Of a stretch of DNA of 39,838 nucleotides, positions 1 through 39,838 are shown piece by piece. How positions within the stretch are numbered: the stretch's first letter is position 1; each line of letters starts with the position of its first letter. Position numbers and translations under genes: made by a program. This DNA comes from a bacterium (GTDB taxonomy: Bacteria; Planctomycetota; UBA1135; GCA-002686595): contig JAUIDW010000017.1 in assembly GCA_030428395.1 (NCBI GenBank), positions 1 through 39,838 of the forward strand. Direction: 5' to 3'. Under the pieces are notes generated by a model. The model was not told where the DNA came from and did no database searches. It saw only the letters and a program-made list of their open reading frames with translations.

Positions 1-138
1 CCAGCGCTCGCCCGCGAACGGCCGCGGGGGCGGGTAGCGGTACACCGGCGGCCAGGCGGCCTCGAGCGCGAGGGCGGCGACGAGCGCGACGCCCAGGACG
101 CGCAGCGCGACGCCGGCCGCGCGGCGGATCGGCCTCAT
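1..138 (-). CDS. Truncated gene, N-terminus of exported or membrane-anchored protein, function unknown
   Basis: Only the first 46 codons lie in the window. They read as a start, a basic stretch (RPIRR), a hydrophobic segment of roughly residues 8-26 rich in Ala, Val and Leu, and then a Pro/Tyr/Arg-rich stretch (VYRYPPPRPFAGERW). This looks like a signal anchor or signal peptide followed by the start of a periplasmic domain. The ATG overlaps the TGA of the upstream mltA-like gene (ATGA), which implies translational coupling and a shared transcript. I do not recognise the family from so short a piece. Confidence 0.6.
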   Translation of the reverse strand, partial: MRPIRRAAGVALRVLGVALVAALALEAAWPPVYRYPPPRPFAGERW

Positions 139-1325
139 GGCCGCGGTTCGCGGGGCGGGTCCTTCAGGAACAGGTAGTAGAGCTGTCCCTCGGAGCGCGT
201 GTGCCCGGCGCGGCGCTCGGCGCCGTCGCCGATGCCCAGGTAGATGTCGGCGCGCCCGGCGGTGCGGATGGCGCCGCCGGTGTCCTGGTCCATCATGAAG
301 CGGTGGAACGGGCGCAGGCCGTTCGTCGCGCTGGGCAGGTCCGCCTCGACGAACGTGACCGCGCCGCGCGGGAAGAGCCGCTTGTCGGTCGCGAGCGTTC
401 GCTCGGCGGTGACCTCGACGTTCAGGCTGCCGCGCGGCGTGCCGTCGATGGGGACGAAGAACACGTACGACTCGTTGCGGTTCAGGTACTCGGTGACGAC
501 GTCGACGGGCGTGTTGCGCGCCCACTCGCGGATCGACGAGAGGCTGACCTCGTCCGCGCGCAGCACGCCGTCGGCCACGAGCTCCCGGCCCAGCGAGCGG
601 TACGGCTGCCCGTTCTTGCCGGAGTAGCCCAGGCGCAGCAACTCGCCGTCGGGCAACCGCACGAAGGCCGAGCCGTTGACGTGGGCGATGTACGCGTCGA
701 CGGGGTTCGAGAGCCACGCGAGCTCGAGGCCCTGGTCCTTCAGCATCGCGCTGGCCTCGATCGCCTGGCGCGTCGGGTAGGGCTCGAGCCCGCCGTCGGC
801 CGTGCGGCGGCCGAGGATCTGGCCCTGCGGCCCCTTCTCGAGGTCGGGCGGCAGCCCGTACAGCGGCCAGTCGTAGCCCGGGCCCGGCTCGGTGCTGCCC
901 GGCAGGATCGGCGTGCAGTACCCGGTGAACAGCACCCCGCCGCCCTCGGCGTTCCAGCCGGCGCTCTTGTAGACGGTGAACTCGTCCTCGAGCGCGCGCA
1001 GGAAGGCAGCGTGGTTCGGCGTCTCGAAGATCAGCTCGCGGAACCGGACGAGGCTCGCCTGCGCGTGGGCGTGCGTGATCCCCTCGATCGGGAAGTGCTG
1101 CTGCGACGACGGCCGCTGCATCCACTCGATCGAGCGGTCGAGGGCGGGGAGCAGCTCGCTCTGCCAGCCCCAGTCGGCCGCGAAGTCCGGCCGGCGCTCG
1201 CCCGGCTCGAGCGGGATCAGCGCCGGCGCGCCCTCCGGCAGGGGCGTGTTGTAGTCGGGCTGCAGGCGGCAGCCGCCGAGGGCGGCGAGGCCGAGGAGGG
1301 CGATCCGACCGAGCGCGCGTCGCAT
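135..1325 (-). CDS. mltA: MltA-type membrane-bound lytic murein transglycosylase (lipoprotein)
   Basis: Predicted peptidoglycan lytic transglycosylase, cleaving the MurNAc-GlcNAc bond to form 1,6-anhydro ends at the inner face of the outer membrane. The 396-residue product starts with a lipoprotein signal (basic MRR, hydrophobic core, lipobox LGGC with Cys19). The body matches the MltA barrel (for example FTGYCTPILPGS and WLSNPVDAYIAHVNGSAF). The C-terminus is a 3D domain with QDTGGAIR, then ADIYLGIGDGAE and AGH, where the family's catalytic Asp lies. The ATG at 1325 is preferred because the lipoprotein signal begins there; the open frame upstream is antisense to noncoding DNA and other genes. 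The next gene overlaps by ATGA. The family assignment is firm; the substrate role is inferred from the family. Confidence 0.92.
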   Translation of the reverse strand: MRRALGRIALLGLAALGGCRLQPDYNTPLPEGAPALIPLEPGERRPDFAADWGWQSELLPALDRSIEWMQRPSSQQHFPIEGITHAHAQASLVRFRELIFETPNHAAFLRALEDEFTVYKSAGWNAEGGGVLFTGYCTPILPGSTEPGPGYDWPLYGLPPDLEKGPQGQILGRRTADGGLEPYPTRQAIEASAMLKDQGLELAWLSNPVDAYIAHVNGSAFVRLPDGELLRLGYSGKNGQPYRSLGRELVADGVLRADEVSLSSIREWARNTPVDVVTEYLNRNESYVFFVPIDGTPRGSLNVEVTAERTLATDKRLFPRGAVTFVEADLPSATNGLRPFHRFMMDQDTGGAIRTAGRADIYLGIGDGAERRAGHTRSEGQLYYLFLKDPPREPRP

Positions 1326-1368
1326 CGCACCAGGGTAGGGGCGAACGGCGATCCGATCGAGGGCCCGA

Positions 1369-1386
1369 GCCGGGGGAAGCCCCGGC
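1369..1386 (-). terminator. Candidate hairpin terminator downstream of the glycosyltransferase gene
   Basis: A perfect 7-bp stem (GCCGGGG/CCCCGGC) closes a GAAG tetraloop. It lies in the 170-bp gap between the GT-C gene and mltA. A second, longer-looped inverted repeat (GGCCCGG at 1410-1416 with CCGGGCC at 1434-1440) lies closer to the GT-C stop. Neither is followed by a T-run, so intrinsic termination is uncertain. Confidence 0.4.
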
Positions 1387-1495
1387 CGGCGAGGTTCCGG
1401 ACCCGTGCGGGCCCGGAGCGGTGCGCGCCCGCGCCGGGCCGGCGCGATCCTGAGCCGGCGCGAGCCCGAGCCGGCCGGCCGGGGGCCCGCGAGCG

Positions 1496-3076
1496 CTAGT
1501 CGCGGCGGGGCGGGGCCGTGTGGAACAGCCACGCGCCCTCGACGCGCTCCCCGGGGCCGTGCCGCTGCCGGAAGTACTCCACGAGCCCCCGGTCGGCCGC
1601 GCGGTCGTCCAGGAGGGCGACGCGGTCGATGGCGCGCCGGGCGATCACGTCCTCGATGCCGGCGGTGCTGCCGGCCCGCCGGGCGGCGAAGACCACGCTC
1701 CAGACCGGGCGCTCGAGCCAGACCGCCAGGTGCCAGCCGGAGGTCCCCGCCAGGCGCTCGGCGGCCGGCACGCGGGCGCCGACGGCCGCCGCGACCGTCC
1801 GCGCGCGCTCGTGCTGCGCCTCGCGCTCGGACCAGCCGTCCCGCCACGAGAAGTCGACGGCCGCCGCCGCGGCGACCAGGGCCAGGGTCCAGGCCTTGGC
1901 CGAGCGGTCGCACACGAAGCGGCGCAGCACGAAGGCCACGAGCTCGGCCGTGGAGACCAGCGCCAGCATCCACAGGGGCAGCACCAGCCGGTCCTCGAAG
2001 GCGAAGTAGACCAGCAGCACGGCGAGGGCGATCCCGAGGAACAGCTCGCCCGCGCCCCGGTGGCGCAGCAGCCCCGCGAGCCAGCCCGCGAGCAGCAGCG
2101 CGGTCACCGCCGCGTGCGCGGGGCCGACGGGGCGCTCCTTGGGGCGGTCGACGAGCGCGGACGTCATGCGGCTGCCCAGGACGTGGGCGACGTCACGCGC
2201 CCGCTCGGGGACGCGCGCCAGGATCTCGTCGGCTCCGAGCCGCCGCGACCCGGGGTCGCCGGGGTCCGCGCGCGTCATGGCCGTGCCGTAGGAGTGCAGC
2301 CACGTCTGGTCGACCGGCCCGTCGGGCAGCGAGGCCGCGACGTGGGCCTGCCAGGGCGCCAGGCACAGGGCCGGCAGCAGCGCGACCGGGGCCAGCCGCC
2401 GGGCGGCGAAGGCCCCCCAGCGCTCGCCGGCGAAGCGCCCGCGCTCGCCCTGCAGCCGCGCCAGCACGCGCGCCAGGAGGATCGCCGGCACGAGCAGCCC
2501 CGCGACCGTGCGCACGTACGCCGCCGCGCCGACGGCGAGGGCCAGCACGACCTCGCGCCGCGCGCCGCCGCGCTGGGCCCAGCGGTCGAGCAGCAGGCAG
2601 CCGAGGATCAGCGCCGCGCCGGGCGCGTCGGACAGCACGCTGGTCGCCAGGCGCTGGTAGCCCGGGTTCAGCCAGACGAGGAGGCCCAGCGCCAGGGCCA
2701 GCAGCGTGCCGACCCGCGCGCGCGCGTACAGCGCCAGCAGGAACGCGCCGAGCGCGGCCCAGGCCGACACGAACAGGTTCAGCGCGGCGAAGTCCGTCCC
2801 GCGCGTCGCCACCAGCGGCGCGAGCATCGCGGAGAAGCCGGGGGGCCGGACGAGGAAGGGCTCGCCGAGCATGCGGTAGCCCTCGCCGGCGGCCAGCGAG
2901 CGCGCCGTCAGGATGTACATCGACGCGTCGTTGGCGGCGTCGTACCAGCCGTGCACGGTCACGGCGAGGCTGGCGACGAGCAGCAGCGCGAAGCCCGCGA
3001 ACAGCGCGCGGTCCACGCCGCGCCAGGGGCCGAGCTGCAGGACGCGCGGGCCGACCTCGCAGGCGTCGGGCGTCAT
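1496..3076 (-). CDS. GT-C family membrane glycosyltransferase (ArnT/PMT-like)
   Basis: Predicted polytopic inner-membrane glycosyltransferase of 526 residues that would use a polyprenyl-phosphate sugar donor. After a short cytoplasmic N-terminus comes a first membrane segment (about 24-44), then WYDAANDASMYILTARSL, the acidic-loop pattern of GT-C enzymes in which Asp50 is the likely catalytic residue. RPPGFSAMLAPL follows, as in ArnT/PMT-like proteins, then about ten hydrophobic segments and a soluble C-terminal region of about 120 residues. The ATG overlaps the stop of the sulfatase-like gene (ATGA), so the two are probably co-translated. The acceptor is unknown; pairing with an alkaline-phosphatase-superfamily enzyme hints at envelope glycan or lipid modification. 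Confidence 0.8.
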   Translation of the reverse strand: MTPDACEVGPRVLQLGPWRGVDRALFAGFALLLVASLAVTVHGWYDAANDASMYILTARSLAAGEGYRMLGEPFLVRPPGFSAMLAPLVATRGTDFAALNLFVSAWAALGAFLLALYARARVGTLLALALGLLVWLNPGYQRLATSVLSDAPGAALILGCLLLDRWAQRGGARREVVLALAVGAAAYVRTVAGLLVPAILLARVLARLQGERGRFAGERWGAFAARRLAPVALLPALCLAPWQAHVAASLPDGPVDQTWLHSYGTAMTRADPGDPGSRRLGADEILARVPERARDVAHVLGSRMTSALVDRPKERPVGPAHAAVTALLLAGWLAGLLRHRGAGELFLGIALAVLLVYFAFEDRLVLPLWMLALVSTAELVAFVLRRFVCDRSAKAWTLALVAAAAAVDFSWRDGWSEREAQHERARTVAAAVGARVPAAERLAGTSGWHLAVWLERPVWSVVFAARRAGSTAGIEDVIARRAIDRVALLDDRAADRGLVEYFRQRHGPGERVEGAWLFHTAPPRRD

Positions 3077-4575
3077 CGGGTCTCGTCGGTCCCGCTCGAC
3101 GCGCCGTCCGGCTCGTCCAGCGGAGCCTCCGCGTCCTCCCCGTCGACGTACCCCAGCTTCCGCATCATCTCCAGACGCTCGGCGTCCATCGGCGCCTCGG
3201 CCGCCTGCGCCGCGCGTCCCTCGCGCGTGGCCGCCTCGTACACCTTGAAGGCGTCGAGCATGGCCCGCACCCGGCCGGGGTTGCCCTCCGCCAGGTCGAC
3301 GGTCTCGCCGGGGTCCTCGAGCACGTCGTACAGCCGGTGGCGACCCTCCTCCTCGTGCCACACGAGGCGGTAGCGGCCGTCGGACAGCGCCTCCCACTTC
3401 GCCCGCCCCTTGTCCGGCAGCAGCCGCTGGGGCAGCACGCGCCCGGTCGGCACGTCCGCGCCGATCAGCGCGCGCCCGCGGCGGCTGCCGGGGTCGACGC
3501 CCAAGGCGCTCTCGATCGTGGGCCGCACGTCGACGTGGCCGACCAGCGCGGACACGCGGCGCACGCCGTCGGGTCCGAGCTCGGCCGCCGGCGCGCCGAC
3601 GCCGCGCGGGTAGCGCACGAGGAGCGGGACGCGCACGACGTCGCGGTAGACGTTCTCGCCGTGGCAGAACCAGTACTCGTGCTCGCCCAGCGCCTCGCCG
3701 TGGTCGGCGGTGAAGACGACCAGCGTGCCCTCCCACAGGTCGTGGTCGCGCAGCCAGTCGAACAGCCGGCCGACGTGCTCGTCGAAGAAGGCGATCTCGG
3801 CGTCGTACAGGTCGCGGTACACGTCCACGCGCTGCTCGCCGTCGAGGTTCTGGTAGTGGGGGATGTCGCCGCGCCCCAGCTTGTCCGGTCCGACGGGCAC
3901 GCGGCGCGAGTCCTGGTGGTCGCCCGCGAAGCGCTCCGCGTACACCTCCGGCGGCGTGTACGGCCCGTGCGGGTCCTGGTAGTGCACCCACAGGAAGAAG
4001 CGGTCGTTGCCCTCCGCCCGGGCGCCCTCCAGCCAGTCGATCGCCGCGTCGGTCGTGTGGTGCGCCGGGCGCTCCCACATCGCGGTGCGGACCTTCTCGC
4101 GCTGGCTCATGCGCGCGTCGAAGTGGTCGAAGCCCTGCTCGAACCCGCCCGGCACGGGCGAGCCGCGCTTGGTCAGCACGGGGTTCGACACGACCGCCGC
4201 CGTGGTCACGCCGTGGGCCTTCAGGCGCTCGGCCAGCGTCTCGACCTCGGCCGGGATCAGCCGGAAGTTGCCCGGCGTCACGCCGACCTCCTGCGGGAAG
4301 CGCCCCGTCATCACCCCGGCCATGGCGGGCACCGTCATCGGCGCGCAGGCGTAGGCCTCGTCGAACACGACCGACTCGCGCGCGAGCTCGTCGAGCCGCG
4401 GGCTGGTCCCGCGCGGGTACCCGTAGAGCCCGAGCCGGTCGGCCCGCAGCGTGTCGCAGACGACCAGCACCACGCGCTCGACCCCCGTCCCCCGGTCGGA
4501 CCGGGCGCCCCCGCACGCCGCGAGCAGGGCGGCGAGCGCGAGGCCGAGCGTGGGGAGCCGTCGTCGGGAGGCCAT
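3073..4575 (-). CDS. Sulfatase-like alkaline phosphatase superfamily lipoprotein with Thr at the nucleophile position
   Basis: A 500-residue exported hydrolase of the sulfatase fold. A lipoprotein signal ends at LLAAC (Cys21). Metal-site motifs are present: VVCDTLRADRLG (Asp41), HYQDPHGPY (His203 region) and FTADHGEALGEH (Asp291-His292). The C-terminal RLYDVLEDPGE element is typical of the family. In the usual C/S-x-P-S-R-x4-T-G signature this protein reads T-V-P-A-M-A-G-V-M-T-G, so the position that becomes formylglycine in true sulfatases is Thr81. That suggests a phosphotransferase or phosphodiesterase using Thr, as in LTA-synthase or EptA-type relatives, or at least a non-classical enzyme. 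It heads the operon with the GT-C gene. The fold is sure; the substrate is unknown. Confidence 0.85.
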   Translation of the reverse strand: MASRRRLPTLGLALAALLAACGGARSDRGTGVERVVLVVCDTLRADRLGLYGYPRGTSPRLDELARESVVFDEAYACAPMTVPAMAGVMTGRFPQEVGVTPGNFRLIPAEVETLAERLKAHGVTTAAVVSNPVLTKRGSPVPGGFEQGFDHFDARMSQREKVRTAMWERPAHHTTDAAIDWLEGARAEGNDRFFLWVHYQDPHGPYTPPEVYAERFAGDHQDSRRVPVGPDKLGRGDIPHYQNLDGEQRVDVYRDLYDAEIAFFDEHVGRLFDWLRDHDLWEGTLVVFTADHGEALGEHEYWFCHGENVYRDVVRVPLLVRYPRGVGAPAAELGPDGVRRVSALVGHVDVRPTIESALGVDPGSRRGRALIGADVPTGRVLPQRLLPDKGRAKWEALSDGRYRLVWHEEEGRHRLYDVLEDPGETVDLAEGNPGRVRAMLDAFKVYEAATREGRAAQAAEAPMDAERLEMMRKLGYVDGEDAEAPLDEPDGASSGTDETR

Positions 4576-4714
4576 GGGGTCGGTTTACGAAGCCGGGCCG
4601 CGGGTTGCGAGCGGCTGGCGAGCGGAGTTGGGGGGCCGCCGGGCGCGGCGAGCGAGGAATCCGGGACGCCGGGCGACACCGGCGCCGACCCGGGGAGTCC
4701 TACGGGCGGAGGTG

Positions 4715-4746
4715 GGGGCGGTGGGACCCCCGGCGGACCCCGCCCC
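4715..4746 (-). terminator. Candidate hairpin downstream of the transketolase gene
   Basis: GGGGCGG (4715-4721) pairs with CCGCCCC (4740-4746) as a 7-bp stem with an 18-nt GC-rich loop. It begins about 16 nt past the transketolase stop on the minus strand. There is no T-run. Confidence 0.35.
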
Positions 4747-4761
4747 GCCCCCGCGCGCGCC

Positions 4762-7095
4762 CTAGGACCACGCCAGCCGCTCGCGCCGCGCCTGCGCGTC
4801 GCGCGCGAACCGGGCGATGCCCTCCCACAGACTGTCGGGGTCGATGTGCGCCTCGCGCTTGAGCTCCTCGACGTTGCCGCCGGTGCGCCAGCGGTTGTCC
4901 CAGTCGGAGCTCATCGCGTACTCGGCGGCGACGTCGTTGGGCATCCAGTCGTGCATCAGGCGGCGGGCGCCGTTGGTGACGACGGTCGAGTCGAGCCAGT
5001 CGCGGCGCGGCAGCACCTGGTCGCGGTAGGCCTGGGGCTGCCTGCGGAAGAGCTCCCACGAGACGGCCTGGACCAGCTTCACGTTGGGGCCCTCGCCGGC
5101 GAGCAGGCGGGGCAGCAGGGTGTAGATCGAGTCGGTGGTGCTCGTGCCCTGGACCAGGATGGTGCCCTCGGGCGGGCGGGCCGGGTCGTGCGGCTTGACC
5201 ACGTAGGCGCCGCGGGCGGCCTCGCGGAAGGAGGGTACGCCGAGGGCGGCGCGGTCGGGGATGGTCACCGCCGGGCGCGTGAGGTGCAGCGCCACGATGG
5301 GCACCTCGCTGCGCAGGGCGGCGGCGAGCGCGGGCGCGACCTCGTTGTGCTCCCAGGGGTGCAGGTTGATGACCTGGCCCTCGGGGAAGAGCTGGGTGAC
5401 GCCGGGGGCGAAGATGCCGAAGTGGGTGCGGCTGTCCTCGGCGGTCTCGGGGCCGGAGTGGCCGGCGACCCAGATGACCTTGCCGACCTTCAGCGGGCAG
5501 TCCTGGGCGAGCTGCGAGTACAGGCGCATCAGGCCGTACTTCAGGTACGAGAACGAGCCGTAGGTCGAGCACGCGCCCCAGTAGCCCAGGAACTCCTCCT
5601 CGGGCTTCGCCGACATGTTCACCGACGCCAGGCCGACGGAGACGCCGGCGTTGGTGAACTCGGTGATCTGCTGCGGGAGGAGGCAGCCCTCCGGGGACCT
5701 GTCGCGCTCGTACCAGCCGAAGCCCGGCTCGCCCTGCCACTCGTCGGCGAAGCCGGAGATGTTGGTCGAGTCGGCCAGGTCGGCCGAGCAGGCGAGCACC
5801 AGCGGGCGTCCCATCTCGCGCTTCGCGCGGTGGTTCACCCAGGCGCCGAAGCTGGCGAAGCCCTGGCGGTTCGGGGCCTTCGCGCCGGGCTCGACGAACA
5901 GCTCGTCCGGCAGCGCCTCCGGGTCCAGCCAGTCGCGGTCCTGGCCCAGGTTGGTCGGGGACGTCAGGCGGAAGCCCTCGGGGCGCTCCGGCACGGAGTC
6001 CCCGAGCTCGACCAGCGTGTCGGCCAGGTACTCGACCAGGGCCGGGTCGGAGCGCATCACCTCGAAGACCTGCTCGAACCACTCGCGCGACTGCTCGCGG
6101 CTGCCGTCCTCGCCCGGGTCCGTGGTGTTCCCGAAGCCGCGGAATTCCATGCCGTACTTCGCCTGGAAGTCGGCGCGGCACTTCCAGAACAGCTCGGAGT
6201 TGCGCTTGTGCGCGGCGCCGTGCGAGGCGGCGTCGAACTTGTGGTAGCCGCGCCCCTTGCGCGTCTTGAACCACACCATGCCCGGGCGCCCGCCCGTGTC
6301 CTCGGCGTGGACGATCTCGAGCAGCGCCTTCGTGATCTCGGCGTAGTCCTCGCCGCGCTCGGTCCCGGCCACGCGCCAGCCGTACGGCTCGTACCAGGAC
6401 CGCGGGTCGCCCGCGACGACCTCGCTGTTCGCGAACGAGTCGATCCCGTGGTCGTTCCAGTCGAACAGCACGACCAGGTTGTCGAGGCCGAGGCCCCAGG
6501 CGGAGTTCTTCGACTCGTGGTGCGCGCCCGCGGAGTGGCCGCCCTCGCCCTCCATCGCGAACACGCGCGTCTCCCCCGCGCCCGCGTGCTTCAGCGCGGC
6601 CGCCTCGCCCACGGCCGGCGGCATGCCGTGACCGGAGGGGCCGGTGTTCCACTTGAAGAAGAGGGTCTTGCCCTCCATCTCGGCGTGCCCCGGCAGGTGC
6701 CCGTTGTGGCGCAGCCAGAGCAGGTCCTGCCAGAACAGCGTGCGCTCCTCGCCGCCGTGCACCAGGTACCGCGGGTCGCCGGTCTGCTCGTGGCGGATCC
6801 GCAGGGCCTCGTTGTAGACGGCCAGCATGGCGTAGACCGCCGGCACGCAGTGGCCCGCGACCAGCACGAAGCGGTCCCCGAAGGCCTTGTCGGGGCGCCG
6901 CACGTCCCAGCGCATGCCGGCTCCCAGGCTCGAGGCGACCAGCAGCGGGACCTTCGAGCGCGACCCTCCCGGGTGCCCGCTCTGCCGCAGGTTCAGCATC
7001 AGGTCGATGCACTGGTCGATCAGGTCGCCGATCTTCTCCCAGTGGTGGAAGTTGCGGCTCAGGGTCTCGTAGGCGGGCTTGGACAGGGTCTGCAT
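4762..7095 (-). CDS. Transketolase-like thiamine diphosphate enzyme, divergent long form
   Basis: Predicted ThDP-dependent ketol transfer between sugar phosphates (pentose phosphate pathway). The product is 777 residues, longer than the roughly 660 of classical transketolase. The N-terminus has SGHPGGSRSKVP (residues 39-50), and GPSGHGMPPAVGEAAALKHAG follows at 152-172. The ThDP motif reads GEG (183-185) and ends in DWND with Asn214. Canonical transketolase has GDG, so the metal-binding Asp is replaced by Glu184. The pyrimidine-binding and C-terminal domains follow (AGHSGPETAEDSRTHFGIF; ILVQGTSTTDSIYTLLPRLL). The ATG at 7095 has an AAGGGAG ribosome site 7 nt upstream. Alternatives are a phosphoketolase-like or E1-like function, but motif order favours transketolase. 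It would drain pentose phosphates made by the nucleoside genes in this window. Confidence 0.8.
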   Translation of the reverse strand: MQTLSKPAYETLSRNFHHWEKIGDLIDQCIDLMLNLRQSGHPGGSRSKVPLLVASSLGAGMRWDVRRPDKAFGDRFVLVAGHCVPAVYAMLAVYNEALRIRHEQTGDPRYLVHGGEERTLFWQDLLWLRHNGHLPGHAEMEGKTLFFKWNTGPSGHGMPPAVGEAAALKHAGAGETRVFAMEGEGGHSAGAHHESKNSAWGLGLDNLVVLFDWNDHGIDSFANSEVVAGDPRSWYEPYGWRVAGTERGEDYAEITKALLEIVHAEDTGGRPGMVWFKTRKGRGYHKFDAASHGAAHKRNSELFWKCRADFQAKYGMEFRGFGNTTDPGEDGSREQSREWFEQVFEVMRSDPALVEYLADTLVELGDSVPERPEGFRLTSPTNLGQDRDWLDPEALPDELFVEPGAKAPNRQGFASFGAWVNHRAKREMGRPLVLACSADLADSTNISGFADEWQGEPGFGWYERDRSPEGCLLPQQITEFTNAGVSVGLASVNMSAKPEEEFLGYWGACSTYGSFSYLKYGLMRLYSQLAQDCPLKVGKVIWVAGHSGPETAEDSRTHFGIFAPGVTQLFPEGQVINLHPWEHNEVAPALAAALRSEVPIVALHLTRPAVTIPDRAALGVPSFREAARGAYVVKPHDPARPPEGTILVQGTSTTDSIYTLLPRLLAGEGPNVKLVQAVSWELFRRQPQAYRDQVLPRRDWLDSTVVTNGARRLMHDWMPNDVAAEYAMSSDWDNRWRTGGNVEELKREAHIDPDSLWEGIARFARDAQARRERLAWS

Positions 7096-7129
7096 GGACG
7101 GGCTCCCTTGGGGACGGAAGGGGGCGGAG

Positions 7130-7135
7130 ACTATA
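7130..7135 (-). promoter_or_regulatory. Candidate -10 element for the transketolase gene
   Basis: On the minus strand this reads TATAGT, one mismatch from TATAAT, in the only AT-rich patch of the 168-bp divergent gap. It sits about 35 nt before the ATG. No convincing -35 box is visible. Confidence 0.35.
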
Positions 7136-7263
7136 ACCCAAAGCGCGCCCCCGCCGGCCGGCGCGTGGCGCCGACGAAACGGCCGCGCGGCGGCGGCATC
7201 CCACCCCCCGAGACGCGGGCCCGGCGCCCGCCCGCCCCCCGCCGACCGCACCGACCACCCGCC

Positions 7264-7521
7264 ATGAGCTCTCGCCCCAAGGTCCGGATCTACGTCACCT
7301 CGTGGTGCGGCTTCTGCCGCGCGGCCAAGCGCCTGCTGGACGAGCGGCAGGTGCCGTACGAGGAGATCGACCTGACCGGCGACGACGCCGCGCGCGCGGA
7401 GGCCGCCGCGCGCCACGACTGGCCGACGGTGCCGATCGTGCTCGCCGGCGACGAGCTGATCGGCGGTTACACCGAGCTCGCGGCGCTCGACCAGTCGCGG
7501 GGCCTCGACCACCTGCGCTGA
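7264..7521 (+). CDS. Glutaredoxin (GrxC-like)
   Basis: An 85-residue dithiol oxidoreductase with the thioredoxin fold, predicted to reduce disulfides or glutathionylated proteins in the cytoplasm. It has beta-strand VRIYVTSW, the active site CGFC (Cys15, Cys18; the common form is CPYC), the cis-Pro motif TVPIV, and GGYTEL at the glutathione-binding loop. Length is normal for the family. It is divergent from the transketolase and precedes the MBOAT gene by about 110 bp, so it is likely monocistronic. The CGFC site also occurs in NrdH- or Mrx-like redoxins, so the electron donor (glutathione or another thiol) cannot be read from sequence. Confidence 0.88.
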   Translation: MSSRPKVRIYVTSWCGFCRAAKRLLDERQVPYEEIDLTGDDAARAEAAARHDWPTVPIVLAGDELIGGYTELAALDQSRGLDHLR

Positions 7522-7583
7522 CCGCGCGGCCGCGCCCGCGAGCGCGGAAAGGGCGCGCCCCGAGGGCGCATCGAAACCGCGCG

Positions 7584-7589
7584 TAGGAT
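7584..7589 (+). promoter_or_regulatory. Candidate -10 element upstream of the MBOAT gene
   Basis: TAGGAT, about 42 nt before the ATG, resembles the TAG-N-N-T hexamers seen before other genes here. No -35 element is clear. Confidence 0.3.
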
Positions 7590-7630
7590 AGCTTCTGCCG
7601 GCCGCGCGGGGCGTCGCGCGGCCGGTTGCC

Positions 7631-9046
7631 ATGCTGTTCAACTCGGTCGCGTTCGCCGGCTTCTTCGTCCTCGTCTACGCCGTCTACTGGCGGCTGCCGA
7701 AGCGCGCCCAGAACCTGTTCCTGCTCGCGGGCAGCCTCTTCTTCTACGGCTGCTGGAACTGGCGGCTGCTGCCGCTGATCGTCTTCTCGGCCACGGTCGA
7801 CTACGTCGCCGGCTGGAAGGTCTTCCGCGCGGGCACGCCGCGCGCGCGGCGTCTGTGGATGCTGGCCAGCATCTTCACGAACCTCGGCCTGCTCTTCTTC
7901 TTCAAGTACTACAACTTCTTCGCCGAGAGCTTCAGCGACCTGCTCGCGCTGGCCGGGCTGCGCGGCTCGCTCAGCACGCTGAACATCGTCCTGCCGGTCG
8001 GGATCTCGTTCTACACGTTCCAGTCGATGGCCTACACCGTCGACGTCTACCGCGGGCAGCTCGAGCCGTGCCGCAAGTACACGGACTTCCTGCTGTACGT
8101 CTCGTTCTTCCCGCAGCTCGTCGCCGGCCCGATCGAGCGCGGCCGCCGGCTCCTGCCGCAGATCGTCCGCCCGCGCGACCCGCTGTCGCTGCCGCGCCGC
8201 ATCAGCGGGCTGAAGCTGCTGGTGATCGGCTACTTCCAGAAGGTCGCCATCGCCGACACGCTGGGCGTCATCACGGACGCGGCCTACGCGAACGCCGACC
8301 GCGCGAACGTCGCCGTCACGCTGGTCGCGTTCTTCTCGTTCACGTTCCAGGTCTACTGCGACTTCTCCGGCTACAGCAAGATCGCGCGGGGGACGGCCCG
8401 GCTGCTCGGCATCGAGCTGATGCTGAACTTCAACCAGCCGTTCTTCGGGCGCAGCACGCAGGAGTTCTGGCGCCGCTGGCACATCTCGCTGTCGACCTGG
8501 CTGCGCGACTACCTGTACATCCCGCTGGGGGGCAGCCGGGCCGCCCCGGCGCGCGTGTACACCAACCTGATGATCACGATGCTCGCCGCCGGCGTGTGGC
8601 ACGGGGCGTCGTACAACTTCGTGATCTTCGGGCTGCTCCAGGGGACGTACCTGATCACGTGGCGCGCGCTCGAGCGCCGCGGCATCGGCCCGCCGCGCAC
8701 CGCGCCCGGGCACGTCCTCTGCTGCACGATCAGCGTCCTGCTGTTCGCCTTCTCGCTCTTCTTCTTCCGCGGCGCGGACCTGGCCGAGTCCCTGGCCCTG
8801 ATCCGCGGCTTCGGGGTCTGGGAGGGCGCGCTGGGCCTCGAGGCGCTGCTCGTCCTGTTCTACGCGGCCCTCAGCCTGGCCCTGGACGGCTTCCTCGAGC
8901 GCGCTCTGCGCCGCCGCCGCAGCCACTTCCTGGGCCTCTTCTCGCGCAACTGGGTGGTCGAGACCCTCGCCTTCGCGGCCCTCGTCGTGTTCACGGCGCT
9001 GGTCGGAGAGAACCATGCCGAGCCCTTCGTCTACTTCCAGTTCTAG
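7631..9046 (+). CDS. MBOAT family membrane O-acyltransferase (AlgI/PatA-like)
   Basis: A polytopic inner-membrane protein of 471 residues that would pass an acyl group, usually acetyl, across the membrane for O-acylation of an exported polymer. It has the family opening MLFNSVAFAGFFVLVYAVYW, the FYGCWNWR element, QLVAGPIERGRRLLPQI, EFWRRWHISLSTWLRDYL with His284 followed by IPLGG, and the invariant second histidine in GVWHGASYNF (His324). Size and motif order match AlgI. The next gene overlaps by 32 nt and encodes an SGNH/AlgX-type partner, as in two-component O-acetylation systems. The acceptor is unknown; no alginate or cellulose genes are in the window. Confidence 0.93.
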   Translation: MLFNSVAFAGFFVLVYAVYWRLPKRAQNLFLLAGSLFFYGCWNWRLLPLIVFSATVDYVAGWKVFRAGTPRARRLWMLASIFTNLGLLFFFKYYNFFAESFSDLLALAGLRGSLSTLNIVLPVGISFYTFQSMAYTVDVYRGQLEPCRKYTDFLLYVSFFPQLVAGPIERGRRLLPQIVRPRDPLSLPRRISGLKLLVIGYFQKVAIADTLGVITDAAYANADRANVAVTLVAFFSFTFQVYCDFSGYSKIARGTARLLGIELMLNFNQPFFGRSTQEFWRRWHISLSTWLRDYLYIPLGGSRAAPARVYTNLMITMLAAGVWHGASYNFVIFGLLQGTYLITWRALERRGIGPPRTAPGHVLCCTISVLLFAFSLFFFRGADLAESLALIRGFGVWEGALGLEALLVLFYAALSLALDGFLERALRRRRSHFLGLFSRNWVVETLAFAALVVFTALVGENHAEPFVYFQF

Positions 9047-10160
9047 GCGCGCGCGCCGCTCGCTGTGGCTGGGCGCCGCCGTGCTCGCGGTCGTCCAGGC
9101 GGGGCTCTACGCGCTGGACCTGAACTCGCCGACCTTCTTCGGCAACCAGGTCGTCAGCCAGAAGTACACGGAGGCGCTGCGCATGGTCCGGGAGGGGCCG
9201 ATCGACGTCGTCGCCGTCGGCCACTCGCACACCGTCAACGGCTTCGACCCGGCGGTGTTCGAGGAGGTGACCGGCCTGCGCGCCTACAACTTCGGCCTGC
9301 CCGGCACGGACATGCAGTCCCACGCCACGGTGCTGCGCGACTTCGTGATCCCGCACCTGAAGCCGCGGATCGTCCTGTGGAACCTCGACCCGGTGTTCGG
9401 CGAGCGCGCGGTGCAGCAGAGCAACCGCCGCATGCTTAGCTCCGACGCCTTCGCCGTGCAGTCGTGGCCGGGCGGCCACGCGCTGCTCGGACCGCTGAAG
9501 GACCTGTTCCTGTACCAGAAGCGCAGCGTCGACGGCTGGTTCGAGACCCTGGCCGACCCCTACGTGCGGCGCTACGACCGCAGCGGGTTCATGCCGGTGT
9601 ACCAGCGCCTCGGCCTCGAGGAGGCCGGCGTCGAGTACGACATCCCCGCCGACTGGCTCGCGCGCAAGCGCCGCTGGCGCTTCCCCGTCGCGAACGCGAT
9701 CCCGCGCCGGCGCGAGCCCGCGGGCGCGCCGGTCGTGGTCGAGGGCGACGCCGAGCGCCGCGAGGAGGCCCGCGCGACCGTCGCCGCGACGCTCGCCGAG
9801 GCCCGCGCGGCGGGGATCGAGGTGCTGGCCTTCGCCGCGCCCATGGCGCGCCGGCGCTTCATGGTGGACGACGAGTTCACGCGCGAGATCACCACGGAGG
9901 GCACGGGCTCCGCCGCGTGGTTCGCGGAGCTCGTCACCGAGCACGAGCTGCCCTTCGTCAACTACGGCTACTTCCCGCCGATCAGCGACGACGACGACCT
10001 CTACTACAACGACGCGCACGTCAACGTGTACGGCGCCCGGCTCCTGACCGAGCGCCTGGCCCGCGACCTCGTGCTGCGCGAAGAGCCCGTCCCGCCGGAG
10101 CTGCGCGGGTTCCCCTCGCCGCTCCAGCGGCGCGTGATGGAGGAGTTCCGCGCGCGCTGA
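9015..10160 (+). CDS. SGNH-like membrane-anchored partner of the MBOAT acyltransferase
   Basis: A 381-residue protein with a basic N-terminus, one membrane segment (about 16-34) and an extracytoplasmic domain. The motif VVAVGHSHTVNGFDP carries a GxS nucleophile site (Ser71). Near the C-terminus YYNDAHVNVYG gives an Asp-x-His pair (Asp333, His335), the block V pattern of SGNH hydrolases. This composition fits AlgJ/AlgX/PatB-type acetyltransferases that complete the acyl transfer begun by an MBOAT protein. GGAGAG upstream supports the ATG at 9015, which makes a 32-nt overlap with the MBOAT gene. Similarity to named members is weak, so the assignment rests on motifs and context. Confidence 0.75.
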   Translation: MPSPSSTSSSRRARRSLWLGAAVLAVVQAGLYALDLNSPTFFGNQVVSQKYTEALRMVREGPIDVVAVGHSHTVNGFDPAVFEEVTGLRAYNFGLPGTDMQSHATVLRDFVIPHLKPRIVLWNLDPVFGERAVQQSNRRMLSSDAFAVQSWPGGHALLGPLKDLFLYQKRSVDGWFETLADPYVRRYDRSGFMPVYQRLGLEEAGVEYDIPADWLARKRRWRFPVANAIPRRREPAGAPVVVEGDAERREEARATVAATLAEARAAGIEVLAFAAPMARRRFMVDDEFTREITTEGTGSAAWFAELVTEHELPFVNYGYFPPISDDDDLYYNDAHVNVYGARLLTERLARDLVLREEPVPPELRGFPSPLQRRVMEEFRAR

Positions 10161-10169
10161 GCGCCGCCC

Positions 10170-12125
10170 ATGGCCCTGACGCTGCTCGACTGGGCGATCG
10201 TCGCCGGCTACGTCGCCTTCGCGCTCTGGGTGGGCACGCGCTTCTCGAAGCGCGCCAGCGCGGACGCCGACCAGTTCTTCCTGTCGGGGCGCTCGCTGCC
10301 CTGGTGGCTCGCGGGCACGTCGATGATCGCGACCACGTTCGCGTCGGACACCCCGCTGGTCGTCAGCGGCTGGGTGCGCGACCACGGCATCTGGAAGAAC
10401 TGGATCTGGTGGAACCTGGCGATCGCCACGGGCCTGACGGTGTTCCTGTTCGCGCGCTACTGGCGGCGCGGCGAGATCATGACGACCGCGGAGCTGTCCG
10501 AGCTGCGCTACGGCGGCCGCTCCGCCGCGGTGCTGCGCGGCTTCCTCGGCGTGTACCAGCAGATCACCAACGCGATCATCCTCGTGTGGGTGCTGCTGGC
10601 GGCGCGCAAGATCCTCGCGGCGCTGCTGCCGATCGACCCGCCGGTCGCGGTCGCGCTGTGCTGCGCCGTGGCGCTGACGTACTCGATCCTGGCGGGGCTG
10701 TGGGGGGTCGTCGTCACCGACTTCCTGCAGTTCGCCATCGCCATGCTGGGCGCGATCCTGCTGGCCGTCATCGCCTGGAGCGACGTCGGCGGGATCGAGG
10801 GCGTCCGCGCGGCGCTCGGGGCCGGCGCCTTCGCGCCCGAGACGCTGGCGCTCGTGCCCCCGGCCGGCGCCGGCGGGCCCGGGGACGCGTCGTTCTGGAC
10901 GGCGCCCGTCGCCGCCCTCGCGGTGTACCTGGGCGTCGCGTGGTGGGCCAAGGACGGCGTCGACGGCGGCGGCCTGGTCGTCCAGCGCGTCTCGGCGAGC
11001 CGCGACGAGCGCCAGGGCGTCCTGGCGACGCTCTGGTACATGGTCGGCACGTGGGCGCTGCGCCCCTGGCCGTGGGTGGCCGTCGCGCTGGCGTCGCTCG
11101 TGGTGCTGCCGCGCGTCGAGCTGCGCGCGCCGGCGGACGGCATCGTCCAGGAGGTCCGCGTCGAGGCGGGTTCGCTCGAGGTGGACGTGCAGGGGCCCGA
11201 CGGCGCGCGGACGGTCGCGTGGACGGGCGACGCCGACTGGAGCCCGCAGCCCGCGGTCGAGCCCGGCCAGGACGTCGCCGCCGGCGCGCTGCTGGCACGC
11301 ACGGACTCCGAGAGCGCCTACCCCGTGATGATGCGCCGGTACCTGCCGGCGGGCCTGCTGGGGCTGATGGTCGCGTCGCTCGTGGCCGCGTTCATGTCGA
11401 CCGTGGACACGCACCTGAACCTGGCGTCGTCGTTCTTCGTGAACGACGTGTACCGCCGCTTCCTCGTGCGCGCCGCGTCGCCGCGCCACTACGTGCGGGC
11501 GGGCCGCGCGGCCTGCGCGGTCGTGATGGTGATCACCGGGCTGGCCGCCCTGGGCCAGTGGCGCATCGCGGACCTCTTCACCTTCTTCCTGTCGTTCCTC
11601 GGCGGCGTCGGGCCGGTGTACGTGCTGCGGTGGTTCTGGTGGCGCGTGCGCGCGTCGACCGAGATCGTCGCCATGGTCGCGTCGAGCGTCGCGGCGACGG
11701 CGCTCGCGACCTGGGACACCGGCTGGCCCGACGGCCCGCTGGCGCCGGGCGGCGTGCTGGGCTTCGAGGGCCGCCTCTGCCTCGTCGTGGCCTTCTCCGG
11801 GACCTGCGCGGTCGCGTCGGTGCTCGTCACGCGCACGCCGGACCCGCGCGAGCTGGTCGCGTTCTACCGCCGGGTCCGGCCGCTCGGCTGGTGGGGCCCG
11901 GTGCGGGCGCTCGCGCCCGACGCCGCGCCGCCGCGCGAGCAGGCCGTCGTCGCGGTCGGCTGGCTCGCCTCCTGCGCGCTGACCTACGGCCTGCTGTTCG
12001 GCGCGGGCGCCCTGTTGCTGGGGCGCCCCGGCCTCGCCGCCGGCTGGGCCGCGGCCGCGGTGGGCGGAGGGCTCGGCTGCGCCTGGGCCCTGCGGCGGCT
12101 CGAGGGCCCCGCCGCCCGGGCCTGA
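10170..12125 (+). CDS. Sodium:solute symporter (SSS family) with an inserted lipoyl-like domain
   Basis: A 651-residue transporter with about 13 membrane segments. Diagnostic stretches are FFLSGRSLPWWLAGTSMIATTF (near 37-57), TTAELSELRYGG, and MMRRYLPAGLLGLM followed by AAFMSTVDTHLNLASSFFVND (about 387-425). Between RPWPWVAVALASLVVLP (298-314) and ESAYPVMMRR (381-390), where relatives that I know are short, lie about 65 extra residues. This insert has APADGIVQEVRVEAGS at 320-335 and VEPGQDVAAGALLAR at 363-377. These are the two half-motifs of a biotinyl/lipoyl-like hammerhead, with no modifiable Lys at the turn. The gene follows the acyltransferase pair by 9 nt, so it is co-transcribed. The transported solute is unknown. 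Confidence 0.88.
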   Translation: MALTLLDWAIVAGYVAFALWVGTRFSKRASADADQFFLSGRSLPWWLAGTSMIATTFASDTPLVVSGWVRDHGIWKNWIWWNLAIATGLTVFLFARYWRRGEIMTTAELSELRYGGRSAAVLRGFLGVYQQITNAIILVWVLLAARKILAALLPIDPPVAVALCCAVALTYSILAGLWGVVVTDFLQFAIAMLGAILLAVIAWSDVGGIEGVRAALGAGAFAPETLALVPPAGAGGPGDASFWTAPVAALAVYLGVAWWAKDGVDGGGLVVQRVSASRDERQGVLATLWYMVGTWALRPWPWVAVALASLVVLPRVELRAPADGIVQEVRVEAGSLEVDVQGPDGARTVAWTGDADWSPQPAVEPGQDVAAGALLARTDSESAYPVMMRRYLPAGLLGLMVASLVAAFMSTVDTHLNLASSFFVNDVYRRFLVRAASPRHYVRAGRAACAVVMVITGLAALGQWRIADLFTFFLSFLGGVGPVYVLRWFWWRVRASTEIVAMVASSVAATALATWDTGWPDGPLAPGGVLGFEGRLCLVVAFSGTCAVASVLVTRTPDPRELVAFYRRVRPLGWWGPVRALAPDAAPPREQAVVAVGWLASCALTYGLLFGAGALLLGRPGLAAGWAAAAVGGGLGCAWALRRLEGPAARA

Positions 12126-12128
12126 GCG

Positions 12129-12151
12129 GCCTCCCGGGGCTCCCGGGGGGC
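12129..12151 (+). terminator. Candidate terminator after the symporter gene
   Basis: GCCTCCCGG pairs with CCGGGGGGC (9 bp including one G-U pair) around a GGCTC loop, starting 4 nt after the stop codon. There is no T-run. Confidence 0.45.
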
Positions 12152-12222
12152 GCCGGAGGGCTCGCCGGGCGAGAATTCCCGGATCGCCGGGACGCGGGGA
12201 CGCGCCGGCGCAAGGGACGGTG

Positions 12223-14358
12223 ATGGAGGCCCACGAGCTCGCAACCCTGTTCCAGCGCTTCCGCCGCCGCGGCGACCCGCGCGCCCTCGGCGCGGTCTTC
12301 GACGCGACCGCGCCGGAGCTGCTGCGGACCGCGCTGCACCTCGTCGGGGACGCCGCGCTGGCCGAGGACGCCGTGCAGGAGACCTTCCTGGTCGCCCTCG
12401 AGCGCCGCGACGAGTACGACGTCCGGCGCCCGCTCGTGCCCTGGCTCGCCGGCATCCTGGCGAACCAGGCGCGCGCGGCGCGCCGGCGCCGGCCGCGCGG
12501 CGCGGAGCCGGACGAGGCGCTCGCCGCCCCGGCGCGCGACCCCGGCCGCCGCGCCGCGGAGCGCGAGGTCGACGAGCTGGTGCAGGCCGCCATCGACGCG
12601 CTGCCGGAGGAGCTCCGGCAGGCCCTCACCCTGAACCTGCGCCACGGCCTCGCCCCGGCGGAGATCGCCCACGCCCTCGGCCTGTCGCCCAGCACCGTCC
12701 GCACGCGCCTCGCGCGCGGGCGCGACCGGCTGCGCGACCGGCTGCCGGCGGAGGTCGCCTCCGTCGCGCTGCTCGCCGCGCCCGCCCTGCGCGGGCTCGC
12801 CGACGTGCGCGCCGTCGTGCTCGAGCGCGCCGCCGCGCTCGTGCCCGCCGGGCTGGCCGTGACGCTCGCCACCGCCGCGCTCTCCATGAAGCTGCTCGTC
12901 CCCGCCGTCGCCCTCGTCGCCGCCGCCGCCCTGTGGTGGACCTCGCAGTCCGCCCCCGACGACCTCGACCGGTCGCTGGCCGCCGCCCCCGCGACCCCCG
13001 CGCCCGGGGCGGCCGCGCCCGTCGCCCCGGCGACCGTCGCGACGCCCCCGGCGGTTGCCGACGGGCCCGAGCGCACGGCCGTGGAGGCCGCGCCGCCTCC
13101 GACGGTCGCGGCCGAGGGCGAGGCGCCCGCGCCGGTCGTCGAGGAGACGCCCGAGCCCGACCACCACGACGTCGAGTTCCTGGTCGTCGACCCCTACGAC
13201 GTCCCGGTGCCCGAGGCGCAGATCCGGTTCCAGTTCGTCGGCTCGGACAGCGCGTCGTGGGCCTGGCCCTTCGAGCCGCCCGTCCTCGAGACCGACGCGG
13301 CCGGGCGCGCGCGCCTGCGCCTGCCGCGGCGCTCGTGGGACCGCACCATCGAGAAGTACAGCTTCGAGGTGCTCCACGAGCGCTTCGGGGCCCGCGAGCA
13401 CGTGGAGGAGGCCACCGGCGGCACGGTGCGGGTCGTGCTCGAGCCGGGCGTGTTCGTGATCGTCACCGGCTGGATCGGCTCGCGCGACCGCGTCGTCACC
13501 GACCTGCGGATCCAGTCCGACCACGAGGCCAAGCTGTCCCCGGATCAATGGACACCGCTGCGCGACGGCCGCTTGGCGTGCAGCCGCCTGCAGGCGGGGC
13601 CGCACGTGCTGTTCCTCGAGCACGTGGACGCCGGCGGACAGCGCTGGTTCAGCCGGCTGGTCGACCTCGAGCTGGCCGCGGGCGAGCAGCGCGAGCTGCA
13701 CGTCGAGCTGCTGCCCGCGCGGACGATCCGCGGGCGGCTGGACCCGGCGGTCCCCCGGCCGGTGACGAACGGCCGCGTGACGACCGCCCTGCACAACGGG
13801 CGCGTCGACTGGGACGCGCCGGTCCTGTTCGACATGCGCGACGCCGACATCGCGGCCGACGGGACGTTCGAGATCGAGGAGGCCCCGCCGCAGTTCCTCG
13901 ACGTGGTCGCCGTCTGCGACGGCTGGTCCTCGACGCCGCCGCCCGTCGAGCCGGGGCGCGAGTGGATGGACCGCATCCAGCGCTTCGGTCCCGACGAGCT
14001 CGAGGACGAGGTCGTGGTCGCCATGCAGCCGACCGCCTCGCTGGAGCTGACGTTCCTCGACCCCGACGGCCGCCCGCTGTCCGACGCGTGGGTGATCCTG
14101 AACCCCAACGTCCACTGGAACGCCGGGTACGCGACGATCCTGTTCGGCGAGGGCGTCTCCGCCCGCAGCGACGCCGCCGGACGCGCCGTGATCCAGAACC
14201 TCCTGCCCGGCGACGAGTGGGCCAGCATGGGGCACGCCGACTTCGTGCTGGGCCCCGACCAGACCATCCGGATGCACGAGGGCCAGCCGTACCTCGAGCT
14301 GGTCTCGGGCGAGACGCTGCGCGCCGAGCTGCACATGGTGCCCCGGCCGGAGCGGTGA
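12223..14358 (+). CDS. ECF sigma factor fused to a membrane anchor and extracytoplasmic beta-rich domains
   Basis: A 711-residue protein. Residues about 25-90 are sigma region 2 (GDAALAEDAVQETFLVALERR). Residues about 120-175 are region 4 with a helix-turn-helix (ALPEELRQALTLNLRHG, then EIAHALGLSPSTVRTRLARGRDRL). A hydrophobic span at about 223-240 (LLVPAVALVAAAALWW) is followed by an Ala/Pro-rich linker (250-312). The last 400 residues look beta-rich; VEFLVVDPYDVPVPEAQIRF and LETDAAGRARLRLP resemble carboxypeptidase-regulatory-like repeats. The sigma part would be cytoplasmic and tethered, with the tail outside. ECF sigma factors with C-terminal extensions are known in Planctomycetota. The ATG is placed 6 nt after AAGGG; an adjacent GTG at 12220 would add one residue. 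No separate anti-sigma gene is nearby. Confidence 0.85.
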   Translation: MEAHELATLFQRFRRRGDPRALGAVFDATAPELLRTALHLVGDAALAEDAVQETFLVALERRDEYDVRRPLVPWLAGILANQARAARRRRPRGAEPDEALAAPARDPGRRAAEREVDELVQAAIDALPEELRQALTLNLRHGLAPAEIAHALGLSPSTVRTRLARGRDRLRDRLPAEVASVALLAAPALRGLADVRAVVLERAAALVPAGLAVTLATAALSMKLLVPAVALVAAAALWWTSQSAPDDLDRSLAAAPATPAPGAAAPVAPATVATPPAVADGPERTAVEAAPPPTVAAEGEAPAPVVEETPEPDHHDVEFLVVDPYDVPVPEAQIRFQFVGSDSASWAWPFEPPVLETDAAGRARLRLPRRSWDRTIEKYSFEVLHERFGAREHVEEATGGTVRVVLEPGVFVIVTGWIGSRDRVVTDLRIQSDHEAKLSPDQWTPLRDGRLACSRLQAGPHVLFLEHVDAGGQRWFSRLVDLELAAGEQRELHVELLPARTIRGRLDPAVPRPVTNGRVTTALHNGRVDWDAPVLFDMRDADIAADGTFEIEEAPPQFLDVVAVCDGWSSTPPPVEPGREWMDRIQRFGPDELEDEVVVAMQPTASLELTFLDPDGRPLSDAWVILNPNVHWNAGYATILFGEGVSARSDAAGRAVIQNLLPGDEWASMGHADFVLGPDQTIRMHEGQPYLELVSGETLRAELHMVPRPER

Positions 14359-14389
14359 ACCGGAACGCGGAACCGAAACGCGGAACCGG
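14357..14389. repeat. 13-bp direct repeat, 2.5 copies, at the stop of the sigma-fusion gene
   Basis: The unit GAACCGNAACGCG occurs twice in full and once as its first seven bases. It starts inside the sigma-fusion stop codon and fills most of the 43-bp gap between convergent genes. Confidence 0.75.
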
Positions 14390-14401
14390 CCCCGGCGTCG
14401 G

Positions 14402-15178
14402 TCAGCGCAGGGAGCGGAAGAGCGGGCCGAGGTTCGTCGTGAGGCCCAGGACGAACAGGGTGTCCCCGGCGTCGTCGTTCAGCGGCAGGACGACGGCCAG
14501 GTCGACGACGAGCTCGGGCGAGATGCTCTGCGTGATGCCGACGGTCGTGAAGGCCGGGTCGACGTCGTCGCGGCCCAGGATCCAGGCCAGCTCGGCGAAA
14601 CCGCCCGTGTCGCCGATCAGCGGGTGGCCGGCGGCGAACGCGAAGGAGTGGCGCTCGTCGGTCCCGGGGCCGTCGGGGTCGCCCAGGATGCCCAGCTCGT
14701 AGAACTCGGTCAGCGACAGGCGCTCGAGGACCTGCGTGCCGATCGCGGCGACCAGGAAGTCGAGCTCGCCGGTGCTGAGGCCCTCGTCCTCGTCCCCCGT
14801 GGGGAGCTTCGTCACCACCTGCCCGGCGAACGACGAGCCGCCGCCCGACTCGTAGAACCGGTGCCGGCCGCCGAGGAACAGGTCGCCGAAGCCCTCCGCG
14901 TCGACCCCCGGGACCTCGACGCGCTCGTAGACCGCGGCGGCCACGAAGACCTCGGTGCGCGGTCCGGCGCCGAACTTCAGCGTCGTCGGCACGAACAGGG
15001 CGTCGCCGGGGTCCTCGGTGACGCCGGTCTCGATCTCCCAGGTGCCCTCGGCCGTGGTGTTGGTGTCGGAGGACAGTGTCGGCCGCTGCGGCGTCACCGG
15101 CGCGCGGTCCGCCTGCGTGGGCAGGACGCAGGCCGCGGTGGCGAGCAGCGCCAGGCTCGCGAGGGCTCGGGGAAGCAC
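14402..15178 (-). CDS. Outer-membrane-like exported lipoprotein (transporter / phenol-meta-pathway porin-like)
   Basis: A 258-residue protein with a lipoprotein signal (LALLATAAC, Cys16) from a GTG start. The mature part alternates polar and hydrophobic residues in short strands (WEIETGVTEDPGDALFVPTTLKFG, FGDLFLGGRHRFYESG, SFAGQVVTKLPTGDEDEG, FVLGLTTNLGPLF). The TKLPTGD motif and the closing strand resemble the family annotated as MetA-pathway of phenol degradation / putative OMP. A role in the outer envelope is inferred; no substrate can be named. It lies 73 nt downstream of the HExxH lipoprotein gene on the same strand and is probably in its operon. A lipid anchor combined with a barrel-like pattern is slightly unusual. 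Confidence 0.6.
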   Translation of the reverse strand: MLPRALASLALLATAACVLPTQADRAPVTPQRPTLSSDTNTTAEGTWEIETGVTEDPGDALFVPTTLKFGAGPRTEVFVAAAVYERVEVPGVDAEGFGDLFLGGRHRFYESGGGSSFAGQVVTKLPTGDEDEGLSTGELDFLVAAIGTQVLERLSLTEFYELGILGDPDGPGTDERHSFAFAAGHPLIGDTGGFAELAWILGRDDVDPAFTTVGITQSISPELVVDLAVVLPLNDDAGDTLFVLGLTTNLGPLFRSLR

Positions 15179-15251
15179 GCCACCACTTCACCGTCTTCCG
15201 GCACCGCGGTCCACCGGTGTTCGCGCGGTCCCCGGCGCGCCGTGCGCGCGC

Positions 15252-16430
15252 CTACTCGCGCCACAGCCGCGCGAAGGGCAGCAGGCCGTCGGGGTCGGTC
15301 GGGAGCGCGGCGTCGGTGAGCCCCTCCGCCCAGGTGCGTAGCGCGTCCTGCTCCACGGGGTCGGGCAGCGCGTTGTGGCGCAGCGCGGGCAGCGCCTCGT
15401 CGCGCAGCCGCTGCCAGCGGAACCAGCCGGGCTCCGTCTCGCCCGCGGCGAGCACGGCGTTCAGGGCCAGGGCCGCGCGCACGGTCGGGTCGCGCTCGTC
15501 CTCGAGCGCGTCGAGCAGCCGGTCGATCAGCGTCGCCGAGCCCAGCTTCCAGGTGCCCTTCGCCGTGGCCAGGCGGACCGCCGGGTCGTCGTGCTCGAGC
15601 CGCCCGAGCCACGTGCGGACGGTCTCGGGGTCCAGGCTGCGCGCGAGCCGCACGCGCGCCTCGGCCACCGGGTCGGGCGCCCGCTCGAAGGCGGCCAGCC
15701 AGTCGCGCCAGGGGCGCTGCGGCCGCCGGTTGGCCAGGTCGAACACGAGCGCCCACCCGACGAAGTGGACGAGGCGGTTGTCGCGCGCGCCGTAGTCGTC
15801 CTCCGCCCGCAGGGCGAGCAGCCGCGCGAGCTCGTCGTCGGACAGCTCGACGCGCCGCAGCTCGGTCCACGGCCAGCACGCGAGCCCGTCGACGTGCCAG
15901 CGCCCGTCGACGACGACGCCGTCGGCGTAAAGGCTGGCGAGGCCCTCCTCGAACCAGAGCGGCAGCTGCGGGTCGAGCTCGGCCAGGCGCACGTGCACGA
16001 GCTCGTGCACGGCGGCCGAGACGTCCGCGCTGGCGAGGTAGACCTCCGCGGGGTGGCGCCCGCCCGTGTCGCCGTCGGGGCGCACGTGGAACGCGCTGAC
16101 GCGCGCGGGGCCCAGCCCGGGGGCGGGGTCGAGCGCGCCGTCGGAGGCGACGTCGGGGCGCAGCTCGAGCGGCGTGCCCTCCGCGTCGGTCCAGGCGTGC
16201 GCGCGCACCGCGGAGTCGAACGGCCCCAGACGCTCCGCGACCGCGCCGTGGGCGACCGAGAGCGACGCGGCCCAGGCGTCGCCGTCGAGCTCGACGCCGC
16301 GCTGGCGCAGGAGCTCCCAGCCGTCGCCCTCGCGCTCGACGCGCCAGCTCGAGCAGCCGGCCGCGAGCGCCAGCGCCGCGAGGAGGGCGGCGCCGCGGCG
16401 GGTCCTCGGACGGGGTCGTCGAAGTCGCAT
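15252..16430 (-). CDS. Exported HExxH metallopeptidase-like lipoprotein with HEAT-like C-terminus
   Basis: A 392-residue protein with a lipobox AAGC (Cys26). The segment AAVHELVHVRLAELDPQLPLW ends at FEEGLASLY and holds His142-Glu143-xx-His146, with a downstream Glu (161 or 162) in WFEEGLASL. This is the gluzincin arrangement of MA-clan peptidase families often found as DUF-type lipoproteins in Planctomycetota. From about residue 270 to 350 the pattern (HDDPAVRLATAKGTWKL, ERDPTVRAALALNAVLA) looks like two HEAT-like helical repeats. Expected location is the periplasm, on a lipid anchor. Protease activity and substrate are unproven. The promoter probably lies in the 116-bp gap shared with the divergent small gene. 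Confidence 0.72.
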   Translation of the reverse strand: MRLRRPRPRTRRGAALLAALALAAGCSSWRVEREGDGWELLRQRGVELDGDAWAASLSVAHGAVAERLGPFDSAVRAHAWTDAEGTPLELRPDVASDGALDPAPGLGPARVSAFHVRPDGDTGGRHPAEVYLASADVSAAVHELVHVRLAELDPQLPLWFEEGLASLYADGVVVDGRWHVDGLACWPWTELRRVELSDDELARLLALRAEDDYGARDNRLVHFVGWALVFDLANRRPQRPWRDWLAAFERAPDPVAEARVRLARSLDPETVRTWLGRLEHDDPAVRLATAKGTWKLGSATLIDRLLDALEDERDPTVRAALALNAVLAAGETEPGWFRWQRLRDEALPALRHNALPDPVEQDALRTWAEGLTDAALPTDPDGLLPFARLWRE

Positions 16431-16546
16431 GCCGGACCGGGCGAGCAGGGGTCCCGCCGCGCGGGCCGGGAGTGTACCTTGGCCGGCCCGCGCGCGCCGG
16501 TGGAGCCGCGCGCGACCTCGCCCCCCGACCCCTCCGGACCTCTCCG

Positions 16547-16777
16547 ATGGCCAGCTTTCGCACCGAACTCGACAAGCCGAACAACATCGTCCTCGTGATG
16601 GTCACCGAGGACGACGGCAGCGAGCACGACTACCAGTTCGACTTCGACCCGCGCTCGGGCCGCTGGGAGTTCACCGAGCGCGAGCTGCTCGAGCGCGACT
16701 TCGGCGAGGAGTGGGTCGACGACATGGAGGCGGCCGTGCAGAAGCACATCGACGAGGCGGTCGGCCGAGACGGCTGA
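16547..16777 (+). CDS. Small acidic protein of unknown function
   Basis: A 76-residue cytoplasmic protein without signal or membrane segment, strongly acidic (about 20 Asp+Glu). Predicted strands (NNIVLVMVTEDDGSEHDYQF, WEFTERELL) are followed by an acidic helix (WVDDMEAAVQKHIDEAV). It lies 7 nt before phosphopentomutase, so it is the probable first gene of that operon. Codon use matches its neighbours, which supports it being real. I do not recognise a family. The upstream region contains TGTACCTT as the only weakly AT-rich patch. Confidence 0.65.
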   Translation: MASFRTELDKPNNIVLVMVTEDDGSEHDYQFDFDPRSGRWEFTERELLERDFGEEWVDDMEAAVQKHIDEAVGRDG

Positions 16778-16784
16778 GGGTGCG

Positions 16785-17954
16785 GTGCGGCGCGTCTTCC
16801 TGATCGTCCTGGACTCCCTCGGCGTCGGCGAGCTCCCCGACGCGGCGGAGTTCGGCGACCAGGGCAGCCACACGCTGGACCACCTGGTCGCGGCCAGCGG
16901 CGGGCTCGAGGTGCCCCGCCTGGTCGAGCTCGGCCTGGGCTGCGTGCCCGGGGTCGAGTCGCTGCCGTGCCCCGAGCGTCCCCGCGGCGCGTACGGCCGC
17001 TGCGCCGAGCGCTCGCCGGGCAAGGACACGTCGACGGGGCACTGGGAGATGATGGGGGTGCCGCTCGACCGGCAGTTCCCCGTGTATCCCGACGGGTTCC
17101 CCGACGAGATCGTCGACGAGTTCGTCCGGCGCAGCGGCGTGCCGGGGATCCTCTGCAACGCGCCGGCCTCCGGCACCGAGGTCATCGCGCGCCTGGGCGA
17201 CGAGCACGTCGCCACCGGCCGGCCGATCGTGTACACGAGCGCCGACAGCGTGTTCCAGGTCGCCGCGCACGAGACGCACTTCGGCCTCGACCGGCTGTAC
17301 GACGTCTGCGCCGTCGCGCGCGAGATCCTCGTGCCGTACGGGGTCGGTCGCGTGATCGCGCGGCCCTTCGTGGGCGAGCCGGGCGCGTACGAGCGCACGT
17401 ACAACCGCCGCGACTACTCGCTGGACCCGCCGCGCGAGACGGTGCTCGACCAGCTCGAGGCCGCGGGCGTGCCCGTCGTGGGCGTCGGCAAGATCGAGGA
17501 CATCTTCGCCGGGCGCGGGGTCACGCGCGCGATCCACACCGAGGGCAACCGCGACGGCATGGCGCGGACCGTCGCCTGCGCGCGCGAGCTCGACGGCGGC
17601 TTCGTGTTCGTCAACCTGGTCGACTTCGACATGCTTTACGGGCACCGGCGCGACGCCGCCGGCTACGCCCGCGCGCTCGAGGAGTTCGACGTCGCCCTGG
17701 GCGAGCTCGAGCGCGAGCTGCGGCCCGGCGACCTGGTGATCCTGTCGGCCGACCACGGCAACGACCCGACCAACACCGAGACGACCGACCACACCCGCGA
17801 GTACGTCCCGGTGCTCGTCGAGGGCCCGGACGTGCGCGGCGGCGTCGACCTGGGCACCCGCGAGACGTTCGCGGACATCGGCGCCACGGTCGCGGACGCG
17901 TTCGGGCTGGAGCCGTCCGGGATCGGCCGCTCGTTCCTCCCCGAGCTGCGCTAG
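16785..17954 (+). CDS. deoB: Phosphopentomutase
   Basis: Interconverts (deoxy)ribose-1-phosphate and (deoxy)ribose-5-phosphate in nucleoside breakdown. At 389 residues it is near the length of the Bacillus-type enzymes. Motifs of the alkaline-phosphatase superfamily are intact: IVLDSLGVGELPDA with metal ligand Asp10, SPGKDTSTGHWEMMG with the phospho-accepting Thr (Thr82 by position), SADSVFQVAAHE, and LSADHGNDPTNTETTDHTRE with the second metal site. The start is GTG, with GAGGG just upstream overlapping the end of the small acidic gene. The thymidine phosphorylase gene follows after 8 nt, a classic catabolic pair. Confidence 0.96.
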   Translation: MRRVFLIVLDSLGVGELPDAAEFGDQGSHTLDHLVAASGGLEVPRLVELGLGCVPGVESLPCPERPRGAYGRCAERSPGKDTSTGHWEMMGVPLDRQFPVYPDGFPDEIVDEFVRRSGVPGILCNAPASGTEVIARLGDEHVATGRPIVYTSADSVFQVAAHETHFGLDRLYDVCAVAREILVPYGVGRVIARPFVGEPGAYERTYNRRDYSLDPPRETVLDQLEAAGVPVVGVGKIEDIFAGRGVTRAIHTEGNRDGMARTVACARELDGGFVFVNLVDFDMLYGHRRDAAGYARALEEFDVALGELERELRPGDLVILSADHGNDPTNTETTDHTREYVPVLVEGPDVRGGVDLGTRETFADIGATVADAFGLEPSGIGRSFLPELR

Positions 17955-17962
17955 GCGGTCCC

Positions 17963-19267
<1,305 letters not shown>

Positions 19268-19273
19268 CGCGCG

Positions 19274-19291
19274 CCCGGCTCCCGCGCCGGG
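19274..19291 (+). terminator. Candidate terminator after the deoB-deoA operon
   Basis: CCCGGC and GCCGGG form a 6-bp stem around TCCCGC, 6 nt past the stop. A second inverted repeat follows: GCCGGAGCG (19293-19301) with CGCTCCGGC (19325-19333), a perfect 9-bp stem. Two hairpins in series between operon and transporter gene fit termination; neither has a T-run. Confidence 0.45.
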
Positions 19292-19360
19292 TGCCGGAGC
19301 GCCAGAGGACGTGGCGGCGGGTCGCGCTCCGGCGCCCGGCGCGCGGCCGGCTGCGCGAGT

Positions 19361-19369
19361 TGCTAGGGT
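19361..19369 (+). promoter_or_regulatory. Candidate extended -10 promoter for the nucleoside transporter
   Basis: TGCTAGGGT fits the extended TG-N-TAnnnT form and lies 42 nt before the ATG. No -35 box is evident. Confidence 0.35.
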
Positions 19370-19410
19370 CTGCCCGCCGGGTCGCGGACGCGCCCCGGAC
19401 CCCCGCACCC

Positions 19411-20664
19411 ATGGACGTCCTGCGCGCGGCCCTCGGGCTGGTCTTCTTCTTCGGGGTCTCGTGGCTGCTCTCGAGCCACCGGCGCCGCTTCCCGTGGCGC
19501 GTCGTCGGGTTCGGCCTGGTGCTGCAGCTCGCGCTGGCCGGCCTGATCCTGGGGACGAGCTCGGGGCGCGCGCTGTTCCAGGGCGCGGCCGACTTCGCCG
19601 CCAAGCTGATCAGCATGGGCGTCCCGGGCACCAAGCTCGTGTTCGGGGACGTCGGCGACCCGGAGGGCCGCCTGGGGTTCATCTTCGCCTTCGCCGGGTC
19701 GGGCCTCGCCGCGATCATCTTCTTCTCGGCCCTGATGGCGATCCTGTACCACCTCGGCGTGATGCAGGTGGTCATCTGGCTGCTCGCCAAGGTGATGTCG
19801 GCGACGCTGGGCGTGTCGGGCGCGGAGTCCATGGCGATGGCCGCCAACGTGTTCGTCGGGCAGACCGAGGCGCCCCTGGTCATCCGGCCGTACCTGGCGA
19901 AGCTGACGCGCTCCGAGCTGAACGCGCTGATGACCGGCGGCTTCGCGACGATCGCCGGGTCGGTGCTGGCGGTCTACATCGGGTTCCTGGGCGAGGAGTA
20001 CGGCCCGCACCTGCTGACCGCGTCGGTCATGTCGGCGCCGGCGGCGTTCCTGGTGGCGAAGATCATGCAGCCGGAGACCGAGGAGTCGGTGACCGGCGGA
20101 CGCGTCGAGCTGCGCATCGAGCGCACCTCCCACAACCTGATCGAGGCGGCCGCGACTGGCACGCAGGACGGGCTGAAGCTGTGGCTGAACGTGATCGCGA
20201 TGCTGATCGCGTTCGCGGCGCTGATCCAGCTCGTGGACTGGCCGCTGAACGCGCTGGGCGACGCGCTCTCGGTCGAGGGCGGCCTGTCGCTGTCGCGCCT
20301 GTTCGGCTGGGTGTTCGCGCCGGTCGCCTTCGCCATGGGCGTCGAGGGCTGGCACGACTGCCAGCTGTTCGGGTCGCTGCTGGGCCTCAAGCTGGCGGCC
20401 AACGAGTTCATCGCCTTCAGCGAGCTCCAGACGATGCTGCCCGGCGCCGAGGGGGCGGCCTTCGAGAGCGCGCGCTCGGCCAAGATGGCCGCCTACGCGC
20501 TGTGCGGCTTCGCCAACTTCGCCTCGGTCGGCATCCAGATCGGCGGGATCTCCTCCCTGGAGCCCTCGCGCAAGACGCACCTCTCCGAGCTCGCCCTGCG
20601 CGCGATGCTCGGCGGCGCCTTCGCGTCCTGGATGACGGCGACCGTCGCCGGGCTGTTCCTGTAG
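19411..20664 (+). CDS. nupC: Concentrative nucleoside transporter (CNT/NupC family)
   Basis: Cation-coupled nucleoside import, 417 residues, with about 8-10 membrane segments. Family features include LGFIFAFAGSGLAAIIFFSA, LGVSGAESMAMAANVFVGQTEAPL (the GAES and QTEAP substrate/ion motif) and NALMTGGFATIAGSVLA. Near the end are NEFIAFSEL, and YALCGFANFASVGIQIGG, which is the second half of the transport site. It lies immediately after the deoB-deoA genes with its own apparent promoter, so it supplies their substrates. Which nucleosides are carried is not readable from sequence alone. Confidence 0.95.
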   Translation: MDVLRAALGLVFFFGVSWLLSSHRRRFPWRVVGFGLVLQLALAGLILGTSSGRALFQGAADFAAKLISMGVPGTKLVFGDVGDPEGRLGFIFAFAGSGLAAIIFFSALMAILYHLGVMQVVIWLLAKVMSATLGVSGAESMAMAANVFVGQTEAPLVIRPYLAKLTRSELNALMTGGFATIAGSVLAVYIGFLGEEYGPHLLTASVMSAPAAFLVAKIMQPETEESVTGGRVELRIERTSHNLIEAAATGTQDGLKLWLNVIAMLIAFAALIQLVDWPLNALGDALSVEGGLSLSRLFGWVFAPVAFAMGVEGWHDCQLFGSLLGLKLAANEFIAFSELQTMLPGAEGAAFESARSAKMAAYALCGFANFASVGIQIGGISSLEPSRKTHLSELALRAMLGGAFASWMTATVAGLFL

Positions 20665-20666
20665 AC

Positions 20667-20693
20667 CCAAGTCCTTGCCCCGCAGGGGCTTGG
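20667..20693 (+). terminator. Candidate terminator after the nucleoside transporter
   Basis: CCAAGTCC pairs with GGGCTTGG (8 bp, one G-U) with an 11-nt loop, starting 2 nt after the stop. There is no T-run. Confidence 0.5.
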
Positions 20694-20719
20694 ATGTGCT
20701 GGCGGCCCCCGGGCAGGAA

Positions 20720-20737
20720 TGCTCGTTGAAACGAACA
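20720..20737. promoter_or_regulatory. Imperfect palindrome, candidate MarR operator
   Basis: TGCTCGT and ACGAACA flank a TGAA centre: an 18-bp palindrome with one arm mismatch. It lies 23 nt before the marR ATG, in a locally less GC-rich patch. Size and placement suit autoregulation by the MarR dimer encoded just downstream. Confidence 0.5.
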
Positions 20738-20760
20738 TCGTGTGGACGAGGAATGCCGCC

Positions 20761-21213
20761 ATGCCCGACGACCTCTGGCAGAACCCGCCGCGCTCGGCCG
20801 CGCTCGACGCCTTCGTCGCGATCCTGAAGGCCAACCGGCGCGTGCACGAGGACTTCGTCGAGCTGTTCCGGGCCCACGACCTGAACGAGCCCAAGTACGA
20901 CGTGCTGCGCACGCTCCGCAACGCCGGCCCGGAGGGGCTGCCCTGCGGGCGGATCGGCGCGCGCCTCTACACGCGCGTGCCCGACGTCACGCGGCTGGTG
21001 GACGGGCTCGAGCGCGCCGGCCTCGTCTCCCGCCGGCGCGGCGACTCCGACCGCCGCGTCGTCCGCGTGACCGTGACGCCGAAGGGCCTGCGCCTGCTCC
21101 GGCGGCTCGACCAGCCCGTGATGGACGTCCACGCGCGCCAGTTCCCGGGCTGGACGGACCGCGAGCTGTCGCGGCTCGCCGCGGACCTCGAGCGAATCGC
21201 CGCGCAAACCTGA
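20761..21213 (+). CDS. MarR family transcriptional regulator
   Basis: A 150-residue winged-helix repressor or redox/ligand sensor. The DNA-binding core is EPKYDVLRTLRNAGPEGLPCG, then RIGARLYTRVPDVTRLVDGL (recognition helix) and ERAGLVSRRRGDSDRRVVRV, the MarR wing with its DxR motif. The ATG at 20761 is chosen because GAGGA stands 8 nt upstream; an upstream ATG at 20719 would lie over the palindrome and lacks a ribosome site. Its only cysteine in the core (Cys in GLPCG) leaves thiol sensing possible but unproven. DoxX follows on the same strand and is the likely target. Confidence 0.88.
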   Translation: MPDDLWQNPPRSAALDAFVAILKANRRVHEDFVELFRAHDLNEPKYDVLRTLRNAGPEGLPCGRIGARLYTRVPDVTRLVDGLERAGLVSRRRGDSDRRVVRVTVTPKGLRLLRRLDQPVMDVHARQFPGWTDRELSRLAADLERIAAQT

Positions 21214-21225
21214 CCGACTCCCGGG

Positions 21226-21246
21226 CGCGCGCCCCTCCGGCGCGCG
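21226..21246 (+). terminator. Hairpin between marR and doxX
   Basis: CGCGCGCC and GGCGCGCG form an 8-bp stem around CCTCC, 12 nt past the marR stop. It may attenuate or separate marR from doxX; with no T-run, its effect is uncertain. Confidence 0.35.
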
Positions 21247-21286
21247 GCCCGACCCACGACCCGAACCCCCTCACCGCGAGGCTTCC

Positions 21287-21700
21287 ATGAAAGACCGCAA
21301 CGCTCGCCACGACGTGGCCACCCTGCTCCTGCGCCTGATGCTTGGCGCCGTCTTCGCCTACCACGGCGCCGGCAAGCTCTTCGGCCTGTTCGGCGGCGGC
21401 GGCCTCGAGGCCACCGCCGGCTACATGGAGAGCATCGGCCTGCCGAACGGCACGGTCATGGCCGTGCTCGCCGGCGGGGCGGAGTTCTTCGGGGGCCTCG
21501 CCCTCGTGCTCGGCGTCGCCGTGCCCCTCGCCGCCGTGCCGCTCGTGATCACGATGCTCGTCGCGAGCTTCATGGCCCACTCCGGGTTCGGCGCCCAGAG
21601 CGGCGGCATGGAGTACCCGCTGACGCTCGCCGTCGCGACCGCCGCGCTCGGGCTGCTCGGCGGCGGCCGCTTCGCCCTGACGGGCGGCAAGCGGCGGTGA
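21287..21700 (+). CDS. DoxX family membrane protein
   Basis: A 137-residue protein with four membrane segments, the size of the DoxX family. The typical start VATLLLRLMLGAVFAYHGAGKLFGLFGGGGLEA is followed by LAGGAEFFGGLALVLGV, where the conserved E and GG lie. The biochemical role of DoxX proteins is poorly defined; links to quinone or thiol redox stress are known for some. MarR-DoxX pairs are common, so a stress-induced function is inferred. Its GTGA stop overlaps a GTG that could begin the purine phosphorylase frame, but that start is not favoured. Confidence 0.88.
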   Translation: MKDRNARHDVATLLLRLMLGAVFAYHGAGKLFGLFGGGGLEATAGYMESIGLPNGTVMAVLAGGAEFFGGLALVLGVAVPLAAVPLVITMLVASFMAHSGFGAQSGGMEYPLTLAVATAALGLLGGGRFALTGGKRR

Positions 21701-21753
21701 GCGCCGGTCCCCCGCGGTTGACGCGGCCGCCCGCGCGCGCCAAGGTTCCGCGC

Positions 21754-22557
21754 ATGACGGCGCTGGAGCGGCTGCGCGGCTCGCTGCGCGCGTCGGGCCT
21801 GGACGGGGGCGAGCTGCTGTTCGTCCTCGGCTCGGGCCTCGGCGTGTTCGCCGAGCGCCTCGAGGACGCGCGCGCGGTGCCGTTCGCCGAGCTCGACGGC
21901 ATGCCGCGCAGCGCCGTGCCCGGCCACGCGGGCCGCTTCGTCAGCGGCCGCGTCCGCGGCGTGCCCGTCGTCGTGCAGCAGGGCCGCGTGCACCTCTACG
22001 AGGGCTGGTCGCCCGAGGAGGTGACGCGCGCGGTGCGCGCCCTCGCGGGCCTGGGCTGCGGCGCCGTGGTGCTGACGAACGCGGCCGGCGGCGCCCGCGC
22101 CGACTGGCCCGCCGGGACGCTGATGCGGCTGCGCGACCACCTGAACCTGCAGGGGCGCGGGCCGCTCGCGCCGGGCGAGGCCGGCTACGGCAGCCCCTAC
22201 GACCCGGAGCTCGGGGCGGCGCTCGACGAGGCCGCGGCCGCGGCCGGCGTGCCGCTCGAGCAGGGGGTCTACGCGGGCCTCCTGGGCCCGTCCTACGAGA
22301 CCCCGGCCGAGGTCCGCGCCCTGCGCGCGATGGGCGCCGACGCCATCGGCATGAGCACGGTGGCCGAGGCCGTCGCGGCGCGCGCCGCCGGCGCCCGCGT
22401 GGCGGCCGTCTCGCTCGTGACGAACCCCGGCGCGGGCATCGGCGGCACGCCGCTGTCCCACGCGGAGGTCGTCGAGGCGGGGCGCGAGGCCGCGGACCGC
22501 TTCTGCCGCCTGCTCGAGGCCGCGGTCGAGCCCCTGCGCGCGCGCCTGCGCTCCTGA
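21754..22557 (+). CDS. punA: Purine nucleoside phosphorylase (trimeric PNP, type I)
   Basis: Phosphorolysis of purine (deoxy)ribonucleosides to the base and (deoxy)ribose-1-phosphate. The 267 residues match the trimeric class. Present are LGSGLG (26-31, phosphate loop), VPGHAGRF, VVQQGRVHLYEGW (the GRxHxYEG signature), TNAAGG, LLGPSYETPAEVRALRAMGADAIGMSTV, and SLVTNPGAG in place of the usual TNxAAG base-binding strand. The ATG at 21754 is preferred; extending to GTG 21697 adds 19 low-complexity residues. With the pyrimidine phosphorylase and DeoB it covers both nucleoside classes. Confidence 0.93.
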   Translation: MTALERLRGSLRASGLDGGELLFVLGSGLGVFAERLEDARAVPFAELDGMPRSAVPGHAGRFVSGRVRGVPVVVQQGRVHLYEGWSPEEVTRAVRALAGLGCGAVVLTNAAGGARADWPAGTLMRLRDHLNLQGRGPLAPGEAGYGSPYDPELGAALDEAAAAAGVPLEQGVYAGLLGPSYETPAEVRALRAMGADAIGMSTVAEAVAARAAGARVAAVSLVTNPGAGIGGTPLSHAEVVEAGREAADRFCRLLEAAVEPLRARLRS

Positions 22558-22562
22558 CGTAC

Positions 22563-22578
22563 GTCCCGCGCGCGGGAC
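22563..22578 (+). terminator. Candidate terminator after the purine phosphorylase gene
   Basis: A perfect 16-bp palindrome, GTCCCGCGCGCGGGAC, begins 6 nt after the stop. It can fold as a 6-bp stem with a CGCG loop; no T-run follows. Confidence 0.45.
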
Positions 22579-22659
22579 CCGCTCACCCGGCGTCGGGCAG
22601 CGTCCCGCGGCGCCTCCCCCGGGCTCTCATCGGCCCGGGCCCCGCCGCCCGCGAACCGC

Positions 22660-22665
22660 TATCCT
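22660..22665 (+). promoter_or_regulatory. Candidate -10 element for the RND operon
   Basis: TATCCT stands 85 nt before the adaptor ATG in an otherwise GC-rich gap. No -35 box is seen. Confidence 0.3.
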
Positions 22666-22749
22666 CTTCGCCCCCCCACGGCGCCGCACGTCCGCGGCGC
22701 AGCCCCCATCCCGGTCTCGTTCCCGGGCCCAGCTCCACGGCAGGTCCCC

Positions 22750-24144
22750 ATGCTCTCGCTCCCGGCCGTCCGCTCCGCGGCGGCCCTCGCACCGTTCCTC
22801 GCGCTGGTCGTCGCCTGCTCGCGCACCGACGCCCAGGCGCCGCCGCCGCCGGGTCCCCCGGTCGTCGAGGTCGCGCAACCGCTCGTCCAGCAGATCGTCG
22901 AGTGGGACCGGTACACCGGCCGGCTCGAGCCCGTCGAGGAGGTCGAGATCCGCGCGCGGGTCTCCGGCTACCTGCAGTCGCTGCACTTCGCCGAGGGCCA
23001 GCACGTGAAGCGCGGCGACCTGCTGGCGGTCGTCGACCCGCGCCCGTTCGAGGCGGAGGTCGCCCGCTCGCAGGCGCTGCTGACGGAGGCGCGCGCGCGC
23101 CGCGAGCAGTCCGTCGCCCGCCTGGCGCAGGCCGAGGCGGAGCGGGCCCAGGCGAACTCGGCGCGCGGGCTCGCGGCGAGCCGTCTGGAGAACGCGCGCG
23201 AGGCCCAGCAGAACAACGCGATCGCGCGCGAGGAGTTCGCCATCCGCGAGGAGCGCCTGGCGCAGACCGAGGCCGCCCTGGAGGCCGCCAACGCCCAGAT
23301 CGCCGCGGCGACGGCCGACATCGCCTCGTCCGAGGCGGCCATCGAGGTCGCGCGGGCCGCGCTGCGCCAGGCCCGCCTCGACCTCGACTACACGCGCGTC
23401 ACGGCGCCGATCGACGGCCGCATCGGCGAGCGGCTCGTCACCCGCGGCAACCTGATCGAGGGCGGCAGCGTGCTGTCGACGCTGATCACGACGATCGTGG
23501 CCCTCGACCCGATCCACGTGACCTTCAACGCCGACGAGCAGGCGTACCTGAAGTACGTGCGCCTCGCGCAGAAGGGCCAGCGGCTGAGCTCGCGCGACTC
23601 CAAGAACCCGATCTACGTGGCGCTGCTCGACGAGGAGGGCTACCCGCACCGGGGCCACATGGACTTCGTCGACAACCGGATCGACGAGGACACCAGCACG
23701 ATCCTGGCGCGCGGCATCCTGCGCAACACCGACCTGACCCTGGCGCCGGGGCTGTTCGCTACGGTGCGCCTGCCCGGCAGCGCGCGCTACGAGGCGGTGA
23801 TGGTCCCCGACGCGGCGATCAGCGCGAACCAGGACACGCGCTTCGTGCTCGTGCTGGACGAGCAGGACGCCGCCCAGGTCCGGCCGGTGAAGCTCGGCCC
23901 GCTGATCGACGGCTACCGCGTCATCCGCGAGGGGCTCACCGGCGAGGAGCGCATCGTCGTGGCCGGCCTCCAGCGCGTCCGGCCCGGCACCGTCGTGTCG
24001 CCGACCCCGATCGAGCTCGAGCTCGCCGAGCTGGAGGACGGGCTGCCGAACGACTACCAGCCGCTGCCCGAGGACGAGTGGATCACGCGCGAGCCGGACC
24101 CCGACCCCCCGGCCCCCCGGGAGCCGGAGGGAGACGACCGGTGA
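22750..24144 (+). CDS. RND efflux periplasmic adaptor (AcrA/MexA-like lipoprotein)
   Basis: Links an inner-membrane RND pump to an outer-membrane channel. The 464-residue protein has a lipoprotein signal ending in VVAC (Cys23) and a short proline-rich spacer. The first half of the lipoyl domain (VEIRARVSGYLQSLHFAEGQ, HVKRGDLLAVVDPRPFE) is followed by a long Ala/Glu/Arg-rich coiled-coil hairpin (about 95-205). Then come the second lipoyl half (YTRVTAPIDGRIGERLVTRG), a beta-barrel and a membrane-proximal domain (VRPVKLGPLIDGYRVIREGL). The C-terminal tail is acidic and proline-rich. The pump gene follows with overlapping signals. No TolC-type gene is in the window. Confidence 0.95.
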   Translation: MLSLPAVRSAAALAPFLALVVACSRTDAQAPPPPGPPVVEVAQPLVQQIVEWDRYTGRLEPVEEVEIRARVSGYLQSLHFAEGQHVKRGDLLAVVDPRPFEAEVARSQALLTEARARREQSVARLAQAEAERAQANSARGLAASRLENAREAQQNNAIAREEFAIREERLAQTEAALEAANAQIAAATADIASSEAAIEVARAALRQARLDLDYTRVTAPIDGRIGERLVTRGNLIEGGSVLSTLITTIVALDPIHVTFNADEQAYLKYVRLAQKGQRLSSRDSKNPIYVALLDEEGYPHRGHMDFVDNRIDEDTSTILARGILRNTDLTLAPGLFATVRLPGSARYEAVMVPDAAISANQDTRFVLVLDEQDAAQVRPVKLGPLIDGYRVIREGLTGEERIVVAGLQRVRPGTVVSPTPIELELAELEDGLPNDYQPLPEDEWITREPDPDPPAPREPEGDDR

Positions 24145-24146
24145 GG

Positions 24147-27100
24147 ATGCCGCAGTTCTTCATCGACCGCCCGCGGTTCGCCGTGGTGCTGTCGCTGGTC
24201 GTCCTGATCGCGGGCTCGCTGGCCTACCTCCAGCTGCCCGTGTCGCAGTACCCGGAGGTCGCGCCGCCGACCGTCGTCGTGACGGCCGCGTACCCCGGCG
24301 CGAACCCCGAGACGATCGCCCGGACGGTCGCCACGCCGCTCGAGCAGGAGATCAACGGCGTCGAGGGGATGCTGTACATGGAGTCCCAGTCGACCGTCGA
24401 CGGGCGCATGCAGCTGACCGTCACGTTCGCGCTGGGCACGGACATCGACCAGGCCCAGGTGCTGGTGCAGAACCGCGTGGCGATCGCCGAGGCGCGCCTG
24501 CCGGCCGAGGTGCGCCAGATCGGCGTGACGACCGCCAAGTCGTCCCCCGACCTGATGATGGTCGTCCACCTGCTGTCGCCGGACGACAGCCTCGACCAGC
24601 TGTACATCGGCAACTACGCGTTCCTGCAGGTGCGCGACGTCGTCGCGCGCATCGACGGCATCGGGGACGCCCAGGTCTTCGGCGGCAGCCCGTACAGCAT
24701 GCGCGTCTGGCTCGACATCGAGCGCCTGGCGTCGCTGGACCTGACCGCCGGGGACGTGATCGAGGCGCTGCGCGGCCAGAACGTCCAGGTCGCCGCCGGG
24801 GCCATCGGGCAGGAGCCCATGGACCCGCCCAGCGCCTTCGAGATCACCGTCTCGAGCCAGGGCCGCCTGTCCTCGGCCGACGAGTTCGCCGAGGTCATCG
24901 TCAAGCGCGCCGCCGCGGGGCGCATCGTGCGCCTGCGCGACGTGGCGCGCATCGAGCTCGGCGCCCAGGACTACGCCGTCAACAGCTACCTGAACGGCCA
25001 GAACGCCGTCGCCATGGTGCTGTTCCAGCGCCCGGGGTCGAACGCCCTCGAGACCGCGCAGGAGGTGAAGGCGACCATGCGCGAGCTGGCGAAGACGTTC
25101 CCCGCCGGCCTCGAGTACCGCATCGTCTACAACCCGACCGACTTCGTGGCCGAGTCGATCGACGAGGTGTTCCAGACCCTGCTGATCGCCACGATCCTGG
25201 TCGTCCTGACGGTCTTCGTGTTCCTCCAGAACTGGCGGTCCACGATCATCCCGGCCCTGGCCATCCCGATCGCGCTGGTGGGCACCTTCGGGCTGATGAG
25301 CCTGATCGGCGTCAGCCTGAACAGCCTGTCGCTGTTCGGGCTCGTGCTGGCCATCGGCATCGTGGTGGACGACGCCATCGTGGTCGTCGAGAACGTCGAG
25401 CGCCTGATCGCGGAGGGCCGCACGCCCGTGGAGGCGGCGCGCATCGCGATGAAGGAGGTCTCCGGCGCGCTCGTCGCGACCACCGTCGTGCTGATCGCGG
25501 TGTTCGTGCCGACCGCGTTCATCACGGGGATCACGGGCCAGTTCTACCGCCAGTTCGCGTTGACGATCGCCGCCTCGACGGCCATCTCGACCTTCGTCTC
25601 GCTGACCCTGAGCCCCGCCCTGGCGGCCATCCTGCTGCGCCCGATGGACGCCGACCCGCGCGGGCTCCAGCGCGTGCTGCGCGCCCTGCTCGGCTGGTTC
25701 TTCCGGCTGTTCAACTTCTGCTTCGACGTGGGCGGCCGCCTGTACGGCAAGGTCGTCGCCGGCGCGCTGCGGGTGCGCTGGCTGGTGATCCTGCTGTTCG
25801 TGGGCCTGCTCGGACTGACCTACTGGGCGTTCCAGAAGGTCCCCACGGGGTTCATCCCGCCGCAGGACCAGGGCTACCTGATCGTCGCCATCCAGCTGCC
25901 CGACGGCGCCTCGCTGGCGCGCACGGACGAGATCGTGCTCGAGGCCACGAGGATCGCCCTCGACACCCCGGGCATCGTCAACGCGGTCGGGTTCGCCGGC
26001 TTCTCCGGCGCGACGTTCACGAACGCGTCCAACTCCGCCGCGGTGTTCACGGCGCTGGACGACGCTGCGGTGCGGGCCGAGCAGGGGCTCGACGCCGACG
26101 TGGTGCTGGCGGACCTGCGCGGGCGCCTCGCCTCGATCGTGGAGGGCTTCATCGTCGTGATCCCGCCGCCCCCCGTGCCGGGCATCGGCACCGGCGGCGG
26201 GTTCAAGCTGCAGCTCCAGGACCGCGGCGGGCTCGGCTTCGACGAGCTGAACCGGTTCGCGTGGACCCTGGCCGGCATGGCGAACCAGCAGGAGGGTCTC
26301 GTCCAGGTCTTCTCGACGTTCTCGACCGGCAGCGCCCAGATCTACGCCGACGTCGACCGCGAGAAGGCGCGCATCCTCGACGTCCCGATCGCCAACATCT
26401 TCGAGGCGCTGCAGAGCTACCTGGGCTCGGTCTACGTCAACGACTTCAACTTCCTCGGCCGCATCTACCGGGTCACCGTCCAGGCGGAGGCCGGCTTCCG
26501 CGACGAGGAGGACGACATCCTGCGGCTGCGGACGCGCAGCGCGGGCGGCGCGATCGTCCCGCTCGGCTCGCTGATCACGCTCGAGCGGCGCACCGCCCCG
26601 CAGCGCGTCGCGCGCTACAACCTCTACCCGTCGGCCGACGTCACCGGCGACACGCTGCCGGGCTACTCGACCGGCGACGCGCTCGACGTCATGGAGGGGC
26701 TCGCGGACCAGGTGCTGCCGCAGGGCATGTCGTACGAGTGGACGGGGCTCGCCTACCAGGCGCGCAACGTCCCGACGACGACGGCCGCGGTGTTCGCGCT
26801 GTGCCTGCTGTTCGCCTTCCTGGCGCTGACGGCGCAGTACGAGAGCTGGATCCTCCCGCTGGCGGTCATCCTGATCGTCCCGCTGTGCCTGCTGTTCGGC
26901 CTCGCGGGGATCGTCCTGGCGGGCTTCGACAACAACCTGCTGACGCAGATCGGGTTCGTCCTGCTGTTCGCGCTGGCGAGCAAGAACGCGATCCTGATCG
27001 TCGAGTTCGCCAAGGCGAAGGAGGACGAGGGCCTGTCCCTCCGCGACGCCGCCCTGGAGGCCTGCCGCCTGCGCCTGCGCCCGATCCTGATGACGGCGTT

Positions 27101-27284
27101 CTCGTTCATCCTGGGCGTGCTGCCGCTGGTGTTCGCCACCGGGGCCGGCTTCGAGATGCGCCGCGTGCTCGGCACGGTCGTGATGAGCGGCATGATCGGC
27201 GTCACCTTCGTCGGCCTGGTGATGACCCCGGTCTTCTACGTCGTCCTCCGCGGGCTGGCCAAGCGGACGTCGCGAGCGGGCTGA
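24147..27284 (+). CDS. RND multidrug efflux permease, HAE1 family (AcrB-like)
   Basis: A proton-driven tripartite efflux pump of 1045 residues, a full-length HAE1 protein. The N-terminus MPQFFIDRPRFAVVLSLVVL matches AcrB closely. The proton-relay acids are intact in GIVVDDAIVVVENVERL (Asp408-Asp409 here) and the TM10 lysine is in FALASKNAILIVEFAKAKE. Porter-domain motifs such as YPGANPETIARTVATPLEQE and PPQDQGYLIVAIQLPDGASL are present. ATG 24147 is chosen by this match; a GTG at 24141 overlapping the adaptor stop would add two residues. Substrates cannot be predicted. It is co-transcribed with the adaptor and ends at a strong hairpin. Confidence 0.97.
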   Translation: MPQFFIDRPRFAVVLSLVVLIAGSLAYLQLPVSQYPEVAPPTVVVTAAYPGANPETIARTVATPLEQEINGVEGMLYMESQSTVDGRMQLTVTFALGTDIDQAQVLVQNRVAIAEARLPAEVRQIGVTTAKSSPDLMMVVHLLSPDDSLDQLYIGNYAFLQVRDVVARIDGIGDAQVFGGSPYSMRVWLDIERLASLDLTAGDVIEALRGQNVQVAAGAIGQEPMDPPSAFEITVSSQGRLSSADEFAEVIVKRAAAGRIVRLRDVARIELGAQDYAVNSYLNGQNAVAMVLFQRPGSNALETAQEVKATMRELAKTFPAGLEYRIVYNPTDFVAESIDEVFQTLLIATILVVLTVFVFLQNWRSTIIPALAIPIALVGTFGLMSLIGVSLNSLSLFGLVLAIGIVVDDAIVVVENVERLIAEGRTPVEAARIAMKEVSGALVATTVVLIAVFVPTAFITGITGQFYRQFALTIAASTAISTFVSLTLSPALAAILLRPMDADPRGLQRVLRALLGWFFRLFNFCFDVGGRLYGKVVAGALRVRWLVILLFVGLLGLTYWAFQKVPTGFIPPQDQGYLIVAIQLPDGASLARTDEIVLEATRIALDTPGIVNAVGFAGFSGATFTNASNSAAVFTALDDAAVRAEQGLDADVVLADLRGRLASIVEGFIVVIPPPPVPGIGTGGGFKLQLQDRGGLGFDELNRFAWTLAGMANQQEGLVQVFSTFSTGSAQIYADVDREKARILDVPIANIFEALQSYLGSVYVNDFNFLGRIYRVTVQAEAGFRDEEDDILRLRTRSAGGAIVPLGSLITLERRTAPQRVARYNLYPSADVTGDTLPGYSTGDALDVMEGLADQVLPQGMSYEWTGLAYQARNVPTTTAAVFALCLLFAFLALTAQYESWILPLAVILIVPLCLLFGLAGIVLAGFDNNLLTQIGFVLLFALASKNAILIVEFAKAKEDEGLSLRDAALEACRLRLRPILMTAFSFILGVLPLVFATGAGFEMRRVLGTVVMSGMIGVTFVGLVMTPVFYVVLRGLAKRTSRAG

Positions 27285-27293
27285 GGCCCGGAC

Positions 27294-27321
27294 GCCGCCG
27301 GGGGACGGACCTCCCGGCGGC
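27294..27321. terminator. Bidirectional terminator-like hairpin between convergent RND and ZIP genes
   Basis: GCCGCCGGGGG pairs with CTCCCGGCGGC (11 bp, one G-U) around ACGGAC. It fills the 39-bp gap between two convergent stop codons. There is no T-run on either strand. Confidence 0.6.
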
Positions 27322-27323
27322 GG

Positions 27324-28100
27324 CTACCGCAGCAAGACGTCCAGGGCGGTCATGACCAGGAAGCCCGCGAGCAGGGCGACGCTGGGCGTCTTGCCGCTGC
27401 CGTCGCGGTGGGTCTCGGGCACGATCTCGGCGACGATCACGAACAGCATCGCCCCGGCGGCGAACGCCAGCGACCAGGGCAGGAGCGCGGCGCCCGCCGT
27501 GGCGGCCACGGCGCCCACCGCCGCGCCCAGGGCCTCGAGGGCGCCCGTGCCCAGGCTGATCAGGAAGGCGGGCGTGCGGCGGTAGCCGATGGACGTCAGG
27601 GCGGCGGCGACCGCCAGGCCCTCCGGGACGTTCTGCAGGCCGATGCCGAGCGCGAGGGAGAGCCCGCGACGGACCTCACCGGTGCCGAAGCCGACCCCGA
27701 CGGCGAGACCCTCCGGCAGGTTGTGCAGCGTGATCGCCAGCACGAACAGCCAGATGCGCCGCACGTGGATGGTCTCGGGCCCCTCGCGCCCCTGCCCGGG
27801 GTGCTCGTGGGGGACGACGCGGTGCACCAGCCCGAGCGCGCCGGCGCCGAGCGCCAGGCCCGCGCAGACGACGCCCGCGGCGCCCGCCGACGAGCCCGCC
27901 ACGTCCAGCGCCGCGTCGATCCCCGGCGCGAGCAGCGCGAAGAACGTCGCCGCCAGCATGATGCCCGCGGCCGACGCCAGCAGCACGTCGCTGGCGCGCC
28001 CGCGCAGGGTGCCGACGGCGTAGATCGCGAGCGCTCCGAGGCCGGTCGCGAGGCCCGCGAAGAGGCCGCCCAGCACGCCCTGGAGCACGGGGGAGTCCAC
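27324..28100 (-). CDS. ZIP family divalent metal transporter (GufA/ZupT-like)
   Basis: Uptake or exchange of zinc or related divalent cations across the inner membrane. The 258 residues form eight membrane segments. The paired metal-site motifs are LAITLHNLPEGLAVGVGFG (His126, Glu130) and LGIGLQNVPEGLAVAAAL (Gln156, Glu160). The second motif has Gln where ZupT has His, as in GufA-type members. A His-rich cytoplasmic loop (HRVVPHEHPGQG) lies between segments 3 and 4. The start is GTG. It lies 41 nt downstream of a family 2 glycosyltransferase on the same strand, without an obvious functional link. Confidence 0.92.
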   Translation of the reverse strand: MDSPVLQGVLGGLFAGLATGLGALAIYAVGTLRGRASDVLLASAAGIMLAATFFALLAPGIDAALDVAGSSAGAAGVVCAGLALGAGALGLVHRVVPHEHPGQGREGPETIHVRRIWLFVLAITLHNLPEGLAVGVGFGTGEVRRGLSLALGIGLQNVPEGLAVAAALTSIGYRRTPAFLISLGTGALEALGAAVGAVAATAGAALLPWSLAFAAGAMLFVIVAEIVPETHRDGSGKTPSVALLAGFLVMTALDVLLR

Positions 28101-28141
28101 GGGCTAGTCCACCGGCTGCTCGGGGGCCCTCCGCGCGGGTG

Positions 28142-28933
28142 TCAGACGCTCGTGCCGGTCGGCTGCCGGACGGGCATCTCGGCCTCGAAGCGCGCGGAGC
28201 GGCGCAGGCCGAGCTTGTGCAGGTACCACTCGCCGAAGGTGGTCAGCGTCGTCAGCGCGTAGCGCGTCGAGCTGCTGAAGCTGATGCTGCTGGCCTCGTC
28301 GAAGTAGCGCACCGGCACCGGCACGTCGCCGATGCGGAAGCCGTAGTGGACGCACTCCACGAGGAACTGCGAGTCGAACACGAAGTTGTCGCTGTTCAGG
28401 TGGAACGGGACGGTCTCGAGCACCTGCCGCGAGTAGGCGCGGAAGCCGCTGTGCCACTCGCCCAGGTTCTGGCCGGACATCATGTTCTCGACGAACGTCA
28501 GGCCGCGGTTGGCGAAGTACTTGACCCACGGCATGCCGCCCTCGAGCGCCTCGCGCCGCGTGCGGATGCGGTTGCCCAGCACCACGTCCAGGATGCCCAG
28601 CTGCATCAGGTGGACGGCCGCGGGGATCATGCGCGCGTCGTACTGGTAGTCGGCGTGCAGCATGACGACGTAGTCCGCCCCGCGCTCGAGCGCCTCGCGG
28701 TAGCACGTCTTCTGGTTGCCGCCGTAGCCCGTGTTCTTCTCGTGGACGATCAGCGTGACGGGCAGCGTGCGGGCGATCTCGGCGGTGTTGTCGGAGCTGC
28801 GGTCGTCGACGACGATGACCTCGTCGACGATGTCGTGCGGGATGTCGTCGTAGATCCGCTTCAGGGTGTTGGCGGCGTTGTACGCCGGCATCACCACGAT
28901 GGTCTTGCCCGAGCCCGTGCCGGAATCGCCCAT
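28142..28933 (-). CDS. Family 2 glycosyltransferase (dolichyl/polyprenyl-phosphate mannosyltransferase-like)
   Basis: A 263-residue GT-A enzyme, probably transferring a sugar from a nucleotide donor to polyprenyl phosphate at the cytoplasmic face. Motifs are [27 protein letters not shown] (Asp43-Asp44), [19 protein letters not shown] and [16 protein letters not shown], the metal-binding acidic motif of the DPM1/GtrB class. [13 protein letters not shown] resembles the acceptor loop. No C-terminal membrane helices follow, so it is the soluble single-domain form. It is divergent from, and 41 bp away from, a TMTC-like GT-C protein that would use such a lipid-linked sugar, so the two may act together. 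Confidence 0.88.
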
Positions 28934-28974
28934 GGTGTCCGTATGCTAGCGCACCCCTGAGCGGGAGCGAGCGC

Positions 28975-30912
28975 TTGGAAAGAACTTCCGGGTCGAGAGG
29001 CGCGTCGGAGGCGGGCGCCGCGGGAGGCGACGCGCGGACGCCCGGCCGCCCGCGCCCCGCGCGGTGGGTGGGCGCCGCGGTGTTCGCGCTGACGGTGTGC
29101 GCGTTCCTGCCGGCGCTCGCGAACGAGTTCGTCGACTGGGACGACGACGTCAACTTCCTGCGCAACGTGCACTACCGCGGCTTCGGCGCGGAGCAGCTGC
29201 GCTGGATGTTCACGACGTTCTACGTCGGGCACTACATGCCGTTGACGTGGCTCTCGTGCGCGCTCGACCACGCCGTGTGGGGAATGGACCCGCGCGGGTA
29301 CCACCTGACGAACCTGCTGCTGCACGCCGCGACCGCCGTGCTGCTGTACGGCGCGCTGCGCGCGTTGCTGCGCGTGGCCGCGCCGACCGCGTCCGTTCGC
29401 GCGGGAGCGCTGGCGGCGGCGGCGGGCGCGCTGTCGTGGTCGCTGCACCCGCTGCGCGTGGAGTCGGTGGCCTGGGCGACGGAGCGCCGCGACGTGCTGG
29501 CCGGGCTGCTCGTGGTCGGCGCTTTGCGCGCGTACGTTGCACGCTTCGGAGCACGCTTCGGGCCGAACGGTGCGGCCCGCGGGGCGTACGGCCTCGCGCT
29601 GTTGCTGTTCGGCCTGTCGCTGTTCGCGAAGACCGCGGCGGTGGCGCTGCCGCTCGTGCTCCTGCTGCTGGACGCGTGGCCGCTGCGGCGGCTCGGTCGC
29701 GCGGCGCTCGTCGAGAAGCTGCCGTTCCTGGCGCTGACGGCGCTCGGCGTCGTGCTCGCGTGGCGCGGCCAGGTCGAGAGCACGACCGCGCTCGTGACCC
29801 TCGACGACTACCCGCTGTCGCGGCGCCTCGCCCAGGCGGGGTGGAGCGTCGCGTTCTACGTGCAGAAGACGCTGCTGCCCGTCGGCCTGTCGCCGTTCTA
29901 CTGGCTCGACCGCGGGCTCGACCCGCTGAGCGCGCCGTTCGTGGTCCGCGGGGCGCTGGCGCTCGCCGCGACCTGCGCCGCCCTGGCGCTGCGTCGGCGC
30001 GCGCCGCTGTTCGCGGTCGCGTGGTTCGGCTACCTGCTGCTCGTGGCGCCGTTCGTCGGCCTGACGCAGGCGGGCATGCAAAGCGCCGCCGACCGCTACG
30101 CCTACTTCGCCGCCCTGCCGTTCGCGGGCGTCGGCGCCTGGGCGGCCCTGCGCCTGGGCGCGCGCCCCGCCGGTGCGGCCGCGGTCGTCGTCGTGCTCGC
30201 CGCCCTCGGCGCCCTGTCGTTCCGCCAGACGACCTTCTGGCGCGACTCGGCGACGCTGTGGACGCGCGTGGTCGACGTGGACCCGGCGCACGCGGTCGGG
30301 CTCCACCGGCGCGGCGTCGCGCTGCACCGCGTCGGGCGCTACGCGGAGGCCGTGGAGGCCTACGAGCGCTCGCTCGAGCTGCGGCCCGGCCGCGACGACA
30401 CGAACGCGCGCTACGACCTGTCCCTGTCGCGGCTCGCGCTGGGGGAGGTGGCGGAGGCGCGCGACGAGCTGGCGCGCGTGCTCGCCGCGGACCCGACCCA
30501 CCCCGGGGCGCTGCGCGTGTGGACGGACGTCGCGCTCGACGCGGGCCGCCCCGGGGACGCCGTGGCGGCCTGGGAGGACGCGCTGGCGGCGGCGCCGCGC
30601 GACGCGTCCGTCCGCCGCGGCCTGGGGTCCGTGCTGCTGCGGGAGGGGCGCTGGGCCGAGGCCGAGCGGCATCTGCGCTTCGCCGTCGAGGAGGAGCCGG
30701 GTTCCGCGGAAGGCTGGACCGGCCTGGGCGTCTGCCTGGCCGAGCAGGGGCGCTCCGCCGAGGCCGCCGAGGCGCTGCGGCGCGCGCTCGACGCGCGGCC
30801 CGACCACGACCCCGCGCGGCGCGCCGCGGAGCGCTACGGCCTCGGGGTCCCCCCCGGTCCCGTCCGTTCGCCCGGTCCCGCGGGCACGACGGGTTCCGGC
30901 GGGGCCGAGTAG
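28975..30912 (+). CDS. TMTC-like membrane protein with C-terminal TPR repeats (putative GT-C glycosyltransferase)
   Basis: A 645-residue protein. About nine to eleven membrane segments (30-425) are followed by four or more TPR-like repeats (about 430-620; for example VGLHRRGVALHRVGRYAEAVEAYERSLEL). The first loop has NEFVDWDDDVNFLRN (Asp54, Asp56-58), the acidic motif shared with eukaryotic TMTC O-mannosyltransferases and many bacterial relatives. LHPLRVESVAWATERRDVL is also typical of them. A TTG start at 28975 with GGGAG 8 nt upstream fits best. A polyprenyl-linked sugar from the divergent glycosyltransferase is a plausible donor. Catalysis is inferred; bacterial members are largely untested. 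Confidence 0.8.
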   Translation: MERTSGSRGASEAGAAGGDARTPGRPRPARWVGAAVFALTVCAFLPALANEFVDWDDDVNFLRNVHYRGFGAEQLRWMFTTFYVGHYMPLTWLSCALDHAVWGMDPRGYHLTNLLLHAATAVLLYGALRALLRVAAPTASVRAGALAAAAGALSWSLHPLRVESVAWATERRDVLAGLLVVGALRAYVARFGARFGPNGAARGAYGLALLLFGLSLFAKTAAVALPLVLLLLDAWPLRRLGRAALVEKLPFLALTALGVVLAWRGQVESTTALVTLDDYPLSRRLAQAGWSVAFYVQKTLLPVGLSPFYWLDRGLDPLSAPFVVRGALALAATCAALALRRRAPLFAVAWFGYLLLVAPFVGLTQAGMQSAADRYAYFAALPFAGVGAWAALRLGARPAGAAAVVVVLAALGALSFRQTTFWRDSATLWTRVVDVDPAHAVGLHRRGVALHRVGRYAEAVEAYERSLELRPGRDDTNARYDLSLSRLALGEVAEARDELARVLAADPTHPGALRVWTDVALDAGRPGDAVAAWEDALAAAPRDASVRRGLGSVLLREGRWAEAERHLRFAVEEEPGSAEGWTGLGVCLAEQGRSAEAAEALRRALDARPDHDPARRAAERYGLGVPPGPVRSPGPAGTTGSGGAE

Positions 30913-30936
30913 ATTCGCGGGGTCGCTCGCCAGCCC

Positions 30937-32679
30937 ATGTCCGTCCGCGCCCTCGTCCCGCTGCTGCTGCTCGCGTCCGGGCCTCCGCGGCCCGGGGAGG
31001 CGGAGGCCGAGGTGGCGCGCGTGCGTTCCCTGGCGGGCGAGCTCGCGGCGCTGGGCGTGGAGCTCGACGCGCGCGCGCTGCGGATCGAGGTCCGCGCCCC
31101 GGGGGCCTGCCGGGCGGACGTGGACCGCCAGCAGGACCACCTGTTCGCGCCCGGCCACTTCGACGCGGCGCGCGTGCTGCTGGGCTCGCTCGGGATGGAC
31201 GGCGGCCTGTCGGCGGACGAGCTGCGCGCGGTCGCCGTGGAGGCCACGCTCGACACGCTGCGCGCCTACTACCAGGCCGACCGCGGCGCGCTCGTGCTCG
31301 TCGAGCGCGCGGGCGCGGTCGGCGCGGAGGCGGGCGAGGAGCGCGACCGCGCCTGGCTGCACGAGCTGGCGCACGCGTGGCAGGACCGCGCCGGCGGCGC
31401 CGCGGGGCCCGCGGCCGCGCCGGGCACGCTGGAGCGCGCGCGCCTGCTCCAGACGGTCCGCGAGGGGCACGCGGACGCGGTCGCCCTGGGCGTCCTGCTC
31501 GCGCGCCGCGAGCGCGAGCTGGGCGAGCTCGACCAGGAGGACGGCCAGGAGCACCTCGCCGCGCTGCGGGTCGGCCCCGCGCCCGCGCTGCCGTACCGCC
31601 ACGGCCTGGCCCTGGCGCTCGACGCGTTCGACCGCGGCGGCTGGGAGGCCGTGCACGGTCTGCTGCGCGCGCCGCCGGCGAGCACCGAGCAGGTCCTGCA
31701 CCCGGAGAAGCGCGACGACGAGCCGACGCGGGTGCGCCTGCCCCTCGCCGGCGAGCTGACCGCGCGCGCCGGCGCGACGCGGCGCGAGGACACGGTGGGC
31801 GAGCTCGCGCTGCTGTCGCTGTTCCTCGAGGCCGGCCTGGGCTGGGAGCCCGCGCACCGCGCGGCCGCGGGCTGGGACGGCGACCGTCTCGTCGTCCTGC
31901 GGCTGCCCGCCGCGACCGAGGGCGACGACGCGACGCCGGGGACGGTCGAGGGCCTCGCCTGGCGCAGCGTGTGGGACCGCGAGGAGGACGCCGCCCAGTT
32001 CGCGGAGGCGCTGGGGGCGCTGTTCGTCGGCCGCCTGCGCCGCGACGGGCGCGTCGTGGACGCGGCCTGGTCCGCGGACGCGGAGCTCGAGCGGCGCCTG
32101 ACGGAACAGCTCGCGGCGACCCCGCAGGAGGAGCTGCCCCCGGCGGCCGACGCGGAGAGCGCCGCCGCGCTCGACCGCGACCTGCGCGCCGCGCGGTCGG
32201 TGCGCGAGGCGCAGCGCTGGCTGCTGCCGCGCCACGGGCTGCGCGTGCCCATCCCGGAGGGCTGGGAGCTGCGCGAGGTGCGCGGCGTGCCGGCCCTCAA
32301 GCGCGTCGCGCCGCTCGCCTCGGGGCCGCCCGGCGCGACCGCCGGGTTCGACGACAACATCACGGTCACCGCGGCGCGCACCGGCGACGGCCACACGCTC
32401 GACGAGCTGCGCGCGCGCAACGAGCGCGGCCTCGCGGCCGTCGACTACCTGACGGCGGACGGCTCGAGCTCCGTGCGGCTGGGCGACCGCGACGCGTTCC
32501 TGCTGCGCTACCACGGGCGACCGCCGGGCGCCGTGGCCGAGCTGTCGTTCGCCTCGCTGAGCTTCCTGCGCGGCGGCGAGCTCGTGACCGTCACGGGGAC
32601 CGCGCGGCGCGACCGCTGGCCGCGGGTCGGCCCGACGATCCTGGCGGCCCTGCGGGGCGTCGTGGTCGAGGAGGACTAG
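30937..32679 (+). CDS. Putative exported HExxH metalloprotease-like protein, unknown function
   Basis: A 580-residue protein with a short hydrophobic N-terminus (VRALVPLLLLASG) that may be a signal peptide. RAWLHELAHAWQD gives His142-Glu143-xx-His146, and LLQTVREGHADAVALG supplies a second Glu (Glu176) 30 residues on, a zinc peptidase geometry. STEQVLHPEKRDDEPTRV is another recognisable conserved block of HExxH proteins of this kind. The C-terminal 150 residues (from about 425) look like a separate beta-rich domain (HGLRVPIPEGWELREV, FDDNITVTAARTGDG). It follows the TPR gene by 24 nt and is probably co-transcribed. No named family is certain. Confidence 0.65.
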   Translation: MSVRALVPLLLLASGPPRPGEAEAEVARVRSLAGELAALGVELDARALRIEVRAPGACRADVDRQQDHLFAPGHFDAARVLLGSLGMDGGLSADELRAVAVEATLDTLRAYYQADRGALVLVERAGAVGAEAGEERDRAWLHELAHAWQDRAGGAAGPAAAPGTLERARLLQTVREGHADAVALGVLLARRERELGELDQEDGQEHLAALRVGPAPALPYRHGLALALDAFDRGGWEAVHGLLRAPPASTEQVLHPEKRDDEPTRVRLPLAGELTARAGATRREDTVGELALLSLFLEAGLGWEPAHRAAAGWDGDRLVVLRLPAATEGDDATPGTVEGLAWRSVWDREEDAAQFAEALGALFVGRLRRDGRVVDAAWSADAELERRLTEQLAATPQEELPPAADAESAAALDRDLRAARSVREAQRWLLPRHGLRVPIPEGWELREVRGVPALKRVAPLASGPPGATAGFDDNITVTAARTGDGHTLDELRARNERGLAAVDYLTADGSSSVRLGDRDAFLLRYHGRPPGAVAELSFASLSFLRGGELVTVTGTARRDRWPRVGPTILAALRGVVVEED

Positions 32680-32708
32680 GCGGGCTCGCCCGGGGGCGGG
32701 GGCCCATC

Positions 32709-32717
32709 TGCTAGACT
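32709..32717 (+). promoter_or_regulatory. Candidate extended -10 promoter for the rpiB-deoC operon
   Basis: TGCTAGACT fits TG-N-TAnnnT and lies 15 nt before the ATG, implying a very short leader. It closely matches TGCTAGGGT upstream of the nucleoside transporter. Confidence 0.4.
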
Positions 32718-32732
32718 CCGCGACCTTTCGCC

Positions 32733-33554
32733 ATGGCCGAGGACCTCCGAGATCTCGCGCGCCGGGTCGTGGGCCGGGTGCTCGCGGAGCGCGGTGCAGC
32801 GGGCGGCGAGCACCGCGCCGGCGTGTTCGTCCGCGTCGCGCGCGCGGACGCCACCGACCGGCCCGCCGACGCGGCGCCGGGTCCCGCGGCGAGCGCCGGG
32901 TCGCCCGGGAAGGGCCGGCCGCTGGTGACCGCCGAGTGCCTCGAGCGCGTCCCCGACGGCGGCGCGCTGGACGTGGCGCCCGACGCGCTGGTGACGCCGC
33001 TCGCCCGCGAGGAGGCCGAGCGCCGCGGCATCCGCCTGGGCCCGGGCGCGTCGCGCGCCGGTTCCGGTATCGCCGAGGGCGGTCGCCTGCGCGTCGCGGT
33101 CGGCTGCGACCACGGCGGCTACGCCCTGAAGCTCGACGTCGTCGCGTGGGTCCGCGAGCTCGGGCACGAGGCGCTGGACCTCGGCACGCACGACGAGAAC
33201 CCCGTCGACTACCCCGACTACGCGCGCGCCGTGGCCGAGACCGTCGCGGCGGGGCGCTGCGACCTCGGGGTGTGCGTGGACGGCGCCGGCATCGGCTCGG
33301 CGATGGCCGCGAACAAGGTGCCCGGCGTGCGCGCGGCGAACGCCTGGGACACCGCCGGCGCGCGCAACGCGCGCGAGCACAACTACGCGAACGTCCTCAC
33401 GCTCGGCGGCCGCAGCCTGGGGCGCGACGCCGCCTTCGAGGTGCTGCGGACGTTCCTCTCGACCCCCGAGGGGCCCGAGCGCCACGCGCGCCGCGTCGCC
33501 AAGATCACCGCCATCGAGCAGGCCTACTCGCGCGGCTCCGCCGCCCGCCTCTGA
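32733..33554 (+). CDS. RpiB/LacAB-family sugar-phosphate isomerase with microcompartment-type N-terminal extension
   Basis: Residues about 119-265 are an RpiB core, predicted to interconvert ribose- and ribulose-5-phosphate or a similar pair: VAVGCDHGGYALK, NPVDYPDYARAVAE, ANKVPGVRAANAW and NAREHNYANVLTLGGR. The catalytic Cys of classical RpiB (CGTGIG) is Asp183 here (CVDGAGIG). Before the core is a 118-residue extension in three parts. They are an amphipathic helix (DLRDLARRVVGRVLAER, 4-20), an Ala/Pro/Gly-rich linker (about 40-62), and a small module (LVTAECLERV to LVTPLAREEAERRGIRL, 64-102) that I recognise from other microcompartment-associated proteins. The helix plus linker looks like an encapsulation peptide. 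DeoC follows after 4 nt. RpiB with DeoC is the hallmark pair of SPU-type microcompartment loci. Confidence 0.88.
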   Translation: MAEDLRDLARRVVGRVLAERGAAGGEHRAGVFVRVARADATDRPADAAPGPAASAGSPGKGRPLVTAECLERVPDGGALDVAPDALVTPLAREEAERRGIRLGPGASRAGSGIAEGGRLRVAVGCDHGGYALKLDVVAWVRELGHEALDLGTHDENPVDYPDYARAVAETVAAGRCDLGVCVDGAGIGSAMAANKVPGVRAANAWDTAGARNAREHNYANVLTLGGRSLGRDAAFEVLRTFLSTPEGPERHARRVAKITAIEQAYSRGSAARL

Positions 33555-33558
33555 ACCC

Positions 33559-34455
33559 ATGGACTTCACCCGCACCGACGGCTCGGTCGACGCCGGGCAG
33601 CTCGAGGCCGTCCTGGCCGAGATCGCGCGCCAGATCCTGGACCACGGCCTGGGGTCGGTGGGCTCGATGGGCCAGTGGGGCTGCACGTCGATCCAGGTCG
33701 AGTTCTGCCCCGACCGCGCGCGCCAGGTCATCGACGCCGGCGCCTGCCGCCTGGGGGTCTGCACCAACGACGCGCCGTCGCTGGCGAACCTGGCGGGCTA
33801 CATCGACCACACGCTGCTGAAGCCCGACGCGACACTGGCGGACGTCGACGAGCTGTGCGGCCAGGCGCTGAAGCACGACTTCGCCTCGGTGTGCGTCAAC
33901 GGCGTGCACGTGCGGCGCTGCGCCGAGATCCTGGCCGGCTCGTGCACCCGGGTCTGCACCGTCGTGGGCTTCCCGCTGGGCGCCTGCGCGCCCGAGGTGA
34001 AGGTCTACGAGGCGCGCCGCGCGATCGAGGACGGCGCCTGCGAGATCGACATGGTCATGAACGTCGGCGTGCACAAGTCCGGCGACGTCGAGTTCACGCG
34101 CCGCGACATCGCGGGCGTGGCGGAGACCTGCCACCGGCTCGGCGCGAAGCTGAAGGTGATCCTGGAGACGGCGCTGCTGACCGACGCCGAGAAGATCAGC
34201 GCCTGCGAGGCCGCCGTGGCGGCCGGCGCCGACTTCGTGAAGACCTCGACGGGCTTCTCGAAGGGGGGCGCGACCGTCCACGACGTCGAGCTGATGCGCC
34301 GCACGGTCGGTCCGACCCTGGGCGTGAAGGCGTCGGGCGGCATCCGCGACACCGAGACGGCGCGGGCGATGATCACCGCCGGCGCCACGCGCCTGGGGGC
34401 CTCGGCCTCGGTCGAGATCGTGTCCGGCCAGGCCGCGAAGTCAGGCGGCTACTAG
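33559..34455 (+). CDS. deoC: Deoxyribose-phosphate aldolase (DeoC) with an N-terminal extension
   Basis: Cleaves 2-deoxyribose-5-phosphate to glyceraldehyde-3-phosphate and acetaldehyde. The class I aldolase barrel spans about residues 79-290: YIDHTLLKPDAT, VVGFPLGA, EIDMVMNVG (Asp164), DFVKTSTGFSKGGAT (Schiff-base Lys228) and LGVKASGGIRD (Lys257). At 298 residues it is about 75 longer than usual. The extension begins with an amphipathic helix (QLEAVLAEIARQILDHGL, 14-31) like an encapsulation peptide. It continues with a cysteine-rich segment (Cys42, 50, 63, 68) before the barrel. It is coupled to the RpiB-like gene. Acetaldehyde is volatile and toxic, which fits enclosure in a microcompartment, but no shell gene is visible. 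Confidence 0.93.
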   Translation: MDFTRTDGSVDAGQLEAVLAEIARQILDHGLGSVGSMGQWGCTSIQVEFCPDRARQVIDAGACRLGVCTNDAPSLANLAGYIDHTLLKPDATLADVDELCGQALKHDFASVCVNGVHVRRCAEILAGSCTRVCTVVGFPLGACAPEVKVYEARRAIEDGACEIDMVMNVGVHKSGDVEFTRRDIAGVAETCHRLGAKLKVILETALLTDAEKISACEAAVAAGADFVKTSTGFSKGGATVHDVELMRRTVGPTLGVKASGGIRDTETARAMITAGATRLGASASVEIVSGQAAKSGGY

Positions 34456-34465
34456 CGGCCGGCCC

Positions 34466-34489
34466 CGCCGCGCCGACGCGGGCGCGGCG
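34466..34489. terminator. Bidirectional terminator-like hairpin between deoC and the protoglobin gene
   Basis: CGCCGCGCC and GGCGCGGCG form a perfect 9-bp stem around GACGCG in the 49-bp gap between convergent genes. There is no T-run. Confidence 0.55.
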
Positions 34490-34504
34490 AGGCTCGTCCC
34501 GCGC

Positions 34505-35170
34505 TCAGAAGTCGCCGTCGCGCACGTACGGGCGGCTCCACAGGATCACCTGGAGCAGCACCGCCTTGCTCCACGCCGCGTGCATCGCGCGCACCTCCTC
34601 CGGGGAGGCGTCGCCCGCCGCCAGGAACGGCTCGAGGGTGATCGTGATCGGCGAGTGCAGCGCCACGAGGTAGCGGAAGGCGACCTGGTCGGAGGCGTCC
34701 GCGCCGTCGGTCGCGTTCTTGCGCGTGCGGTGGTGGCGCAGCCCGACCTCGTGCTGGTAGTCGAGCCACTCCTGGTCGAAGCGCGCGTCCGCCGTGTCGA
34801 GGATCCACTGCCCGAAGCGCGCGCGCACGCGGGCGAGGTAGCGCGCGTCGGGCTCTCCCTCGGCGTTCGAGAACGACGCGAGCAGGTGCGGGTTGGCGCC
34901 CACGAAGCCGTACCAGGTGTCGAGGATCTCGTCGACCTGGGGCTCGAGGACCGCGCGCGAGCGGCGCAGCAGGCGCACGTCGTCCTCGGTCAGCAGGACG
35001 GTCTTCTTCAGCAGCTCGAGCTCCTCGAGCGTGACGGGCGACCGCGCGATGGCCGGCGTGCCGCCCTCGGCGTGGTAGCGCGCGTGGTGGTAGCGGCCGT
35101 CCTCCGCGGAGGGGGCCGCGGCGAGGGTCAGCGCCAGCGCGCCGACGACGAGGAGGAGGGGGAGGTGCAT
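34505..35170 (-). CDS. Exported protoglobin-domain heme protein
   Basis: A 221-residue protein. Residues about 45-215 match the single-domain protoglobin fold, a globin that binds O2, CO or NO. Features are LTEDDVRLLRRSRAVLEPQV, ILDTWYGFVGANPHLLASF, RFGQWILDTADARFDQEWLD, and YQHEVGLRHHRTRKN, where His146 (G-x-x-H) is the likely proximal heme ligand. FRYLVALHSPITITLEPFL and AWSKAVLLQVILWSRPY follow. Unlike ordinary cytoplasmic protoglobins of about 195 residues, it starts with a signal peptide (LPLLLVVGALALTLAAAPSA), so export is predicted. AGGAG precedes the ATG. It is divergent from a four-Cys MarR gene, with strong inverted repeats between. A gas-sensing or NO-detoxifying role is inferred. 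Confidence 0.85.
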   Translation of the reverse strand: MHLPLLLVVGALALTLAAAPSAEDGRYHHARYHAEGGTPAIARSPVTLEELELLKKTVLLTEDDVRLLRRSRAVLEPQVDEILDTWYGFVGANPHLLASFSNAEGEPDARYLARVRARFGQWILDTADARFDQEWLDYQHEVGLRHHRTRKNATDGADASDQVAFRYLVALHSPITITLEPFLAAGDASPEEVRAMHAAWSKAVLLQVILWSRPYVRDGDF

Positions 35171-35228
35171 GGGTGGGCTCCTGGTCAGGGTCCGTGGGGG
35201 GGGCCGGCCGGGGACCCGGCGCGGCCGT

Positions 35229-35291
35229 AAGTATCGAGTCGAAACTATTGGGCAGCCGCGGGGTTGTCCAGAAGGTTTCGAGGCGATACTT
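35229..35291. promoter_or_regulatory. Long inverted repeat, candidate operator pair for the divergent protoglobin/MarR promoters
   Basis: AAGTATCGAGTCGAAAC (35229-35245) is repeated inverted at 35275-35291, with 15 of 17 positions matching and a 29-nt spacer. The left copy is itself a near-palindrome (AGTaTCGAgTCGAaACT, seven of eight pairs). The right copy ends 7 nt before the GTG of the regulator and would cover its ribosome site. The AT content is clearly above background. Two MarR dimers controlling both genes is the simplest reading. Confidence 0.65.
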
Positions 35292-35298
35292 TTGGGGC

Positions 35299-35868
35299 GT
35301 GCCGGAGCCGAGCGTCTACGAGCTGGTCGAGCGCCTGGGCAACCTGCTGCGCGCCGCCGAGCGCCGGGCCGGGGCCCGCGCGGGCCTGCAGCCCGTGCAC
35401 CTGCACGCGCTGGGCTACGTCGCGCGCTGCAACCGCTACAGCGACTCCCCGGGCGCCCTGCAGGAATACCTGGGGGTCACCAAGGGCACCGCCTCCCAGA
35501 CCGTCACCGTGCTGCAGGAGCGCGGGCTCCTGCGGCGCCGCCGCGACGACGAGGACGCGCGCCGGGTGCACCTGGAGCTGACCGCCAAGGGCCGGCGCCT
35601 GGTGGCGTCCGCGCTGCCGCCGCGGCCGTTCGAGGAGGCGCTGGCCGACCTGCCCGCGGGCGGGCGCGAGCTGCGGGCCCAGCTGATGGGGCTGCTGCGG
35701 GGGCTCCAGCGCTCCGGCGGCGTCCCCTCGTTCGGCGTCTGCCGCACGTGCGCGCACTTCCGGCGCGAGGCGGGCGGGTTCCGCTGCGGGCTCACGGGCG
35801 AGCCCCTGGAGCGGGACGAGACCGCGCTCATCTGCCGCGAGCACTCCCCCGTCGAGACCGGGGACTGA
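35299..35868 (+). CDS. MarR family regulator with a C-terminal four-cysteine motif
   Basis: A 189-residue winged-helix regulator. The DNA-binding part reads ALQEYLGVTKGTASQTVTVL and QERGLLRRRRDDEDARRVHL. After a helical dimer region, residues 148-179 hold CRTC, FRCG and LICREH: Cys148, 151, 163 and 179 (C-x2-C-x11-C-x15-C). This spacing suits a bound zinc or iron-sulfur cluster and is absent from plain MarR proteins. The start is GTG at 35299, giving MPEPSVYELVERL; the frame is open further upstream, but that would translate the operator region. It is divergent from the protoglobin, so a redox- or gas-responsive repressor is likely. The ligand is not determinable by reading. Confidence 0.85.
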   Translation: MPEPSVYELVERLGNLLRAAERRAGARAGLQPVHLHALGYVARCNRYSDSPGALQEYLGVTKGTASQTVTVLQERGLLRRRRDDEDARRVHLELTAKGRRLVASALPPRPFEEALADLPAGGRELRAQLMGLLRGLQRSGGVPSFGVCRTCAHFRREAGGFRCGLTGEPLERDETALICREHSPVETGD

Positions 35869-35904
35869 GGCGGCCGCCGCGCCGGGCGGACACGGCCCAG
35901 GGCC

Positions 35905-35946
35905 GGGTGGCGGGTCGAACCGGAGCAGGGTGGCGGGTCGAACCGG
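35905..35946. repeat. 23-bp tandem repeat, two copies, between convergent genes
   Basis: GGGTGGCGGGTCGAACCGG occurs at 35905-35923 and again, identical, at 35928-35946. It lies in the 91-bp gap between the four-Cys MarR gene and the next convergent gene. Confidence 0.75.
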
Positions 35947-35959
35947 GGCCGGGGCCGGG

Positions 35960-36481
35960 TCAGGTCAGGACGTTCTCGATCAGCCGCCGGGCGATCATGA
36001 ACTCGTCCGGCATGGGCCCGTCGGTGGGCGCGGCGAGCTCGATGTCCTCGAGCTCCAGCTCGCTGTTCGAGGCGATGAGCTGGCACAGGCGCAGGACGTC
36101 GAGGACGCGGTCCTCGAGCCGGCGGCCGGCCGGCACCTGGAAGACGAAGTCGGCGCAGCCCTCGGTCACGGCGTCGAGCGAGACCACCGGACGCTCGAAC
36201 GCGCCGACCAGGTGGACCCTGGCGCGGCGCGCGTTGGGGTGGAAGGGCGAGCTGCCGCGCAGCCCCCAGAGGCGGATGCCGTCGTGGGTTCGCACGCGCA
36301 GCTCCTCGACGGTGCAGAGCGGCGACGAAAGATCTTCCCGCTCGAGGACCAGGAGTCCGCTGCGGTCCAGGTCGAGTCCGGCGAGGCGATTCCGCCAGTA
36401 GGTCGGATCGAGCAGGAACGGGCTCGGGGCTCTCTGTTCCTGGCTGGGCACGAACCGGGCAAGCCGGAAGGCGGTGTTCAT
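35960..36481 (-). CDS. Protein of unknown function, cytoplasmic
   Basis: A 173-residue protein without signal peptide or membrane segment. Codon use is like the neighbours' and it fills a clean gap, so I accept it as a gene. Recognisable patches are PSPFLLDPTYWRNRLAGLDL, VRTHDGIRLWGLRGSSPF, a strand-like VHLVGAFERPVVSLDAV, and a closing helix (DEFMIARRLIENVL). It contains Cys in two places (PLCTVEE, TEGCADF) but no catalytic motif that I can name. GGAG stands about 14 nt before the ATG, further than usual. The upstream 40 bp are AT-richer than the surroundings and may hold its promoter. Confidence 0.65.
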   Translation of the reverse strand: MNTAFRLARFVPSQEQRAPSPFLLDPTYWRNRLAGLDLDRSGLLVLEREDLSSPLCTVEELRVRTHDGIRLWGLRGSSPFHPNARRARVHLVGAFERPVVSLDAVTEGCADFVFQVPAGRRLEDRVLDVLRLCQLIASNSELELEDIELAAPTDGPMPDEFMIARRLIENVLT

Positions 36482-36984
36482 CCGAACTCGAAAAACTCCA
36501 AAATCGCCGAATGGACCCTCAGCGGGGGGGTAGGCGCCCCTCTATTTCCGGGCTCTCCGGCCGCGGGCCTGGCTCGGACACCCGCGTCCGACCCCCCCGG
36601 AGGATGCTCTCCTGGGCCCTGGAGAGCCGGATCCGGCGGCCGGTCCGAACGCGATCCCCCCGCGCTCGAAGTCGCTTTTCCGAGCTCGTACAGAAGCGCC
36701 CCCCCCATGACCTCTCGACCGGAGAGCGCCCGTCCGCGGCCGCGGACCCCGCGCGCGACCGACGGCGTCCCGCGCCGGGCTCCGGCACCGGGGTGGCGCC
36801 GCCTGCCACGGAGCGGCCCCGTTCCCTATCATGCGCGCCGCCGTGGGTGCCCCGGAGACGCCGGGGGACCCGCCGCGACCGGTCGCGGTGCGCGTGGGGC
36901 CAGGGCCCCCGATCGCCCAGCCAGCCTCCCCGACGGCACGTCGTCGACGGGCGGGCACATCCCCAAGGTTCGAAGGAGAACGGC
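36482..36984. other. 503-bp intergenic region with no supported gene
   Basis: This is the only gap longer than 300 bp. Its first 40 bp are AT-richer (promoter side of the minus-strand gene). The rest is GC-rich with a 12-bp palindrome, GCCGGATCCGGC (36627-36638), and the -10-like TATCAT at 36827. Short open frames on both strands have biased, low-complexity translations and no ribosome site. It could be the long leader of the amidohydrolase operon; I see no recognisable riboswitch. Confidence 0.6.
36827..36832 (+). promoter_or_regulatory. Candidate -10 element for the amidohydrolase-like operon
   Basis: TATCAT, one mismatch from consensus, stands about 150 nt before the GTG start. TGCCAC lies 17 nt upstream as a poor -35. 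Confidence 0.35.
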
Positions 36985-38373
36985 GTGCACGAGGTGACGA
37001 GCGCCACGAGGGCGAGCCGCTGGCTCGCGGCTCTGGGGGCCGGGCTCTGCCTGGCGACCCCCGCCCTGGCCCGGAGCCCCCAGACGGGGGACGTCCTCTG
37101 GATCCAGGCCGAGAAGGTCGTCGTCCGGCCGGGCGAGGAGCTCGCCGACGCGGCGGTGCTGGTCGAGGACGGCCGCATCGTGGCGGTCGGCCCGGACGTC
37201 CAGGCGCCCGAGGGCGCCCGGCAGCTGACCGGCAAGGTCGTGTGCGCGGGGTTCATCGACCCGTGGACCGGCTTCGGCCTGGACGCGCGGTCGCTGCGCG
37301 ACGAGCGCACCTCGGCCGCCAGCCGCAGCGTCGACGCGCTGGACCCGTACGTCGACCCGCGCCTGGTCGAGGACATGCTGCGCGGCGGTGTGACGGCCCT
37401 GCGCGTGCAGGCCGGCGCCACCGCCAAGGTCGGCGGGCTCGGCGCGCTCGTCCGCTGCCTCCCGGACGCGGACGACCTCGTCGTCTCCGAGGAGGCTTGC
37501 ATGGCGATGAGCGTCGGGCTGGACCGCAACGACCGCATGCTCGACGTCTTCGACCGCGTGGCCGAGGTCGACGCGGTGGCCGCCGCCCTGGGGAGCGGCA
37601 AGAGCTACCGCGAGGACCAGCTCGAGTACCGCGACGAGCTCGCCGAGTGGCAGAAGGCCATCGCCGAGAAGGAAGAGGAGCTCGAGGACGACTTCAAGAA
37701 GGCCAAGAAGGACCGCGAGAAGGAGATCGAGAAGGCGGAGGAGAAGGGCAAGGAGCACAAGGAGAAGCGCTACAAGGAAGACAAGAAGCCCAGCGCTCCC
37801 AAGTTCGACGCCGACAAGGAGGCGCTCGCGCGCGTCGCGAACGGCGAGCTGCCCCTGATCGTCGAGGTGCACCGCGCCAACGAGATCCGCGAGCTGCTCG
37901 CGAGCCTCGAGGAGTACACCCGCGTGCGGCTGATCCTGGCCGGCGCGACGGAGGCGCTGCCGTTCGCCGAGGAGCTGGCCGAGCGCGACGTCCCGGTGAT
38001 CGTGTGGCCGGCGCCGCGCGGCAAGGCGCGCCCCGACGCCTACGAGCAGGCGGACCCGGCGCTCGCCGGCAAGCTGCACGCGGCGGGCGTCGAGGTGCTG
38101 CTGGGCAGCGGCGGGCAGGCCGGGATCGCCTCGCGCGACCTGTCCCTGCTCGCGGCCCTCGCCGTCGGCCACGGGCTCGAGGCCGAGGCGGCCTTCGAGG
38201 CGCTGACCGTCGGCGCGGCGCGCGCCCTCGACGTGTCCGACCGCCTCGGCACGGTCGAGCGCGGCAAGAGCGCGGACCTGCTCGTGCTCGACGGAGATCC
38301 CCTGACGCTCGACGGCCGCGTGCGCCACGCGGTCTGCGGCGGCGAGGTCGTCTACACCGCGGAGGGCAACTGA
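36985..38373 (+). CDS. Exported amidohydrolase-like protein with a coiled-coil insert and no HxH site
   Basis: A 462-residue protein with a signal peptide (cut near ATPALA/RS, about residue 30). The N-terminal beta-domain (AAVLVEDGRIVAVGPDVQAP) and the end (GTVERGKSADLLVLDGDPLTL) are typical of imidazolonepropionase-like amidohydrolases. Where the first metal motif PGFIDxHxH should stand it reads CAGFIDPWTGFG, so both histidines are missing. VEVHRANEI (His296) is retained, but the usual late GTD reads GSGG. Residues about 207-272 are a Lys/Glu-rich predicted coiled coil (EKEEELEDDFKKAKKDREKE). GTG at 36985 has AAGGAG 6 nt upstream. The next gene overlaps by TGATG. It may be a non-catalytic partner of its neighbours. 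Confidence 0.83.
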   Translation: MHEVTSATRASRWLAALGAGLCLATPALARSPQTGDVLWIQAEKVVVRPGEELADAAVLVEDGRIVAVGPDVQAPEGARQLTGKVVCAGFIDPWTGFGLDARSLRDERTSAASRSVDALDPYVDPRLVEDMLRGGVTALRVQAGATAKVGGLGALVRCLPDADDLVVSEEACMAMSVGLDRNDRMLDVFDRVAEVDAVAAALGSGKSYREDQLEYRDELAEWQKAIAEKEEELEDDFKKAKKDREKEIEKAEEKGKEHKEKRYKEDKKPSAPKFDADKEALARVANGELPLIVEVHRANEIRELLASLEEYTRVRLILAGATEALPFAEELAERDVPVIVWPAPRGKARPDAYEQADPALAGKLHAAGVEVLLGSGGQAGIASRDLSLLAALAVGHGLEAEAAFEALTVGAARALDVSDRLGTVERGKSADLLVLDGDPLTLDGRVRHAVCGGEVVYTAEGN

Positions 38374-39515
38374 TGCTCGCGTTCACCGCCCGCCAATCCC
38401 ACCGGGCTCTCCGGGCCGCCCTGCGCACCGGCGCGACGGCGGCGCTCGCCCTCTCCGTGGCCGCGCCGCTCGCGCGCGCGTCCGACTCGTTCGCCATCCG
38501 CGGCTCCCACGTCGTGGTCGGCTCCGGCCAGGTCGTCGCGGACGGCGTGGTCTGGATCGAGAACGGCAAGGTCAAGGCCGCCGGCGCGGACGTCCAGCTG
38601 CCCGAGGGCCTGCCGGTCGTCGAGCACGACGGCTTCGTGACGCCCGGCCTGATCGGCTTCGGCGCCGCCGAGGGCCTCACCGGCGAGCAGTTCGACTCGA
38701 CCCGCAGCCTGATGCCCGAGGCGGAGGTCGCGCTGGGCGTCGACCTGTCGCACCGCGACTTCGAGGCCCTGTGCCGCGCCGGCATCACCTCGGTCGTGCT
38801 GACGCCCTCCAGCCGGGCGCTGGCGGGCGGCACCACCGCGGTCGCGAAGACCGCCGGCAACCGCCTGGTGTCGCGCGACGCGCACCTGGCGCTGTCCTTC
38901 GAGAGCGCCGCGCTCGACCGCGAGCGCTTCCCGACCAGCTACGGCGCCGCCGTGAACGAGCTCGACCGGCGCGTCGAGGCCGGCGAGGGGCGCTTCGCGG
39001 AAGCCGCCGCGGGTCGCCTGCCCGTCCTGATGATGGTCGCGGCGCGCCACCAGGTGCTGCGCGCGGCCGGCTTCGCGCAGCGCCACGGCCTGCGCGGCGC
39101 GGTCATGGGCGGCGCGCTGACCGGCGAGGTCGCCGACGTGCTCGCGTCCGCGAAGCTCGCCGCGATCGTCGGCCCGCTGTCGGTCGGCCAGTCGCGGCGC
39201 TCGCTCGACGCGGTGCTGGAGCTGCACGCGGCGGGCGTCCCGCTCGCCTTCGCGCTCGGCACGCCCTGGCGCCACCCCGACGGGCTGCGGCTCGACGCGG
39301 CCATGTGCGTCCGCCAGGGGCTCCCCGGCGACGCGGTGTGGGGCATGCTGACCAGCGGCGCCGCCGCGATCGCCGGCGTCGACTCCGCGGTCGGCTCGCT
39401 CGCGCCCGGGCGCGACGCCGACCTCGTCCTCTGGAGCGGGAACCCGCTCGAGCTCGGAAGCCAAGTCGAGGCCGTCTACGTCGACGGCGTCCCCGCCCTC
39501 GGAGGTGCGCGATGA
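38373..39515 (+). CDS. Second exported amidohydrolase-like protein lacking HxH
   Basis: A 380-residue protein with a signal peptide (LALSVAAPLARA, cut near residue 36). The composite fold signals are there: IENGKVKAAGADVQLPEG, GITSVVLTPSSRALAGGTTA, and the closing GSLAPGRDADLVLWSGNPLE. The metal motif after TPGLI reads GFGAAEG, with no histidine. GTPWRHPDGLRLDAAM resembles the late active-site strand with Asp replaced. It has no coiled-coil insert, unlike its upstream neighbour. Start and stop overlaps on both sides (TGATG and ATGA) imply tight coupling of three genes. Catalysis is doubtful; a heteromeric assembly is a reasonable alternative. Confidence 0.82.
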   Translation: MLAFTARQSHRALRAALRTGATAALALSVAAPLARASDSFAIRGSHVVVGSGQVVADGVVWIENGKVKAAGADVQLPEGLPVVEHDGFVTPGLIGFGAAEGLTGEQFDSTRSLMPEAEVALGVDLSHRDFEALCRAGITSVVLTPSSRALAGGTTAVAKTAGNRLVSRDAHLALSFESAALDRERFPTSYGAAVNELDRRVEAGEGRFAEAAAGRLPVLMMVAARHQVLRAAGFAQRHGLRGAVMGGALTGEVADVLASAKLAAIVGPLSVGQSRRSLDAVLELHAAGVPLAFALGTPWRHPDGLRLDAAMCVRQGLPGDAVWGMLTSGAAAIAGVDSAVGSLAPGRDADLVLWSGNPLELGSQVEAVYVDGVPALGGAR

Positions 39516-39838
39516 TCCTCGCCGCCCTGCTGCTCGCGGCGGCACCGACCGCCGCCCCGCTCGGACCGACCGCAGGCGCCCGCGAGGGCGACGACTGGAC
39601 GATCTGGGCCGCCGAGGTCCACACCGCCGCGGGCGACAAGCTCGACGGCGCGCTCGTCCAGGTCACCGACGGGAAGATCGCCGCCGTCACGCCCATGGCG
39701 CGCCCGCCGAGCCAGGTCGCCCTGCGCGCGGCCGCGCTGACCCCGGGGATGATCGACGCCAGCATCCGGCTGACCACGGGCACGCGCTCGGTCGAGCAGT
39801 CCTCCGAGCAGGTCGCCTCCAGCTCGATCGTGGACGCC
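39512..39838 (+). CDS. Third amidohydrolase-like gene, truncated by the window end
   Basis: The first 109 codons show a signal peptide (MILAALLLAAAPTAAP), the beta-domain (GALVQVTDGKIAAVTPMARP) and TPGMIDASIRLTTGTRSVEQ. The position of the usual DxHxH reads DASIRL, so again no HxH. Its SVEQSSEQV stretch is a pattern I know from exported amidohydrolases of Planctomycetota. The ATG overlaps the stop of the previous gene (ATGA). Whether later metal ligands exist cannot be seen. Confidence 0.8.
   Translation, partial: MILAALLLAAAPTAAPLGPTAGAREGDDWTIWAAEVHTAAGDKLDGALVQVTDGKIAAVTPMARPPSQVALRAAALTPGMIDASIRLTTGTRSVEQSSEQVASSSIVDA

Follow-up and report, generated by a model that had tools for sequence, protein, structure and literature searches.

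SufR carries a set of cysteines toward its C-terminus. It is a winged-helix repressor with a [4Fe-4S] cluster, as is ArnR of Corynebacterium glutamicum, which controls flavohemoglobin, has hmp and narKGHJI as its targets, and loses DNA binding in the presence of NO; the conserved cysteines of ArnR are residues 179, 193, and 223, and the protein is found almost only in Actinobacteria (PMC12343034). The globin gene hmp is likewise the principal target of NsrR, also an Fe-S repressor, as summarized in the same paper (PMC12343034). In vitro, the protoglobin of M. acetivorans (Ma-Pgb) isomerizes peroxynitrite and reduces nitrite (PMC4020757); its biological role is termed still unknown (PMC3680402).

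Gene content of the locus

The DNA analyzed is a 39,838-nucleotide planctomycete contig (JAUIDW010000017.1); we refer to this whole stretch as the window. It contains a protoglobin gene and, facing away from it, the gene of a MarR-family regulator with four C-terminal cysteines. A globin and a regulator of these kinds form a conserved genetic switch, probably self-contained, in many unrelated bacteria, and the switch resembles a circuit that answers stress gases or redox changes. The features of the window copy are as follows.

34505–35170, minus strand: protoglobin gene, 221 amino acids (Pfam PF11563 and homology to Ma-Pgb)
35111–35170, minus strand: putative signal peptide of the globin, about the first 20 codons, MHLPLLLVVGALALTLAAAP (hydrophobic N-terminus)
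35178–35182, minus strand: AGGAG, Shine-Dalgarno-like sequence of the globin, with the ATG 7 nt on (read from the sequence)
35230–35246, no strand assigned: operator-like palindrome 1, AGTATCGAGTCGAAACT, 1 mismatch to AGTATCGANTCGATACT (motif search)
35264–35292, plus strand: putative marR promoter TTGTCC-N17-TACTTT, enclosing operator 2 (layout repeated in other type-A loci)
35274–35290, no strand assigned: operator-like palindrome 2, GGTTTCGAGGCGATACT, 3 mismatches to AGTATCGANTCGATACT (motif search)
35299–35868, plus strand: four-cysteine MarR regulator of type A, 189 amino acids (MarR_2 match and homology to type-A relatives)
35740–35835, plus strand: codons of the C-terminal motif C148-x2-C151-x11-C163-x15-C179 (alignment of homologues)

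The divergent arrangement around a common 128-bp region, as first described for this DNA, was confirmed, the gap being positions 35171–35298; the marR start was set at the GTG at 35299 from homology and operator spacing. Elsewhere in the window, positions 32733–34455 encode adjacent RpiB-like and DeoC proteins, both with N-terminal extensions, and the ORFs at 16785 and 21697 resemble, by eye, phosphopentomutase and purine nucleoside phosphorylase; the window may therefore hold a nucleoside-catabolism region.

The protoglobin

The heme globin of the original prediction belongs to the Protoglobin family by profile, scoring 110 bits against PF11563 (cut-off 25) over profile positions 3–156 of 158, and it matches the M. 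acetivorans protein (MaPgb, 2veb) at E = 5e-66. The heme pocket is intact: His146, corresponding to MaPgb His120, is the proximal histidine, and Trp86, Tyr87, and Phe119 line the distal side, so that His F8, Trp B9, Tyr B10, and Phe E11 are all in place. The equivalents of MaPgb W60, Y61, F93, and H120 are invariant across the 29 globin homologues.

An exported globin had also been proposed. This is supported for the window copy, in which a hydrophobic 12-mer near the N-terminus has a mean of 2.81, and for ten relatives whose N-termini are likewise hydrophobic, often with a lipobox, but not for the remaining members, which begin directly at the domain; these calls come from simple hydrophobicity and motif rules rather than a dedicated signal-peptide predictor. 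We know of no described case of an exported protoglobin, and a literature search on protoglobin with signal peptide returned none describing one, as judged from titles and the opening parts of abstracts. The system would define such an exported form.

The four-cysteine regulator

The regulator scores 54.9 bits against MarR_2 (cut-off 27) and 30.4 bits against MarR (cut-off 24.6); its closest structural matches are MarR proteins, with HosA among the nearest in the PDB, and it is 48–60% identical to the type-A relatives of loci L005, L006, L007, and L008. The cysteine motif follows the winged helix and has the spacing originally reported, C-x2-C-x11-C-x15-C. Free variation of these residues would have spoken against the original prediction. 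None of the four varies among the homologues, drawn from several phyla, whose C-terminus is complete (44 of 44), a figure that is slightly favored because a few members of this set, otherwise gathered by homology, were picked for the motif. The mean top-residue frequency in well-filled columns of the same 44-sequence alignment is 0.47, and the last cysteine spacing is 15 wherever it was measured. Those members are L046 and the Myxococcota entries, which were read off a motif listing consistent with the profile hits.

Among the 13 MarR_2 matches of the genome, only the window regulator was seen to have the motif within the regulator itself; occurrences of a looser cysteine pattern elsewhere in the genome looked like other reading frames. 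A second MarR_2 match in the window (20875–21700, 37.7 bits) is situated immediately upstream of what appears, by eye, to be a DoxX-like ORF.

Searches of Pfam and the PDB with the cysteine region gave no convincing or relevant match to the C-terminal domain. A HiPIP-like domain was considered but found no support, since Pfam gave no HiPIP match up to E = 10 and a 26-sequence profile had no match in the PDB; no SufR model occurs among the NCBIfam matches of the regulator listed up to E = 0.1. Structure prediction from three sequences gave a low-confidence C-terminal domain (block pLDDT 35–53).

The four cysteines would also fit a thiol switch or zinc in a structural role. With structural zinc, the Cys4 domain would only stabilize the protein, a small-molecule effector would occupy the usual MarR pocket, and what the globin answers would be a metabolite, not a gas or a redox change. 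The motif alone allows zinc, and small aromatic acids are bound by many MarR proteins, HosA being an example, but the redox and reactive-nitrogen theme among neighboring genes in several phyla, described below, would then go unexplained, and we regard this account as improbable. The system would also define a large, uncharacterized branch of the MarR family.

Conserved pairing and regulator subtypes

Globin searches covering 61 relatives, together with 294 genomes from the window's phylum and 237 from Myxococcota, yielded 24 distinct loci in Planctomycetota and Myxococcota, and the globin adjoins a MarR gene of the four-cysteine kind at 22 of them. These loci were selected by globin, and their regulators by MarR homology and not by the cysteine motif, except for L046, whose type-B regulator was missed at the BLAST cut-off and recognized by eye. 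The two unpaired loci are L052, where the match to the globin is partial, and L077, whose globin is the second of its genome, the other one being paired. Of the paired regulators, the 21 whose C-terminus is complete all have the four cysteines; the 22nd (L038) extends past the end of its contig. The original prediction had staked itself on a neighborhood conserved in relatives, and that neighborhood recurs.

Beyond the two phyla, a divergent pair of the same kind is carried by a plasmid of Agarilytica rhodophyticola, and a Hymenobacter plasmid has a gene run of globin, DUF2024, a small gene, and a four-cysteine MarR, with HTHP and catalase upstream. The protoglobins of Acaryochloris, Cupriavidus, and Halalkalicoccus have no such pairing. 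Two regulator subtypes occur: type A, to which the window regulator belongs, is transcribed away from the globin at every paired locus, and type B precedes the globin co-directionally and in many cases overlaps its start. A quick FastTree run gave a globin tree that is not sorted by regulator subtype, which suggests that regulators were exchanged while the four-cysteine property was retained.

Operators and putative promoter

Palindromes resembling AGTATCGANTCGATACT were found in all 14 type-A upstream regions examined, the loci spanning Planctomycetota, Myxococcota, and Alpha- and Gammaproteobacteria. The better copy in each region has 0–2 mismatches to the 13-bp core, a level reached by at most 15 of 2000 first-order Markov resamplings of that region, and in nine of the 14 a core begins exactly 23 nt upstream of the start codon used for marR. 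The type-B operator differs, with TTAGGANTCCTAA near the start of most type-B regulators; at some type-B loci, the sites are degenerate or none is recognizable. As expected of a MarR-type palindromic operator near its own gene, two predicted sites lie in the intergenic region, the window having 2 matches against an expectation of 0.02; together they make a 17-nt inverted repeat, and site 1 is the sole match with one mismatch or fewer in the 5.8-Mb genome.

The exact type-A site occurs in seven of the 294 genomes of the phylum, in three of which it adjoins a type-A regulator; the other four sites have no MarR or globin of this kind at their loci and were taken as chance. The same judgment was made of 74 operator-like matches on viral contigs, whose loci likewise lack both, and no relative of the four-cysteine regulator was found on the viral contigs. 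One of them, IMGVR_UViG_3300013359_000014 (L113, L171, and L173), has a repeated GTATCGANTCGATAC, at ~3-kb intervals in L113, with no such MarR nearby.

Site 2 lies inside the putative marR promoter, which ends 6 nt before the GTG, and at several type-A loci the core falls within TTGTC...TAC at promoter-like spacing. A generic sigma-70 scan of the region found no promoter and gave TTGTCC-N17-TACTTT no score, so the promoter call rests on conservation. From the 6-nt gap and the promoter-like spacing, the marR transcript may start at the start codon (i.e., be leaderless). Overlap of an operator with the putative promoter suggests repression and, together with the uniqueness of site 1 in the genome, points to the regulator as a local autorepressor of the globin gene and marR, its binding to the operators being predicted.

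If the two genes were mere neighbors with no regulatory link, neither the frequency with which they are paired, nor the retention of that pairing in a globin tree unsorted by regulator subtype, nor the conservation across phyla of operators between them would be anticipated, and the chance that this is so seems very slight. A regulatory link is instead very likely, because of the conserved pairing and operator, and the earlier suggestion that the regulator controls the globin can be kept as a very probable one, given a double operator that is conserved and overlaps the putative promoter.

Neighbors of regulators without a globin

Four-cysteine MarR genes without a globin have other neighbors. 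On Enterobacter plasmids, the regulator gene adjoins glutaredoxin and Rho-binding antiterminator (ROF) genes, with DUF2024 in one case, and L029 and L031 have a 78-amino-acid glutaredoxin-like protein (read by eye) beside it. The Nostoc gene adjoins thiol peroxidase (Tpx), thioredoxin, and MOSC genes; one further relative has redoxin, MOSC, Rrf2, and cbb3 as neighbors, another has Trx and redoxin, and MOSC genes lie beside still others. TlpA and NnrS adjoin one such regulator, and cytochrome P460 adjoins that of Thermus. These neighbors, chosen from mixed neighborhoods, favor a redox/reactive-nitrogen theme and pick out no single signal from the NO, O2, or redox state that the original prediction proposed.

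Several recurrent genes were recorded in passing. Matches were obtained in 56 Enterobacter plasmid records; on an Enterobacter hormaechei IncHI2A plasmid, a glutaredoxin-domain gene diverges from the type-A regulator (L075:4001-4564), and the operator palindrome there is perfect. A secreted family of about 240 amino acids with the motif YVWPT/S or YVFPT recurs beside both four-cysteine MarR subtypes (L056:1774-2505, L059:3669-4385, L061:3684-4400, L064:3686-4426, L084:3068-3856, L087:3089-3838, and L088:2732-3499), and Pfam gave no match for the three that were scanned. DUF2024 genes lie near the regulator in Enterobacter (L074:3250-3516), Hymenobacter (L056:3475-3738), and Spirosoma (L088:2427-2687).

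The glutaredoxin, thioredoxin, thiol peroxidase, and redoxin genes would suit a thiol-redox switch, in which the cysteines would react to oxidative, electrophile, or sulfane-sulfur stress by forming disulfides or persulfides or by ejecting zinc, with neither an Fe-S cluster nor specific gas sensing; sulfane sulfur is a signal to which OhrR, MexR, MgrA, and MarR respond (PMC9495516). Four cysteines without exception and a last spacing that is always 15 are, however, better suited to a fixed ligand set, and the protoglobin, NnrS, and P460 neighbors suggest nitrogen oxides. These two arguments do not decide the matter, and a thiol switch is unlikely rather than implausible. With moderate confidence, we favor a metal center, more likely Fe-S, over its main rival, a thiol or zinc switch, because of the redox and nitrogen neighbors, the chemistry of Ma-Pgb, and the ArnR precedent.

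We infer the following course of events for the window locus. A MarR dimer would bind the two palindromes of the divergent 128-bp region and repress both its own gene and that of the protoglobin. The C-terminal domain with its four invariant cysteines would be the signal sensor, most likely holding a metal center, for which Fe-S is likelier than zinc. Modification of that center by NO, reactive nitrogen species, or oxidants would lower DNA affinity, and the globin would be made; being exported in this organism, it would scavenge or convert reactive species. That the pair is a self-contained repressor-target module, in which a metal center at the cysteine site senses NO, reactive nitrogen species, or oxidants and derepresses the globin, is the account we think somewhat better than an even bet. 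More tentatively, and at somewhat less than even odds, four-cysteine MarR proteins may be a widespread, undescribed group of metal-centered (probably Fe-S) redox- or NO-sensing repressors with the operator codes TATCGANTCGATA and TTAGGANTCCTAA, for which protoglobin is a recurrent target, periplasmic or a lipoprotein in several lineages. A dedicated regulator with a defined operator would offer a handle on protoglobin, in that the derepressing signal would reveal what the globin is for.

Comparison with known systems

The window gene is of the same globin family as the M. acetivorans protoglobin and has the same heme pocket, but differs in its signal-like N-terminus and in a Leu that replaces Phe145, as it does in 25 of the 29 homologues. 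NsrR is a member of the Rrf2 family, whereas the window regulator is a MarR protein. The original prediction knew of no characterized system with this combination; searches of a literature collection on protoglobin with MarR, on protoglobin gene neighborhoods, and on MarR with globin and nitrosative stress found nothing relevant in it, but ArnR/hmp (PMC12343034) is a clear precedent in function, and the closest. Compared by description, both regulators are winged-helix repressors of MarR/ArsR-like type (repression being predicted here) with a C-terminal cysteine-containing sensory domain and a globin gene as target. In place of the three cysteines of ArnR (179, 193, and 223), the window regulator has four (C148, C151, C163, and C179) at another spacing, its predicted target is a protoglobin, and its relatives are found in other phyla.
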